From Ectothiorhodospiraceae bacterium (GTDB taxonomy: Bacteria; Pseudomonadota; Gammaproteobacteria; Nitrococcales; Aquisalimonadaceae), in contig PXAT01000048.1 of the NCBI GenBank assembly GCA_003565775.1, forward strand, positions 1 to 62,208: a stretch of 62,208 nt of DNA, given 5' to 3'. How positions within the stretch are numbered: position 1 is the stretch's first letter; each line of letters begins with the position of its first letter. The notes under the pieces are model-generated. The model was not told the DNA's origin. It worked only from the letters and a program-made list of their open reading frames with translations, and ran no database searches. The translations under genes were made by a program, and so were the position numbers. Of this stretch, positions 1 to 62,208 are shown in pieces.

Positions 1-263
1 AGTATTCGCACGCCCGCGTTGGAGTCCACATTATTTCCCGAGGCAAGGCGCGCTGCGCAGTGCCGCAGTCATTCTGCGGTCAAGCAGCGCAACGCCGCAT
101 TCGGGGAAAATGCGGCCCAAGTCGAAGACCGCGGCCGGTTTCGGCCCCTGGCGGCGTAGCGCTACCGGCCCGGTAGAATCACTACCGAACCGGCACCGCG
201 CCTTGCCATATGACCAAAACTGGTCTCGGGCGCAGGCGCGGTAATGTGTCAGCGTTTCCTTAA
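1..263 (-). repeat. Dispersed TIR element, copy 1 (core A)
   Basis: This non-coding block is the reverse complement of the elements at 22649-22925 and 45823-46098. Its outer end (TTAA at 260-263) carries the terminal sequence AAGGAAACGCTGA in inverted orientation, and the other terminus is cut off by the window edge by roughly 14 bases. The core with GCCGCATTTTCCCC and GACCGCAGAATGACTGCGGC type sequence matches copies 3 and 7. No open frame in it looks like a protein gene. The TTA of the TTAA terminus is the complement of the TAA stop codon of the neighbouring regulator. Confidence 0.8.
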
Positions 264-946
264 TGCACGCGTCCCGGGGGCGGAAAACCGGGTGGCGTTT
301 CCTCCGCATCACTGTCCGTCAGAGCGTCCGATGCACCCACTTCGATCAGCTCATCCGGGGCGAGCCGCATCTGGCCGAGTACCAGGGTCAGTTCGACAAT
401 GGCGTCATCCGGAATCAGTTCCCGCGCCCCGGCATGATCCAGTGACCGGGCGAGTACACCGTCCGGACGTGACCCGACCAGTTCCATGATCACCGGTACG
501 TCTTCGCCCTGAAGCAGAACCAGGACATCATCACCGGGGAAGATTGTCGCCAGCGGATCCAGCAGCAGCAGTTCGCTATGACGATAGCGCGGCTCGAACA
601 GCGTGGTATCGAGGCGCAGCCCGATGACCGACGGCGTGACTGCCCGGGCGGCAGAATCGGCAAGTACCCAGCGTGGCAGGGTGCTGTCGGTCACGGCCTC
701 CAGGCCGTCGTAGATCGGCAACTGCACGTGTTCTTCACCGAACAGCAGCCAGCTTGCCGTGACGTCGAGTGCCTGAGCGACCTCTACCAGCATCAGCGGG
801 GACAGCTCGCCCTGAAGCATCCAGCGTTCGACGGTCTTTTCGGCAACACCTACCTCATCGGCCAGCCGCGGGATCCGGCGGGCTTCGTCAGGCTCCCAGT
901 CGCTCAGCGCCTGCTGCAGGCGGGATGCGAGTTGTTGTTCGGTCAA
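260..946 (-). CDS. HTH regulator with degenerate S24/LexA-like C-terminal domain
   Basis: The 228-residue protein has an N-terminal helix-turn-helix near residues 25-45 (EVGVAEKTVERWM) followed by a domain that resembles the S24 fold of phage repressors and LexA (EPRYRHSELLLLDP ... FPGDDVLVLL). At the place of the usual Ser-Met nucleophile it has Thr-Thr-Leu, and no lysine stands at the position of the general base (VPVIMELVG), so self-cleavage looks unlikely. The start is a TTG with GGTGAT just upstream. No phage genes flank it, so it is probably a resident chromosomal regulator; its targets are unknown. The C-terminal tail is rich in Asp, Glu and Pro. The stop codon is contributed by the repeat next to it. 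Confidence 0.75.
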   Translation of the reverse strand: MTEQQLASRLQQALSDWEPDEARRIPRLADEVGVAEKTVERWMLQGELSPLMLVEVAQALDVTASWLLFGEEHVQLPIYDGLEAVTDSTLPRWVLADSAARAVTPSVIGLRLDTTLFEPRYRHSELLLLDPLATIFPGDDVLVLLQGEDVPVIMELVGSRPDGVLARSLDHAGARELIPDDAIVELTLVLGQMRLAPDELIEVGASDALTDSDAEETPPGFPPPGRVH

Positions 947-1049
947 GGATCACCAGCCTCTTGGGGTCACGGGAAAACCACGTCATGGGCGAAGTTTGCA
1001 CGCGTTGCGGAAAATGTCACGAAACGCGATCCGGGAACAGGACAGATCC

Positions 1050-1085
1050 GAGAGTCGCAGGTTCGAATGCGGGTGCCCGGCGCAT
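1050..1085 (+). pseudogene. tRNA T-arm-like fragment
   Basis: The stretch reading GTCGCAGGTTCGAAT matches the T-arm of the intact tRNA-Arg further along the window, but no acceptor, D or anticodon arms can be built around it. It lies in the gap between the S24-like regulator and the spermidine-synthase-like gene. I read it as a tRNA remnant, not a functional gene. Confidence 0.4.
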
Positions 1086-1163
1086 CAACTCGACGCTCCG
1101 GGCCCCTCGGGTTAGGCTTCCGGCCGGCGTAAATCGGTGCGTCCCGACACTTTCTGGAATTGT

Positions 1164-1835
1164 ATGCTTCCTTCCATACTGCTCGGCACCGCCGAAATCC
1201 CCGGGACCAATGCCCGCCTGCGGCTCTATCAGCGCGGCGATGAGTTTTCGATAAAGATCCCGGGGCGCGGCGAATTGATGAACAGCCGGGTGCATGGTTC
1301 CGAGATTGCCCTCGCGGAACTGGCCTGCGCGCGGATCAGTGCCGTTGAGCGGCCCCGAATACTGATTGGCGGCCTGGGCATGGGATTCACCCTGGCGGCC
1401 GCGCTTGGTGCGCTGGGTCCTGGCGCAGAGCTGGTCGTGGCGGAACTGGTGCCGGAGGTCGTGGAGTGGAATCGCCAGGCCATGGGTGACCCCGCCGGCC
1501 AGCCGCTGAAGGATCCGCGCGTTTCGGTCTTTATCGGTGATGTCTGTGAGCCGTTACGCCAGGAACGCCAGGCCTATGATGCGATTCTGCTCGACGTGGA
1601 CAACGGGCCCGAGGCACTGATTCGCCGGGAAAATGACTGGCTGTATACGGTGGCCGGACTGGAAACCGTTCGGCGTGCACTGCGCCCCGGGGGTGTCCTG
1701 GCCGTCTGGTCTGCGAGTGCCGATCAGTTGTTCACCAGCCGGCTGAAGCATGCGGGCTTTTCGATCGAGGAAGTCCCGATCCGGCCACATCATGGTCGCA
1801 AACGCACCCGTCACCACATCTGGCTTGCGAGCTGA
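1164..1835 (+). CDS. Spermidine-synthase-like SAM-fold protein
   Basis: The protein is about 223 residues and has a Rossmann SAM-binding motif (GGLGMGFTLAAAL) and an acidic strand (ILLDVDNGPEALI), as in the spermidine synthase/class I methyltransferase superfamily. It lacks the aminopropyltransferase signature DSTDP that the true SpeE in this window has, so it should not be called a spermidine synthase by function. A GTG nine codons upstream (1137) is in frame. I prefer the ATG because MLPSILLGTAEIPG resembles the usual family N-terminus, but neither start has a strong ribosome binding site. The substrate is unknown. Confidence 0.75.
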   Translation: MLPSILLGTAEIPGTNARLRLYQRGDEFSIKIPGRGELMNSRVHGSEIALAELACARISAVERPRILIGGLGMGFTLAAALGALGPGAELVVAELVPEVVEWNRQAMGDPAGQPLKDPRVSVFIGDVCEPLRQERQAYDAILLDVDNGPEALIRRENDWLYTVAGLETVRRALRPGGVLAVWSASADQLFTSRLKHAGFSIEEVPIRPHHGRKRTRHHIWLAS

Positions 1836-1906
1836 GAGAAGAGAAGCTGCCGGCAGGGTGACATTGGCCGGTCGGGCCCGCTGCGCGGGTTCTATTCGGT
1901 TTCCGT

Positions 1907-1969
1907 AGACATGAAAAAGCCCCCGATCTTGAGGGCTTCGGCATGCTTGTATGGCGCGCCCGGCAGGAT
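1907..1969. repeat. Upstream copy of 63-bp direct repeat of tRNA-Arg 3' end and terminator
   Basis: This block is nearly identical (one visible mismatch) to 2084-2146, which holds the 3' acceptor end of tRNA-Arg plus its terminator hairpin. The first copy stops inside the T-stem, so it is a partial tRNA. The interval between the copies holds further T-arm-like pieces at about 2025-2045 and 2055-2075. The arrangement resembles the scar of a recombination at a tRNA 3' end, but no integrase is present. Confidence 0.75.
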
Positions 1970-2088
1970 GACGTTGCCCTTTCGGGCCGCCCCGCCCGTT
2001 GGGCGTGCGTTGTCCCTGCGCTGGCGCTTCGGGACTCGAACCTGGCTTGGTTGATTGTCGCAGGTTCGAATCCGGCATCATCCAGACA

Positions 2089-2118
2089 TGAAAAAGCCCC
2101 CGGTCTTGAGGGCTTCGG
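2089..2118 (-). terminator. Rho-independent terminator of tRNA-Arg
   Basis: Read on the minus strand, the sequence forms an AAGCCCTC/GGGGGCTT stem followed by a run of five T just downstream of the tRNA. It has the spacing expected of a tRNA terminator. A second copy of this hairpin lies in the upstream direct repeat (1912-1941). Confidence 0.8.
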
Positions 2119-2128
2119 CATGCTTGTA

Positions 2129-2205
2129 TGGCGCGCCCGGCAGGATTCGAACCTGCGACCCTCGGCTTCGGAGGCCGATACTCTATCCAGCTGAGCTACG
2201 GGCGC
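2129..2205 (-). tRNA. tRNA-Arg (anticodon CCG)
   Basis: A full cloverleaf folds on the minus strand. It has a GCGCCCG/CGGGCGC acceptor stem, a D-arm with AGCTCAGCTGGATAGAG, an anticodon stem TCGGC/GCCGA with loop CTCCGAA (anticodon CCG), and a T-arm with GGTTCGAATCC. A G discriminator and an encoded CCA end complete it. A terminator follows directly. Confidence 0.95.
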
Positions 2206-2273
2206 TTTGTGAACGGGCGCAAGGATAGCCTGAACGAAGGCTTTCGTCCATGGGGTATGGTGGCGGCATCGCT

Positions 2274-2302
2274 TTGCCGGACGGGGGTCGTGCGGCTATA
2301 CT
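2274..2302 (+). promoter_or_regulatory. Sigma-70-type promoter for the cytochrome c gene
   Basis: A TTGCCG -35 hexamer is separated by exactly 17 bases from a TATACT -10 hexamer, about 80 bases before the cytochrome start codon. Confidence 0.55.
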
Positions 2303-2380
2303 CCGGCGCTAATTTCCGTTTATTCGTCGATGACCTGTTGCCTCGATTGTCGTCGGCTTCCAGGTTGAGGGAGAAGGCCC

Positions 2381-2968
2381 GTGAGTGACTCGAGTAACGA
2401 TTCCGCAGCTATCCGCAATTTCGTCATCGCCGGGTCTCTGCTGACGATTGGTACCCTGATCCTGCTATCGATTGCCCTGTTCATGGGCACGTTCGACACC
2501 TCCACTCGGGATGCGCGGGCGCAATTCGAGCGCGAGCAGCTGGAAGCGCGTCTGGAGCGGGTCGGGGCGGTGCGGGTCGACGAGGGCGCGGCGGAGGTCT
2601 CCCTGGAAGCCGAAGATGATGCCGATGCGGCGGCGGCAGCCATGGAAGACAGTGACGAGGTCGACGATGCGGACGTCGCGGCGGATGAGGATGACGACGA
2701 CGTGCAGCGGGCCGGTGCCGATGTGTATGCCTCGGTGTGCATGGCCTGTCATGCCGCCGGCGTGATGAATGCATTGAAGCTTGATGATGAGGACGGCTGG
2801 GCCGACCTCAAGGACGAGCGAGGTGGCCTGGACGAGCTTGTGAGCAATGCCATCAACGGGATCGGCGGCATGCCGGCGCGCGGCGGTGACAGCAGCTTGA
2901 GCGACGACGAAGTGCGTGCCGCTGTGGTCTACATGCTGGAAGAGGCCGGTCTCGAGGTCGACGACTGA
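2381..2968 (+). CDS. Membrane-anchored cytochrome c (c5-like)
   Basis: The 195-residue protein has one N-terminal membrane anchor (about residues 14-36), then a charged and helical linker very rich in Asp, Glu and Ala (about residues 66-108). A C-terminal cytochrome c domain follows, with haem motif C120-MA-C123-H124 and a likely distal Met at 164 (GIGGMPARGG), as in cytochrome c5-type proteins. It should face the periplasm and shuttle electrons to a terminal oxidase or reductase, though no partner is encoded nearby. The GTG start has a strong GGAGAAGG ribosome binding site. The acidic linker is consistent with a halophilic host. Confidence 0.85.
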   Translation: MSDSSNDSAAIRNFVIAGSLLTIGTLILLSIALFMGTFDTSTRDARAQFEREQLEARLERVGAVRVDEGAAEVSLEAEDDADAAAAAMEDSDEVDDADVAADEDDDDVQRAGADVYASVCMACHAAGVMNALKLDDEDGWADLKDERGGLDELVSNAINGIGGMPARGGDSSLSDDEVRAAVVYMLEEAGLEVDD

Positions 2969-2993
2969 ACCTGGAACCGCAATCGTCTTTCGA

Positions 2994-3019
2994 GAAACCG
3001 GCCTCGCGCCGGTTTTTTG
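2994..3019 (+). terminator. Rho-independent terminator after cytochrome c gene
   Basis: An AACCGGC/GCCGGTT stem with a short CTCGC-type loop is followed by six T, 26 bases after the stop codon. Confidence 0.85.
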
Positions 3020-3171
3020 TTGTCCCGACGCCATTCGCGCCAGGATGTTGCGCCGCAACGGTGCAGGCCTGCTTCGAATCGCCCTCGTCTGGTGCGTTGT
3101 TTTCTTGCAATGACGTGGAAACAACAACGCCGTTTTCCATAAAGCATTGAAGTAAAAATAGAAGATTTCTT

Positions 3172-3187
3172 TGGCATGGCATCTGCA
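3172..3187 (+). promoter_or_regulatory. Sigma-54 promoter of the TorF porin gene
   Basis: TGGCATGGCATCTGCA matches the -24/-12 consensus with the GG and GC dinucleotides exactly 12 bases apart. It stands about 80 bases before the porin start in an AT-rich stretch. An upstream activator site is not clear; only GGTGC half-sites are seen near 3060 and 3092. Confidence 0.7.
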
Positions 3188-3267
3188 AAACGATGGCTAG
3201 ACAGTCGTTGTGTAACAACAACGGCCGCGTCTTTCCAACGCTTTCAGTGATGACAGAGGAAATCTTG

Positions 3268-3969
3268 ATGAAAAAGACCATGACTGCTCTTGCCGCCGCC
3301 GGTCTGCTGGCCGCCGCCGCACCGTCCACCGTGGCCGCCAATGAAATCGGTGGAGGTTTGAGCTGGAGCGGAAACCTGACCCTCACATCAGATTACGTTT
3401 TCCGGGGTTTTTCCGAATCGCGGGGTGGTCCGGCCGTACAGGGCGAATTCGCGATCGAGCACGAAACCGGCTTCTATGTGGGTAGCTGGAATTCCAGCTT
3501 CGCCTCCGGCGATGACGGTAACGGTCTGGAAACGAGTGTCTACGGCGGTTTCGAGACGGAAATCGTGCCAGGCCTGTCGGTCGATCTGGGTATCTACCGT
3601 TACATTTTCCCGCGCACGGACGATAACGAAGACTTCAACGAGTTCTACATCGGCTTCGGCACGGAGATGATGGATTTCGAGGCGGCGTTCTACTACAGCT
3701 ATGCGAATGACTACCTCAAATCCGACGAATCGGCACACATTTTCGAGCTGTTCTCCGCTTACAACGTTCCCGATTCCGACGTCTATCTGTTCGGTAACGT
3801 CGGTTACCTGAATTCCGACGCCTTCGAAGACGACGGCGACGACGAATACTGGTACTGGGAACTCGGCGTCGGCGTTGAACTTGCCGGTCTGGACTGGAGC
3901 GTCATGTATACCGATCAGGACCTCGAGAGCCGCCGTCGCTTTGCCTTCACGGTCAGTGCCGACTTCTGA
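3268..3969 (+). CDS. TorF-family putative outer-membrane porin
   Basis: The 233-residue protein has a cleavable signal peptide ending near AAAAPSTVAA and then alternating beta strands with a terminal Phe (TVSADF), typical of an outer-membrane barrel. LTLTSDYVFRGFSES is the N-terminal signature of the TorF/TIGR02001 family. Family members are often found close to P-II and ammonium transporter genes, and here glnK-amtB lies 2.3 kb downstream. I chose the ATG with AGAGGA upstream, not earlier in-frame starts, because the signal peptide begins there. A sigma-54 promoter precedes it, suggesting nitrogen control. The substrate is unknown. Confidence 0.85.
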   Translation: MKKTMTALAAAGLLAAAAPSTVAANEIGGGLSWSGNLTLTSDYVFRGFSESRGGPAVQGEFAIEHETGFYVGSWNSSFASGDDGNGLETSVYGGFETEIVPGLSVDLGIYRYIFPRTDDNEDFNEFYIGFGTEMMDFEAAFYYSYANDYLKSDESAHIFELFSAYNVPDSDVYLFGNVGYLNSDAFEDDGDDEYWYWELGVGVELAGLDWSVMYTDQDLESRRRFAFTVSADF

Positions 3970-4001
3970 TCGCGCTTTGAAACCGTAATTTCCTCCTCCC
4001 T

Positions 4002-4039
4002 AACGGGTCGTTGGCATGGATGCCTGCGGCCCGTTCTTT
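4002..4039 (+). terminator. Terminator after the TorF porin gene
   Basis: An AACGGG/CCCGTT outer stem encloses a GGCAT/ATGCC inner hairpin and is followed by CTTTT. It lies in the gap between this gene and the convergent comM and ends at the comM stop codon. Confidence 0.65.
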
Positions 4040-5535
4040 TACATCGGCAGGCGGCGAAAGCTCAGCGCTTCAGACAGGGCCGTTGTCGTTACCCGCTCGT
4101 CTCCCGCCAGATCGGCGATGGTCCGCGCAACCCTCAGCAGGCGGTGATAGCCGCGAGCGGACAGCCGCATCTGCTCCAGTGCGCCACGGGCGAACTGACG
4201 CTCGTTCTCTCCAAGTGCGCAGGCATTGTCGAGGTCAGAGGCGCCGAGATCCGCGCATGGCCTTCCGGAAAACCGCATGCGCAGACGAAAGGCACGCTCC
4301 ACACGTTCCGCGACCGGCGCACTGGCCTCACCGGCCTCGCGGCTCTGCAGTGTTTCAGCGGGCAGCCGGTTCACCTCCACCTGCAGGTCCACGCGATCCA
4401 GCAAGGGTCCGGACAGTCGGCTGCGGTAGCGCTGAATCTGATCGGGTGAACACCGGCAGGCCTCGACCTCGTCGCCGAAGTAGCCGCAGGGACAGGGGTT
4501 CATTGCCGCAATAAGCTGGAATCGTGCCGGGTAGACCACCTGTGCTGCCGCCCGAGAAATGGTGACTTCGCCGGTTTCCAGCGGCTCGCGGAGGATTTCC
4601 AGGGACTGACGGCCGAATTCCGGGAGTTCGTCGAGGAACAGTACGCCGTTGTGGGCCAACGAAATCTCTCCGGGCTTCGGCCGCTGGCCGCCGCCGGCCA
4701 GCGCGATATGAGACGAGGAGTGATGCGGTGCGCGGAACGGACGCCGGCCCCAGGATGCTGGCTGGAAGCCACCGCCGCCCAGGGAGTGCACGGCAGCGGT
4801 CTCCAGGCTCTCGGTCTCGCTCATGCCAGGCAGAATGCCGGACAGGCGGTGGGCGAGCATGCTTTTGCCGGTGCCGGGCGGCCCGGCAAACAGCAGGTTA
4901 TGTCGCCCGGCAGCAGCGATCTCGAGGGCGCGGCGTGCTCGTGACTGGCCGCGCACGTCCACCAGATCCGCCATGGGTGTTGCCTTCCCTGCGCGCTCGG
5001 GGCGTGTGCTTGCTGCCAGGGGCTGATGACCGGTGAGGTGGGCACATATATCCAGCAGATGGTCCGCAGCGCGGCAGCGGTCCGGATGCACCAGTGCCGC
5101 CTCGTCGACGTCGGCCGAGGGCAGCATCAGGTCATGATCGGCCTTTCTTGCCTGTACCGCCGCCGGCAGCATGCCCGGCACATGCCGCAGCGCTCCGCCC
5201 AGACTGAGTTCGCCGGCCATTTCTAGGGCATCCAGATGATCGCCAGGTACCTGCCCCGAAGCTGCCAGGATGCCGATGGCAATGGGCAGGTCGAAGCGAC
5301 CGCCATGCTTCGGCAGATCCGCGGGTGCCAGATTGACGGTAATGCGTCGGGCGGGAAATTCGAAGCCGCTGTTGATGATCGCGCTGCGCACACGATCGCG
5401 GCTTTCCTTTACCGCGGTCTCGGCAAGGCCGACGATGGAGAAGCTCGGCAGCCCGTTGGCAAGATGGGTTTCGATGGTGACCAGCGGCGCCTGAATACCA
5501 AGCTCCGCCCGGCCCAGGGTGACGGCCAGCGCCAT
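4039..5535 (-). CDS. comM: ComM/YifB Mg-chelatase-like AAA+ ATPase
   Basis: The 498-residue protein has the ComM N-terminal domain (LGIQAPLVTIETHLANGLPS), an AAA+ core with Walker A GPPGTGKS (about 218-225) and Walker B VLFLDE (about 298-303), and the four-Cys NPCPCGYFGDE...CRCS segment typical of YifB proteins. ComM is a hexameric helicase that promotes branch migration during natural transformation. The length matches the family. The ATG start has GGAGGG upstream. It converges with the porin gene and lies downstream of ubiK, but the two minus-strand genes are about 95 bases apart. Confidence 0.93.
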   Translation of the reverse strand: MALAVTLGRAELGIQAPLVTIETHLANGLPSFSIVGLAETAVKESRDRVRSAIINSGFEFPARRITVNLAPADLPKHGGRFDLPIAIGILAASGQVPGDHLDALEMAGELSLGGALRHVPGMLPAAVQARKADHDLMLPSADVDEAALVHPDRCRAADHLLDICAHLTGHQPLAASTRPERAGKATPMADLVDVRGQSRARRALEIAAAGRHNLLFAGPPGTGKSMLAHRLSGILPGMSETESLETAAVHSLGGGGFQPASWGRRPFRAPHHSSSHIALAGGGQRPKPGEISLAHNGVLFLDELPEFGRQSLEILREPLETGEVTISRAAAQVVYPARFQLIAAMNPCPCGYFGDEVEACRCSPDQIQRYRSRLSGPLLDRVDLQVEVNRLPAETLQSREAGEASAPVAERVERAFRLRMRFSGRPCADLGASDLDNACALGENERQFARGALEQMRLSARGYHRLLRVARTIADLAGDERVTTTALSEALSFRRLPM

Positions 5536-5630
5536 GTTCTACCCTCCCTGGTAATCGCCTTCCCGGGCCATCCGTGGCCCGGCCGTGTGTTTTCCGATCC
5601 CGACGAGGCGCTCACCGGGCCGGAGATCGG

Positions 5631-5912
5631 TCAGTCTATTTTCTGATCGTTCCGATCAGTCTGGCCCGGGTTCGGCGATTCTTCCAGCGCCTGCACGCGG
5701 GCTTCCAGCGCTTCCAGTTGATCGCGTGTGCGCGACAGGACCTTGGCCTGCGCATCGAACTCCTCCCGCGTCACCAGATCCAGACGATTGAATGTGCTTT
5801 GCAGGGTGCCGCGGACGTTGCGCTCGACCTCCTGCTGCAATTCCTTCACGCCACTCGGCAGGCTCTCGCTGAAACGGCGGGCCAGGTCATCCAGGGTTTT
5901 CGGATCCAGCAT
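5631..5912 (-). CDS. ubiK: UbiK ubiquinone biosynthesis accessory factor (BMFP family)
   Basis: This 93-residue acidic protein starts MLDPKTLDDLARRFSESLP. It has an amphipathic N-terminal helix and a C-terminal coiled coil (about 55-80), the UbiK/YqiC architecture. UbiK helps assemble the Ubi complex with UbiJ. The ATG with GGAG ahead is preferred over an earlier in-frame ATG. It is divergent from glnK across a 326-base regulatory region. Confidence 0.88.
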   Translation of the reverse strand: MLDPKTLDDLARRFSESLPSGVKELQQEVERNVRGTLQSTFNRLDLVTREEFDAQAKVLSRTRDQLEALEARVQALEESPNPGQTDRNDQKID

Positions 5913-5955
5913 GGTTGCTCCTCGGTTGATGGTGGCGCACCAGCACCGCGCGTCA

Positions 5956-5972
5956 TGCGCCATTCTGGTGCG
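5956..5972 (+). promoter_or_regulatory. NtrC-like enhancer site upstream of glnK
   Basis: TGCGCCATTCTGGTGCG is a near-consensus NtrC dyad (TGCACC-N4/5-GGTGCA). Its centre lies about 110 bases before the transcription start predicted from the sigma-54 promoter, the usual distance for an NtrC enhancer. Confidence 0.65.
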
Positions 5973-6047
5973 TTAAAGCGCCGGCTTGTGTTTCGAAATC
6001 TCTTCCTGAGTTCGATAAAACCATGTTTTTTATTGAAAAACAACAAG

Positions 6048-6063
6048 TGGCACAGGACGTGCT
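6048..6063 (+). promoter_or_regulatory. Sigma-54 promoter of glnK-amtB
   Basis: TGGCACAGGACGTGCT has a perfect -24 TGGCAC and a -12 TGCT with GG and GC 12 bases apart. It lies about 190 bases before glnK and downstream of the NtrC-like dyad. Confidence 0.8.
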
Positions 6064-6130
6064 TTTGCTCTTGGCGAGTCGGTTCCCAAGCGTTGCTCGA
6101 AATACACATGGTGCTGTGGTGCACGAGTGA

Positions 6131-6577
<447 letters not shown>

Positions 6578-6606
6578 GCGCCATTGGGCTCTGAGAGGAC
6601 TTCACG

Positions 6607-7854
6607 ATGAATGAAGCAACAATTGAAATTGCGTACGCGCTAGATACCTTCTATTTCCTGATGGCCGGCGCCCTGGTCATGTGGATGGCCGCCGGTTTCA
6701 CGATGCTGGAATCCGGTCTGGTGCGTTCCCGGAACACGGTCGAAATTCTGACCAAGAACGTGGCCTTGTACTCCATCGCCTGCATCATGTATTTCCTGGT
6801 CGGTTACCAGATCATGTACGCCGGCAGTGACAGCGGTTTCATTCCGGGCTTCGCTTTCGGTCTGGACGCCGAGAATACCGTCGCTGACGTTCTGGCCAGT
6901 GATGGCGACATCTACTACTCCAACACCTCGGACTTCTTCTTCCAGGTGGTGTTTGCGGCAGCCACGATGTCCATCATCTCCGGTGCCGTGGCAGAACGCA
7001 TGAAGCTCTTCAGCTTTCTCGCCTTTGCGGTGGTGATGACCGGCTTCATTTATCCGTTCCAGGGCTACTGGAGCTGGGGTGAAGGCTGGCTCGATGCGCT
7101 GGGCTATTCGGACTACGCGGGTTCTGCCATCGTGCACATGGCGGGTGCGGCCGCGGCTCTGGCCGGCGTGATTCTGCTGGGACCGCGCAAGGGCAAGTAC
7201 GGCCCGAACGGTGAAGTGCGAGCCATCCCGGGTGCCAACCTGCCGCTGGCCACGCTGGGCATGTTCATCCTGTGGATGGGCTGGTTCGGCTTCAACGGTG
7301 GTTCCGAGCTGAAGGTTTCCGACATCGACTCGGCCAATGCCGTGGCTCTGGTGTTCGCCAACACCAACCTGGCCGCCGCCGGTGGCCTGGTTGCCGCGCT
7401 GCTGGTTTCCCGCGCCATGTTCGGCAAGAGTGACCTGACCATGCTGCTGAACGGTGCGCTGGCGGGCCTCGTGTCCATCACCGCCGGTCCGGACGTGGGT
7501 TCTTCGCTGCTGGCCATCATCATCGGTGCCGTGGGTGGCGTGATCGTGGTGTTCTCCATCACCGGTCTCGACAAGCTCAAGATCGACGATCCGGTCGGCG
7601 CCATCTCGGTGCATGGCACCTGCGGCATCTGGGGCGTTCTCGCGGTGCTGCTGTGGAACGGTGACGCGACCTTCGTCGGTCAGATCACCGGCATCGTCGC
7701 CATCTTCCTGTGGATGTTCGTGGTGAGCTTCATCTTCTGGGGCATCATCAAGGCCACCATCGGCCTGCGCTGCAGCGAGGAAGAAGAAGCCAACGGCATG
7801 GATATCAGCGAATGTGGCATGGAAGCCTATCCGGAATTCACCAAGCAGAGCTGA
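6607..7854 (+). CDS. amtB: Ammonium transporter AmtB
   Basis: The 415-residue protein has about 11 membrane segments and typical Amt motifs, including LVMWMAAGFTMLESGLVR near the N-terminus, GSAIVHMAGAAAAL with the first pore histidine, and SVHGTCGIWGVL with the second. It conducts ammonium across the inner membrane and is gated by GlnK, its operon partner. An AGAGGACTTCACG leader provides the ribosome binding site. There is no separate cleavable signal peptide. Confidence 0.96.
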   Translation: MNEATIEIAYALDTFYFLMAGALVMWMAAGFTMLESGLVRSRNTVEILTKNVALYSIACIMYFLVGYQIMYAGSDSGFIPGFAFGLDAENTVADVLASDGDIYYSNTSDFFFQVVFAAATMSIISGAVAERMKLFSFLAFAVVMTGFIYPFQGYWSWGEGWLDALGYSDYAGSAIVHMAGAAAALAGVILLGPRKGKYGPNGEVRAIPGANLPLATLGMFILWMGWFGFNGGSELKVSDIDSANAVALVFANTNLAAAGGLVAALLVSRAMFGKSDLTMLLNGALAGLVSITAGPDVGSSLLAIIIGAVGGVIVVFSITGLDKLKIDDPVGAISVHGTCGIWGVLAVLLWNGDATFVGQITGIVAIFLWMFVVSFIFWGIIKATIGLRCSEEEEANGMDISECGMEAYPEFTKQS

Positions 7855-7883
7855 TCCCCCCAGGATCTGCCAGGTGAGACCCC

Positions 7884-7913
7884 AAGGGGCGCCCCGTCGG
7901 CGCCCCTTTTTTT
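7884..7913 (+). terminator. Terminator of the glnK-amtB operon
   Basis: A strong AGGGGCGCC/GGCGCCCCT stem with a short loop is followed by seven T, 30 bases after the amtB stop. Confidence 0.92.
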
Positions 7914-8045
7914 CGTCTGTCTGTCCCCTTCTGCCGCTATCGCGAGTGCGGTGACGGTACCCGATTGTTGTCACCCCGTTTTCGTCAGCCGCCCGGCTTC
8001 CCCTACAATGCAGATTCCCGCCAGTCAGCCAGGTAGCCATCCCAC

Positions 8046-8648
8046 GTGTCCGATTCCGCGTCGCTTCGCCTGCAGGCCGTTGCCATCGGCGCGTTGCGGG
8101 ACATCAATCTCGAGGTAAGGCCGGGGGAACTCGTCTGTCTTTCCGGGCCATCGGGTTCCGGCAAAAGCCGTCTGCTGCGGACGGTGGCTGACCTCGATGT
8201 CCATGATGGAGAGATTACGCTGGGCGATCTGCGACAGGGTCAGGTTGCCGGCCATGTCTGGCGTTCCGCGGTCATGCTGGTGCCGGCGGAAAGCCAGTGG
8301 TGGGCCGAGACCGTGGGCGAGCATTTCCCGGGGGACGCGATAATCGACCTGACACCGATCGGCTTCGATGCAGATGTCGTGGAGTGGTCGGTCAGTCGTC
8401 TGTCATCCGGCGAGAAACAGCGGTTGGCACTGGCCCGCGCTGTCGCGCGTGCGCCGCGTGCGCTGCTGCTGGACGAGCCGACTGCCAATCTCGATCCGGA
8501 CAACATTCAGCGGATCGAGCGCTGGCTGCAGGGGATCATCCGTGAGCGGCGGCTGCCGGTGCTTTGGGTGGCGCACGATCAGGCGCAGATCAGGCGCGTT
8601 GCCGACCGGCACTTTCGCCTCCGCGGCGATACCCTGGAGCGGAGCTGA
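8046..8648 (+). CDS. fetA: FetA-type ABC transporter ATPase
   Basis: The 200-residue ATPase has Walker A GPSGSGKS, the ABC signature LSSGEKQRLALARA, Walker B ALLLDEPTANLD and the switch histidine in VLWVAHD. It is paired with a FetB-type permease by a stop-start overlap, so the two should form the FetAB/YbbLM exporter linked to iron homeostasis and oxidative stress resistance. The start is GTG. Confidence 0.85.
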   Translation: MSDSASLRLQAVAIGALRDINLEVRPGELVCLSGPSGSGKSRLLRTVADLDVHDGEITLGDLRQGQVAGHVWRSAVMLVPAESQWWAETVGEHFPGDAIIDLTPIGFDADVVEWSVSRLSSGEKQRLALARAVARAPRALLLDEPTANLDPDNIQRIERWLQGIIRERRLPVLWVAHDQAQIRRVADRHFRLRGDTLERS

Positions 8649-9445
8649 TGGACGTCATCGAACTCAGCTGGTGGCAACTGGGGCTGGCCTCGCTGCTGGT
8701 GATCGCGCTGGCGGCCTGCACCCACTTCACCCGTCTCGGCCTGGGCCGGGACATTCTGATCGCGGCTGTCCGCACGGTGCTGCAGTTGGCACTGATAGGC
8801 CTGGTGCTGGAGGCGCTGTTCTCGGTCGGTTCGTTGCACTGGGTCGCGCTGATGGCCGTTGCCATGCTGCTGATTGCCGGTCGCGAGGTGATGGCCCGAC
8901 AGAAACGCCGCCTGTCCGGCGGCTGGGCCTTCGGTATCGGCACCCTGTCCATGTTCGTGTCCTCGTTCACGGTAACGGTGCTGACACTGACCGTGATTAT
9001 CGGCCCCGATCCCTGGTACACGCCGCAGTACGCGATTCCGCTGCTCGGCATGATGCTGGGTAACACCATGACCGGGGTGGCGCTGGGACTGGACCGCCTG
9101 ACCGATGGTGTCTGGCGTCAGCGGCAACTGATCGAAAACCGCCTGATGCTGGGCGAGACCTGGAGTCAGGCGGTGGTGGATATCCGTCGCGACGCCATGC
9201 GCAGCGGCATGATTCCGATGATCAACGCGATGGCCACGGCCGGTGTGGTCAGCCTGCCCGGGATGATGACAGGGCAGATTCTCGCCGGCAGCCCGCCAGC
9301 GCTGGCCGTGAAGTACCAGATTCTGGTGATGTTCACGATCACGGTGGGCACCGGTTTCGGCACGGTGGCTGCGGTGGCTGCCGGCAGCCGTCGGCTGTTC
9401 GATGAGCGCGAACGTCTGCGCACCGACCGGTTGCATACTGCGTGA
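8648..9445 (+). CDS. fetB: FetB-type ABC transporter permease
   Basis: The 265-residue protein has about seven membrane segments and the UPF0014/FetB hallmarks MLGNTMTGVALGLDRL, SLPGMMTGQILAGSPP and KYQILVMFTI. Its ATG overlaps the fetA stop codon (TGATG), so translation is coupled. An in-frame start farther upstream lies inside fetA and is rejected. It should export iron with FetA. It converges with speE across only ten bases. Confidence 0.88.
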   Translation: MDVIELSWWQLGLASLLVIALAACTHFTRLGLGRDILIAAVRTVLQLALIGLVLEALFSVGSLHWVALMAVAMLLIAGREVMARQKRRLSGGWAFGIGTLSMFVSSFTVTVLTLTVIIGPDPWYTPQYAIPLLGMMLGNTMTGVALGLDRLTDGVWRQRQLIENRLMLGETWSQAVVDIRRDAMRSGMIPMINAMATAGVVSLPGMMTGQILAGSPPALAVKYQILVMFTITVGTGFGTVAAVAAGSRRLFDERERLRTDRLHTA

Positions 9446-9455
9446 GTGGTCGCGT

Positions 9456-10319
9456 TTACCGGTCGCCCAGCAGCTTGCGGCAGAACGGCGGCACTGCAAG
9501 CGCCCCGCGATGAGTGTCTGCACTGTAATAGTGCGTCGCCAGGTCGGCCTGTCGTGCATCGGCTTCGCGGAACCGACGCAGGTCACCGCCCTTGCCGGCC
9601 AGCGTTGCCGACCACCAGCCGGTGGGGTAGCTCACCACCGGGAACTGGAGCGTCGCCAGTTGCGTGAAGCCCGCACCCCGCATGGCCTGATGCAGATCCT
9701 TCATCAGCGTGTCGACATGCAGAATCGGTGATTCACTCTGCTGCACCAGCAGACCGTCCGCCTTGAGCGCCCGATGCACGTCCCGCAGGAATCTCTCGCC
9801 GAACAGGCCTTCGGCGGGCCCCACCGGGTCCGTGCTGTCGACGATCACCACGTCCAGCGTTCCTTCAGCGCAGTCCTTCAGGTATTGCAGGCCGTCCTCG
9901 AAACGCAGTTCCGCTCGCGAATCATCGTTGGCGGTGCAGAGTTCCGGGAAGTACTGCTGCGCGGCCCGGGTGACGCCCTCGTCGATATCCACCTGCACGC
10001 AGCGCTCGACCCCGGGGTGCTTAAGCACCTCCTGCAACACGCCGCAATCGCCGCCGCCGATGATCAGCACCCGTTTCGGAGCCGGATGAGTGAACAACAC
10101 CGGGTGAGACATCATCTCGTGATAGGTGAAGTTGTCGCGGCTGGTCAGCATCATGCAGCCATCGATCACCAGCAGATTGCCCCAGCGCTCGGTCTCGAAA
10201 ACTTCAATCTTCTGGAACGGGGTCTGCTCCTCGTGCAGTTTGCGCCGGATCTTCAGCGAAAAAGCCGTTCCTTCGTCACCGAACGGTTCGGTAAACCACT
10301 GTGTGTCATCAAGTGCCAT
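9456..10319 (-). CDS. speE: Spermidine synthase
   Basis: The 287-residue protein has the aminopropyltransferase signatures GGGDCGVLQEVLKH and VDSTDPVGPAEGLF and the QSESP substrate loop. It transfers aminopropyl from decarboxylated SAM to putrescine. It is divergent from speA, which makes agmatine from arginine, so the pair covers two steps of the arginine-to-spermidine route; agmatinase or its equivalent is not in the window. The length matches E. coli SpeE (288). Confidence 0.94.
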   Translation of the reverse strand: MALDDTQWFTEPFGDEGTAFSLKIRRKLHEEQTPFQKIEVFETERWGNLLVIDGCMMLTSRDNFTYHEMMSHPVLFTHPAPKRVLIIGGGDCGVLQEVLKHPGVERCVQVDIDEGVTRAAQQYFPELCTANDDSRAELRFEDGLQYLKDCAEGTLDVVIVDSTDPVGPAEGLFGERFLRDVHRALKADGLLVQQSESPILHVDTLMKDLHQAMRGAGFTQLATLQFPVVSYPTGWWSATLAGKGGDLRRFREADARQADLATHYYSADTHRGALAVPPFCRKLLGDR

Positions 10320-10530
10320 GCTCAGGTCTCCTGCTGCGGTCCGCGCGCGAGGGCGGGATTATCCCGAAAGCTGCCGGCCCCGACCAGTCGCCCCGCGCGG
10401 AGCGGGAATCCGATAGGCCCTGATCGATCCTCGTGCCGAGGTTCGAGGTTCCCTGACAGCGTGCTGTGTTCGTCGGACCTTGCGAGACCGGTGCTACCAT
10501 GTGCGGCGGTCAACCGGGGGAAAGACAACG

Positions 10531-12414
10531 ATGAGTGACTGGAGTATCGGCGAGGCACGGGACCTCTATAACGTGCGGCGATGGGGAGCCGGCTACTTCG
10601 ACATCGACGAACAGGGGCGCGTGGTGGCGCGACCCGATCCGAACCGTCCGGAGGCGACCGTGGTGTTGTCCGATCTTGCGGCTCAGTTGCTCGACGAGGG
10701 GCTCTCGCTGCCGGTTCTCGTGCGTTTTACCGACGTCCTGCACGACCGCGTCGACACCCTGTGTCACGCCTTCGGCCAGGCCATCGAAAAGCACGAGTAT
10801 CAGGGCCGTTACACGGCGGTCTATCCGATCAAGGTCAACCAGCAACGTCGGGTGGTCGAGGACATCATCCGCCATGGCGGCGAGCGTGTCGGGCTGGAAG
10901 CTGGCAGCAAACCGGAACTGATGGCCGTGCTGGCGATGGCGGCACCGGGTTCGCTGGTGGTCTGCAATGGCTACAAGGACCGGGGTTACATTCGGCTGGC
11001 CTTGCTGGCACAACGGCTCGGTCTGCGCGTGCATATCGTGCTGGAAAAGCGCTCGGAACTGGATCTGGTCATCCGGGAGGCCCGCGCGCTGGGCGTGCGG
11101 CCGCAACTCGGCATGCGCCTGCGGCTGGCCTCCATCGGCAGCGGGAAATGGCAGAACACCGGCGGCGAGAAATCCAAGTTCGGTCTGACCGCGGCCCAGG
11201 CCCTGTCGGTGGCCGATCGCCTGCGTGCAGAGGACTGGCTGGACACCATGGTCATGCTGCATTTCCATCTGGGATCTCAGATTCCCAACGTCCGGGACAT
11301 CCGCCGCGGCATGCGCGAAGCGGCCCGCTACTACGCCGAATTCCATCGCCTGGGTGCGGCCATACGTTGTCTGGATGTCGGTGGTGGTCTGGGTGTGGAT
11401 TACGAGGGCACCCGCTCGCGCAATTATTGTTCGATGAATTACAGCGTGGCGGAGTATGCCAACAACGTGGTGCATGCGGTCTGGGAGATGTGCGAGGAAC
11501 AGAAGCTGCCGCATCCCGACCTCGTTTCCGAGTCCGGCCGCGCGCTGACCGCTCACCATGCGGTACTGATCAGTAATGTCATCGACCATGACAGCGGTTC
11601 GGACGGCATCGAGCCCGACGCACCGGCGGCGGATGCGCCGCAGATCCTGCATGATCTCTGGCAGTGCGCCAGCGGCGGGCATGCCGGCTCGGCGCTGGAG
11701 GTCTACCACGACGCCATGCACGGGCTGCAGGATGTCCAGGACATGTATGTTCATGGCGTCATCGACCTGACCCAGCGGGCTCTGGCCGAGCAGTACTATC
11801 GGGCTGCCTGCGAGCGTGTCCGGCCGCAGCTCAACCCGACCGCGCGCAATCATCGCGAGGTCATGGACGAGTTGAACGAGAAGCTGGCCGACAAGCTGTT
11901 CTGCAACCTGTCGATCTTTCAGTCCATGCCCGACGTCTGGGCCATTGATCAGGTGTTTCCGATCCTGCCGCTGGCGGGCCTTGATCAGAGGCCCGACAGC
12001 CGTGCCGTGCTGCAGGATCTGACCTGCGATTCCGACGGTTGCGTCCGGCATTACGTGGATGGCGAGGGTATCGAGAGCACCTTGCCGTTGCCGCCTTACC
12101 GCCCGGGTCAACCCTATCTGCTTGGCATTTTTCTGGTCGGTGCCTATCAGGAGATCCTCGGCGACATGCATAACCTTTTCGGCGATACCGATTCGGTGAA
12201 TCTGGAGCTGTCGCCCGACGGGTACCATCTCAGCGAGCCGGCCCGCGGCGATACCGTCGCTTCGGTGCTGCGCTATGTGCATTTCGATCAGAACGAGCTG
12301 ATGCATCAGTATCGGCAGCGGGTCGCTTCCGCCGATCTGGACGAGACCGAGCGTGCGGCCTTCCTCGCCGAGCTGGAGGCCGGTCTGGACGCCTATACCT
12401 ATCTGGAAAGCTGA
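10531..12414 (+). CDS. speA: Biosynthetic arginine decarboxylase
   Basis: The 627-residue protein is a PLP-dependent fold-III decarboxylase. YTAVYPIKVNQQRRVVEDI contains the PLP-binding lysine, DVGGGLGVDYEG the phosphate-binding glycine loop, and VSESGRALTAHHA the C-terminal core signature. It converts arginine to agmatine. I chose the ATG at MSDWSIGEARDLYNV, which matches the SpeA N-terminus, over an earlier in-frame start. GGGGGAAAG provides the ribosome binding site. It is divergent from speE, with a 211-base spacer in which I see no clear promoter hexamers. Confidence 0.95.
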   Translation: MSDWSIGEARDLYNVRRWGAGYFDIDEQGRVVARPDPNRPEATVVLSDLAAQLLDEGLSLPVLVRFTDVLHDRVDTLCHAFGQAIEKHEYQGRYTAVYPIKVNQQRRVVEDIIRHGGERVGLEAGSKPELMAVLAMAAPGSLVVCNGYKDRGYIRLALLAQRLGLRVHIVLEKRSELDLVIREARALGVRPQLGMRLRLASIGSGKWQNTGGEKSKFGLTAAQALSVADRLRAEDWLDTMVMLHFHLGSQIPNVRDIRRGMREAARYYAEFHRLGAAIRCLDVGGGLGVDYEGTRSRNYCSMNYSVAEYANNVVHAVWEMCEEQKLPHPDLVSESGRALTAHHAVLISNVIDHDSGSDGIEPDAPAADAPQILHDLWQCASGGHAGSALEVYHDAMHGLQDVQDMYVHGVIDLTQRALAEQYYRAACERVRPQLNPTARNHREVMDELNEKLADKLFCNLSIFQSMPDVWAIDQVFPILPLAGLDQRPDSRAVLQDLTCDSDGCVRHYVDGEGIESTLPLPPYRPGQPYLLGIFLVGAYQEILGDMHNLFGDTDSVNLELSPDGYHLSEPARGDTVASVLRYVHFDQNELMHQYRQRVASADLDETERAAFLAELEAGLDAYTYLES

Positions 12415-12465
12415 GCCGGACGGGTCCGATACGACATCCGACATGGAAACCAGGGGAAACCTCCG

Positions 12466-13350
12466 ATGAAGACCGGAATCATCGGCCTCGGCGCCATGGG
12501 CGCCGGCATGGCCCGAAACCTCGCACGGCAGGGTTTGCTGGCGGCTGTCTGGAACAGGACTGCTGCGACTGCCGAGCAGCTGGCCACGCGTCTTGATGTG
12601 ACCGTCGCGGCCGATCCGGCCTCGCTGGCATTACGCTGCGATGTGGTCGTCACCTGCGTCTCCCGGGATGCCGATGTGCTCGAGGTCATCCGCGCTCTCA
12701 TCCCCGGTCTGCGCCCCGGAACCGTCGTGGTGGACTGTTCGACGATTGCGGTGGAGACGGCGCAGAGTGCCGCCGGCCTGGTCGCGGATGCCGGCGGCAC
12801 GTTTCTGGACGCTCCGGTCTCGGGCGGCCGCGAGGGCGCCGAGGCCGGTCAGCTCGTGTTCATGGTCGGTGGTGATCACGAAGTCATCGACCGGCTGCAG
12901 CCCGTGTTCGATGCCATGGGCAAGCAGGTCACTGCCATGGGGCCGGTGGGCAGCGGCCAGGCGACCAAGGCGGTCAATCAGATCATGGCTGCCGGGATCA
13001 ACCAGGCAGTCACCGAGGCGTTGGCTTTCGGTCAGGCAGCCGGTCTCGACATGGCCAAGGTCATCGAGGTGGTCGGCGGCGGCGCGGCCGGCAACTGGTT
13101 CCTGCAGAAACGCGGTGCGAGCATGGTGGACGGCGTGTTCGAACCGGGATTCAAGCTGGCGCTGCACCACAAGGATCTGTCCATCTGCAAGCAGATGCTG
13201 GCCGAGTTGGGGGTTGCGTTGCCGATTGTCGAAATGACCCTGAAGCATTACGAGCGACTGATTGAGGCCGGCTACGGCGAGGAAGATATTTCGGCGCTGT
13301 TCCGGGCGAAGCGGGAATTATTTACGCGGGGCAATATCAAGTCCCTCTGA
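12466..13350 (+). CDS. Beta-hydroxyacid dehydrogenase (GarR/GlxR/HIBADH family)
   Basis: The 294-residue protein starts MKTGIIGLGAMGAGMARNL, the Rossmann NAD(P)-binding motif. It carries the substrate loop FLDAPVSGGREGAEAGQL and the catalytic Lys in GSGQATKAVNQIM. The family includes tartronate semialdehyde reductase, 3-hydroxyisobutyrate dehydrogenase and succinic semialdehyde reductases, and the substrate cannot be set from sequence alone. It stands 51 bases after speA on the same strand and may be co-transcribed. Its stop codon is part of a perfect hairpin. Confidence 0.85.
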   Translation: MKTGIIGLGAMGAGMARNLARQGLLAAVWNRTAATAEQLATRLDVTVAADPASLALRCDVVVTCVSRDADVLEVIRALIPGLRPGTVVVDCSTIAVETAQSAAGLVADAGGTFLDAPVSGGREGAEAGQLVFMVGGDHEVIDRLQPVFDAMGKQVTAMGPVGSGQATKAVNQIMAAGINQAVTEALAFGQAAGLDMAKVIEVVGGGAAGNWFLQKRGASMVDGVFEPGFKLALHHKDLSICKQMLAELGVALPIVEMTLKHYERLIEAGYGEEDISALFRAKRELFTRGNIKSL

Positions 13351-13365
13351 CGGCGGTCAGAGGGA
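13342..13365 (+). terminator. Stop-codon-embedding hairpin
   Basis: TCCCTCTGAC, loop GGCG, GTCAGAGGGA is a perfect 10-bp stem whose left arm contains the TGA stop of the dehydrogenase gene. It has no T-tract. It leads into GGTTCAAGG-type repeats. Confidence 0.65.
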
Positions 13366-13462
13366 GGAGTTAAAGGTTGCAGGTTCAACGTTCAAGGTTG
13401 CGGCCTATTGCGGCGCGTGGCCAAGACGATAGGCTGTTTTTGAACTTTGAACCCGCTCCCGC
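13366..13462. repeat. Convergent-junction GGTTCAAGG repeat, copy 1
   Basis: Degenerate 7-9 base units (GGTTGCAGGTTCAACGTTCA and following) open the segment and the inverted form TTTGAACTTTGAACC closes it, enclosing about 35 unique bases. The same architecture occurs at 28226-28280 and 51871-51955. All three lie between convergent genes. Confidence 0.6.
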
Positions 13463-13464
13463 GC

Positions 13465-14139
13465 CTAGCCGCGCGAGCGCAACAAGATGCTGCTGACGTT
13501 CTCTTCTTCCAGCCTCGCCCGCACCCGGTCCGCGCGGCTGCGATCGGTGATCGGGCCGACCCGGACCCGATGCCATGTCTCGCCGCCCTCGATCTGCACG
13601 CTCTGAATCTCCGCGTCCACACCCATCAGCGCCAGGCGTGCCCGCAGGCGGTCGGCGTCTTCCTGGTTGCGGAAGGAGCCGGCCTGGATCAGGTATTCCA
13701 CAACGTCGTCCGGCTCGGACTCGACCGTCCCGGGATCCGGCCGCGGCGTTTCCGGCGTGGCGGTCTCCGGGGCTTCAGGGATGGGCGGATCGTCGAGCGG
13801 CATCGGCGACTCTTCCTCCACCGGGCGACGTCGCAACTCCACGGGCTCGTCCGGCACCACCACTTCCGATTCCGACAGCAGCTTGTAGAACTCGAAGCGC
13901 GGCCGGTCATCGGCGTCACGACTGGTAGCGACATCCTCCGCCTCGGTCACGGATTCGCGGTCAGCGACTTCGTCGTCGGGGCCTGCGGTGTGATGGTTGT
14001 GTACCAGCCAGGCGATCAGCAAGCCCGGCATGAAACCGAGCAGCATGTAGAACCAGGCCGGTGCGCTGCCGCGGCTCCTGGAACGGCGGCGCGGCTGCGC
14101 GCCACGCCGGGGAGTCGATTTGCGCTTGGGTGCCGCCAT
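13465..14139 (-). CDS. SPOR-domain cell-division-like protein (FtsN-like)
   Basis: The 224-residue protein has a basic cytoplasmic N-terminus (about 1-25), a single membrane segment (about 30-48, FYMLLGFMPGLLIAWLV) and an acidic, proline-rich periplasmic linker. It ends with a SPOR domain (about 145-222, YLIQAGSFRNQEDADRLRARL ... VRVGPITDRSRADRVRARL). SPOR domains bind denuded septal peptidoglycan, so a role at the division site like FtsN is likely. It starts directly after the argS stop with no gap, indicating translational coupling. Confidence 0.87.
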   Translation of the reverse strand: MAAPKRKSTPRRGAQPRRRSRSRGSAPAWFYMLLGFMPGLLIAWLVHNHHTAGPDDEVADRESVTEAEDVATSRDADDRPRFEFYKLLSESEVVVPDEPVELRRRPVEEESPMPLDDPPIPEAPETATPETPRPDPGTVESEPDDVVEYLIQAGSFRNQEDADRLRARLALMGVDAEIQSVQIEGGETWHRVRVGPITDRSRADRVRARLEEENVSSILLRSRG

Positions 14140-15900
14140 TTACATCGCCTCGGGAGCGCTGACGCCGAGCACGTCCAGACCGTTGCGCAGGACCTGCCGC
14201 GCAGCAGTGATCAGGCAAAGGCGGGCATTGCGCAGGGCCTCGTCGTCGACCAGGAACTGATGTGCGTTGTAATAGGTGTGCAGGGCATTGGCCAGATCAC
14301 GCAGGAAATGCGCGACCTGGTGGGGTTCCCGAGCACGGGCAGCATTGGCTATCAGCTCCGGATACTGACCGATGGCCGTGACCAGGGACTGCTCGTGGTC
14401 GTTGTCGAGTCGCATCAATTGCTGTCGACCCTGCTCTTCATCGTAGTGCAGCCCCTTTTCCTGCAGTTGCCGGAACACGCTGCAGATCCGCGCATGTGCG
14501 TACTGTATGTAGTAAACCGGATTATCTGCAGACTGGGACTTGGCCAGCTCCAGGTCAAAGTCGAGATGCTGTTCCGGCTTGCGCATGACATAGAAAAAGC
14601 GCGCGGCATCGGTTCCCACTTCATCGCGCAGTTCACGCAGCGTGACGAACTGGCCGGAGCGAGTGGACATCTGCATCCGCTCGCTGCCGCGATAGAGAAT
14701 GGCGAACTGGACCAGCCGCACATCCAGCCGCTCGGGGTCGGCGCCGCAGGCGCTCAGGGCCGCTTTTACCCGCGGCACATAGCCGTGATGGTCGGCACCC
14801 CAGATATTGATGATCTGGTCGAAGCCGCGCGCCAGCTTGTTCAGATGATAGGCGATGTCCGAGGCGAAATAGGTGATTGCCCCGTTGTCCCGGCGCACGA
14901 CGCGGTCCTTCTCGTCGCCGTAGTCGCTGGAGCGGAACCAGATGGCGCCGTCCTGCCGATACAGCTGTCCCGCGGCCTCCAGCCTCTCCAGCCCCTGATC
15001 CACGGCGCCGGACTCGGTCAGTGAGCGCTCCGAAAACCAGCTGTCGTAGTGCACACCAAAACCGGCCAGGTCGTCGCGGATGTCGTCGAGTACCGTGTTC
15101 AGGGCGCGGTCGAACACCCGGCGGTAGGCATCCTCGCCGAGCAGTTCACGGCAGCGCGTCACCAGCGCATCGATATGCCGTTCCTTGTCACCGCCCTGTT
15201 CCGCGTCGTCGGGCAGATCCGCGCCGACAGTTGCCGCCGGATGCCGCAGAGAGTCGCCTTCGCTGGTCACCAGAGCTTCGGCGATGGCCCGCACGTAGTC
15301 GCCCCGGTAACCGTTGTCCGGAAAACGTACAGCCTCGCCGAGCTTGTCCAGGTAACGCAGCCAGACGCTGGCGGCGAGGATGTCCATCTGACGGCCGGCA
15401 TCATTGACGTAATACTCGCGCTGCACCTGATGGCCGGCGGCGGCGAGCAGGTTGCACAGGGCGCCGCCGAAGGCGGCCCCGCGGCCGTGGCCGACATGCA
15501 GCGGCCCGGTCGGGTTGGCGGAGACGAACTCGACCAGCAGATTCTGGCCGGCGGCGGTATCGCCACGCCCGTACTCCGCGCCGTGCTCAAGGGCATCACG
15601 CACCGGCTGAAAGGCGGCATCGGCGCTGAGAAAGAAGTTGATAAAGCCCGGCCCCGCGATCTCCACGCGCTCGACCGCGGTGCTGTCCGGCAGCGCGGCG
15701 ACCAGTTCGTCGGCAATCTCGCGAGGCTTGCGGCGCGCCGGCTTTGCAAGCATCAGCGCCGTGTTCGCGGCGAAATCTCCGTGCGCCTTGTCCCTGGTGC
15801 GGTCCACCTGGATGTCGACCTGCGTCCCCGCAGGCAGCGCACCCTGTTCTGCAAGCCGGGCAACGGCAGTCCGCAGCAGGTCCTGAATAAGTTGTTTCAT
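14140..15900 (-). CDS. argS: Arginyl-tRNA synthetase
   Basis: The 586-residue class I enzyme has the HIGH-type motif in [15 protein letters not shown], a KMSKS-equivalent MSTRSG and a C-terminal DALR anticodon-binding domain ending [13 protein letters not shown]. The N-terminal Arg-S additive domain is complete. The start ATG follows a clear boundary with the repeat-bearing gap upstream. The order priA, argS, SPOR protein reads in one direction, but a 480-base repeat-bearing spacer separates priA. Confidence 0.96.
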
Positions 15901-16011
15901 GAAGATGGCGGGATCGGTGACGAATGTGGACGGCTATTATCCGGTGTGACCCCGGGGATTCAAGCGCCATTGTCCGGCTGGAAAGCACACGGTGGCGTTC
16001 GATTGCCAGCC

Positions 16012-16396
16012 GGGTCGGGTTAGTGGCTTCGACGCCGAGCGGGCGGATGCCGGCTCCGGAACCGCGTAAACCCGTCCATGGGGCTTGGCGCTCGCGTCAG
16101 CGAGCGACATTCCTCCGCCGGCATCCGCCCGCTCGGCTTGGTGTGGATGGCGCATCCGGATGGCACGGCTTCGAGGCAGACCCGAATCCGGCACTGCAGT
16201 TCGTGCCGGGGTGAGGGATTTCCTCGGAGGGACGTCGGCCGCAGGGATGCGGCCGATGAGCCCCCAGGGATGGGTTCACGGCGGTCCCGGAGAGGGAATA
16301 CCTTACCCTGGCCGGGCACCGCGCCTTGCCGGCTGACCGAGACCGGTCTTGGACGCAGGCGTGGGAACAGGCGCGAGCGTCGTTACAGCATTTCCT
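16012..16396. repeat. Dispersed TIR element, copy 2 (composite, core B)
   Basis: The 480-base gap between argS and priA holds no gene. It contains core B (GGATGCCGGCTCCGGAACC, ATTCCTCCGCCGGCATCC, CCGCTCGGCTTG) shared with the copy at 26154-26432. It also contains an extra block (CCCCCAGGGATGGGTTCACG) and the right-hand terminus GCGCCTTGCCGGCTGACC with GAGACCGGTCTTGGACGCAG. The left boundary is unclear. The right terminus, in the form CAGCATTTCCT, runs into the last codons of priA. Confidence 0.65.
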
Positions 16397-18584
16397 GCGG
16401 ATCAACGTCCAGCGACCAGCGCACCTTGCGCGCCGTGGGCAGGCCGGGCAGGGCAGGACTCAGCCGTCCGAGAAACCGCTGCAATGCCAACCGATCCGGT
16501 GACTGCAGCAGTAACTGGGCGCGATAGCGGCCGGCACGGCGTTCCATCGGCGCCGGCACCGGACCGAGAAGGGCGACGGGCGATGGATTCAGGTTTTCGG
16601 CCAGTTGCCGCGCCTGTTCCAGAAACTGCCGCGGTCGATCCGCGGCCGGCGCTTCGGCCCGCAGTAGGGCGAGATGGCCGCAAGGTGGCAAGCCCACCTG
16701 TTCCCGCTCGCCGAGAGCGTCCTCCGCGAAAGCCCGGTAACCATCGCGCAACAGGCGGGTCAGCAGCGGGTTCTCCGGATGATGAGTCTGCAGGAAAACC
16801 TCGCCCGGACGGTTCGCCCGTCCCGCCCGTCCGGCGACCTGAACAATCAACTGGGCCATCCTTTCCGTGGCCCGGAAATCGGCACCGAACAGCCCCTGAT
16901 CGCAGTCCAGGATGCCGACCAGGCTGACGTCCGGCAGATCGTGGCCCTTGGCCAGCATCTGCGTCCCGATCAGGATCCGGGAGCGGCCGCTGTGTGCGTC
17001 TTCCAGCAAGGATTCCATGGCCCCGCGGCGGCGGGTCGTGTCACGGTCGATGCGACTCGTCGTCTGGTCGGGAAACAGCGCGTTGAGAGAGGATTCCAGG
17101 CGTTCGGTACCCTGGCCCACGGTGTGCAGCGAAGTGCTGCCACAATCGCCGCATCGGGTATCGGCGGGTCGTTCGTAGCCGCAGTGATGGCAGCGCATGC
17201 GCCCGGCTGCGCGGTGGTAGGTCAGACGGGCGTCGCAACGAGCGCATTCGGCCACTGCGCCGCAATCGCGGCACAGCAGAACCGGTGCGAAGCCGCGACG
17301 GTTGAGAAACAGCAGCGCCTGGCCATCGGCCTCCAGATGGCGCCTCATCTGACGGATCAGTTCCGGCGAAAGGCCGGCATCGAGCGGCTGTCCGCGCAAG
17401 TCGAGCAGGTGGACGGTCGGTGGTTGCGCAACCCCGGCGCGACGGTTCAGCTGGAGCGTCCGATAGCGTCCCTGCCGTGCGTTGTGCAGGCTTTCCAGTG
17501 ACGGCGTCGCCGAACCCAGGATCAGCGGGATGCCGTGCTGGCGGGCGCGCACCGCGGCCAGATCGCGCGCATGGTAGCGGAAGCCGTCCTGCTGCTTGTA
17601 GGAAAGGTCATGTTCCTCGTCGACCACGATCAGGCCGGGCCGCGCCAGCGGTGTAAACAACGCGGAGCGGGTGCCGATCACGACCGCGGCCTCACCGTCA
17701 CGGGCCGCCAGCCAGGCGCGTGCGCGCTCGCCCTCCGAAAGACCGGAATGCATGACGGCCAGATTGGGACCGAGGCGCTCGCGGAAGCGCTGCAGCAATT
17801 GCGGCGTCAGGCCGATCTCCGGTACCAGAACCAGGGCCTGCAGGCCGCGATCGAGCACCGCCTGGAGCGCCGCCAGATAGACTTCGGTCTTGCCGCTGCC
17901 GGTGATGCCGTCGACCAGAAAAACCGTGGCCGTGCCGAGACCATCCCGGATTGCATCCACCGCGGCGGACTGGTCCGGATTCAGCTCCGGCGCTGTGGTC
18001 TTCCGGGCGTTCTCGCCGGCCGCCATGCCGAGCCCGAGCAGTTCCTTGTCCACCAGTTGGCGCAGGGCGCCGCGCCAGTCGCCGTCCAGATCCTGCAACT
18101 CGGCTGCGGTAGCGGTGCCACCAAGTGTCATGATGCGTCGCAGGACCGCGGCCTGACGTGGTGCCCGGCGCTCGAGACGCGCTGCTGTCGCCGCGTCCCA
18201 GTTGTCCGGAAGGTGCCAGGCATTGGTGGTCTTTGGCGCCGGCCACTGGCCGCGACGCAGGCCCGTGGGCAGACATCCGGCCAGTACATCGCCGATCGGA
18301 TGGTGGTAATAACGCGCCGCCCATTGCGCCAGAGCCAGTGATTCCGCGTCCAGTAACGGGCTCGTGTCGAGGATCGCCTTTGCTGGGCGCAAACGATGTG
18401 CCGGGTGCTGACTGGCGCTGGCGATACCGGTAATGATGCCGATGTCCTGACGGGGGCCGAGCGGCACACGCACGCGGGCGCCAACGGTCGGTGCGGGGCC
18501 GTCATTGGTCGGTAACAGGTAATCCAGCGGCCCGGGGAACGGACCGGGGACGGCCACCTGCAGAATGGATGCTTCGGTTTCCAC
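16383..18584 (-). CDS. priA: Primosomal replication restart helicase PriA
   Basis: The 733-residue superfamily 2 helicase has an N-terminal 3'-DNA-binding domain, Walker A GITGSGKTEVYL, DEEH box (LIVVDEEHDLSYKQ), and eight zinc-binding cysteines between about residues 435 and 480 (LLCRDCGAVAECARCDARL ... CHHCG ... CGDCGS). The motif GTQMLAKGHDLPDVSLVGIL belongs to helicase motif V. PriA reloads the replisome at stalled forks. The start is GTG. Two DnaA-box-like sequences lie about 40 bases upstream. The last codons and stop lie in or beside a degenerate repeat terminus. Confidence 0.96.
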   Translation of the reverse strand: METEASILQVAVPGPFPGPLDYLLPTNDGPAPTVGARVRVPLGPRQDIGIITGIASASQHPAHRLRPAKAILDTSPLLDAESLALAQWAARYYHHPIGDVLAGCLPTGLRRGQWPAPKTTNAWHLPDNWDAATAARLERRAPRQAAVLRRIMTLGGTATAAELQDLDGDWRGALRQLVDKELLGLGMAAGENARKTTAPELNPDQSAAVDAIRDGLGTATVFLVDGITGSGKTEVYLAALQAVLDRGLQALVLVPEIGLTPQLLQRFRERLGPNLAVMHSGLSEGERARAWLAARDGEAAVVIGTRSALFTPLARPGLIVVDEEHDLSYKQQDGFRYHARDLAAVRARQHGIPLILGSATPSLESLHNARQGRYRTLQLNRRAGVAQPPTVHLLDLRGQPLDAGLSPELIRQMRRHLEADGQALLFLNRRGFAPVLLCRDCGAVAECARCDARLTYHRAAGRMRCHHCGYERPADTRCGDCGSTSLHTVGQGTERLESSLNALFPDQTTSRIDRDTTRRRGAMESLLEDAHSGRSRILIGTQMLAKGHDLPDVSLVGILDCDQGLFGADFRATERMAQLIVQVAGRAGRANRPGEVFLQTHHPENPLLTRLLRDGYRAFAEDALGEREQVGLPPCGHLALLRAEAPAADRPRQFLEQARQLAENLNPSPVALLGPVPAPMERRAGRYRAQLLLQSPDRLALQRFLGRLSPALPGLPTARKVRWSLDVDPQEML

Positions 18585-18620
18585 GCGGCAAGCCTAACCG
18601 ATCGAGAGGACGGTGCGGGC

Positions 18621-18641
18621 TGTGGATAAGTCTGTGGATGA
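18621..18641 (-). promoter_or_regulatory. Two DnaA boxes upstream of priA
   Basis: TGTGGATAA is the exact complement of the consensus DnaA box TTATCCACA, and TGTGGATGA, one mismatch away, follows with 12-base periodicity. They lie in the divergent gap between priA and the TIGR02444 gene. DnaA could regulate priA here; I see no other origin features. Confidence 0.45.
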
Positions 18642-18854
18642 ATTGTCGATGCCGTGCCCTGTGCCGCCCGGATGCGACGCAAGATCGGGTGCAAGTTTGG
18701 TCGACGGCAATAATCATTAGCCAATACAGTAACCTGCCGGGATTCCTGTCGGGCGGGTGCGCGCTGTCACCGATGCAGGCACTATCCGTGACAGAGGCCG
18801 GTCTGTGAATAAGATCACAATTCCGAAGAGACACCGTGGGGTGCGAGGTTATCA

Positions 18855-19436
18855 ATGAGGGTGCAGGAACCGGCGACAGTCCATGACTGGTGGCAGTTGA
18901 TGGTGGACCTGTACCAGCAGCCGGGTATCGCCGGCCACAGCCTGTATTGTCAGCAGCAGATGCAGCTTAGCGTCACCGCCATGCTGACCGTGATACTGCT
19001 GGGCGTTCATGGCCAGGGTGCGATTCGACCGACGCCGGCTGCTGCCCTGGCGGCGGAAACCGAAGCCTGGCAAGCCGATGTGCTGCGGCCGCTGCGGCGT
19101 GCCCGGGACGGAATCAAGCGGCATCTGAGCGGTGTGGGGTCATCGGATACGGCGCTGGTCGCCCTGCGGCAGGAAATTCTCGAGCAGGAACTGGCCGCCG
19201 AACGCCTCGAACAGCAGGTGGTGCTGCGCCATGTCGGCGCGTCCGGGGCGATGGTGCCGGCGTCCGATCCGCTGGCGGATGCCGCTTCCGGTCTGGCTCG
19301 TTACCTTCTGGCACGGGGCTGTTCGCCGGACCTGACCGCACGTCAGGCGCTTTGCATGCTGCTGAGCGCGGCCTTGCCGGATTACGACGGACTGCATCTG
19401 ACTCGGGTGTTCGATCTTGCCCTGCGCATTGGCTGA
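18855..19436 (+). CDS. TIGR02444/DUF2390 family protein
   Basis: The 193-residue soluble protein begins with an aromatic segment (VHDWWQLMVDLYQQPGIAGHSLYCQQQM) and continues with GVHGQGAIRP-type text seen in TIGR02444/DUF2390 proteins of gammaproteobacteria. It is mainly alpha-helical, with a heptad-rich stretch in the middle (about 95-125). No catalytic motif is seen and the function is unknown. It is divergent from priA across 270 bases holding the DnaA-box pair. Confidence 0.75.
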   Translation: MRVQEPATVHDWWQLMVDLYQQPGIAGHSLYCQQQMQLSVTAMLTVILLGVHGQGAIRPTPAAALAAETEAWQADVLRPLRRARDGIKRHLSGVGSSDTALVALRQEILEQELAAERLEQQVVLRHVGASGAMVPASDPLADAASGLARYLLARGCSPDLTARQALCMLLSAALPDYDGLHLTRVFDLALRIG

Positions 19437-19462
19437 CGGCGGTCGCGGTCGGTCTGGCAGAG

Positions 19463-19503
19463 CAAAAAAAACGCCCGCCGGAAGAACTCCCGGCGGGCGT
19501 TCG
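19463..19503 (-). terminator. Terminator of the pnt operon
   Basis: Read on the minus strand, a perfect 10-bp GC-rich stem (CCGGCGGGCG with its complement) is followed by eight T. It ends the pntAA-pntAB-pntB transcript and lies in the gap before the convergent TIGR02444 gene. Confidence 0.92.
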
Positions 19504-19520
19504 GGGACGTCGAACGACGT

Positions 19521-20930
19521 CTACAGTTCCTTGACGGCCGCCACCATCTTGTTGGCCATCTGCGAACCGTCACCGAAGACCAGTCGCGTGTTTTCGGCGA
19601 AGAACAGGGCGTTCTCCACACCGGAGAAGCCGGTGCCGCGACCGCGCTTGATCACCAGCACATTCTCGGCCTCGTCGACGTTGAGGATCGGCATGCCATA
19701 GATCGGGCTGCTTTCATCGTTCTTGGCTGCCGGATTCACCACGTCGTTGGCACCAATGACGAGGACCACGTCGGTCAGTTTGAACTCCTCGTTGATCTCT
19801 TCCATGTCGTGGATGAGGTCATAGGGAACACCGGCCTCGGCCAGCAGCACGTTCATGTGCCCCGGCATGCGTCCGGCCACCGGATGGATCGCGAATTTCA
19901 CCTCGACGTCGCGTTCCTGCAGCAACTGCACCAGTTCCCAGATCTTGTGCTGAGCCTGCGCCACCGCCATGCCGTAACCCGGCACGATGACCACGCGTTC
20001 GGCGTAGGCCATCATGTAGGCGGCATCCTCGGGGCCGACTTCCTTCATTTCGCCTTCCGGGCCTTCGGCGGCTGCACCGCCCTTGGTGCCGAAGCCGCTG
20101 AACAGCACATTGCTGATCGGCCGGTTCATGGCCTTCGCCATGAGATGGGTGAGCAGCATGCCGGCGGCACCGACCACGGTGCCGGCGATGATCAGTGCCG
20201 GATTGGCCAGCACGTAACCCTTGAAGCCCACGGCGAGGCCGGTCAGGGCGTTGAACAGCGAGATCACCACGGGCATGTCGGCGCCGCCGATCGGCACCGT
20301 CATGCACACGCCGAACACCAGCGCCAGCAGGAAGAACAGGGCGATCGGGAAGACACCACCGGTAAACAGCACCCAGATGCCGGTCAGGACGAGGGCCGCG
20401 AACAGCACGATGTTGACGATCTGCTGGGCTGGCACCAGTGAGTTGCGACTGAGGCGTCCGTCCAGCTTGGCCCAGGCGACCAGCGAACCGGAAAAGGCCA
20501 CGGTGCCGATCAGACCACCCAGCACTGCCAGCACGGCGACGTCAGCGCCCAACTGCTGGTGCACCGACTGCAGGCCGCTTTCCACCAGGTCGCGTTGCGC
20601 GACCAGCAGATAGACCGCGGCGATGGCGCCGGCAGAACCGCCGCCCATGCCGTTGTACAGCGCCACCATCTGCGGCATGTCGGTCATCGCGACCTTCTTG
20701 CCGGAACTCCAGGCGATGCCGCCGCCAATGGCAAGGGCGATGATGATCAGCACATAGTTGCTGAACCCGGTGATGCCCGGATAGAAGAAGGTGACCACTG
20801 TGGCCACGATCATGCCGACACCGGCCCAGAGTACGCCGGTGCGCGCCGTTTTCGGCGAGCTCATGCCCTTGAGGCCGACGATGAAAAGGACGGCGGCGAC
20901 GAAATAACTCAGTTGAATGATTGTCTGCAT
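19521..20930 (-). CDS. pntB: NAD(P) transhydrogenase subunit beta
   Basis: The 469-residue protein has about nine membrane segments (domain II) and a C-terminal NADP(H)-binding domain III with the signature VPGYGMAVAQAQHKIWEL and the loop VLVIGANDVVNPAA. It works with the two alpha subunits as a proton-driven transhydrogenase, making NADPH from NADH at the inner membrane. It is the last gene of the three-gene operon, 12 bases after pntAB. Confidence 0.96.
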   Translation of the reverse strand: MQTIIQLSYFVAAVLFIVGLKGMSSPKTARTGVLWAGVGMIVATVVTFFYPGITGFSNYVLIIIALAIGGGIAWSSGKKVAMTDMPQMVALYNGMGGGSAGAIAAVYLLVAQRDLVESGLQSVHQQLGADVAVLAVLGGLIGTVAFSGSLVAWAKLDGRLSRNSLVPAQQIVNIVLFAALVLTGIWVLFTGGVFPIALFFLLALVFGVCMTVPIGGADMPVVISLFNALTGLAVGFKGYVLANPALIIAGTVVGAAGMLLTHLMAKAMNRPISNVLFSGFGTKGGAAAEGPEGEMKEVGPEDAAYMMAYAERVVIVPGYGMAVAQAQHKIWELVQLLQERDVEVKFAIHPVAGRMPGHMNVLLAEAGVPYDLIHDMEEINEEFKLTDVVLVIGANDVVNPAAKNDESSPIYGMPILNVDEAENVLVIKRGRGTGFSGVENALFFAENTRLVFGDGSQMANKMVAAVKEL

Positions 20931-20942
20931 GCCCGGCCTCCC

Positions 20943-21236
20943 TTATTTTGCGTCCGGCTTGCTGCTCTTGAACATCTCGAGCATGCGTTCCGTGACCACG
21001 TATCCGCCCACCGCATTGCCGGCGCCGAGCAGGACGGCGATGAAGCCGATCAGCTGTTCCAGCGGCGTGTCCGCATGACCCAGCGCGATCATCGCACCGA
21101 TCACCACGATGCCGTGGATGAAGTTGGAGCCGGACATCAGCGGGGTATGCAGAATGACCGGAACGCGGGAGATCACTTCATAGCCCGCCACGGCGGCGAG
21201 CATGAAGATATAGAGCGCCGTGAATCCCTCGATCAT
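20943..21236 (-). CDS. pntAB: NAD(P) transhydrogenase alpha subunit, membrane part
   Basis: The 97-residue protein carries about three membrane segments and the motif HTPLMSGSNFIHGIV conserved in the domain II part of PntA. As in Rhodospirillum rubrum, the alpha chain is split into a soluble NAD(H)-binding protein and this small membrane protein. Its start overlaps the pntAA stop by four bases. Confidence 0.93.
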   Translation of the reverse strand: MIEGFTALYIFMLAAVAGYEVISRVPVILHTPLMSGSNFIHGIVVIGAMIALGHADTPLEQLIGFIAVLLGAGNAVGGYVVTERMLEMFKSSKPDAK

Positions 21237-22366
21237 TTCTTGTCTCCTTCCAGGCGTTCACGCGTGGGGCCGTGCTTGATGTTACCGTCATGGGTCAGAC
21301 AGCTGTCGGCCTGGACCTGATCGTCCCAGTCCAGTGCCAGCTCGCCGTCCTTCACGATCAGCGTCAGCAGGTTGTAGAGATTGCGGGCATACATTTCGCT
21401 GGCGTGCTGACACAGCGCACTGGGCACGTTCTTCGGTCCGTGAATGATCACGCCATTGTGATCCACGTCCTTGCCCGCCTTGGTCAGCTCGCAATTGCCG
21501 CCGGTCTCGGCAGCCAGATCGACAATCACCGCCCCGCGCTTCATGCGCTCGACGGTGGCCTGGTCGATGATCTTCGGTGCCTCGCGGCCGGGGATGGCGG
21601 CCGTGGTGATCACGGCATCGGCCTTGGCGATGTGATTCGCCAGTACCTCGGCCTGTTTCTTCTTCTCGTCCTCGGTCAGTTCACGGGCGTAACCGCCTTC
21701 ACCCTCGGCCTTGACCCCGGTTTCGATGAACTTGCCGCCAAGGGACTGAATCTGTTCCTTGGTGGCGCTGCGAACGTCATAGGCCTCGACGATCGCGCCA
21801 AGGCGCTTGGCCGTGGCAATTGCCTGCAGGCCGGCAACGCCGGCCCCGATCACGACCACGCGGGACGGCTTGATGGTGCCGGCGGCGGTGGTCAGCATCG
21901 GGAACAGTCGCGGACTCAGGTTGGCTGCCAGCAGAACTGCCTTGTAACCGGAAATCGATGCCTGGGATGACAGCGCGTCGATGGCCTGAGCGCGGGAGAT
22001 CCGCGGCACCAGTTCCATGGAAAAGGCAGTGATGCGGTTTTTGGTGAGTGCCTTGATCCGGGTGTCGCCCTCGTAGGGCGTGAGGAAACCCATCAGGACC
22101 GAGCCTTCCGGCAGCTTGCCGGCCTCCTCCACTGTCGGCGGTCGCACCTTCAAGGTCACATCCGCTTTCTTGTAGAGCTGATCGGCGGTCTTGGCGATTT
22201 TGACGCCCTCGTAATCTGCGTCCTCGAAGCCGCTCTCGACGCCGGCGCCCTGCTCCAGCACCAGTTGCACACCCAGCTTTTCGTATTGCTTCACCAGGCT
22301 GGGCACGAGCGCCACCCGACGCTCTCCCTGCAGTGTTTCCTTCGGTATGGCGACTGTGATCGGCAT
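21233..22366 (-). CDS. pntAA: NAD(P) transhydrogenase alpha subunit, soluble NAD-binding part
   Basis: The 377-residue protein is domain I of transhydrogenase, related to alanine dehydrogenase. It begins with PITVAIPKETLQGERRVALVP and carries the NAD fold VVVIGAGVAGLQAIATAKRLGA and the flexible loop near RELTEDEKKKQ. I prefer the second start codon, an ATG, because GGAGG lies eight bases before it. The in-frame GTG six bases upstream would leave no spacing. Confidence 0.94.
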   Translation of the reverse strand: MPITVAIPKETLQGERRVALVPSLVKQYEKLGVQLVLEQGAGVESGFEDADYEGVKIAKTADQLYKKADVTLKVRPPTVEEAGKLPEGSVLMGFLTPYEGDTRIKALTKNRITAFSMELVPRISRAQAIDALSSQASISGYKAVLLAANLSPRLFPMLTTAAGTIKPSRVVVIGAGVAGLQAIATAKRLGAIVEAYDVRSATKEQIQSLGGKFIETGVKAEGEGGYARELTEDEKKKQAEVLANHIAKADAVITTAAIPGREAPKIIDQATVERMKRGAVIVDLAAETGGNCELTKAGKDVDHNGVIIHGPKNVPSALCQHASEMYARNLYNLLTLIVKDGELALDWDDQVQADSCLTHDGNIKHGPTRERLEGDKK

Positions 22367-22479
22367 CGGCACCCCTCCGCGTTGTTGTTGGCGCGTTTTG
22401 CCCAGTGTAGGGCGGTGGCAGGCGAATGTCGTCCCGCGATGACGGAGGGCCCGTCAGGCGGGCCTCGGTCCGCAGCATG

Positions 22480-22648
22480 CTGCGCCGCGTCAAGGCACTT
22501 AGGTTAAAAGACGTGGTCCGACTTTGAAAGCCGGCTTCGCCGGCGGTCCCGGAGATCGTGCATGCACCTTGCCGGCCGGGCCTGGTCATCATCTTGAAAC
22601 GATTGCCTTTTATACCTGGTTCTGGAATAACTTGTGCAGGACTGGGGT
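22480..22648. other. Gene-free stretch upstream of repeat copy 3
   Basis: From the pnt promoter region to copy 3 there is no plausible gene. A piece at about 22528-22590 (AAGCCGGCTTCGCCGGCGGT, then CCCGGAGATC) resembles the extra block of repeat copy 2 and may be decayed repeat material. AT-rich sequence before 22649 could hold a promoter, but no good hexamer pair is seen. Confidence 0.4.
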
Positions 22649-22925
22649 TTAAGGAAACGCTGAAGTATTCCCGCGTCTGCGCCCGAGACCGGTTCTGGTC
22701 ATCTGGCAAGGCGCGGTGCCGGTCCGGTAGTGGTTATACCGGGCCGGTGGCGCAGCACAGCCAGGGGCCAGAACCGGCCGGGGTCTTCGACTTGGGCCGC
22801 ATTTTCCCCGACTGCTGTGTTGCGCTGCTTGACCGCAGAATGACTGCGGCACTGCGCAGCGCGCCTTGCCTCGGAGAAAATGCGGACGCCAGCGCAGGCG
22901 CGCGAAAACTTCAGCGCTTCCTTGA
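22649..22925 (+). repeat. Dispersed TIR element, copy 3 (core A, complete)
   Basis: This is a complete 277-base copy. It starts TTAAGGAAACGCTGAAGTAT and ends with the imperfect inverted form CTTCAGCGCTTCCTTGA. The inverted repeats cover about 31 bases closely and continue as an imperfect match through GGCAAGGCGCG on both sides. The core matches copies 1 and 7. No protein is encoded. Confidence 0.85.
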
Positions 22926-22996
22926 GGAAACGCTGATCTGTTCCGGCGTCTGCGCCCGAGCCCGGTTTCGGTCACCCGGCTCGGGGTTACCTTGAG
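22922..22996 (+). repeat. Truncated TIR element abutting copy 3
   Basis: Immediately after copy 3, and sharing its TTGA terminus, the sequence restarts as TTGAGGAAACGCTGATCTGT and continues through the CGCCCGAGCCCGG segment. It then collapses to ACCTTGAGG. It looks like an internally deleted or one-ended copy inserted at the terminus of copy 3. Confidence 0.65.
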
Positions 22997-23086
22997 GAAG
23001 AGATCGCGAAAGGGAGAATCCTGCATCCGGGCCACGCCACGGTGGTCGGCGCAGACCAGGTGGGTGGTGAGACGGGAGGAACGAGC

Positions 23087-23698
23087 GTGATTCGTGCCAG
23101 TAACCAGATCCTGCGAACCGATATCTCCGGCATGCCGCTGGAGTGGATCAATTGTGAAGAGGCGGTTCGGCTCTATCATTTGGGCCAGGTGGTCTATACC
23201 TGCGGCAATGTGCTGTATCGCATGCGCGGCGGACACTCGGCACGGACCGGCTTGCGCAGCATCGTTGATCTCAATTCCATCATCGCCACCGAGGGCGCGA
23301 TGCAAGCGCGGCTCAAGGGGCGCGTCGGGTATACCCCGCCACTCGACAACAAGGCGCTGTTCCGCCGCGACGATCATCTGTGTCTCTACTGTGGTGAGCG
23401 GTTCGGCAACAGCCAGCTCTCCCGCGACCACGTCACTCCGATCAGCCAGCATGGTCAGGACATCTGGAACAACGTCGTGACCTCCTGCAAGCGTTGCAAC
23501 AACGAGAAGGCGGGGCGCACCCCCGAACAGGCCGGCATGGCGCTGCTTGCGGTCCCGTTCACGCCGACGCATGCCGAGTATGTTTATCTCAAGGGACGGC
23601 GCATTCTCGCTGATCAGATGGAGTTCCTGCGTGCGCACTTTCCGCGCCGCAGTCGACTGCGTGATCGCCTGTCGGCGTTCGCGGTTGACGACGACTGA
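23087..23698 (+). CDS. HNH endonuclease family protein
   Basis: The protein of about 203 residues has a C-terminal HNH domain, CLYCGERFGNSQLSRDHVTPIS...NNVVTSCKRCNNEKAGRTPEQAG. It carries two CxxC zinc pairs and the DHV..N..H-like core. The N-terminal part (DISGMPLEWINCEEAVRLYHLGQVVYTCG) is conserved in chromosomal HNH proteins of gammaproteobacteria. The GTG start is chosen because GGGAGGAA lies about eight bases upstream. The function is unknown. No intron, phage or restriction partner is nearby. Confidence 0.83.
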   Translation: MIRASNQILRTDISGMPLEWINCEEAVRLYHLGQVVYTCGNVLYRMRGGHSARTGLRSIVDLNSIIATEGAMQARLKGRVGYTPPLDNKALFRRDDHLCLYCGERFGNSQLSRDHVTPISQHGQDIWNNVVTSCKRCNNEKAGRTPEQAGMALLAVPFTPTHAEYVYLKGRRILADQMEFLRAHFPRRSRLRDRLSAFAVDDD

Positions 23699-23715
23699 AT
23701 GCGCGCGGCAGGCGC

Positions 23716-23745
23716 TTGACCGTGCACCATCGCCGAGCGTATTTT
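23716..23745 (+). promoter_or_regulatory. Sigma-70-type promoter ahead of the putative leu leader
   Basis: TTGACC and TATTTT are separated by 18 bases. The predicted transcription start would fall within a few bases of the leader ATG at 23753. Confidence 0.45.
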
Positions 23746-23752
23746 CATAAAT

Positions 23753-23809
23753 ATGACTATGTCCGTGTTTCTGAACGAGGTTCTGCGACTGCTGCACCCG
23801 GCTTCCTGA
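23753..23809 (+). CDS. Putative leucine leader peptide of leuA
   Basis: A short frame encodes MTMSVFLNEVLRLLHPAS, with four CTG leucine codons among residues 7-14, two of them adjacent. It lies between a promoter and leuA. A hairpin (CCCGGCTTCC, TGA, GGGAGGTCGGG) overlaps its end and stop codon. This is the layout of a transcription-attenuation leader, but I cannot find a convincing T-tract terminator, and leader and gene are about 210 bases apart. It may be leaderless, since no ribosome binding site is seen. Confidence 0.4.
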   Translation: MTMSVFLNEVLRLLHPAS

Positions 23810-23875
23810 GGGAGGTCGGGCTGTTCGCGTTCCAACCCGTTAATTTCGTTAAACACGGATTCTCCCGATGACTGA

Positions 23876-25741
<1,866 letters not shown>

Positions 25742-25743
25742 CA

Positions 25744-26136
25744 ATGACCGGACCGGCATCGACCCCGGGGTTTCTGGCCGATCTCGGTCTGTTGTTCCGG
25801 CCGGTGTATACCGCCGTGGACGCCGCCCGGCTTGCCCGAATCAGTGCGCGTCTCGTGATGTTGATGGCCGCGGTGGTCGCCGCACTGGCAGTGCTGGTCG
25901 GCAACACCGCCGGCCTGCTTGAGGCCACGCTGGTGGTCGCGCTCGCCTTTGCCGCCGGCTGGTTCGCCAGTCGCATCGCTGCCGTGCTTTTGACGCTTTT
26001 GATGGCGCTTGGCATCGCCACCGGCCTCGGCACCGGCGCCGCCCTAGCGGGTCTGCTGTTCCAGGTTGCCGTGTTCGGTGTCTGCCTGCGGCTGACCGAA
26101 GGGGTGTTCCGCCAACGGCGCATTGAGACCGCCTGA
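25744..26136 (+). CDS. Small membrane protein of unknown function
   Basis: This 130-residue protein starts two bases after the leuA stop, so it is probably co-translated. It has about three hydrophobic segments (roughly 38-57, 60-85, 88-115) and basic ends. I recognise no family. Codon use looks like that of its neighbours. Its stop is followed 18 bases later by repeat copy 4. Confidence 0.6.
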   Translation: MTGPASTPGFLADLGLLFRPVYTAVDAARLARISARLVMLMAAVVAALAVLVGNTAGLLEATLVVALAFAAGWFASRIAAVLLTLLMALGIATGLGTGAALAGLLFQVAVFGVCLRLTEGVFRQRRIETA

Positions 26137-26153
26137 CCACGTTATAGGTCTGC

Positions 26154-26432
26154 TCAAGGAGCCATTATCTGTTTCTAGGCGGCTCGCATTCGGGCTTCGA
26201 TGCCGATCGGCCGGATGCCGGCTCCGGAACCGCCGTGAACCCATCCCTGGGGGCTTGACGATCGCGTCCCTGCGATCGACATTCCTCCGCCGGCATCCGC
26301 CCGCTCGGCTTGATGTCGGTGGCTCATCCGGGCAGCACGGCTTCGACCCCGGCCCGAGTTCGGCGCTGCGCCTTGCCAGATGGCCATAACCGGTCTCGGC
26401 GCAAACGTGCGAATTGATCAGGGTTTCCTTAA
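26154..26432 (-). repeat. Dispersed TIR element, copy 4 (core B, complete)
   Basis: This 279-base block fills most of the gap between the small membrane protein and xni. One end reads TCAAGGAGCCATTATCTG, a degenerate terminus. The other is the intact inverted terminus TTTCCTTAA preceded by GAGACC-type sequence. The core matches copy 2 (GGATGCCGGCTCCGGAACC, CATTCCTCCGCCGGCATCC). The TTAA end lies only ten bases before the xni start codon. Confidence 0.75.
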
Positions 26433-26442
26433 ACTCCCGCCC

Positions 26443-27357
26443 ATGCCGCCGCTGTTCCTGATCGATGCAAGCATCTACATCTTCCGCGCCTGGTTTTCGG
26501 TGGACGAAAGCCTGCGGGATGAAGCCGGTGACCCGGCGAATGCGGTGTACGGTTATGCCCGATTCCTGCTCGATTTCCTCGACGGTACGCGTCCGGCGCA
26601 TGCGCTGGCGGCCTTCGACGAGAGCCTCACCACCTGCTTCCGCAACGACTTCTACCCGGCCTACAAGGCCAATCGGCCGGAGGCGCCCGCTGACCTCAAA
26701 CGGCAGATCGCCTTGTGTCAGGCATTCACCCGGGCGCTCGGTGTGCACACGCTGAGCAGCGCCCGCTTCGAGGCGGATGATCTGATCGGCTCTGCGGCGC
26801 GTCGCTTTCGTCGTGACGGCTTCTGCATGCGTTTCCTGACTGCCGACAAGGATTACGCGCAGTTGCTGGAGCCGGGTGACCGACTCTGGGATGCCGGCGG
26901 TCGACGCAACCTGGACTGCGATGGCGTGCTCGAGAATCTTGGGGTGCGACCGGATCAGATCGCGGATTTCCTGGCCCTCGCCGGAGACAGCGTGGACAAC
27001 ATCCCGGGGGTGCCCGGTATCGGGCCGCGCACCGCCACCGTGCTGCTGCGCGAACTGGACTGTCTGGACGGCATCTACCGCCATCTCGAAGCGGTGCCGG
27101 GGTTGCCGTTGCGCGGTGCTGCGCGGACGGCGCGCCTGCTGGCCGAGCATCGGGATCAGGCTGAGCTGTCGCGGCGACTGGCCACGATTCATTGCGAGGT
27201 GCCGCTGGAATGCGACATCGGCGACATCAGCCTGTCGCCACCGGACAGTGAAGCGCTGCGGCAACTTGCGTTGCCGGCGGGTACACGGCGACGGGCGCTG
27301 GCCTGGATGGAGCGTCGTCGGCCGCGACAAGGGGAGTTGCGCGAGCATGTGGTCTGA
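26443..27357 (+). CDS. xni: 5'-3' exonuclease / flap endonuclease Xni-like
   Basis: The 304-residue protein has the metal-binding core of the FEN/5'-nuclease family, including LFLIDASIYIFRAWF, FDESLTTCFRNDFYPAYKANRP, FEADDLIGSAARRF and LTADKDYAQLL. These precede a helix-3-turn-helix DNA clamp, DSVDNIPGVPGIGPRTATVLLRE. It is a stand-alone nuclease like ExoIX and the N-terminal domain of Pol I. I took the ATG at MPPLFLID because earlier in-frame codons come from the repeat. No ribosome binding site is visible before it. It overlaps the next gene by 11 bases. Confidence 0.85.
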   Translation: MPPLFLIDASIYIFRAWFSVDESLRDEAGDPANAVYGYARFLLDFLDGTRPAHALAAFDESLTTCFRNDFYPAYKANRPEAPADLKRQIALCQAFTRALGVHTLSSARFEADDLIGSAARRFRRDGFCMRFLTADKDYAQLLEPGDRLWDAGGRRNLDCDGVLENLGVRPDQIADFLALAGDSVDNIPGVPGIGPRTATVLLRELDCLDGIYRHLEAVPGLPLRGAARTARLLAEHRDQAELSRRLATIHCEVPLECDIGDISLSPPDSEALRQLALPAGTRRRALAWMERRRPRQGELREHVV

Positions 27358-28216
27358 GATCGAGGCGGCGATAGGCGATGCCCTGGGTGCCGAATTCCGG
27401 CCAGGGCGTCCGACACCGGTTTCCGGGGGCAGCATCAATGCCGCCTGGCGCCTGGAGGATGGCAATCGTGCGGTATTCGTCAAAACGAACCGGCGTGCCG
27501 CTCTGGCCATGTTCGAGGCCGAGGCGGAAGGCCTTGCCGAGCTGGGCAACGCCGACGCGGTGAGATACCCGGCGGCGTTGTGTACCGGCATTGCCGACGG
27601 ACACAGCTTTATCGCGATGGACTGGATCACCCTGCGGGGGCGCGGCGACTGGGCGGCATTGGGCGAGGGTCTGGCGCAGCAGCACGCCAGGGCGGCCGAT
27701 GCCCATGGCTGGCATCGGGACAACACCATCGGCTCGACGCTGCAGCCGAACGCGCGAGACAGTGACTGGGTCCGGTTCTTTGCCGACCAGCGCCTCGGGC
27801 ACCAGCTGGATCTGGCGGAGCAGGCCGGCGGCCGCGCACTGCTGGACAGCGGTCGACGCTTGCAGCACGGGCTGGCTCCGCTGTTCGATGATTACGCGCC
27901 GACGCCGTCACTGTTGCATGGTGATCTGTGGTCGGGGAATGTCGCCTTCGACGATATCGGGTCGCCGGTGCTGTTCGACCCCGCAACCCACTACGGCGAC
28001 CGCGAGAGCGATCTCGCCATGAGCGAACTGTTCGGCCGCTTTCCGGCGGACTTCTATGCCGCTTATGACAACGCCTGGCCGCTCCATCCCGATTACGCGA
28101 TACGCCGCGACCTCTATCAGCTGTACCACGTGCTCAATCACGGCAATCTGTTCGGCGGTGGCTATTTCCGGCAGGCCGAGGGGATGATCGGGAAGCTGCT
28201 GGCGGAGATTCGATGA
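27347..28216 (+). CDS. Fructosamine kinase family protein
   Basis: The 289-residue kinase of the fructosamine/ketosamine-3-kinase family has GGSINAAWRLEDG near the N-terminus, the ATP-anchoring lysine in AVFVKTNRR, the catalytic loop LLHGDLWSGNVAF and a metal-binding Asp in LFDPATHYGDRESDLAM. Family members phosphorylate Amadori products and ribulosamines on glycated proteins so they are removed. The ATG overlaps the end of xni and has AGGGGAG upstream. Its stop codon sits at the tip of a perfect hairpin. Confidence 0.9.
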   Translation: MWSEIEAAIGDALGAEFRPGRPTPVSGGSINAAWRLEDGNRAVFVKTNRRAALAMFEAEAEGLAELGNADAVRYPAALCTGIADGHSFIAMDWITLRGRGDWAALGEGLAQQHARAADAHGWHRDNTIGSTLQPNARDSDWVRFFADQRLGHQLDLAEQAGGRALLDSGRRLQHGLAPLFDDYAPTPSLLHGDLWSGNVAFDDIGSPVLFDPATHYGDRESDLAMSELFGRFPADFYAAYDNAWPLHPDYAIRRDLYQLYHVLNHGNLFGGGYFRQAEGMIGKLLAEIR

Positions 28217-28225
28217 AATCGAATC
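28207..28225 (+). terminator. Stop-codon-embedding hairpin
   Basis: GATTCGAT, loop GAA, ATCGAATC forms a perfect 8-bp stem. The TGA stop of the kinase gene spans the last base of the left arm and the loop. No T-tract follows; degenerate GGTTC repeats do. Confidence 0.6.
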
Positions 28226-28280
28226 GGTTCCAGGTTCAAAGAGGGGGGCTCCCTCCACCTGAAACCCTGAACTTTGAACC
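28226..28280. repeat. Convergent-junction GGTTCAAGG repeat, copy 2
   Basis: GGTTCCAGGTTCAAAG on the left is mirrored by CTGAACTTTGAACC on the right, around a GAGGG/CCCTC mini-hairpin. It fills the gap between the convergent kinase gene and mlaA and shares its layout with 13366-13462. Confidence 0.6.
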
Positions 28281-28295
28281 CACGCCTCCGGCGCG

Positions 28296-29045
28296 CTACC
28301 AGTCTTCCAGCTCGTCGAACAGATCGGCCTCCGGGGCTTCGCCCTCGAAAATGATGTTGTTGCGGTAGCGGCGGTAGGCCGAGCGGGTGAATGCGTATTC
28401 ATCCAGGGCCGCTTCGCTCCTGAAGCGCGCGGCGGTATCCAGGCGGGCCCGGGTATTGATGGCTTCCAGTGCGTAGAAAGGCAGCACGATGGTCCAGCCG
28501 CCGAGGTAGGTGATCACGTTGGTTGCCGTGCTCACCGGAATGTCGTGCACGTCACGCGTATTGCTGGGGCCGAGAATCGGTACCTCGAGGTGCGCGCCCT
28601 CGGAGACGCCCCAGCCGGCCAGGGTCTTGCCGAAGTCTTCGCTGTTCCGCTCGAGTCCGACATGCCGTGCGACATCGAACAGGCCGAGCACCCCGACCGT
28701 GGAGTTGATCAGGAAGCGGCCGGTGTCACGGCCACTCTGGGTCCATTCACCCTGAAACACACCGTTGACGATGGTGCCGGGGTAGCGGGCGTTGTCGAAG
28801 AAGTTGGTCACCCCGTCGCGCACGAATTCCGGTGTGACCCGGACATAGCCTCGCGCCAGCGGGCTGGCGATAAACCGGTCCAGCCGCTGGTTGACGTTGT
28901 AGATACCACGGTTCATCGGCTCCAGCGGGTCGTAGACCTCGTCTTTCGGGGTCGGTGGTGTGCCGGCGCAGGCGCTGACCAGAAACAGCGCCGACACGAT
29001 CAGCAGCAGGCGAATCCCCAGGGCGGTCGGACCGTATGCAGTCAT
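28296..29045 (-). CDS. mlaA: Phospholipid-binding lipoprotein MlaA
   Basis: The 249-residue lipoprotein has a lipobox LVSAC with the acylated Cys at 26. It also has the MlaA signatures YDPLEPMNRGIYNVNQRLDRF and LNSTVGVLGLFD-like text (FLINSTVGVLGLFDVARHVGL). MlaA in the outer membrane removes mislocalised phospholipids from the outer leaflet and passes them to the periplasmic MlaC. Its start overlaps the upstream squalene synthase stop by four bases. None of the inner-membrane mla genes is in the window. Confidence 0.94.
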   Translation of the reverse strand: MTAYGPTALGIRLLLIVSALFLVSACAGTPPTPKDEVYDPLEPMNRGIYNVNQRLDRFIASPLARGYVRVTPEFVRDGVTNFFDNARYPGTIVNGVFQGEWTQSGRDTGRFLINSTVGVLGLFDVARHVGLERNSEDFGKTLAGWGVSEGAHLEVPILGPSNTRDVHDIPVSTATNVITYLGGWTIVLPFYALEAINTRARLDTAARFRSEAALDEYAFTRSAYRRYRNNIIFEGEAPEADLFDELEDW

Positions 29046-30097
29046 GCATGACTCTCCTCGGCGCGTAACTGGCCGATTTCTTTTTCTTGGACGCTGGGCA
29101 GCCGACGACTGCCCAGGCGGAACGAACTTCGCAACAGGGTATCGCTGCCTGCCGAGAGGTTACATGTGGCGATGATCAGGCGCAGGCGCCGCCGCGAAAT
29201 CTTGACCTGGTCGCCGGCGGTATAGCCCGGATTGTCGGCAATGTTGCGCAGGGTGCAGAGCGCCATGCCGATGGCCCAGCTGCAGAACCGGCGAATGCCC
29301 ACCTGAGACGTCGGGATGCGCAGCGTATAGTCCCGCGCCAGTTGCAGATGTCGATATGCGACCGCCACCAGAAAGCGGATGCCCTCGCGGTAGCCGGGAT
29401 GATCCTGCCAGTGATGTGTCCGTCTCAGGTCGGCGCCATGATCCTCGAAGACATCGCGTGGCAGCCAGCATATGCCGCGCTTCCGGTCATCCCAGACATC
29501 CTTGAGGATATTGGTCATCTGCAGACCCTGGCCGAAGGCCAGAGACAGCCGCCGCAGGTCGTCGCGCTGCCGGCCGATCCGTGGATCGGCATCGGCAAAC
29601 AGGCGGGTCAGCATTTCGCCGACGCAACCGGCCACCACGTAACAGTAGTCGCGCAGGCATCCACTGTCCGGCAAGCCGTGGGGATTCTTGAGGCGCTCGA
29701 AATCGGCCATGCCGTTACACATCGTGGTCACGCAGTCGCGCAACGCCGCCTGCTGGTCCGGCGGCAACTCGCCGAATGCCCGCAGCACACCGGGTGTCTC
29801 GATGATGAGTTCCCGTTCCAGCGGATCGCGGACCAGGCCGGTGTTCAGCAGCGCGTCGGCAAAGCTGCCGGCCGCCGAGGCATCGTCCAGCGCCATCAGC
29901 AGACGCTGGTAATGGGCATCCTTGTCATCGACGGCCATCGTCGTGCTGTCTTCCACGGTGTCGGCGATCCGGCACAACAGGTAGGCGTTGCTGATCGCCG
30001 GGCGCAGTTCCAGCGGCAGTTGCGGGATGGTCAGCGCGAAGGTGCGGGAGACGCCGGGCAGCAGGCGATCCTGAAGTGCGAGCGATGCCGGCGTCAT
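29042..30097 (-). CDS. Squalene/phytoene synthase family protein (likely squalene synthase)
   Basis: The 351-residue protein has both aspartate-rich motifs of trans-head-to-head prenyl synthases, D46TVED50 and the second motif in FGQGLQMTNILKDVWDD. YCYVVAGCVGEMLTRLF resembles squalene synthases more than phytoene synthases. It probably condenses two farnesyl diphosphates into squalene, a precursor of hopanoids or a membrane lipid in its own right. It is translationally coupled on both sides (ATGA overlaps with the reductase and with mlaA). Which product it makes cannot be settled here. Confidence 0.85.
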   Translation of the reverse strand: MTPASLALQDRLLPGVSRTFALTIPQLPLELRPAISNAYLLCRIADTVEDSTTMAVDDKDAHYQRLLMALDDASAAGSFADALLNTGLVRDPLERELIIETPGVLRAFGELPPDQQAALRDCVTTMCNGMADFERLKNPHGLPDSGCLRDYCYVVAGCVGEMLTRLFADADPRIGRQRDDLRRLSLAFGQGLQMTNILKDVWDDRKRGICWLPRDVFEDHGADLRRTHHWQDHPGYREGIRFLVAVAYRHLQLARDYTLRIPTSQVGIRRFCSWAIGMALCTLRNIADNPGYTAGDQVKISRRRLRLIIATCNLSAGSDTLLRSSFRLGSRRLPSVQEKEIGQLRAEESHA

Positions 30098-31125
30098 GTG
30101 CGTGTTTGCGTGTCGGCCGCGGGTTCGAATGCGTCCGAGAACAGGCGCTCCGGATCCAGGCCGTGGCGTTCGAAGTCACGACGGGCGACAGCGATCATCC
30201 CCGGCGGGCCGGCCATGTAGACATCAAAGCCGGACAGATCCGGGTAATCGGCCAGCAGCATGTTGTGGACCAGGCCGACACGTCCCTCCCAGAGGTCATC
30301 CTTCTCCGGCTCCGACAGGCAGGGGGTGTAATGGAAGTTGGGGTGTTCCAGTCGCCAGTGTGTCGGCAGCTGATGCAGGTACAGGTCGCGCCGCGTACGG
30401 GCGCCCCAGTAAAGATGCAGTCGGCGGTCCGTGCCGGTCGCGAAGGCATGTTCGAGAATGCCCTTGATCGGTGCGAAGCCGGTGCCGCCGGCGACAAACA
30501 GCGCCGGGCGTTCGCTGTCCTCACGCAGATAGAACTGGCCGAAGGGTCCTTCCAGCCGCAGCAATGCCTTTTCCTGCATGTCGCCGAAAACCTGGCCGCT
30601 GAAGGCGCCGTTCCCCACGTCCCGGACATGCAGTTCCAGCAAGGCATCGTCGTGCGGCGGGTTGGCCAGCGAATAGCTGCGCCGGCGACCATCACGCAAC
30701 AGGATGTCCACGTACTGGCCGGCGAGAAACTGCAATCGGTCCTGGTCCGGCAGTTTCAGGGCCAGTCGCATGACGTCGTGATTGAGCGGTTCCATTTCCA
30801 CCACGCGACAGGGCAGCTTGCGCGGCGCGATGTCCACGGTATCGCGTACTTCCCGCACCTCGATCACCAGATCGCCGGTCGGCTCTGCCAGGCAGAAAAG
30901 CGCCTGTCCGACCGCGTCTTCCTTTTCGTCCAGTGCCTCGGGCAGCTCATCGCCCGGGTAACGGATGCTGCCCTCGACCACCTTGCCCATGCAGGTGGTG
31001 CACGTGCCGCCGCGACAGCTGTAGGGGATGGCCAGGCCATGACGCAGCGAGGCTGCGAGCACGGACTCGCCGGGTTCGGCCGTGAACTCGTGGCCGCTCG
31101 GTTCAATACGGATGCGATAGCTCAT
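30094..31125 (-). CDS. 2Fe-2S ferredoxin-type flavin reductase (AscD/CDP-deoxyglucoseen reductase-like)
   Basis: The 343-residue protein has an N-terminal plant-type 2Fe-2S domain (CRGGTCTTC plus a distal Cys in LFCLAE), then an FAD domain (RRRSYSLANPP). A NAD(P) domain follows (FVAGGTGFAPIKGILEHA and VYMAGPPGMI). Annotation pipelines often call such proteins CDP-6-deoxy-delta-3,4-glucoseen reductase, but the operon with squalene synthase gives no sugar-pathway context. It more likely supplies electrons to an unidentified partner. The ATG start is the one before MSYRIRIEPSGHEF, not in-frame codons in the adjacent repeat. Confidence 0.87.
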   Translation of the reverse strand: MSYRIRIEPSGHEFTAEPGESVLAASLRHGLAIPYSCRGGTCTTCMGKVVEGSIRYPGDELPEALDEKEDAVGQALFCLAEPTGDLVIEVREVRDTVDIAPRKLPCRVVEMEPLNHDVMRLALKLPDQDRLQFLAGQYVDILLRDGRRRSYSLANPPHDDALLELHVRDVGNGAFSGQVFGDMQEKALLRLEGPFGQFYLREDSERPALFVAGGTGFAPIKGILEHAFATGTDRRLHLYWGARTRRDLYLHQLPTHWRLEHPNFHYTPCLSEPEKDDLWEGRVGLVHNMLLADYPDLSGFDVYMAGPPGMIAVARRDFERHGLDPERLFSDAFEPAADTQTRT

Positions 31126-31156
31126 ATCGGCATTGTCGCTGATTTCCGCATCGGGT

Positions 31157-31397
31157 TTAAGGAAACACTGATTTATCCCCCGTCCGCGCCCGAGACCGGT
31201 TTCGGTCAGCTGGCAACGGCGCTCGGTTCTAGTGCCAATCTCACCGTGTGGTGCCCTGCCGGGGTAAGGCATTCCCTCTCCGGCATCCGGCATCCGGCCG
31301 ATCGGTATCGAGGCCCGAAACGCGCGCGGCCGGGCTGGGTGTCGAAGTCCAATCTTGAGCTGCGTTTTCCGCGACTGCGCCGCTGCGCAGTGCGCTT
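31157..31397 (+). repeat. Dispersed TIR element, copy 5 (degraded)
   Basis: It starts with the intact terminus TTAAGGAAACACTGATTTAT and the CGCCCGAGACCGGTT segment. The core then diverges (GCATTCCCTCTCCGGCATCC relates it to copy 2) and the far terminus cannot be recognised. It fills the 272-base gap between the reductase and the BNR lipoprotein gene, and no gene is seen in it. Confidence 0.65.
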
Positions 31398-32567
31398 TCA
31401 GTCGTTCAGCAATGCCATGCGCCAGAGGCGCTGACCATCCTCCCCCCGTTCGGTCCAGAAGACCTGCTGGCCATGGCTGGTCGCGGTCAGCAGTGGATGG
31501 CTTGCTGCCGCACCGGATCCTGCCAGCACGGATTCCCGCCACTGGTCGTCCACATGGCGGGCCAGATGGATTTCGCCTCCATCGTCCCAGGCGGCCAGGA
31601 GCTTATTGTCGTGGGTTCCGGTCAACGCCGGGTTGCCGGCGCCGCGATCGCCCAGCCGCCGCGGACCGGACCATGCGGCGCCGTCTTCCAGCGGCGTGTG
31701 CAGAGCGTAAATTCCTTCGTGGTCCTCGTGGCCGGTCCACACCACGGCATGCAGTTGCGGCATTCCCACCGACCGGACCGCCAGATCTCCTCCCACATGC
31801 GGGCAGGCATCCACCCGCCAGTCGAAACCGCCGACTGCGCCCCGCTTCTGCCAGGATCGGCCGCCATCGGAAGAAGCGCTCATCGCCATGTCTCGCGGGT
31901 CCAGCGCGCGATAAAGAAGTCGGACCTCATCGCCAGCCGTGATCAGGGTATTCCAGCAGCATTCACAGGTGGCTGCGTCCAGAGTATGTGTCGGCCCCCA
32001 GTTGTCAGACCCGTCCTGGCGGGCGTAGCGCAGACCCTGCCTGCCATCGCGCATGTCGAGCCAGGCCAGGTGGAAGCTGCCCTCCGAATCCGCATGCAGG
32101 GCGAAAAAGCCATGTGCGGGACTGTCTTCGATGGTGGCGGGGGCAGGCGCCGCCGCCCAGCTGCGACCGCCGTCGTCCGAGGCGGCCAGCACCATGGGTC
32201 CGCTGTCGGCAAAGCCGTCGCCCCGGGTCTGCCAGATGACGCGGATACGGTCATCGTGGACTGCAATGCGGATGTCGTTGCTGCGGTGTACCCGGTCGGG
32301 CGGTGCCTGCCCGGTATCGATGGCCACGGGACCACGCCAACTCCGGCCGCCGTCGCTGCTCTGACTGTGCATGGCGCGAACGCGGTCGTCCGACCGTTGC
32401 TCGACCCAGACCGCATGGACCACGTCATCGCGCGCGGTGACCCCCAGGCTGACGACGTCATGCGCGGTCGGTGCGCTGGTCTCGTGTTCCGCCTGAGAGA
32501 CCGGCTCGCCGCCGCAGGCCGACAGCAGCAGCGCCGGCAGTAAGGCAAACACTCTTACCAGTCCCAT
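31398..32567 (-). CDS. BNR-repeat (sialidase-fold) lipoprotein
   Basis: The 389-residue protein is a predicted lipoprotein (LLLSAC, Cys18). It has at least three Asp-box repeats (SSDGGRSW, SDDGGRSW, SSDGGRSW) diagnostic of a six-bladed sialidase-like propeller. It lacks the arginine triad arrangement and FRIP motif I would expect of a true sialidase, so an enzymatic role is doubtful. A C201-E-C203-C204-W motif is unusual in this fold and could bind metal. It overlaps the TonB receptor gene by 13 bases. Confidence 0.8.
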   Translation of the reverse strand: MGLVRVFALLPALLLSACGGEPVSQAEHETSAPTAHDVVSLGVTARDDVVHAVWVEQRSDDRVRAMHSQSSDGGRSWRGPVAIDTGQAPPDRVHRSNDIRIAVHDDRIRVIWQTRGDGFADSGPMVLAASDDGGRSWAAAPAPATIEDSPAHGFFALHADSEGSFHLAWLDMRDGRQGLRYARQDGSDNWGPTHTLDAATCECCWNTLITAGDEVRLLYRALDPRDMAMSASSDGGRSWQKRGAVGGFDWRVDACPHVGGDLAVRSVGMPQLHAVVWTGHEDHEGIYALHTPLEDGAAWSGPRRLGDRGAGNPALTGTHDNKLLAAWDDGGEIHLARHVDDQWRESVLAGSGAAASHPLLTATSHGQQVFWTERGEDGQRLWRMALLND

Positions 32568-34600
32568 TGCACACCTCCATAGACGGATCGCGGGCTACCG
32601 GGGTTGTAGACGCGACTGGACGCGTCCGCACGGGCGACGATGCCGGTGGTGGCGGCATGCCGTCGGTCGGTCAGGTTGCGACCGTCGAGGAACAGTCGCC
32701 AGCCCTTGCCGGAGTCGAAGCCCGCGCGCAGCCCGAACAGGACGTAGGCCGAAGCCGTCTCGGTATTGGCGAAATCGACGGGTGTGCGACTGCTGACGGC
32801 CAGCACTGGCCCGGCATGAAAACCATTGCCCGCTCGGTAGATGGCCTCCAGTTGACCGACATGCCGGGGCAGACCCGGGATGCGGTTGCCGCCCCAGAGC
32901 GGATCGCGGCGGAAGCGGAAGTCGTTCAGCGTGTAACTCAGTCCCAGTTCCAGCGCGTCATCCGGACGATTCAGTGCCCCCAGATCCTGACGCCAGCGAC
33001 CGCCAAGTTCGATGCCCTGGTGGATGCTGCGGTCGGCGTTGCCGGTCAGGGTGTCGCCGGGGTTGGCCGGATCCTCGACCAGCAGGATCTCGTTGCGCAG
33101 CCAGGCACGGTAGACCACCACTTCCCACTCCAGGTCGGGTCTGTCGCCGCGCAGCCCGAGCTCGGCGGTATCGGCCCGTTGCTGCCTTACCAGTTCACCG
33201 TCCTCGCTGATCAGTTCGCCGTTAATCGGCGGTTCCAGACTGCGACTCAGGTTGCTGAACGCCTGCACCCCCGGCATTAGCTCGTGAATCAGGCCGATCC
33301 GCGGGCTCGCGCCGCGATAGATGCGTCGGCCTTCGGGCGCGTTGGCCGTCCGGACGTCCTCCTCGCGATCGGCCCAGCTGAGTTGCAGGCTGGTTACCAG
33401 GCGTGTTGCCGGGCCGATGGCAAGGCTGTTGTCGGCATACACTTCGACCGTCGCGGCGCTGTTGTTGCGGCGGGTCACGGCACCGGTAAAGCGGTTCTCC
33501 TGCGTGGCGCGTTCGCGTCCGGTCACCGCGAGACCGCCCCAGGTGAAGCGGGTGTCCATGCCCAGTAGCGAGCCATGCACCACGTGACGCAGGCTGAGAC
33601 CGATGTCCTGCTGACTGCTGTCGATCTCCGCGAACGGCAACGGATGGTCCATGCGCAGATCCTGGACGAAGGTGCCGACTTGCAACTGATCCTCGGCGCG
33701 CAGGCGGATGCCGTGCTGGATCGCCAGTCGGGCAAGCGTCAGATCGCGGGCTGCGTCGACGTCGCGGAACGCCGGGTCGGCCTGGCGCGGATCGTCGCGG
33801 AACTCCTGCCGGGTCAGGGAGCCCGGCAGGTCGAGACGACTGTCCTGCAGGTCGAGATGGATACGGGTCTGGCGCCGCTCGTCATGCTGGATGCCGGTGT
33901 TGCCATAGAAGCGCAGGCTCTGCTGGGCGGACTGGCTGCGAAAACCGTCCTCGCGGCTCAGGCTGAGGGCGGCAACGCCATCCAGATCAGAGGCGCCATT
34001 CCAGGCGCCGCGGGCCTGAGCCCGGGCGTAGCCGAAGGAGCCGGCTTCGGCACGCAGCGTTCGTGGCGCCACGCTGTAGCCGGTGGGTGACGTCAGGTTG
34101 ATCGCCCCGCCCAGGGTAGAGGCACCCCAACCGAGCGCATTGGCGCCCCGATAGACGCTGATGTGTTCGGCACTCAGCGGGTCGATGAGCTGGGTACGCG
34201 TGTTGCCGTCGGCTTCCGTCATGGGCAAGCCGTCACGCAACAGGCGGATGCCCCGGGTATTGAAGGTTCGCGAGATGCCCGAGCCGCGAATCGACAGGCG
34301 CAGTTCATCGGCGCCGAATCGGGAGCGTGCGAATACGCCGGGGGCGTCGTCCAGCACATCGGCCAGATTGGCGGCTCGGCCCCGGCGAATACGGGCTTCG
34401 TCGATCAGGGTGGTACCGCCCGGGATTCTGCGCAATTCGTCGGCCGCCTGCTCGGCGCTGGGCCGGGTGCTGACAGGCGCACGGTCGACCACATCGATCG
34501 GCGCCAGCGTCATGCGGGACGGGGTCTCGGCGGCCGCCAGGGCCGGGGTCGTCAGCCACGGCAGCACGGTCGCGGCCAACAAGGTTGGTTTCCAGCGCAT
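32555..34600 (-). CDS. TonB-dependent outer-membrane receptor
   Basis: The 681-residue protein has a signal peptide ending near TTPALAAAE, then a plug domain with GGTTLIDEARIRRGRAANLADVLDDAPGVF and RLSIRGSG. A 22-stranded barrel follows, ending in an aromatic residue (YGGVQWDW). Such receptors bring scarce metal chelates, haem, cobalamin or other ligands through the outer membrane using TonB. The neighbours, a His/Cys-rich DUF2946 protein and a lipoprotein with a CxCC motif, point to a metal, with copper or zinc the best guess. No TonB-ExbBD genes are in the window. Confidence 0.9.
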   Translation of the reverse strand: MRWKPTLLAATVLPWLTTPALAAAETPSRMTLAPIDVVDRAPVSTRPSAEQAADELRRIPGGTTLIDEARIRRGRAANLADVLDDAPGVFARSRFGADELRLSIRGSGISRTFNTRGIRLLRDGLPMTEADGNTRTQLIDPLSAEHISVYRGANALGWGASTLGGAINLTSPTGYSVAPRTLRAEAGSFGYARAQARGAWNGASDLDGVAALSLSREDGFRSQSAQQSLRFYGNTGIQHDERRQTRIHLDLQDSRLDLPGSLTRQEFRDDPRQADPAFRDVDAARDLTLARLAIQHGIRLRAEDQLQVGTFVQDLRMDHPLPFAEIDSSQQDIGLSLRHVVHGSLLGMDTRFTWGGLAVTGRERATQENRFTGAVTRRNNSAATVEVYADNSLAIGPATRLVTSLQLSWADREEDVRTANAPEGRRIYRGASPRIGLIHELMPGVQAFSNLSRSLEPPINGELISEDGELVRQQRADTAELGLRGDRPDLEWEVVVYRAWLRNEILLVEDPANPGDTLTGNADRSIHQGIELGGRWRQDLGALNRPDDALELGLSYTLNDFRFRRDPLWGGNRIPGLPRHVGQLEAIYRAGNGFHAGPVLAVSSRTPVDFANTETASAYVLFGLRAGFDSGKGWRLFLDGRNLTDRRHAATTGIVARADASSRVYNPGSPRSVYGGVQWDW

Positions 34601-34737
34601 GGTTTCCTTCCTGTCTGAAATACACGCACGCCGCCGGCTGCATCGGGCAGCGGCGGGAATGGTCGGGTGCGGAGATCACTGGCGCCAGAGCCGCGCCGCT
34701 CGGGGAGCGGTGCAGTGGCCATGGTCGTGATCAGAGC

Positions 34738-35154
34738 TCAGGCCAGGGGCGGGCCGTGTTTCAGAGGGCGCAGGAAGGGGGTTTCGGTGACGTCTACTGA
34801 CAGATCGAATCCAATGGAAGGCCGGAGGTGTGCCGCTGCCAGGGCCGGCGGGACGCCAGGGGGAGGCGCGGCGTTCGCCTCGCTCAGCTTGCCGCAGGTG
34901 CAATCGCAGCAGATCGGCATTGGTGTGGCGTCATGCGAGGCATGATCGTGATGCGCATGGGAGGACGCATGGTCATGGGCTGCATGATCACCGCCATGCT
35001 CAGCCTGCTCATGGCCCGTAGCCGCGTCACACAGGCCGGGCAGGGCCATCATCAGCCGGTGCTCGGCATGCGCCAGCGGCTGCAGGACAAAGGCCAGCGC
35101 TGCCAGCAACAGACAGGTCAGAGACAAACGGCGGAGGCGGGCAAGACGCTTCAT
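34738..35154 (-). CDS. His/Cys-rich exported protein (DUF2946-like)
   Basis: The 138-residue protein has an N-terminal hydrophobic signal or anchor (about 10-30) and a striking His-rich segment (about 48-74, many H, D and A). A CCDCTC cluster at residues 82-87 follows. This is the DUF2946 layout often seen beside TonB-dependent metal receptors. It is probably a periplasmic metal-binding or sensing protein. It heads the operon; the receptor follows after a 137-base gap. A TATAAT-like hexamer lies about nine bases before the ATG on the minus strand. Confidence 0.75.
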   Translation of the reverse strand: MKRLARLRRLSLTCLLLAALAFVLQPLAHAEHRLMMALPGLCDAATGHEQAEHGGDHAAHDHASSHAHHDHASHDATPMPICCDCTCGKLSEANAAPPPGVPPALAAAHLRPSIGFDLSVDVTETPFLRPLKHGPPLA

Positions 35155-35305
35155 GGCAACCGATTATAGCGCTGCATCACAGCACGGTTTCAGGTTTGAT
35201 TTTTTACCTTTTATAACAGATACTTGAGAACATCTAGCCTCTTCCCATCGCTCAGAGGGTTGGACTCCTACCGCGGGGCGCCGGGCGCATGGTGCTTCGC
35301 ATCCT

Positions 35306-36778
35306 CTAAAGCCCGTACTCCTCCCACCGCCGATCCACCAGTTCCTTCGTTTCGTCGTTCATGACGATCGGCCGGCCCCATTCGCGGCTGGTTTCGCCGG
35401 GCCATTTGTTGGTGGCGTCGAAGCCGACCTTGGAGCCCAGCCCCGAGACCGGGGAGGCGAAGTCCAGATAGTCGATCGGAGTGTTCTCGATCATTACCGT
35501 GTCGCGGCTCGGGTCCATGCGCGTGGTCATGGCCCAGATCACGTCCTCCCAGGAACGGGTGTTGACGTCCTCGTCGACCACGATCACGAACTTGGTGTAC
35601 ATGAACTGGCGCAGGAACGACCAGACGCCGAGCATCACGCGCTTGGCGTGTCCGGGATACTGCTTGCGCATGCCGACCACGGCCATACGGTAGGAGCAGC
35701 CTTCCGGCGGCAGATAGAAATCGGTGATCTCCGGAAACTGCTTTTGCAGAATCGGCACGAACACCTCGTTCAGAGCCACGCCGAGGATTGCCGGCTCGTC
35801 CGGTGGCCGGCCGGTGTAGGTGCTGTGGTAGATCGGTTTCCGCCGTTGCGTGATGCGCTCGACGGTGAACACCGGGAAATGATCGACCTCGTTGTAGTAG
35901 CCGGTGTGATCGCCGAACGGGCCTTCCGGTGCCATGTCGTCCGGATAGATGTAACCCTCGAGCACAATCTCCGCGCTGGCCGGCACCTGCAGGGTCGAGC
36001 CTGCGCAGTTCACCAGTTCGGTCTTGTGCCCGCGGAGCAGGCCGGCGAAGGCGTATTCTGACAGGGCATCCGGCACCGGCGTGACCGCGCCGAGGATGGT
36101 CGCCGGATCGGCCCCCAGGGCCACTGCCACCGGGAATCGCTCGCCGGGATGGGCCTGCTGCCAGTCGCGGAAATCCAGCGCCCCGCCGCGATGCGCCAGC
36201 CAGCGCATGATCAGTCGGTTGCGACCGATCACCTGCTGCCGGTAGATGCCCAGATTCTGGCGTTCCTTGTGCGGTCCGCGGGTGACCACCAGGGCCCAGG
36301 TCACCAGCGGACCGGCATCGCCGGGCCAGCAGGTCTGCACCGGGATCCGGCCGAGGTCCACTTCGTCGCCTTCCAGCACCACCTCCTGGCAAGGCGCCTG
36401 ACGCACCGTCTTCGGTGCCATATTGAGCACCTGCTTGAAGATCGGCAGCTGCTTCCAGGCGTCCTTCATGCCCCTGGGCGGGTCCGGCTCCTTGAGGAAG
36501 GCCAGCAGTTTGCCGACCTCGCGCAGCGCGGAAACAGAGGACTCGCCCATGCCCATGGCAACCCTCTCCGGCGTGCCGAACAGATTGCCGAGTACCGGCA
36601 TGTCGTGGCCCTCGGCCTGTTCGAACAACAGAGCCGGACCGCCGCTGCGCAGGGTGCGATCACAGATCTCGGTCATTTCCAGGCGCGGATTGACCGGCAC
36701 CCGGATGCGTTTGAGCTCGCCGCCTTCCTCCAGCATCGCCATGAATTCCCGCAGGTCGCGGTAGCTGACATCACCCAT
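35306..36778 (-). CDS. ubiD: 4-hydroxy-3-polyprenylbenzoate decarboxylase
   Basis: The 490-residue prFMN-dependent decarboxylase has the family text [19 protein letters not shown], the R/E active-site region GNNRL-like GRNRLIMRW and the [14 protein letters not shown] motif. It acts in ubiquinone synthesis with prenylated FMN made by UbiX, which is not in the window. The ATG with AGGGAG before it is chosen over an in-frame upstream ATG. Together with ubiK it marks aerobic ubiquinone metabolism. Confidence 0.95.
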
Positions 36779-36872
36779 GGGCGACTCCCTGTTGCAGTGT
36801 GTAGGCGGCAAAAAACGGATCGTGAGTCCTTCGGCCCGCGTGATCATCGCATGAAGAGGCCGCGGGATAGAA

Positions 36873-36904
36873 TACTAGACAGTATTGAGAATCATTCGCA
36901 TTTA
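36873..36904 (+). promoter_or_regulatory. Fur box overlapping a promoter
   Basis: TATTGAGAATCATTCGCATT is a strong match to the Fur consensus (TGAGAATCATTCTCA core). It overlaps the spacer between TAGACA (36873-36878) and a CATTTA-like -10. It lies between divergent ubiD and a small membrane protein gene, about 45 bases before the latter. Repression by iron-loaded Fur is expected. Confidence 0.7.
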
Positions 36905-36946
36905 AGGTAAAACAAGTTGTTCCTCCCGTACCAAGCGAGCCCCGTC

Positions 36947-37195
36947 ATGATCGCTGCAAGTCAGCCGCACAATCTGGTCTGGTGGATCATCGTTTTCGCC
37001 GTGCTGCTCGCATTCGCCCTGGATAATCCGATGCATTGGGATGAAGACACGACCGGCCGTCAGACGGTTCAGGCCGCCGATACGGCGATCGCGACTGCGG
37101 CCAGCCGACCGGCTATGTATCACGCCTCCTGGCCGGCCGATTGTCTACGGCCGCTGGCCTTGACGTCGCCCGCGGGACCGGCCGCGGTTCGCTGA
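36947..37195 (+). CDS. Small membrane protein downstream of a Fur box
   Basis: The 82-residue protein has one hydrophobic segment (about residues 9-26, NLVWWIIVFAVLLAFAL) followed by a polar tail. It has no homology I recognise. A TTG start ten codons upstream is in frame. The ATG is preferred, but it has no clear ribosome binding site. It could be a genuine iron-regulated small protein; coding status is not certain. Confidence 0.45.
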   Translation: MIAASQPHNLVWWIIVFAVLLAFALDNPMHWDEDTTGRQTVQAADTAIATAASRPAMYHASWPADCLRPLALTSPAGPAAVR

Positions 37196-37224
37196 CCGCG
37201 CTGCTGTCCGTCACGGTCCCCGAC

Positions 37225-37989
37225 TCATCGACGCGCCAGCATGCGAACGATCACGCAGGCGGCCAGAGCCCCGGCGAGATGCTTGAGGGTGTGACCGCTG
37301 ATCGCACCATCGAGAACCCGGTAAATGGTGTGATCGTGGCGGTCGAGAATCAGCGCCAGGCCGTAGATCCCGACGGCTGCAAGGAAATAGCGGCCCTGCT
37401 GATAGCGCGACCGGAGCAGCAGCACCAGCGGTACGGCGAGCAGCAGCGGGATGCCCTGCACCAGCAGATAGGGGCGCAGGTCGCCCGCTCCGGCCCGTTC
37501 CGTGAGAATCCAGTAAAGCGTTGCCGCGACCGCGAGCACGATCAGCACCGGCAGGGCCGGCCGTCCCCAACGTGGACCCAGATGTTCGTTGACCAGCGCC
37601 GCGAACAGTGCCGCGAAGCTGATGGCCATCGGCAGCCGGTCCCAGAACAGGCTCTCGTTGTCCGGATCCAGGTGGTAATAGCCGCTGCCGAAGCCGATCC
37701 CGATGACCGCGAGGAAAAATGCGACATAGGGGCGGCTGTCCCGCTCGGACAGGAATCGGCGCCGGCGACGGCTAGTGGCCAGTTGCCGCAGCCCGACCGC
37801 GCCGACCAGCAGGAAGGCGAAGTTCGACAGGACGTTCAGGGCATGCGGCACGCCCAGCATCTGCCGCTGATCGGCGAAATCATGATAAGCGACCGGTTGT
37901 GCCAGCGGCTCGGTCAGCAGCAGCGTTGCGGTTGCCCCTGCTGCAGCGAGCATGAGCAGAGCGGGGGCGAGCCACCGCCGGTCGTTCAA
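37225..37989 (-). CDS. Ceramidase/alkaline phytoceramidase family membrane protein
   Basis: The 254-residue protein has about seven membrane segments and the ceramidase-superfamily metal/catalytic pattern, NVLSNFAFLLVG, GIGFGSGYYHLDPDNESLFWDRLPMAISF and SGHTLKHLAGAL (HxxxH). In eukaryotes the family hydrolyses ceramides; bacterial members have mostly unknown substrates. The TTG start overlaps the xthA stop (TTGA), so translation is coupled. It ends about 30 bases from the convergent small membrane protein gene. Confidence 0.78.
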   Translation of the reverse strand: MNDRRWLAPALLMLAAAGATATLLLTEPLAQPVAYHDFADQRQMLGVPHALNVLSNFAFLLVGAVGLRQLATSRRRRRFLSERDSRPYVAFFLAVIGIGFGSGYYHLDPDNESLFWDRLPMAISFAALFAALVNEHLGPRWGRPALPVLIVLAVAATLYWILTERAGAGDLRPYLLVQGIPLLLAVPLVLLLRSRYQQGRYFLAAVGIYGLALILDRHDHTIYRVLDGAISGHTLKHLAGALAACVIVRMLARR

Positions 37990-38768
37990 GCCGTCGTCGG
38001 CCGGGCACCGAACTGCGCCACCACCGGGGCATGATCGGACGGCCGCTCCAGCCGGCGCGGGGCGACATCGATCCAGGCCGCCTCGCAGCGGTCCTTCATG
38101 GCGTCGCTGGCCAGTACCAGATCGATGCGCAGCCCGCGGTTACGGCGGAAGTTGTTCATTCGGTAATCCCACCAGGAGAAAGCCTTGTTCTCCTGCGGAA
38201 ACAGCCGGAAGGTGTCGTGCAGACCGAGGGCCTGGAGCGCTTCGAGGGCTGCATGTTCCGGTTCACTGAAGAGAATCTTGCCGCGCCATTCCTCCGGGTC
38301 ATGCACATCTGCGTCTGCCGGCGCGATGTTGAAATCACCGACGACCACGAGGTTTTCGTGCTGCCGGCTCTCCTCGGCCAGCCAGTCGCGCAATCGGGCC
38401 AGCCAGTTCAGCTTGTAGGCATATTTCTCGGAACCGACTTCGGAACCGTTCGGCACGTAAAGGTTGATGAACCGCAGATCGCCGATGGTCGCGCCGAGCA
38501 CCCGTCGCTGAGGGTCGTCCAGCCCCGGAATGTCGGTCACCACGTCCCGCGGCGTCTCGCGCGAGAGCACGGCGACGCCGTTGTAGGTCGGCTGACCGCT
38601 GAACGCGACCTGATAGCCGGCGTCCAGCAGGGCCTGCTGCGGGAACTTGTCGTCGGTGAGTTTGGTTTCCTGCAGGCCGAGCACGTCAGGCTGTTCGGTC
38701 TGCAGCCAGTCGAGCACGTGCGGCAGCCGCACCTTCAGGGAATTCACGTTCCAGGAGGCGAGCTTCAT
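37986..38768 (-). CDS. xthA: Exodeoxyribonuclease III
   Basis: The 260-residue protein has AP-endonuclease family motifs, MKLASWNVNSLKVRLPHVLDW with the metal ligand Asn, PDVLGLQETKL with the ligand Glu, and SDHAPVV with the catalytic Asp-His. It removes abasic sites and 3' blocks during base-excision repair. Its start overlaps the HIT gene stop by four bases. Confidence 0.95.
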   Translation of the reverse strand: MKLASWNVNSLKVRLPHVLDWLQTEQPDVLGLQETKLTDDKFPQQALLDAGYQVAFSGQPTYNGVAVLSRETPRDVVTDIPGLDDPQRRVLGATIGDLRFINLYVPNGSEVGSEKYAYKLNWLARLRDWLAEESRQHENLVVVGDFNIAPADADVHDPEEWRGKILFSEPEHAALEALQALGLHDTFRLFPQENKAFSWWDYRMNNFRRNRGLRIDLVLASDAMKDRCEAAWIDVAPRRLERPSDHAPVVAQFGARPTTA

Positions 38769-39193
38769 TTCAGTGCGTCGCGGAGCTGCGCCGCCTGCCG
38801 CTGCAGCAGCTCGGGATCACCCTGGGTCTTGCCATGGGCGCTCCAGCTCTGGCCCGCCCAGCGCGGGATGACGTGCTGGTGGTAGTGGAACACCGTCTGG
38901 CCCGCAGCCTCGCCGTTGAACTGCAGAATGGTGATGCCATCCGGCGAAAACACCGTGCGGGCCGCCTTCGCCAGTCGCTGCACCATGAGGCTGCAGGCGC
39001 TCATCAGTTCGGGCGGCAGATCGAGCACGCTCTCGTAATGCCCGCGCGGGATCACCAGCGCGTGACCCTCGGAGGACGGGAACGCGTCCATGAATGCCAC
39101 CAGGTGCTGATCTTCGTGGATGATTGCTGCCGGGATGTCACCGGCGACGATCTTGCAGAAAATGCAGTCGTCCTTGGTCGGGTAGTCGGCCAT
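38765..39193 (-). CDS. HIT family hydrolase
   Basis: The 142-residue protein has the histidine triad HYHQHVIP and the N-terminal CIFCKIVAGDIPA with a CxxC metal site, typical of HINT/HIT nucleotide hydrolases. The ATG at MADYPTKDDCIFC is chosen over an upstream in-frame start that would run into prlC. It is translationally coupled to xthA. Confidence 0.9.
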   Translation of the reverse strand: MADYPTKDDCIFCKIVAGDIPAAIIHEDQHLVAFMDAFPSSEGHALVIPRGHYESVLDLPPELMSACSLMVQRLAKAARTVFSPDGITILQFNGEAAGQTVFHYHQHVIPRWAGQSWSAHGKTQGDPELLQRQAAQLRDALK

Positions 39194-39206
39194 CAAAGGT
39201 CTCCTC

Positions 39207-41249
39207 TCAGGCAGCCAGTCCGTGGTGTCGCAGCAGCGCGTCAATCTGCGGCTCGCGGCCGCGGAATGCGACGTACAGTTTCATCAGGTCCTCGGAACCG
39301 CCCTTCTCCAGGATCGTCTCGAGGAACTCCCGGCCCGTCTGCTGGTTGAAAATGCCTTCCTCCTCGAACCGCGAGAACGCGTCCGCGGACAGGACCTCAG
39401 CCCATTTGTAGCTGTAATAGCCGGCCGCATAGCCGCCCGCGAATATATGGCCGAAGCTGTGCGGGAAGCGGTGCCAATGCGGAGGCTTCATCACCGAGAC
39501 CTGGTCGCGCACGGCATCCAGCGTCTCGTAGATGCGCGCCCCCTTGTCCGGGTCGTAATCGGCGTGCAGACGGAAATCGAACAGTGAAAACTCCAACTGC
39601 CGGGTCATCTGCATGGCCGACTGGAAGTTTCTGGCTTCCTGCATGCGCTGTAACAGATCCGCCGGAATCGGTTCGCCGGTGTCGACGTGGACCGCGAACA
39701 GGTTCAGTGCTTCGCGCTCCCAGCACCAGTTTTCCATGAACTGACTGGGCAGCTCCACCGCGTCCCAGGGCACGCCGGCGATGCCGGAGACGGCGGCGCA
39801 ATCGACCCGGGTCAGCATGTGATGCAGGCCGTGGCCGAACTCGTGGAACAGCGTTTCCACCTCGCCGTGGGTCAGCAATGAAGGCTTGCCGCCAATGCTG
39901 GGCGTGAAATTGCAGGTCAGGTAGGCCACCGGAATCTGGGTCGTGCCCTGACGGGCCCGACGCATGCGGCAGACGTCCATCCAGGCACCCCCGCGCTTCT
40001 TCGCCCGCGCATACAGGTCGGTGTAGAACTGACCGCGTACCGAACCGTCCCGGTCATGGATCTCGTAGAACTGAACGTCCTCGTGCCAGCGATCGACGGC
40101 TTCGGTGTTCTCGACAATGGACACGCCGTAAAGCCGTTCCACCACCTGGAACAGGCCGTCCATCACCCGGTCGGCCGAGAAGTAGGGGCGCAGGTCTTCC
40201 TGGGACAGCTGGTAGCGCGCCTGGCGCAGTTTCTCGGTGGCCCAGGTCGTGTCCCAGGGCTCCAGCGAGTCCAGTCCCAGCTCTTCGCGGGCGTACTTCC
40301 GCAGCGCGTCGAGTTCGGCGCCGGCCTGGGGTTTCGCCTTGTCCGCCAGATCCTCGAGGAAGCCGATCACCTGAGCGGTGGAGTCCGCCATCTTGGTCGC
40401 CAGCGACAACTCGGCATAGTTGCTGAAGCCGAGTAGCTGGGCCTTTTCGTGCCGCAACGCCAGGATCTCGTCCATGATCGCCGAGTTGTCCCATCGGCCG
40501 GCGTGCGGCCCCTGGTCGGAGGCGCGGGTGCCGAAGGCGGTATACATCTCCTCGCGCAGTCCGCGGTTGTCGCAATGTGCCAGCACGCCGAAGAAGCAGG
40601 GAAAATCCAGGGTCAGCAGATAGCCATTCTTGCCGTCCCGCTCCGCTGCCTGACGGGCCACCGCCAGCGTCGATTCCGGCAGGCCGACCAGTTCGGTCTC
40701 GTTGGCAACCAGCTTGTGCCAGGCGTTGGTCGCATCCATCACATTTTCTTCGAACTTCGCGGACAGGGCCGACAGGCGGCTGGCGATCTCGCGATATCGC
40801 TCCTTCTTGTCGGCTGGCAGATCGACGCCGGACAGGTGGAAGTCACGGATGGCATTGTCCACGGTGCGCTGCTGCGCCGCATTCAGCTGCGCGAAATCCT
40901 CCCGTGCGCGCACCTGTTTGCAGGCTTCCGCAAGGCGCGTGTTCTGGCCAAGCTCGGTGCTGTAGGCGGTGAGCTTGGGCAGGCAGGCGTTGTATGCGGC
41001 GCGCAGCTCGTCGTTGTTCATGACCGCGTTCAGGTGGCTGACCGGGGACCAGGCCTTGCTGATGCGATCCTCCATGTCCTCCAGCGGTTCGATCAGGTTG
41101 TCCCAGCTCGGCGATGTCGTTTCATCCAGCAGCGTTTCCAGCGCCTGGCGATTGTCGGCGATCAGGTGATCAATGGCCGGCTCCACGTGTTCCGGGCGGA
41201 TTGCCGAGAAGGGCGGCAGGCCGTGCGTATCGAGGAGCGGATTGCTCAT
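39207..41249 (-). CDS. prlC: Oligopeptidase A (M3 metallopeptidase)
   Basis: The 680-residue protein has the M3 zinc motif LFHEFGHGLHHML with the distal Glu ligand, the PrlC N-terminus MSNPLLDTHGLPPFSAIRPEHVEPAID, and the usual family length. It degrades peptides, including cleaved signal peptides, in the cytoplasm. It ends 13 bases before the HIT gene start, so prlC, the HIT gene, xthA and the ceramidase-like gene form one transcription unit. No start alternative is needed. Confidence 0.96.
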   Translation of the reverse strand: MSNPLLDTHGLPPFSAIRPEHVEPAIDHLIADNRQALETLLDETTSPSWDNLIEPLEDMEDRISKAWSPVSHLNAVMNNDELRAAYNACLPKLTAYSTELGQNTRLAEACKQVRAREDFAQLNAAQQRTVDNAIRDFHLSGVDLPADKKERYREIASRLSALSAKFEENVMDATNAWHKLVANETELVGLPESTLAVARQAAERDGKNGYLLTLDFPCFFGVLAHCDNRGLREEMYTAFGTRASDQGPHAGRWDNSAIMDEILALRHEKAQLLGFSNYAELSLATKMADSTAQVIGFLEDLADKAKPQAGAELDALRKYAREELGLDSLEPWDTTWATEKLRQARYQLSQEDLRPYFSADRVMDGLFQVVERLYGVSIVENTEAVDRWHEDVQFYEIHDRDGSVRGQFYTDLYARAKKRGGAWMDVCRMRRARQGTTQIPVAYLTCNFTPSIGGKPSLLTHGEVETLFHEFGHGLHHMLTRVDCAAVSGIAGVPWDAVELPSQFMENWCWEREALNLFAVHVDTGEPIPADLLQRMQEARNFQSAMQMTRQLEFSLFDFRLHADYDPDKGARIYETLDAVRDQVSVMKPPHWHRFPHSFGHIFAGGYAAGYYSYKWAEVLSADAFSRFEEEGIFNQQTGREFLETILEKGGSEDLMKLYVAFRGREPQIDALLRHHGLAA

Positions 41250-41541
41250 GTCGGAAAACTCCTGTTGCTTGCAGATCCGATGCGCTGCATCGGAGGTCGC
41301 GATGTTCTTGTCATGACCCGGTTGCCGGCATTCTCCGGCATAGCGGGCCGCTGGCGCCAGTCGGCACAGTCGGTCGGGAAACGCTGGTGCATCCGTCTCG
41401 CCTTGGAGTCTGTCCGCCGGCGTCGGTTCCGGTGATGCGGCTGGTGGCTTCCTGTCTGCCTGTGTCTACAATGGCGACGCACGTCCGGCGAGCCAAGCCC
41501 GACGCCGGTCCTGATTCGATGCAGTCAGCAGGAGGCCTTCG

Positions 41542-42066
41542 ATGCTGCGGGAATTCGACGGCACTAAGCCGGTTCTGGAAGACGGTGCCTGGGTGGATCA
41601 GACCGCCCTCGTGCTGGGTGATGTGGTTTTGGGGGAAGACGCATCGGTCTGGCCGATGACGGTTCTGCGCGGTGACGTCAATTACATCCGTATCGGCGCC
41701 CGGACCAATATCCAGGATGGAACCATCGTGCATGTGGCGCATGCCGGGGGCATGCACCCCGAGGGTTTTCCGGCCGTCGTCGGGGACGATGTGACCGTCG
41801 GTCACAATGCGGTCATCCATGCCTGCACCATCGGGGATCGCTGCCTGATCGGCATGTCGGCGACCGTGATGGACGGTGCCGTGATCGAGGACGAGGTGAT
41901 CGTCGGTGCCGGCGCCATGGTCCCGCCCGGCAAGCGCCTGCGCGCCGGCCATCTCTATCTGGGCAGTCCGGCCCGGGAAAAGCGGCCGCTGACCGATGAG
42001 GAAAGGGAGTTTCTGACCTACTCCGCGGCGCATTACGTCGAGCTGGCCCGCAAGCACGCCCGGTGA
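41542..42066 (+). CDS. Gamma-carbonic-anhydrase family protein (YrdA-like)
   Basis: The 174-residue protein is a left-handed beta-helix hexapeptide-repeat protein with the metal ligands of the gamma class spread over NIQDGTIVHVAHA and VGHNAVIHACTIGD. It resembles YrdA/PaaY-type proteins; real carbonic anhydrase activity is not established for this subgroup. It starts after GGAGG and is divergent from prlC. A TACAAT hexamer at 41467-41472 may be its -10. Confidence 0.88.
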   Translation: MLREFDGTKPVLEDGAWVDQTALVLGDVVLGEDASVWPMTVLRGDVNYIRIGARTNIQDGTIVHVAHAGGMHPEGFPAVVGDDVTVGHNAVIHACTIGDRCLIGMSATVMDGAVIEDEVIVGAGAMVPPGKRLRAGHLYLGSPAREKRPLTDEEREFLTYSAAHYVELARKHAR

Positions 42067-42104
42067 TGCAGGTGCGGCGTCTCGGCGGTCGCTCCCTGGG
42101 AATG

Positions 42105-42267
42105 CTTTGACCCGGCGTGAACCGCGGCGCTGCTTTCGGGCCCCAGCCGAAGCCACGTCACCCGAAGCGAATGAGCCACCCCCATCAAGCCGAGCGGGCG
42201 GATGTCGGCGGAGGAATGTCGATCGCACGGACGCCAACGCAGGCGTGGGAATAGATCAGCGTTTCTG
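42105..42267. repeat. Dispersed TIR element, copy 6 (partial, core B)
   Basis: The gap between the YrdA-like gene and the DUF1328 gene holds CCGAGCGGGCGGATG, GGCGGAGGAATGTCGATCGC and ACGCAGGCGTGGGAATAGATCAGCGTTTC, which is one terminus and part of core B. The left part (42105-42165) is decayed. The inner part of the terminus (TGA in AACGCTGA) supplies the stop codon of the DUF1328 gene. Confidence 0.7.
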
Positions 42268-42411
42268 CAGGATCAGCATCGACAGCCAGCCCAGGGCGGC
42301 GAGCAGGAACAGCGCCTGGGCGATGCCGGAATAGACGCCGACCAGTCCGGTGAAACCGGCGATGGCCGCGATCACGGCCAGCAGGAAGAAAATCAGTTTC
42401 AGGCTGTACAT
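42256..42411 (-). CDS. DUF1328 family small membrane protein
   Basis: This 51-residue frame encodes MYSLKLIFFLLAVIAAIAGF...SMLILQKR, two hydrophobic segments with a short turn, the compact form of DUF1328. Such proteins are small inner-membrane proteins with unknown function, often linked to envelope stress. The last codons CAG-AAA-CGC-TGA coincide with the terminus of repeat copy 6, so the C-terminal end may have been replaced by the element. Confidence 0.75.
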   Translation of the reverse strand: MYSLKLIFFLLAVIAAIAGFTGLVGVYSGIAQALFLLAALGWLSMLILQKR

Positions 42412-42507
42412 GGTCGGTGTCTCATCCCCCGGAGAGCCGCAACCATACCGCGCCCATGCCCGTATTGCAGCGTTTGCCGTGGTGGTGCAGATGCCATCAG
42501 TGTGTCT

Positions 42508-43587
42508 TTACAGTCGCCACCGCAGCAGGGTCAGCAGGAACACCCCAAGGCCCAGCAGAATGCCGGCCAGCATCACCATCGGCAGGCGGATCGCGGGCGC
42601 CACCGGCTGATAGTGATAGACGGTGCCGGCGGCCGCCCACAGGCCGTGCTTGCTGATCGCCAGATGGGAGACGCTGCCGTCCAGACCGTGCGGGCCGGTA
42701 TCGAGCATCTGCCAGCGTCCGCGGGTTTCCACCCAGTCGTCGCGCAGTACCAGTTCGACCCGCAACACGCCGTCATCACTGGCTGCCAGCAGAACCGGAT
42801 GGTCACCGTCGGCAGCCGGGTCGATCAGCAGGTCGAGGATGCGCCGATCGGCAGCGTCACCGCCGTCCATCGCGCGCCAGTGGTCGCTGCCGGCTGCCTG
42901 CCAGAACAGGCCCTGATCGGTGCCGGCCAGGAGTACGCCATTGTCCGCCTCGGCCAGGGCGAAGACCTTGCTGTCTTCCGGCAACTCCCGGTTGTTGCTT
43001 GACCAGGCGGTGGCGTCTGCCGCCAGTGACCAGACGCCATCGCCGATCGTCCCCGCATGCAGGTCGCCGTTGCGCGTCTGCCAGATGCGGTAGATCTGGG
43101 TCTCGTCACCCAGCCGCTGACGCAGGCCGGTATCCTGCCAGTTGTCCTGCCCGTCGCGAGCGAGAACTCCCGGAGCACCACCCAGCAGCGTCCGATCGTC
43201 GTCGAAGGTCCTTACGTCGACAATCCGGCCTTCGATTTCGCCGACCCGACCGGTACGGTCGAAGAGGCCGTCCGGGGCCGCGATCAGGAGTTGTCCGTCG
43301 ACCACTGCAAGTCGGGTTGCGGCACGCTCGCCCGGGATCGGATCCAGCGCTTGCCAGGTGCCATCGTGGCGCCAGAGCTGACCGTCGCGTGTGCCCATGA
43401 TCAGGCGGCCCTCGGCGTCGACGGTCAGGGCCGTGGCATGGGCTTCCAGCGCCGGGTCCTCCGGCATCCATGCCGGCCGATGGGGCAGCAATGCCGCGAT
43501 CAGGATCAGCAGCAGCGCACCCAGCATCAGCCCGGCGCCGAGGCCCGGCAGCAATGCCGTCCGCAGGTTATTGTCAGCGTCTGTCAC
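42508..43587 (-). CDS. Membrane-anchored beta-propeller-like protein, unknown function
   Basis: The protein is about 359 residues. It has a membrane segment near the N-terminus (GLGAGLMLGALLLILIAALL) and another at the C-terminus (PMVMLAGILLGLGVFLLTLL). Between them stand repeated beta-blade units with W and GxL/GT-x-GL turns (GTRDGQLWRHDGTW, GGAPGVLARDGQDNW, GTIGDGVWSL, GTDQGLFWQ), like Ycf48 or WD-type propellers. The two-anchor topology would put the propeller on one side of the inner membrane. I placed the start at a GTG before TDADNNLRT; an ATG 40 codons upstream (43707) is possible. It is divergent from another unknown gene. Confidence 0.6.
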   Translation of the reverse strand: MTDADNNLRTALLPGLGAGLMLGALLLILIAALLPHRPAWMPEDPALEAHATALTVDAEGRLIMGTRDGQLWRHDGTWQALDPIPGERAATRLAVVDGQLLIAAPDGLFDRTGRVGEIEGRIVDVRTFDDDRTLLGGAPGVLARDGQDNWQDTGLRQRLGDETQIYRIWQTRNGDLHAGTIGDGVWSLAADATAWSSNNRELPEDSKVFALAEADNGVLLAGTDQGLFWQAAGSDHWRAMDGGDAADRRILDLLIDPAADGDHPVLLAASDDGVLRVELVLRDDWVETRGRWQMLDTGPHGLDGSVSHLAISKHGLWAAAGTVYHYQPVAPAIRLPMVMLAGILLGLGVFLLTLLRWRL

Positions 43588-43699
43588 GGTCAATGAGACC
43601 CATTGCACAGTTCCGGGAATTGTCGCTGGTGCAGCGCTCAGTGTGGCAGTAAAACGGTGCCGATAACGAGAGCCGCCGGATGGGTCAGGCGGTTGCGGA

Positions 43700-45091
43700 G
43701 TGGGCATGCGCTGGCACAAGAAGGGCTGTTCAGGATCTCGCGCCCGGCGTGCAGATCCCTCCTGCTTTGTCGCCTGGGCACTAGCCGTTATGTTGGCGCC
43801 TGCCGGCCAGGCCCTGGCCACCGCCGAACTCAGCCTGATAGACGACACGGTCAGCCTGTCACCACTGACGCTTCAGCGTGAGACCATCGGTGTGCGGATG
43901 CAAACGCATGCGCCCGGCAGCGAACGCTGGCGCAGTCGGATGCTCTGGTTGCAGGGTCGTGCCGCCGGCGATCCCGTTGGCACCAGCGGCAGTTTCGAGG
44001 GCGGTGCCTGGCAGCTTCGGCACGATCGCTATGGCTCCTACGCGGTCAACCTGGCGCAGCTGCGTCCCGAACTCATGCTGAGCAGGGATCTGCCCGAACA
44101 GCGCGTTGCCAGCATCACCGGCGATCGCCGTTTTGCCCCGGGTGCCCGCCAGGCCACGCTCGGCGCAGAGGTGGCGATACTGCGGCAGACGGACCACCTG
44201 AACGACGGGCGGGCGCAGAGTGGCGCGGGGTATGGCCTCGATCTGCGTGTCCGTGAGTTACGTCGGCCGTTGCACTATCGGCTGCGTGCAGAGCGATTCG
44301 ATCGCCATTTCGAGCCAGTCACGGCGCGGCGGTTGGCAGGGCAGCGATTCGCCAATCGAGACCGCCTGCGGCTCGATACGCGCTACGGACCCGCCGCCGG
44401 GGCGCAGTTGCAGGGTGGCTATTCCTGGCAGCGCGAGTATCCCCTGCGCGGGCCGGTGACGGCTCACGCCTGGTATGCTGGTTTGCAACTCCCGGGAAAT
44501 GCGCTGCCGCTGATACCTGTTCGGCAGGACTGGCGCTGGCGGCAGCAGCAGCGGCGCAATGTCTCGGGCACAGTGACGAGCCAGAGTCGTGAGTTGCGCT
44601 GGAGCGGGGCCTTGTCGCCCAGTCGGCTGCTTGCCGGATCCACCCGTCTGCAGCTTCGCTGGTTTACGCTGGACGATCAGGCCAGCGGCCGATTCAGCCG
44701 GCGCAGCCGGCATCTGCAACTGGACCACAGTCGCCAGTATCGGTTTGCCGGACTGCAACTCCAGGCGGGGCCGGGCCTTGATTACCGCTCGCAGCAGGGG
44801 TTCGATGCGATCGAGCGACTGGACCCGACATTCCGCGTTCATCTCGGCGGCCGTGCCCACCGACTCGCGGCGCGCCTCGGCACGCATACCATGGCCACGC
44901 ATCCCTACGATGCAGTGATCAGCGCCTACGGCCTGCGCCTGAATTACCGGTACCGGCTGCACGCGCACATGCTGGGTCTGGCCTATGATCATGCTTTGCA
45001 CGACCAGCGCCAGGACACGTCCACGGATCTCTGGCGTGCCGGTCTTTACTGGCGCTACGGGTTTCGCCTCGGTGGGGATCTGAACTCCTGA
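43700..45091 (+). CDS. Putative outer-membrane beta-barrel protein, unknown function
   Basis: The protein is about 463 residues, with a likely signal peptide ending near GQALATAEL (about residue 43). The mature part alternates polar and hydrophobic residues and is dense in Arg, Gln, Tyr and Trp. YRYRLHAHMLGLAYDH and RAGLYWRYGFRLGG near the end resemble strands of a barrel, though the last residue is not aromatic. The start is a GTG, or the ATG two codons later. I recognise no family. It is divergent from the propeller-like gene across 112 bases and 69 bases before rhomboid. Confidence 0.6.
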   Translation: MGMRWHKKGCSGSRARRADPSCFVAWALAVMLAPAGQALATAELSLIDDTVSLSPLTLQRETIGVRMQTHAPGSERWRSRMLWLQGRAAGDPVGTSGSFEGGAWQLRHDRYGSYAVNLAQLRPELMLSRDLPEQRVASITGDRRFAPGARQATLGAEVAILRQTDHLNDGRAQSGAGYGLDLRVRELRRPLHYRLRAERFDRHFEPVTARRLAGQRFANRDRLRLDTRYGPAAGAQLQGGYSWQREYPLRGPVTAHAWYAGLQLPGNALPLIPVRQDWRWRQQQRRNVSGTVTSQSRELRWSGALSPSRLLAGSTRLQLRWFTLDDQASGRFSRRSRHLQLDHSRQYRFAGLQLQAGPGLDYRSQQGFDAIERLDPTFRVHLGGRAHRLAARLGTHTMATHPYDAVISAYGLRLNYRYRLHAHMLGLAYDHALHDQRQDTSTDLWRAGLYWRYGFRLGGDLNS

Positions 45092-45160
45092 ACCGACCTA
45101 TGCGCCGGATGTCGACAGGGTGCAGCCCTGGCGCCATTCCACCAAACGGATATCCCACGC

Positions 45161-45826
45161 ATGCAGGACGAGTTATCAGAGCAACGCCCGTCGATGTTGC
45201 CGCCGGTGGTCACCTGGTTGCTGGTCATCAACGGCTTGGTGTTTCTCGCCCAGGGCGTGGCGCATTCGGCGCTGCTGATGAACTTCGCGCTGTGGCCTCT
45301 GGGGTCCGGCGGCAGCGTGCTGACCCCGGACGGCATGCAGACCGTGCCCGGCTTTCAGGTATGGCAGTTGCTGACCTACGGCTTTCTGCATGGCGGCACG
45401 CTGCATCTGTTCCTGAACATGTTTGCGCTCTGGATGTTCGGCGTGCCCCTGGAGCACCGCTGGGGCTCGCGTCGCTTCCTGCAGTTTTTCCTGGTCTGCG
45501 TGGTCGGTGCCGGCATCATCCAGCTGATCGTTGCCAGCCAGGCCGGCGAGACCTACCCGACCGTGGGCGCCTCGGGCGGTGTGTTCGGCATCCTGCTCGG
45601 TTTCGGCATGCTGTTTCCGAACCAGCGCCTGATGCTGCTGTTCCCGCCGATCCCGATCAAGGCCAAGTATTTCGTGATCCTGTATGGCGCCTTCGAGCTG
45701 TGGGCCGGTATTACCGGCACGCTGGCCGGGATCGCCCACTTTGCCCACCTCGGCGGTATGCTGTTCGGCTTCCTGATGATCCAGTACTGGCGCCGCGGCT
45801 TCCCGTTTTCGGCTCTGGGGCGTTAA
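45161..45826 (+). CDS. Rhomboid family intramembrane serine protease
   Basis: The 221-residue protein has about six membrane segments and the rhomboid catalytic elements, HGGTLHLFLNMFALWMFG with the conserved HxxxN, GASGGVFGILLGF with the nucleophile Ser, and HFAHLGGMLFGFL with the catalytic His. It cleaves single-pass membrane substrates inside the bilayer. Its TAA stop is part of the TTAA terminus of repeat copy 7. Confidence 0.9.
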   Translation: MQDELSEQRPSMLPPVVTWLLVINGLVFLAQGVAHSALLMNFALWPLGSGGSVLTPDGMQTVPGFQVWQLLTYGFLHGGTLHLFLNMFALWMFGVPLEHRWGSRRFLQFFLVCVVGAGIIQLIVASQAGETYPTVGASGGVFGILLGFGMLFPNQRLMLLFPPIPIKAKYFVILYGAFELWAGITGTLAGIAHFAHLGGMLFGFLMIQYWRRGFPFSALGR

Positions 45827-46098
45827 GGAGACGCTGAAGCATTTCCACGTCTGCGCCCGAGACCGGTTTTGGTCAGCTGGCAAGGCGCGGTGCCGATCCG
45901 GTAGTGGGGCTACCGGACCGGTAGCGCAACACCGCCAGGGGCCGAAACCGGCCGGGGCCTTCGGGTTGGGCCGCATTTTCCCCGACTGCGGCGTTGCGCT
46001 GCTTGACCGCAGAATGACTGCGGCGCCGCGCAAGGCGCCTTGCCCCGAGAAAAATGCGGACTCCAACGCAGGCGCGGAAATAGATCGGTGTTTCCCTC
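45823..46098 (+). repeat. Dispersed TIR element, copy 7 (core A, complete)
   Basis: This 276-base block starts TTAAGGAGACGCTGAAGC, continues with CGCCCGAGACCGGTTTTG and the core A segment shared with copies 1 and 3, and ends in a degenerate inverted terminus (GATCGGTGTTTCCCTCGG). It fills the gap between rhomboid and the convergent RND gene, and no gene is encoded. Bases 46099-46163 hold nothing I recognise. Confidence 0.82.
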
Positions 46099-46163
46099 GG
46101 CTCGGCATCGAAGCCCCCGGCTTAAGCCGCGTTTCATGCTGCTATCCCTCGGCTACGCCATGA

Positions 46164-49100
46164 TCACTCGATGGCAGCCTGCTCACGGTCCTGGCGCCGG
46201 CGTTCCATGCCTTCACGCAGTCGCCGCCAGCCGTTTTCCGACAGCGAATAGGCTGCCGGTATCACCACCAGCGTCAGCAGCATCGAGGACACCATGCCGC
46301 TGATGATCGCGACCGCCAGCGGGCCCTGGGTTTCGGCGCCGGCGCCGGCGCCCATGGCTGCCGGCAGCATGGCCAGGATGAGCGTCAGGGAGGTCATCAG
46401 GATCGGGCGCAGACGAATGGGGCAGGCGGCCTCCAGCGCCTCGTTGATGCCCAGCCCGCGTTTGTCACGGTACTGATTGGTCAGGTCCACCAGCAGGATG
46501 CCGTTCTTGGTGACCAGGCCGATCAACAGCACCAGGCCGATCATCGAGTAGATGTTGAGGGTGTGATTGAACAGCCACAGACCGACCACGCCGCCGACCA
46601 TGGCCAGCGGCAAGGCGGCCAGGATGATCAGCGGTTGCATGAAGGAATTGAACTGGCTGCCCAGCACCATGTAGACCAGAATCGTGGCCACCACGAACAC
46701 GAACATGATGGCCGCCGCGGTGCGCTCGAATTCTTCCGACTGGCCGACCAGGTTCAGCGAATAGCCCAGCGGCAGAATATCGGCGGCCTCGGCCTCGACA
46801 TGTTCCACGGCCTCGGCCAGTGGAGCGGCCGGGTTGGAATAGAACTGGGCCGCGTATTCCAGATCGTAGCGTCCGATCACCGACGGCCCGAGATCCGTGT
46901 CGAACCGGGCCAGGTTGTCCAGCCGCACCATGTCGCCATCCGGCGTGCGCAGGAAGATGCGACGCAGGTCATCGGCACTGGTGAACATGTCGTCCCTGGC
47001 CTTCAGCCGTATGTCGTAGCGTTCGCCATCGCCGGGCTCGTCGTTGTAGCGCGCCACGTCGATACCTCCGGCCAGGACATTGGCCGCGCGGGCCACTTCG
47101 AACGTGCTGAGGCCGAGGCTGCGGGTGCGATCGCGATCCACGTTCAGAACCAGTTCCGGCTGATCCAGATTCAGGTCGAGATCCAGTGTCGCGATGCGGT
47201 CGCTGTCGCGCAGCCGGCGTTCCATTTCCTCCGCCAGGCGCGCCACTTCGTCCAGGTCCGGCCCCGCGATATTGAACTGCAGGGGTTCGCCCCGCTGGCC
47301 GCCGATCAGGGGGATGACCGAAGCGAAGGCCCGCGCTCCGGACATTTCGCCGAGGCGTTCCTGGACCTGGTTCATGATGTCGCGCTGATGCAGGCTGCGG
47401 TCCTCGCGCGGGTCCAGTCGCACGAAGGCGATGCCCTCGCTGACCTGGCCGTCATCGCCGAGACCGATGGCGGTGAAGAAGTTGCTGACGCCCTCCTGCT
47501 CATGCAACACATCCTCGACAAACTGCAGTTTCTCGTCGCTGTAGTCGATGCTCGAGCCGAGCGGTGTCTGCAGGACGATCAGGAACTGGCCTTCGTCCTC
47601 CTCCGGTGCGAATTCGCCGCCCAGATCGCCGAGCAGGCTGCCGACGCCGACGGTGATCAATGCGGTGACGCCGAGGGTGATCCAGCGAAACCGCAGGACG
47701 CCGCGAAGCAGCCAGCGATAACCGTTTTCCATGCCGCGGAACGCCGTCTCGAGGACGTTGTAGATGCGGCCGTGCTGTTTCGGCACCGCCAGGAAGCGCG
47801 AGCAGAGCATGGGCGTCAGGGTCAGAGCCACCAGGCTCGAGGCCAGCACGCCGAGGGCGACCACCACGGCAAAGGATTCGAAGAAACGGCCGATGATGCC
47901 GTCCATGAACAGCACCGGCAGGAAGATCGCGATCAGAGACAGCGTGGTGGCGATGATCGCGAAGAAGACCTCGTTGGAGCCGACAATGGCGCCTTCCACC
48001 GGGTCGGTGATGCCTTCCTCGCGATGGCGGAAGATGTTCTCCAGCACAACGATCGAATCATCGACCACGACACCGATCAGCAGCAGCATTGCGAGCATGG
48101 TCATGCTGTTCAGGGTGTAGCCGAAAAAGAAAATGGTGGCGACGATGGCAGCCAGGGAGATCGGTACCGATAGCACCACGATCAGGGTTGATCGCAGATT
48201 TTTCAGGAACAGCCAGAGGATCAGGGCCGCGAACAGGATCGCAAGGGCAATGGTCTGATACAGCGTGTCGATCATCTCGAGGATGAACACCGACTGGTCC
48301 GAGGCGATGTTGATCTCCATGCCCGGCGGGAGTTGCGGCCGGATTTCTTCGTCCAGGCGGCGTTCCACTTCGTCGATGATGGCAACGGTGTTGGTGCCCG
48401 AAACCTTGACGACGCCGAGACCCACCGTCGGTTCGCCGTTGAAACGCGCCAGAGTCCGCGGGTCTTCCAGTCCGTCGACGACCTCGGCCACATCGCGTAG
48501 CCGGATCAGGGCGCCATTGTCCGAGGCGACAATCAGCTCTTCGAGTTCGTAGGGCTGGTGGTATTCCAGATCCAGCTTGATCAGGCGCTCGCTGCGGCCC
48601 GACACCAGAAAGCCGCCGGGCAGCTGGAAATGCTCGTTCTCCATGGCATTGAGCAGATCCTGAACGGTCAGGTTGTAGGCGGATAGCCGATCCGGATCGA
48701 TTTCGACCCGTATGTTGCGCTCGAGGCCGCCGCCGAGGCGCACTTCGCCGACCCCATCGATATTTTCGAGTTGCGGCCGCACGGTGTTCCGGGCGTAGAC
48801 GCTGAGCTGCTGGGCGGTGCGATCCCCTTGCACGGCGAGCCACATGATCGGCTGGGCGTCGGTCTCCACCTTGCGGATGATCGGCGCCTCGGCATCCTGC
48901 GGCAGATCCTGACGGATCTCGTTGACCTTCGCCTGAACCTCGTTGAAGGCAATGTCGACATCCTTCTCGAGGTTGAAGGTGATATTGACCACCGAGGTGC
49001 CGGGGGTGGAGGTGGAACTGATATCGTCGATGCCCGGCACCGTGTTCACGGCACGTTCCACCACGGAAGTGATGGAGGCATCGATGATTTCCGGGTCGGC

Positions 49101-49259
49101 GCCCGGCTGGACAACGATCACGGTGACCACCGGGAAGTCGATGTTCGGGATGCGGTCGGTCCCGACCTGCTGGTAACCGATAACGCCAAACAGGACCAGC
49201 ACCGCGCTGACCATCACGGCCAGTACATGCCGGCGAATGGAGAGCTCCGGTAACGTCAT
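46164..49259 (-). CDS. RND efflux pump permease (HAE1-type)
   Basis: The 1,031-residue inner-membrane protein has about 12 membrane segments and two large periplasmic loops. It carries the proton relay Asp-Asp in GVVVDDSIVVLENIF, the conserved Lys in TKNGILLVDLTNQYRD, and an N-terminal segment (LSIRRHVLAVMVSAVLVLFGVIGYQQ) typical of RND pumps closer to MdtBC/MexF than to AcrB. It probably exports drugs, bile-salt-like or other amphipathic compounds with the adjacent adaptor. No TolC-like channel is in the window. It overlaps the adaptor gene by four bases. Confidence 0.95.
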   Translation of the reverse strand: MTLPELSIRRHVLAVMVSAVLVLFGVIGYQQVGTDRIPNIDFPVVTVIVVQPGADPEIIDASITSVVERAVNTVPGIDDISSTSTPGTSVVNITFNLEKDVDIAFNEVQAKVNEIRQDLPQDAEAPIIRKVETDAQPIMWLAVQGDRTAQQLSVYARNTVRPQLENIDGVGEVRLGGGLERNIRVEIDPDRLSAYNLTVQDLLNAMENEHFQLPGGFLVSGRSERLIKLDLEYHQPYELEELIVASDNGALIRLRDVAEVVDGLEDPRTLARFNGEPTVGLGVVKVSGTNTVAIIDEVERRLDEEIRPQLPPGMEINIASDQSVFILEMIDTLYQTIALAILFAALILWLFLKNLRSTLIVVLSVPISLAAIVATIFFFGYTLNSMTMLAMLLLIGVVVDDSIVVLENIFRHREEGITDPVEGAIVGSNEVFFAIIATTLSLIAIFLPVLFMDGIIGRFFESFAVVVALGVLASSLVALTLTPMLCSRFLAVPKQHGRIYNVLETAFRGMENGYRWLLRGVLRFRWITLGVTALITVGVGSLLGDLGGEFAPEEDEGQFLIVLQTPLGSSIDYSDEKLQFVEDVLHEQEGVSNFFTAIGLGDDGQVSEGIAFVRLDPREDRSLHQRDIMNQVQERLGEMSGARAFASVIPLIGGQRGEPLQFNIAGPDLDEVARLAEEMERRLRDSDRIATLDLDLNLDQPELVLNVDRDRTRSLGLSTFEVARAANVLAGGIDVARYNDEPGDGERYDIRLKARDDMFTSADDLRRIFLRTPDGDMVRLDNLARFDTDLGPSVIGRYDLEYAAQFYSNPAAPLAEAVEHVEAEAADILPLGYSLNLVGQSEEFERTAAAIMFVFVVATILVYMVLGSQFNSFMQPLIILAALPLAMVGGVVGLWLFNHTLNIYSMIGLVLLIGLVTKNGILLVDLTNQYRDKRGLGINEALEAACPIRLRPILMTSLTLILAMLPAAMGAGAGAETQGPLAVAIISGMVSSMLLTLVVIPAAYSLSENGWRRLREGMERRRQDREQAAIE

Positions 49260-50371
49260 CGGCCAGCCTGTTCGTCGTCGTCCACGTCGTCATCGTCTTC
49301 GGCCGTACGCACATCGGCGCCATCCGAGAGAAAGCCCGCGCCGTCCACGGCCACGATCTCGCCGTCCTCGATGCCATCGAGAATTTCGGTCATGTCGCGC
49401 TCGCGGCGGCCCGCCTCGACCTCGCGTGCATGAGCCACATCGTTCTCGATCACGTACACCACTTCGCCGGCCGGCCGCTGTATGAGGGCACTAGTCGGAA
49501 CCACGACGCCATCCCGGGAAATCACGATCACGTCGGCGTTGACGCTGCCGCCCTCGCGCCAGCCGCCGGGGTTCTGCACGTCGACGATGGCTTCGACGGT
49601 CCGGCTGCTGCCCATCAGCCCGGGCCGGATGTCACGGATCTCGCCCTCCACTTCACCGCCGCCGCTGAGCGGCGCGCGCATGCGCACCTGCTGGCCTGTC
49701 TCCAGACGCCGGGACACGGTTTCCGGAAAGGGCAGTCGCACCTGCAGGAGATCCTGGCTGATCAGTCTGAACAGGGCGTCGCCGGGACTGACGTAATCGC
49801 CGCTGGACACATGCCGTTCATCGATTTCGCCGTCTGCCGGCGCCATGACGCGGGTCTTGCGCAGATCCCGTTGTGCGGTCTCCAACTGGACCCGGGCCGC
49901 CTGCAACTGCTCCTGACTCCCTTCGAGTTCCGCCTCGGCATTGTCCACCATGGACCGGGTGACGAAACCGTCCTCCAGCAGTTCGCGGTTGCGCCCCAGC
50001 TCCCGTTCCTGGTTACGAATGGTGACCTCGAGGCGCCGGATTTCGGTTGCCGCCGAGGCCTCGGCCAGCTGGTACGGCTCCGGGTCGATCTCGATCAGCA
50101 GATCACCACGCTCCACGCGGTCGCCGGCATCGGCATGGATTTCGAGGATCTGGCCGGAGACCTCTGCAGCGATGCTGGGGGTGCTGCGCGAGGTAATGCG
50201 ACCGATGGTGCGTTCGAGGATTTCCACGGTTCGGGTCTGCGCCGTCTCGGTGGTGATCAGGGCCGCATCCGGTCCCCGGTCCCCGTCGTCACCATCGTCA
50301 TCTCCGTTGCCGCTGCAGGCGGCAAGTACGGTAACGGCAAGACAGAGACAAACCAGGCGGTTCCAGGGCAT
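49256..50371 (-). CDS. RND efflux periplasmic adaptor (MFP) lipoprotein
   Basis: The 371-residue protein is a lipoprotein (VLAAC, Cys19) with a low-complexity acidic stretch just after the anchor. It has the barrel-sandwich motif VSGQILEIHADAGDRVERGDLL and a coiled-coil hairpin (about 105-165). A beta-barrel and membrane-proximal domain follow. It links the RND permease to an outer-membrane channel. The C-terminal tail is also Asp-rich. A TetR gene precedes it by 80 bases on the same strand. Confidence 0.92.
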   Translation of the reverse strand: MPWNRLVCLCLAVTVLAACSGNGDDDGDDGDRGPDAALITTETAQTRTVEILERTIGRITSRSTPSIAAEVSGQILEIHADAGDRVERGDLLIEIDPEPYQLAEASAATEIRRLEVTIRNQERELGRNRELLEDGFVTRSMVDNAEAELEGSQEQLQAARVQLETAQRDLRKTRVMAPADGEIDERHVSSGDYVSPGDALFRLISQDLLQVRLPFPETVSRRLETGQQVRMRAPLSGGGEVEGEIRDIRPGLMGSSRTVEAIVDVQNPGGWREGGSVNADVIVISRDGVVVPTSALIQRPAGEVVYVIENDVAHAREVEAGRRERDMTEILDGIEDGEIVAVDGAGFLSDGADVRTAEDDDDVDDDEQAGR

Positions 50372-50450
50372 GACGGTGTATTCCTCAGGGACGGCGGGCG
50401 GCGCGATTCAAGCCGTCGTGCCGCGCAATGCGGACGGTGTGGTGATCAGG

Positions 50451-51089
50451 TCACGGCCGCGGCTTGCGCGTGTCCGGGTCGAGCAGTGACAGCAGTGCGG
50501 TGCTGAAGTCCTCGGCATCGTGCGGGCCGAAGCGATCCGAAATCCGGTCGATCACGCCCCGCAGCCGGAAAAAGATGAAGTTGGCGCCGACAATACTCAT
50601 GGCAAGTACTGTCGGATCGACATCGTCCACCAGGCGGTGTTCCGACTGCAGGTTCTCAAGTCGGCTGATCAGCTTCTGAAAACCGTTGACCACATTGTCT
50701 TCAGCCAGCGTGCGTTGCGCGTTGTCGGGGGCACTCATCATCTGCCTCATGAACAGATTGACCGAGTGCGGGTCGTTGAGCATGGCCGACAGGTTCTCCC
50801 GGATGAACACGGCCAGTCGCTCGCGGGGCGGCTGCTGACACTGATCAAGCACGTCCACGACCTCGTCGAACATGCTGGAGCTGTCGTTCAGGACCGCCCG
50901 GTACAGTCCCATCTTGTTGCTGAAGTGATGAAACACGTTGGCCTTGCTGACCCGGGCCCGGTCGGCAACGTCGCGGATCGACACCCCCTCATAGCCGCGT
51001 TCGGCGAACAGGGCGCGGGCGGCAATGACAATGCGGTCGGCGGCACCGGTGCGCGGCGCGGCACCGGCCGGCGAAGGGGCTGTGCTCAT
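50451..51089 (-). CDS. TetR family regulator of the RND pump
   Basis: The 212-residue protein has a typical TetR HTH (AARALFAERGYEGVSIRDVADRARVSKANVFHHFSNK, about 25-62) and an all-helical ligand domain. It stands directly before the adaptor and permease genes, so it should repress them and likely itself. An imperfect palindrome 25 bases upstream of its start is a candidate operator. Confidence 0.9.
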   Translation of the reverse strand: MSTAPSPAGAAPRTGAADRIVIAARALFAERGYEGVSIRDVADRARVSKANVFHHFSNKMGLYRAVLNDSSSMFDEVVDVLDQCQQPPRERLAVFIRENLSAMLNDPHSVNLFMRQMMSAPDNAQRTLAEDNVVNGFQKLISRLENLQSEHRLVDDVDPTVLAMSIVGANFIFFRLRGVIDRISDRFGPHDAEDFSTALLSLLDPDTRKPRP

Positions 51090-51113
51090 GGCGATGTCTC
51101 GATATGTGGTGGG

Positions 51114-51129
51114 CTGATCGATCGGTCAG
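51114..51129. promoter_or_regulatory. Candidate TetR operator
   Basis: CTGATCGATCGGTCAG is a 16-base near-perfect palindrome in the divergent gap between the TetR gene and the GNAT gene. Its size and place fit an autoregulatory TetR site. Confidence 0.5.
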
Positions 51130-51250
51130 TTACGCTAGCAGGCTTCATTGGCGCAGCGCAAGTCGTGCCCCTGCAGGGGGGTATGCGTGACCACCATGGT
51201 TTCCCGTAAACTGACCGGCTTTCGAGGATGGCTTCGGAGTGTGATCGGCC

Positions 51251-51850
51251 ATGATGACGGAGACACCACGCCTGCTTCGCCTCAGCGGCGAGGAAATCCT
51301 GCCCTACCTGGATGCGCTGGCCAGCCTGCGTATCGAGGTGTTCCGCGAGTTTCCCTACCTCTACGACGGTGATCATGCCTACGAAGAGCGGTATCTGAAG
51401 ACCTATGCGGCTTCGTCGCGCAGCGTGTTTATCGTTGCGCTGGCCGGCGACGAGGTCATCGGTGTCGCCACCGGACTGCCGATGGTGGACGAGACAGAGG
51501 AATTCCAGCGCCCGTTCGTCGAACAGGGTCATGACGTCGACAGCATTTTCTATTTCGGCGAGTCGGTGCTGCGCGGCCAGTGGCGGGGGCAGGGTCTCGG
51601 TGTTGCGTTCATCCAGGGACGCGAGGATTTCGCCCGTGAACACGGTTTCCGCACCACGGTGTTCTGCGCCGTCCAGCGGCCGGCGGATCACCCGGACCGG
51701 CCGGCAGATCATGTGCCGCTGGATCGCTTCTGGACCAATCGCGGATATCGGAAGCAACCGGCACTCACCACCACGTATCGCTGGCTGGATGTGGGAGACA
51801 GCGAGGAGACCGACAAGCCGATGGCGTTCTGGATGAAGGAGCTGGACTGA
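51251..51850 (+). CDS. GNAT family N-acetyltransferase
   Basis: The 199-residue protein has the GNAT fold with the acetyl-CoA motif (VLRGQWRGQGLGVAFIQGRE, R-x-x-G-x-G type) and a C-terminal FWTNRGYRKQPALTTTYRW. The substrate is unknown. It is divergent from the TetR gene. Its TGA stop is part of the left arm of a 14-bp perfect hairpin. Confidence 0.85.
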   Translation: MMTETPRLLRLSGEEILPYLDALASLRIEVFREFPYLYDGDHAYEERYLKTYAASSRSVFIVALAGDEVIGVATGLPMVDETEEFQRPFVEQGHDVDSIFYFGESVLRGQWRGQGLGVAFIQGREDFAREHGFRTTVFCAVQRPADHPDRPADHVPLDRFWTNRGYRKQPALTTTYRWLDVGDSEETDKPMAFWMKELD

Positions 51851-51874
51851 AAAGCGAGTGTCGCTTTTCAGTCC
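51844..51874. terminator. Stop-codon-embedding hairpin of the GNAT gene
   Basis: GGACTGAAAAGCGA, loop GTG, TCGCTTTTCAGTCC is a perfect 14-bp stem that includes the TGA stop codon. It has no T-tract outside the stem, though TTTT lies in the right arm. It leads directly into GGTTCAAGG-type repeats. Confidence 0.75.
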
Positions 51875-51955
51875 GGTTCAAGGTTTCAGGTTGCAGGTTA
51901 AACAGGAAGCCGAATTGCAGCGCTTGTCCGATAGCCGAATGTTTGTCTGAAGCCT
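51871..51955. repeat. Convergent-junction GGTTCAAGG repeat, copy 3
   Basis: GGTTCAAGGTTTCAGGTTGC and following text runs as degenerate 7-8 base units, and a looser inverted part (CTGAAGCCTGAAA) closes the segment. It lies between the convergent GNAT gene and a membrane protein gene. Confidence 0.55.
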
Positions 51956-51961
51956 GAAAAG

Positions 51962-52303
51962 CTACCCCCCCATTCCTCCTAGCAACACCAGAAATGCGAC
52001 CACGCCGGTAATCGCGTGCAGGGCGATGAGGCCGGCAAACGGTGGTTCGTCGCGGCGGCGTACCAGCAGCATGAAGACGCCGCCGATCACGGTCAGCAGG
52101 AACAGGAAGAAGGCGCTGTTGAACCAGAGATTCTCCGGTCCGGTGAAGACCCGGTAGCCGAGCAGACTGAGGGCCCCCAGGGCAACAATGCCGTGCACCG
52201 TGGCGAGCCGGATGGCTGGTCGCTGCTCGCGCAGACCTAACCAGGCGGTGGTCGCGCCGAGCCCGATGGCGGCGGCGAAGGCAAGCACAAGCAGCAGATT
52301 CAT
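51962..52303 (-). CDS. Four-helix membrane protein, unknown function
   Basis: The 113-residue protein has about four membrane segments (roughly 1-22, 32-50, 60-80, 88-110) and few polar loops. It overlaps the upstream APH-kinase gene by four bases, so it is translationally coupled to it. I do not recognise the family. Confidence 0.65.
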   Translation of the reverse strand: MNLLLVLAFAAAIGLGATTAWLGLREQRPAIRLATVHGIVALGALSLLGYRVFTGPENLWFNSAFFLFLLTVIGGVFMLLVRRRDEPPFAGLIALHAITGVVAFLVLLGGMGG

Positions 52304-53820
52304 GGTGGCGAGGGCTCCGGGCTGATGCGATGGCGCAGTTCGTCGGCGTCCGGCGGCTGAAAGTGCTCGCGCTGGAAGGAAAGCACGCTGGTATCGGCTT
52401 CGGACGGATCACTGCCACTCCGCGCACGGGTGACGAGGCGGCGTTCCAGTTCCTTCACCGGAGCCTCGCAGTAGAGCAGGCGCCAGCGGCAGTTCAGTTG
52501 TGCCGCCAGCGCGCGAAACCGGTCGCGTTCCCGACGTTGCAGACAGGCAGCATCGATGATTACCGACCATCCCGCCTGCAGCAGCAGGGTGGCGCGCTCG
52601 GCCAGGGCGTCGTAAGTCGCGGCGCTGGCCTCGGCGCCGTAGATAGCGCCGGCGACCGGCGCGTCGGTTCGCGCCAGGGCATCGAGGCCGAACAGGCGCT
52701 TGCGTTCCACGTCCGACCGCAGGCGGATGGCTGCGCTGTTCTCCACCAGGGCCAGCGCCGCGGTCGACTTGCCACTGCCGGATAGTCCGCAGGTGGTAAC
52801 CAGTTGCGGGCGCCGCGCTTCGCAGTAGCGCTCGGCCAGTGCCAGATACCGATCCCGTTGCTGCCGTTCGGTGGTCTGCCGTTCGGCGGACTGGCGGCCG
52901 TCGGCCAGCTTGATGGCGTGAATCTTTGCACGCACCAGGGCCCGGTAGACCTGATAAAAGCGCAGATCCCGCACGCCGGCGTGGTCGCCGGTGACGTCCA
53001 GATACTGGCTCAGGATGCGCGCTGCCATCGGTTCGGCGCCGCGAAAGTCGAGATCCATGAGCAGGAAGGCGAGATCGCTGATCACGTCCATCCAGCGCAG
53101 CCGCTCATCGAACTCGATGCAGTCGAACGGCACCGCGCAGTCGTCAATCAGTGCAATATTCTCCAGATGCAGATCACCGTGGCATTCTCGCACCGCACCG
53201 TCCCCCAGGCGCGCCTGCAGGCGTTGCCTGAACCCCGGGAGTTGTGCGTGGACCCAGTCACCCACGGCCTCCGGTGCGGCCGCATCCAGGGTCTGCAATT
53301 GCTGAAGGTTGGCGAGCACCGGTTGTACCAGCGGCTCGGCCTCACTCAGCCACTCCGGGGTCTGGCGTGCCGCATGGTGCTGGTGAAAGGTGGCGACGGC
53401 AACGGCAAGCGCATCCAGCTGGTTCCGGCGCAGCGCACCTCGCGCCAGAACCCGGTCCAGTCTCTGTTCCTGCGGGAAGCGGCGCATGTGCACGGCGTAG
53501 TCCAGTAACGCGCCGGTGCCGTCCAGCGTCGGCTGCTCGGCAGTGCCGGTGATCGCGATCACGTCCAGATAAAGGTCCGGCGCCAGACGCCTGTTCAGCC
53601 GTAGCTCGTCGTCACAGGCCCGTTTTCGGCGATCCAGGGTCGTGAAGTCAAGAAAGCCCAGATCCAGGGGTTTCTTGAGTTTGTAGACGTGGTCCCCGGC
53701 CAGGAGCAGGCTGGAGATATGCGTCTCGATCTGTTCGACCTCGCCCGCCGTCCGGCGCAGCGCATCGGCCAGGCCGCGGACCAGCGTTCGGTGATCGGAA
53801 ATGGGCGCGTCTCCGGGCAT
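52300..53820 (-). CDS. Fused aminoglycoside-phosphotransferase-like / AAA kinase protein
   Basis: The 506-residue protein fuses an APH-like domain (about 1-320; VYKLKKPLDLGFLDF, catalytic ECHGDLHLENIALI, then FDCIEFDERLRWMDVISDLAFLLMDLD) to a P-loop kinase of the zeta-toxin/chloramphenicol-phosphotransferase type (about 330-500; TTCGLSGSGKSTAALAL). The architecture is widespread in proteobacteria but its substrate is unknown. The ATG five bases after the aroE stop is chosen over long upstream in-frame extension into aroE. Confidence 0.85.
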   Translation of the reverse strand: MPGDAPISDHRTLVRGLADALRRTAGEVEQIETHISSLLLAGDHVYKLKKPLDLGFLDFTTLDRRKRACDDELRLNRRLAPDLYLDVIAITGTAEQPTLDGTGALLDYAVHMRRFPQEQRLDRVLARGALRRNQLDALAVAVATFHQHHAARQTPEWLSEAEPLVQPVLANLQQLQTLDAAAPEAVGDWVHAQLPGFRQRLQARLGDGAVRECHGDLHLENIALIDDCAVPFDCIEFDERLRWMDVISDLAFLLMDLDFRGAEPMAARILSQYLDVTGDHAGVRDLRFYQVYRALVRAKIHAIKLADGRQSAERQTTERQQRDRYLALAERYCEARRPQLVTTCGLSGSGKSTAALALVENSAAIRLRSDVERKRLFGLDALARTDAPVAGAIYGAEASAATYDALAERATLLLQAGWSVIIDAACLQRRERDRFRALAAQLNCRWRLLYCEAPVKELERRLVTRARSGSDPSEADTSVLSFQREHFQPPDADELRHRISPEPSPP

Positions 53821-53825
53821 GACCG

Positions 53826-54650
53826 TCAGCCGAGATCGGCGCGCAGTTCTTCGATCACCGGTGCGGTTCGCGGACGCACACCGCGCCAGAGGAAGAACGA
53901 CTCGGCCGCCTGCTCCACCAGCATGCCGAGACCGTCGATGGTGCGGCTGGCACCCTGGTCGCGTGCCCAGTCGCGGAATGCACTGCCGTCCGCCCCATAG
54001 GCCATTTCCTGGACTGCGGCATCGGCCGAGAGGAGTCCGTCCGGCAGCGGCGGCATGCCACCGTCCAGTCCGGCCGATGTGCCGTTGATGACCAGATCGA
54101 AGGGATGTTCCGCGGCCAGGTCGTCGAACGCCAGCGCATCGCGGGTCACACCATGGCACAGCGGCAGAAGGCCTTCGGCCCGGGACAGGGTGCGGTTGGC
54201 GATCACCAGTTCCAGCGGTGCCTGCTCCACCAGGGGCAGCAGAATGCCGCGCACCGCACCCCCGGCGCCGAGGATCAGCACGCGCCGGCCGCGAATCAAC
54301 ACATCGTGATTGTTGATCAGATCACGCACCAGGCCGACGCCGTCGGTATTGTCGCCCTCCAGACGCCCGTCAGCATGCCGGATCAGCGTGTTGACCGCGC
54401 CCGCATGTTCCGCCCGTGGTGTCCGGAAATCGGCGAGCTGCCAGGCTTCCTGCTTGAACGGCACGGTCACGTTCAGGCCATGGCCACCCTGATCGAAAAA
54501 CGTCCTTACCCGGTCCGCGAAGCCTTCAAGCGGTGCCTCGAGCCGATCGTAACGGATGTCTTCGCCGGTCTGCTCGGCGAACAGGGCGTGAATGCGTGGC
54601 GACTGACTGTGTGCCACGGGATTACCGACAACGGCGTAATGGTCAGGCAT
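53826..54650 (-). CDS. aroE: Shikimate dehydrogenase
   Basis: The 274-residue protein has the shikimate-binding segment VGNPVAHSQSPRIHALFAEQ, catalytic Lys in LNVTVPFKQEAW, and the NADP loop ILGAGGAVRGILLPL with NRTLSRAE. It reduces 3-dehydroshikimate in the aromatic amino-acid pathway. The size matches AroE and the ATG is well placed before MPDHYAVVGNP. It overlaps no gene and is read with the APH-kinase gene five bases downstream. Confidence 0.94.
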   Translation of the reverse strand: MPDHYAVVGNPVAHSQSPRIHALFAEQTGEDIRYDRLEAPLEGFADRVRTFFDQGGHGLNVTVPFKQEAWQLADFRTPRAEHAGAVNTLIRHADGRLEGDNTDGVGLVRDLINNHDVLIRGRRVLILGAGGAVRGILLPLVEQAPLELVIANRTLSRAEGLLPLCHGVTRDALAFDDLAAEHPFDLVINGTSAGLDGGMPPLPDGLLSADAAVQEMAYGADGSAFRDWARDQGASRTIDGLGMLVEQAAESFFLWRGVRPRTAPVIEELRADLG

Positions 54651-54727
54651 GGGGGCTCCATGGAAGGTGCACGGGGATCAGCAGCATAGGCGCTGCCTGC
54701 CATGGCGTTCAATGCCGCGAGACAGGT

Positions 54728-55978
54728 TCAGCCGAAGATCAGCAGCAGGATCTGGAAGAACACGATCGCCAGGATGCCGCCCGCCGGCAGAGTCACGATC
54801 CAGGACAGAAAGATGCTGCGCACCACCGACAGGTTCAGTGCCGCGATGCCGCGTGCCAGACCGACTCCGAGCACGGCGCCAACCAGAGTATGCGTGGTCG
54901 ACACCGGGATGCCGAGGCCGGAGGCGGTCACGACGGTGCTGGCGGCGGCCAGTTCGCAGGTAAAGCCGCGGCTCGGCGTGAGCTGTGTGATCTCCTTGCC
55001 CACGGTGGCGATGACCCGATAGCCCATCATCAGCAGGCCGGCGACGATGCCGCAGGCACCCAGCATGAGGACCCACAAGGGTACGGCCGACTGCGCGGTG
55101 ACCTCGCCGCTCTGCACCACTGACAGCACGGCTGCCACGGGGCCGATGGCGTTGGCGACGTCATTGGAACCATGGGCGAACGCCATGGCGCAGGCTGTCA
55201 CCACCATCAGCACGGCGAAGATGCGTTCCACGTTGGCGTAGTGGAAACGCCGGTCCAGTCGCGGGTCGACGGGGATGCGATTGATGATGATCTTGCCGAC
55301 GATTGCCATGCTGAGGCCGACGCTGACGGCAATGGAGTAGGACGCCGTTACGCTCAGGTTGAGGCCGACATGGGTCAGACCCTTCATCAGGGTCATCAGC
55401 GACATCATGAAGCCGGTGAGGAAGATATAGACCGGGACATACTGGCGCGCTGCAGTGATCGGATCGCGCCGGTCGAGGATCAGCCATTGCACGCTGCGGA
55501 ACAGCAGGTAGGCGGCAGCCCCGGCGATCAGTGGCGAGATGATCCAGCTCATGGCGATGGAGCCGATCACCGGCCAGCGCACCGCTCCCCAGCCCAGGCC
55601 GGCGATGGCGAAGCCGACAATCGCGCCCACAATGGAGTGTGTGGTCGACACCGGCCAGCCCATGCGGGAAGCGATCAGCAACCAGGTTCCCGCAGCCAGT
55701 AGCGCGGCCAGCATGCCGAAGATGAGCTGTTCGGGCTGGCCTTCCAGCAGACCCACCTCGATGATCCCGGAGCGGATGGTATTGGTCACCGCGCCGCCGG
55801 CCAGCACCGCGCCGGCGAATTCGAAGATGGCGGCAATGATCACCGCCTGCTTGATGGTCAGCACCCGCGACCCGACGGACGTAGCCATCGCGTTGGCTAC
55901 GTCGTTGGCGCCGATGCCCCAGGCCATGAACAGGCCGAAGATCGCCGCCAGAATCAGATAAATCAGCCCATATTCCAT
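54728..55978 (-). CDS. Low-affinity inorganic phosphate transporter (Pit family)
   Basis: The 416-residue protein has about 10 membrane segments in two inverted halves, each with a family signature, GANDVANAMATSVGS and GSNDVANAIGP. It imports metal-phosphate using the proton or sodium gradient. It follows a DUF47 gene by 48 bases, the usual Pit-accessory pairing. Four residues precede the first membrane segment, so the start is likely right. Confidence 0.93.
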   Translation of the reverse strand: MEYGLIYLILAAIFGLFMAWGIGANDVANAMATSVGSRVLTIKQAVIIAAIFEFAGAVLAGGAVTNTIRSGIIEVGLLEGQPEQLIFGMLAALLAAGTWLLIASRMGWPVSTTHSIVGAIVGFAIAGLGWGAVRWPVIGSIAMSWIISPLIAGAAAYLLFRSVQWLILDRRDPITAARQYVPVYIFLTGFMMSLMTLMKGLTHVGLNLSVTASYSIAVSVGLSMAIVGKIIINRIPVDPRLDRRFHYANVERIFAVLMVVTACAMAFAHGSNDVANAIGPVAAVLSVVQSGEVTAQSAVPLWVLMLGACGIVAGLLMMGYRVIATVGKEITQLTPSRGFTCELAAASTVVTASGLGIPVSTTHTLVGAVLGVGLARGIAALNLSVVRSIFLSWIVTLPAGGILAIVFFQILLLIFG

Positions 55979-56026
55979 CTGCTATCGGACTCCCCGGCGT
56001 CGCAGATCACATGCTGGATGTCGGAA

Positions 56027-56707
56027 TTACTTGGCGAGTGTCATCTGCAGGCGTGAGCCGACCCGCTGGGCCAGATCGGCAAGACCACCGACGAGTTCGA
56101 TCACGCGGTACAGAAAGATGACCTGCACCGGAGGCAGCTCGTCTTCCAGTTTCAGCAGGCGGGCACGCAGTTCGATCTGCAGGTTGTCCGTGTCTTTCTC
56201 GATCCGGTCCAGCTCTTCGAGCAGCGCCTCGACCACTTCCACCTCGGAGCCACGGAACCCGGTTTCCACCAGTTCATCCAGCTCGTCGACGGTCTTCTTG
56301 GCCTGGCGTGCGGCATCCACCGAGCGTTCGACGTATCGGGTGAAGGTCTCGATGATGGGGGCGGGCAGAATCATTTCCCGACCCAGCACCAGCCCGGCGA
56401 TGTCCTTCGCCTTGTTGGCGATCTTGTCCTGCAGTCGCAACAGCTCCAGCAGGTCACGCCGGTCCACGGGCAGGAACAGGGTTCGCGGCAGATCCATGCG
56501 CAGCGACAGTTTCATCGCATCGGCTTCATCCTCGAGCCGTGCGATTTCCCGATAAATGTCGCGGACGGCGCCGAAATCCTCGTGGGCGACGGCCTCGAAC
56601 AGGGGAATCAGCTGTGCGGCGCATTCCACCACCTTGGTGACATGCTCCTGCAGCGGACGGATCGGCGAACTGCCGAAGATGCCGGAGAAATAGCTCTTAC
56701 CGATCAT
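56027..56707 (-). CDS. DUF47/PhoU-like Pit accessory protein
   Basis: The 226-residue all-helical protein belongs to TIGR00153/DUF47. It has FGSSPIRPLQEHVTKVVECA near the start and the E-x3-D-like metal-binding clusters in the PhoU-type repeats (IARLEDEADAMKLSLRMDLP and LDRIEKDTDNLQIELRARLL). DUF47 proteins are cytosolic regulators or chaperones of the neighbouring Pit transporter. Spacing to pit supports one operon. Confidence 0.92.
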   Translation of the reverse strand: MIGKSYFSGIFGSSPIRPLQEHVTKVVECAAQLIPLFEAVAHEDFGAVRDIYREIARLEDEADAMKLSLRMDLPRTLFLPVDRRDLLELLRLQDKIANKAKDIAGLVLGREMILPAPIIETFTRYVERSVDAARQAKKTVDELDELVETGFRGSEVEVVEALLEELDRIEKDTDNLQIELRARLLKLEDELPPVQVIFLYRVIELVGGLADLAQRVGSRLQMTLAK

Positions 56708-56802
56708 GGTCGGATGCCTGTCATCAGAATGTCACGGGAATGTCACAAAGCCGCGGAGTATACGGCGAAAGGCAGACTTCTCCCAAGACGGCGCTGCCCT
56801 GA

Positions 56803-58339
<1,537 letters not shown>

Positions 58340-58343
<4 letters not shown>

Positions 58344-59434
58344 ACGGGCTGCTCGATCGCTTCCTGATGATAGGCCGGGCTCAGCTCGTGAACCGCCTCG
58401 ATCATGGCGCCCGCATGCTCCGGCGGGATTTCCGGGTGAATCCCGTGGCCCAGGTTGAACACGTGGCCGGTACCGCTGCCGTAGCTGGCAAGGGTTTCCG
58501 CGACCTTTTCGCGGATGGTGCCGGGAGAGGCGTAAAGGACGCTCGGGTCCAGATTGCCCTGCAATGAGACCTTGTGGCCCACGCGCCGTCTGGCATCGCC
58601 GAGATTCTGGGTCCAGTCGATGCCGAGGCCATGCGCGCCGGACTCGGCCATGGCTTCCAGCCAGGGACCACCGTTCTTGGTGAAAAAGACCACCGGTATC
58701 TCGCGTCCGTCACGCTCGCGATGCAGCCCGCTGATGATACGTTTTGCGTAGTCGAGGGAGAACGTACGGTAGGTCTCAGGGGTCAGCACGCCGCCCCAGG
58801 TATCGAAGATCATCAGCGCCTGGGCACCGGCCTCGATCTGCGCATTCAGATAGGCCGTCACAGCCTCGGCGACGACCCCGAGCAGGTGATGCATCAGATC
58901 AGGCCGGTCGTAGAGCAGGGCCTTGCTGTGAGCGAAGTTCTTGCTCGAACCGCCTTCGATCATGTAGGTCGCCAGCGTCCACGGGCTGCCGGTAAAGCCG
59001 ATCAGCGGCACCCGCCCGCGCAGTTCACGCCGGATCAGCCTGACCGCGTCGGTGACGTAATGTAGTTCGTCGGCCGGATCGGGGGCACTCAGGGCGCGAA
59101 TCGCCCGCTCGTCGCGCAGCGGTCGCTCGAACTTCGGCCCCTCGCCGGCGGCGAAATACAGCCCCAGGCCCATGGCGTCGGGAATGGTCAGGATGTCGGA
59201 GAACAGGATCGCCGCATCCAGCCGAAACCGCTCCAGCGGCTGCAGCGTGACCTCGCAGGCCAGTTCGGTGTTCTTGCACAGATCGAGGAAGCTGCCGGCG
59301 CGGGCCCGGCTGGCGCGATATTCCGGCAGATAACGGCCGGCCTGACGCATCATCCAGACCGGCGTGCGCTCGGTCGGCTGGCGTAGCAGCGCACGCAGCA
59401 GCAGATCGTTTTCGAGTGGGGTGCTATCGCTCAA
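58340..59434 (-). CDS. hemE: Uroporphyrinogen decarboxylase
   Basis: The 364-residue enzyme has the N-terminal signature [31 protein letters not shown] and [20 protein letters not shown]. It decarboxylates uroporphyrinogen III to coproporphyrinogen in haem synthesis. Both candidate starts are TTG. I prefer the one giving [15 protein letters not shown] because CCGGAGT lies eight bases before it; the other is 12 codons upstream. It sits with hemB and a NUDIX gene, so haem genes are clustered. Confidence 0.94.
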
Positions 59435-59532
59435 GATGGACTCCGGCAGATTGTCGGGCGGCAGAAACAACGCCCATGGCGGACATCACACCATGGACGC
59501 CGGGGGCATGCAGGGGGCGTCCAGCCGTGCCG

Positions 59533-60945
<1,413 letters not shown>

Positions 60946-61014
60946 TCATTGACGCTGTTCTGGCGCGGCCCGTCGGGCCGCGCAATCAACCGTGGAAGCG
61001 CTGCCGCCTCCGGC

Positions 61015-62208
61015 TCAGGCCGCTGCCCGCAGGGTCTGCAGAATGCTCTGCAGATCACTCGCCTTCGGCTTCACCAGCCAGAAGCGCCGCAGGTAGTCGC
61101 GGAAGTTGTCGAGGATCTCCTGCCCCCATTCGCTGCCGGTCTCGTCCACGTATTCGCGGAGCATGGCCTGCAGGTAATTGCGGTGCGCCTCCATCGGCTC
61201 GGAACGGATCCGGTGGATATCGATCAGTTCGTGGTTGTAGCGATCCACGAACTCGTTCTCCATGTCGAGCACGAAGGCGAAGCCGCCGGTCATGCCGGCA
61301 CCGAAGTTGAGGCCGGTGGAACCGAGCACACAGACCACGCCGCCGGTCATGTACTCGCAACCGTGATCACCGACACCCTCGATCACCGCCTGGGCACCGG
61401 AGTTGCGCACCGCGAAGCGTTCACCGCCGGTGCCGGCTGCGAACAGCTTGCCACCAGTAGCGCCGTACAGACAGGTATTGCCGATGATGGTGGTGTCGCG
61501 GCTGTCGAAGCGGCTGCCGGCCGGCGGATGGATCACCAGCTTGCCGCCGGCCATCCCCTTGCCGACGTAATCATTGGCATCACCTTCCAGGTGCATGTGC
61601 AGGCCATGCGCGTTCCACACTCCGAAACTCTGCCCGGCACTGCCCTTGAGGCGCAGCACGAGCGGTGCATCGGCGATACCCATGGCGCCGTGGGCGCGGG
61701 CGATTTCGCCGGACAGCCGGGCGCCGATCGAACGGTTGAAATTCTTCACCGTGTAGTGGAATTCGCCACCGGTCTTCTGCTGGATGCTTGGCAGACAATC
61801 GCGCACCATCTGCTCCGCCAGTTCGCCCTTGTCGAAGGGCGCATTCATCGGTTCCAGGCAGAACTGCGGCTTGTCCGCCGGCACGCCGCCGTCGGACAGC
61901 AGCGGCCGCAGATCCAGCTGCCGCTGCTTGTCGGTGTTGCCCGGCAGGATTTCCAGCAGATCGGTGCGGCCGATCAGGTCCTGCAGCTGCGTCACGCCGA
62001 GTCTGGCCAGCCATTCCCGCGTCTCCATCGCCACGAAGCGGAAATAGTTCGCGACCTTCTCCGGCGTGCCGATGAAATGCTTCAGGCGCAACACCTTTTC
62101 CTGCGTCGCGACGCCGGTGGCGCAGTTGTTCAGGTGGCAGATGCGCAGGTACTTGCAGCCCATGGCGATCATCGGCGCAGTACCGAAGCCGAAGCTCTCG
62201 GCGCCGAG
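61015..62208 (-). CDS. gltB: Glutamate synthase large (alpha) subunit, C-terminal part
   Basis: The frame is open to the window edge, so only the C-terminal ~397 residues are seen. They hold the 3Fe-4S cysteines ([19 protein letters not shown]) at the end of the FMN-binding domain. They also hold the GXGXG beta-helix domain ([38 protein letters not shown]). GltB feeds glutamine nitrogen into the GS-GOGAT cycle that glnK-amtB also serves. The N-terminal amidotransferase domain lies outside the window. Confidence 0.96.

Follow-up and report, generated by a model that had tools for sequence, protein, structure and literature searches.

The window, a 62,208-nt stretch of contig PXAT01000048.1 from an Ectothiorhodospiraceae bacterium, holds three minus-strand genes that the initial annotation had read as a coupled operon, and our reading of the open reading frames found them at the same coordinates. 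The first (34738-35154) encodes a His-rich protein of 138 aa, a candidate CutF/CruR-like leader according to its reading frame, Pfam comparison and published CutF filters (PMC9973294). After a gap of 137 bases (34601-34737) comes the gene of a TonB-dependent receptor of 681 aa (32555-34600), assigned from reading frame, Pfam and PDB sequence comparison, and then that of a BNR_2 beta-propeller lipoprotein of 389 aa (31398-32567), assigned from reading frame, Pfam and structure comparison. The stop of the receptor gene and the start of the propeller gene overlap by exactly 13 bases (ATGGGACTGGTAA, 32555-32567), and the same overlap was present in all six measured loci of the order (the window, L002, L003, L004, L136 and L137); a seventh locus of the order, L005, was not counted because its receptor gene is broken.

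The receptor matches both PF07715 (Plug, 1.8e-16) and PF00593 (barrel, 1.2e-33), and thus qualifies as a TonB-dependent receptor. In the PDB, its sequence is closest to YncD and PqqU (the PQQ transporter), with no copper receptor among the best matches, and the two also lead the matches of the R-branch receptor of L106. No chain named CrtA occurs among the PDB matches of these two receptors, although 9RVQ and 9RVX may lie outside the copy that was searched. The TonB-copper model TIGR01778 reached an E-value of only 0.11. The predicted receptor structure was too poor for use (mean pLDDT 53.7).

The propeller scores 33.6 bits against Pfam BNR_2 (PF13088, cut-off 31.4). It has a lipobox-like LSAC at residues 15-18 (32514-32525, minus strand) with Gly at +2, and translation confirmed the CxCC cluster that had been noticed at Cys201, Cys203 and Cys204 (CECC, residues 201-204; 31956-31967, minus strand). 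Such a motif is rare by chance: within the 62-kb window it occurs in 2 out of 117 stop-to-stop frames of at least 200 codons, and one of the two is the propeller frame. The initial annotation proposed to check its conservation in orthologues, and we found it kept in 25 out of 27 relatives retrieved by sequence, the exceptions (L026 and L029) being weak partial matches. The family alignment (A1) leaves out these two, which have no CxCC, the partial sequences L004 and L005, and L027, which has a long extra N-terminus; L028 repeats L018. Across its 23 rows, C201, C203, C204, C255, R220, D226, W250, P256 and G259 are invariant. Because the rows were chosen for CxCC, only the residues outside that motif count as independent evidence. 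Among these is a fourth invariant cysteine absent from the initial annotation, Cys255, which lies in a W...CPxxG motif; in the window it forms Cys255-Pro256-His257 (31797-31805, minus strand), the second part of a four-cysteine set. His152 and His257 are each kept in 19 of the 23 rows.

In fold, the predicted model (VIA) resembles CylK (7fh7; Z 32.2, rmsd 3.3 over 336 residues) and the PLL4 lectin (8q82_A; Z 29.4, rmsd 2.6 over 303 residues). The fold is thus like that of BNR_2 sialidase-like propellers, CylK and PLL lectins, but identity is only 12%. No propeller with a copper-thiolate site was named among the best 50 structure matches of each list, which is a weak absence. Judging from the strand list of the model, CxCC and CPH would lie on neighbouring blades, at one mouth of the central channel.

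Propellers with CxCC...CPxxG are present in Pseudomonadota, Bacteroidota and Planctomycetota, and several are annotated as "sialidase family protein". A phylum-wide profile search retrieved 17 places, the window included, and all 17 have CxCC and CPxxG, both of which are held in the profile itself. The resulting frequency of at least 16 out of 398 is a lower bound because at most four candidates were scored per genome. Both motifs are also found in all nine plasmid copies that we read. The 53 family loci differ between branches in their operon partners. In the W branch, 11 of 15 loci have a receptor gene no more than 900 nt upstream, and a TlpA-like thioredoxin gene lies downstream in only 1 of 15, the window not being that one. 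In the R branch, 22 of 27 loci have the upstream receptor and 24 of 27 a downstream TlpA-like gene, whose products match the Pfam thioredoxin and AhpC-TSA families; propeller and TlpA are fused in L014/L035. The Q/K/T branch has no upstream receptor in any of its 11 loci. Four loci (L008, L040, L042 and L046) end close to the propeller, so a missing neighbour there means little, and one reading frame of L030 (2563-4320) matched nothing in Pfam or the PDB. Gene-neighbourhood conservation had been proposed as a check on a fixed receptor-propeller partnership; the recurrence of the pair well outside this strain, together with the constant 13-base overlap, supports such a partnership.

We assessed whether the receptor link is general BNR behaviour with a control set of 30 BNR_2 loci of the class, the window among them, which six-frame reading divided into 6 with CxCC and CPxxG and 24 without. 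A TonB receptor gene was found within ~1.5 kb in 5 of the 6 but in 0 of the 24 (hypergeometric 4.2e-5; 2.1e-4 without the window), and a TlpA-like thioredoxin nearby in 4 of the 6 but in 0 of the 24. General BNR behaviour was therefore rejected as the source of the link. These 30 loci come from a set of 42 BNR_2 rows. Of the 12 rows left over, ten lie outside the comparison, and two (G136:C1:2083002, which is L047, and G028, which is L046) hold CxCC with no receptor gene upstream. With L047 and L046 added, the association becomes 5 of 8 (2.8e-4). The view that this BNR protein has a role unusual for its fold is supported.

The first protein had been labelled DUF2946. The label fails on the window's own sequence because it scores 11.3 bits against a gathering cut-off of 23.7, whereas it holds for relatives of the same order, L136 (26.3 bits) and L137 (25.3 bits); L002 stays below (19.9 bits). 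In one Pfam scan, 7 out of 7 leaders, including L136 and L137, passed the cut-off, and the window leader matches that of L136 with an E-value of 2e-12. The protein reads ...PMPICCDCTCGK..., with the cysteine motif CCDCTC and a C-terminal HGPP. By eye, its N-terminus resembles a signal peptide (basic start, hydrophobic core, AHA). It agrees with the filters published for CutF-like proteins (PMC9973294) in length (138 aa, <150 aa), in a PP within the last 15 residues (P135-P136 of 138) and in a same-strand gene, here the receptor gene, <1000 nt downstream (137 nt). A CruR-type CXXC is present (CCDC, 82-85), and the C-terminal RAPP of CruR/DUF2946 is replaced by HGPP, at a distance from CXXC of 47 residues that agrees with the CruR/DUF2946 spacing of ~45 plus or minus one or two. 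Of 17 leader proteins read, nine carry RAPP itself, those of L003 and L137 among them; the L002 and L004 leaders have no PP at that place. In the other leaders, the corresponding distance, taken from at least one CXXC, is 44-48, except in L118 (50).

Counting the window, 15 of 33 receptor-propeller operons, from both the W and R branches, begin with a CruR-like leader; the filter used gave none for the other 18. This filter, applied to 40 loci, required C-x(1-3)-C and PP, is non-exhaustive and returned one small ORF, in L119, that is false. L109, where the leader precedes a different receptor, and L119, with the order propeller-leader-receptor, are both outside the 15. A C-rich, G-poor stretch (34643-35000, minus strand; C 41%, G 26%) spans the 3' half of the leader gene together with the larger part of the gap. 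Its limits were set post hoc, and 0.1% of stretches within the window are equally extreme. It resembles the C>G bubble of the Rho type reported for cruR, whose model has an arrest of translation that copper relieves and a Rho-dependent stop ahead of the receptor gene (PMC9426467). A TATAAT box (35163-35168, minus strand) stands 8 bases ahead of the leader ATG, so the message would start at or very near this ATG. L002 and L004 have a CTATRAT box 9 bases ahead of theirs; no TATAAT-type box was seen in the aligned stretches of L136 and L137, and a strict sigma-70 scan found no full promoter site. The first gene is thus most likely a CutF/CruR-like copper-sensing leader that would control the operon, and not a third envelope metal-handling protein. 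The proposed reading as an outer-envelope metal trio is partly supported.

Several neighbourhoods point to copper. In a scan of ten neighbours of six loci, a PCuAC gene directly follows the thioredoxin gene in L115, DUF1775 and CopC-CopD follow the operon in L110, and PepSY_TM precedes it in L118. Over all the neighbour scans taken together, copper families come up repeatedly, and none of the neighbours scanned is a PQQ gene. TonB/ExbB genes occur at the L033 and L038 operons. The nine plasmid copies, read out of overlapping matched-record sets of 11, 63 and 64, include eight with an annotated copper gene within ~7-8 kb; their neighbours comprise amoCAB with CopC, multicopper oxidases, CusA, plastocyanin and CopCD. 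The same plasmid search with L026, which has no CxCC, as the control query gave no match, and thus no copper neighbours for comparison. In published RNA-seq data of Thioalkalivibrio thiocyanoxidans, a BNR-repeat gene (logFC 3.0) and the adjoining locus tag, an outer-membrane receptor (3.64), rise together, in one expression cluster with copCD and with TcDH, a copper enzyme (PMC5744179); this BNR gene is a putative CxCC member. The suggested metal link is thus supported by context, the metal being most probably copper, and we infer metal binding by the propeller itself.

The closest known arrangement is cruR-crtA(bfrG)-crpH of Bordetella pertussis, in which, as here, a leader with CXXC and a proline-rich end is followed by a receptor and a third gene (PMC9426467, PMC12914433, PMC13038864). 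The gap between leader and receptor genes is 162 bp there (PMC9426467) and 137 here. CrtA is described as having two conserved His and no conserved Cys or Met; in eight W-branch receptors, His319 and His527 are the sole His, Met or Cys invariant after the start. The third genes differ. In B. pertussis it encodes a PepSY_TM membrane protein (BP2921; PMC9426467) speculated to be a copper reductase (PMC13038864), and a PepSY_TM gene follows the receptor in >75% of CrtA loci (PMC12914433), whereas the window has the four-cysteine propeller gene in this position and the R branch adds a TlpA-like gene to it. The word "propeller" is absent from the main texts of PMC9426467, PMC12914433 and PMC13038864, as are BNR and sialidase from those of the three that were searched for them. 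The CutF-like proteins of Rhodobacter cutFOG, which are exported, share with our leader the small size, Cys/His content, PP near the end and position ahead of copper genes; the reported neighbours of CutF-like clusters include TonB-like genes and no propellers (PMC9973294). TlpA reduces ScoI and CoxB before metallation (cited in PMC13038864), and in R-branch operons the client of the thioredoxin-like partner would be the propeller.

We consider the operon to be probably a copper-repressed copper-uptake system. Copper uptake, not a sugar enzyme, is the most likely function because the propeller keeps four cysteines and its gene accompanies those of an outer-membrane importer and of a probable leader for copper sensing. 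By homology, the nascent leader chain would sense copper via its CXXC, and its proline-rich end would decide whether transcription continues into the receptor gene. The receptor would carry a copper chelate over the outer membrane, and the propeller, a lipoprotein in the W branch, would take Cu(I) on a site made of CxCC and CPH. In the R branch, the TlpA-like thioredoxin would keep the propeller cysteines reduced or complete a thiol-driven reduction of Cu(II); as it is encoded in the same operon, the propeller would be placed on the periplasmic side. Carriers of the periplasm, PCuAC for example, may then receive the copper and deliver it to haem-copper oxidases; the source genome has three PF00115 (COX1) matches.

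It is also conceivable, if unlikely, that the propeller sits outside the cell atop the receptor and captures the copper chelate there, like BtuG on BtuB. BtuG and XusB are propeller-fold surface lipoproteins, and TlpA-like thioredoxins act in the periplasm. Bacteroides has surface lipoproteins that work with TonB transporters (PMC6143338, PMC13142918), a pairing that our operon shares, with translation of the propeller coupled to the receptor by the 13-base overlap and a lipobox-like pattern in five of nine W-branch rows. However, the ligands of the Bacteroides proteins are B12 or siderophores, bound on the cell surface, whereas the thiol site and thioredoxin partner, once even fused to the propeller, suggest a periplasmic location here, and 10 of 12 R-branch rows have no lipobox by a simple pattern. 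The L003 propeller has Asp directly after the lipid cysteine, which in E. coli is an inner-membrane retention signal. Similarly improbable is a structural or redox role, in which two disulfides between the four cysteines would stabilise the propeller or let it act in thiol redox with TlpA, with no metal site and a copper link at the operon level. The thioredoxin association of the R loci would fit this, but W and Q/K/T members, which have a downstream TlpA-like gene in 1 of 26 loci and often copper genes nearby, keep the cysteines too, and the two histidines are largely kept as well.

Copper defence, with the propeller mopping up excess Cu(I) in the periplasm and the receptor in an accessory role, appears quite unlikely. 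Plasmid Q/K members do have genes of multicopper oxidases, Cus-type pumps and P-type ATPases around them, and CutF, which controls a multicopper oxidase in the sense opposite to CruR, raises its downstream gene with copper (PMC9973294). Against this, W and R operons hold an energised importer, in places with TonB/ExbB or PCuAC genes, and the receptor-bearing precedent, CruR, is copper-repressed (PMC9426467). Because the Q/K/T branch has no upstream receptor and its plasmid members are sited in copper-resistance-like loci, the property common to all branches may be copper binding rather than uptake. We hold an equally low expectation that the cargo is another metal (zinc or iron) or a cofactor such as PQQ. 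The YncD/PqqU matches point that way, and DUF2946 is not copper-only, one such gene in Caulobacter belonging to czr, an efflux operon that zinc induces and Zur activates (PMC4176598); His-only CutF-like clusters accompany nickel/cobalt genes (PMC9973294). Yet the receptor scores 137 bits with the PqqU model, whose cut-off is 1200, and copper families recur among the neighbours scanned. Sialidases have a Tyr/Glu catalytic pair and an arginine triad. The annotated function as a sialidase or other glycosidase has a negligible probability and was rejected: the BNR_2 match and the sialidase-like fold agree with it, but the Tyr/Glu pair is missing over the 23 rows because no Glu is kept in 60% of them and no Tyr is invariant, and the neighbours are receptor and metal genes. 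Of the arginines, R220 is kept in 23/23 rows, R225, five residues on, in 22/23 and R173 in 20/23.

Beyond uptake by this operon, we propose more tentatively, at somewhat under even chances, that CxCC...CPxxG propellers make up a new class of copper proteins in the cell envelope, in which a Cu(I)-thiolate site would strip and reduce receptor-delivered copper with TlpA as the reductant. The open-licence papers searched do not describe this branch of propellers. How bacteria bring copper through the outer membrane is poorly understood. Few receptors that import it have been identified (PMC12914433). If the proposal is true, thiols would do the step for which PepSY_TM proteins are speculated in CrtA operons, and the propeller family would supply the missing hand-over step from receptor to periplasmic carriers. 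The combination of CxCC and CPxxG would then be a sequence mark for re-reading many "sialidase" labels.

Three minus-strand genes lie in a row at 31398-35154, as first described. They encode a His/Cys-rich leader protein of 138 aa (34738-35154), a TonB-dependent receptor of 681 aa (32555-34600) and a lipoprotein of 389 aa (31398-32567), hereafter the propeller, that matches BNR_2 (Pfam, 33.6 bits against a cut-off of 31.4). In the window the receptor gene runs 13 bases into the lipoprotein gene, as had been reported, and the overlap has this length in all six loci of the order in which it was measured. The reported CxCC cluster is found at Cys201, Cys203 and Cys204 of the lipoprotein (local sequence ATCECCWN). 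The genome-collection grouping places the window genome in the same genus as Methylonatrum kenyense, whose strain AMT 1, closely related, carries this operon too (L002). Downstream of the operon stands a ferredoxin-type reductase gene, in the window (30094-31542, by reading only) and in L002 (7422-8495) and L003 (3816-4889), two loci from other genomes; the L002 reductase has Fer2, FAD-binding and NAD-binding domains (Pfam), and the L003 gene falls in the same cluster.

The initial annotation had staked its metal-handling reading of the three genes on CxCC being conserved in orthologues and on the genes co-occurring outside this strain. Sequence searches gave 27 propeller relatives after one repeat was removed, and 25 of these keep CxCC; the two that lack it are weak, partial matches. 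An alignment of 23 sequences, which were picked for having CxCC, revealed a second invariant element that the initial annotation had missed, W250...C255-P256-x-x-G259 (CPxxG). R220 and D226 are likewise invariant, and His152 and His257 are each present in 19 of the 23 rows. A profile search of 398 genomes of the phylum matched at least 17 places in at least 16 genomes, the window's own included; all 17 carry CxCC and CPxxG, although this is not fully independent because the profile contains both motifs. Judged from sequence, the four cysteines are the family mark of these propellers. The residue following CxCC was used to assign branches: W (which includes the window), R and Q/K/T.

Are CxCC and the receptor partnership general to BNR proteins? 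As a control, we searched 252 genomes of the class with BNR_2 (PF13088) and examined 30 loci out of 42 match rows. Six of the 30 carry CxCC and CPxxG, and 24 do not. In 5 of the 6 loci with both motifs, the surrounding stretch of about 1.5 kb to each side contains a TonB receptor gene, versus none of the 24 without (hypergeometric 4.2e-5; 2.1e-4 with the window left out), and a TlpA-like thioredoxin gene was found in 4 of the 6 versus none of the 24. Two further CxCC places among the BNR_2 rows without a supplied locus (L046 and L047) have no upstream receptor, and adding them gives 5 of 8 versus 0 of 24 (2.8e-4).

Operon makeup was compared across 53 loci: the window, 7 loci from the genome collection, 18, 16 and 2 regions of other genomes, and 9 plasmid stretches. 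A neighbour was counted if it shared the strand and lay no more than 900 nt away. The receptor is upstream in 11 of 15 W-branch loci (L008, among the misses, is cut at a contig end, and L005, among the 11, has a broken receptor frame) and in 22 of 27 R-branch loci, so receptor and propeller do co-occur outside the window's strain. No receptor is upstream in the 11 Q/K/T loci. A TlpA-like gene follows the propeller in 24 of the 27 R-branch loci and in 1 of the 15 W-branch loci; in one case (L035:9030-10730, the same as L014) propeller and thioredoxin are fused in a single frame of 567 aa. TonB or ExbB energy genes adjoin two loci (L033 and L038). In L005, from an Aquisalimonas MAG, the receptor gene (4608-6906) is split over three frames and continues into the propeller frame, which reflects decay or an assembly error. 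Elsewhere, a formylglycine-generating-enzyme-like (FGE-sulfatase) gene directly precedes the receptor gene (L032:5654-6469), and one propeller-TlpA pair has a TonB receptor and a CruR-like leader nearby that face the opposite way (L109:1673-4757).

By our filter, a leader gene heads 15 of the 33 receptor-propeller operons (W branch: window, L002, L003, L004, L136, L137 and L118; R branch: L104, L106, L108, L110, L111, L115, L116 and L117), and 18 gave none. The initial DUF2946 label does not hold for the window leader itself, which scores 11.3 bits against a Pfam cut-off of 23.7 bits; the L002 leader scored 19.9 bits, also under the cut-off, but seven of seven other scanned operon leaders pass it. 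The published filters for CutF-like proteins are fewer than 150 aa, PP within the last 15 residues, a signal peptide and a same-strand gene within 1000 nt (PMC9973294). The window leader has 138 aa, P135-P136, an N-terminus that is hydrophobic by eye, and 137 nt to the receptor gene. Bordetella CruR is described as having CXXC and RAPP 45 residues apart (PMC9426467), whereas the window leader has CCDC and HGPP with 47 residues between, an altered arrest motif; the L003 and L137 leaders have an exact RAPP, at spacings of 45 and 44. We class the window leader as CutF-like and a CruR relative rather than a strict DUF2946 or CruR member. A 358-nt stretch of the coding strand, reaching from the later half of the leader almost to the start of the receptor gene, is rich in C and poor in G (41% versus 26%), resembling the Rho-dependent stop region described for cruR; 0.1% of window stretches are equally extreme, with limits set after looking. 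Two published studies show that such leaders can accompany other metals: one DUF2946 gene lies in a Zur-activated zinc-efflux operon in Caulobacter (PMC4176598), and His-only CutF-like clusters accompany nickel/cobalt genes (PMC9973294). The window leader holds a Cys motif plus a His-rich stretch. A role as copper leader is probable for this first gene. In the window (35163-35168), L002 and L004, 8 or 9 bases separate the end of a CTATRAT box from the leader ATG, and the window shows no ribosome-binding site for the leader gene; its translation may therefore start on a leaderless or nearly leaderless message.

Among 10 neighbouring genes scanned from 6 loci, a PCuAC gene directly follows the thioredoxin in L115, DUF1775 (a copper-linked domain) and a CopC-CopD fusion lie downstream in L110, and a PepSY_TM gene precedes the leader in L118; the others gave no match to a copper family. 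All nine plasmid copies read have CxCC and CPxxG, and in eight of them a copper gene lies no more than about 7-8 kb away: Methylomagnum (amoCAB and CopC), Runella (multicopper oxidase, RND pump), Sulfitobacter (copper oxidase, plastocyanin, CusA), Tritonibacter (multicopper oxidase, with mercury genes on the other side), Phaeobacter (copper oxidase, plastocyanin), Roseobacter (CopCD, multicopper oxidase), Marinovum (two multicopper oxidases) and Spirosoma pSLIN02 (bilirubin oxidase, a multicopper oxidase). The stretch around the Spirosoma pSLIN01 copy has no copper gene. Two plasmids of one Spirosoma linguale strain (L068 and L073) carry largely alike rows of propeller, DUF326 protein, YVTN propeller and methyltransferase. 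In RNA-seq of Thioalkalivibrio thiocyanoxidans on thiocyanate, a gene annotated as a BNR-repeat protein is up (logFC 3.00), as is the gene with the following locus tag, 'iron outer membrane complex' (logFC 3.64); both belong to the cluster that includes copCD and the copper enzyme TcDH, and section 6 of the study passes over the two genes (PMC5744179).

The AlphaFold2 model of the propeller (eight rows) is confident, with a mean pLDDT of 84.6 and a pTM of 0.86. Among solved folds, the CylK propeller (7fh7; 336 residues aligned at rmsd 3.3, Z 32.2) and PLL lectins (8q82_A; 303 residues at rmsd 2.6, Z 29.4) come nearest, at 12% identity. In the strand list of the model, strand 152-159 starts at His152, and strands 207-211 and 258-265 start three residues after Cys204 and Cys255, respectively. 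Each of these strands appears to open one of three consecutive blades, in which case the three residues would meet at the same end of the central channel.

The window receptor is closest to YncD/PqqU rather than to any known copper receptor, which counts against the copper-uptake reading, as do the altered arrest motif of the window leader and the 18 of 33 operons in which our filter gave no leader. His319 and His527 are the sole invariant His, Met or Cys residues after the start in eight W-branch receptors. CrtA is described as having two conserved His and no conserved Cys or Met (PMC12914433); the W-branch receptors share this pattern, a likeness that proves nothing.

A lipobox is missing, by a simple pattern, in 10 of 12 R-branch rows; together with the thioredoxin partner, this argues for a propeller in the periplasm rather than on the cell surface. 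In L003 (2583-3773) Asp follows the lipid cysteine (LTAC-D), a position at which the window and L002 have Gly or Gln, so lipoprotein sorting may differ within the genus.

An operon of copper-controlled leader, TonB receptor and partner gene is already known in Bordetella. For a four-cysteine propeller partner with its thioredoxin, the accessible open-licence literature gave no description except for one entry in a table of PMC5744179, listed there without discussion.

The residues, gene order, leader gene and copper setting are observed; the most likely mechanism, which is inferred, runs as follows. When copper is scarce, the leader would allow transcription to continue into the genes for the receptor and the propeller. 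The receptor would import a copper chelate, and in the periplasm the cysteine site of the propeller would take over the copper, with the thioredoxin of the R branch keeping or making the propeller thiols reduced. Periplasmic carriers would then supply oxidases; the window genome has three PF00115 matches (haem-copper oxidase subunit I). The Q/K/T branch lacks the upstream receptor and occurs on plasmids in resistance-like loci, which suggests that copper binding is a property common to the branches.
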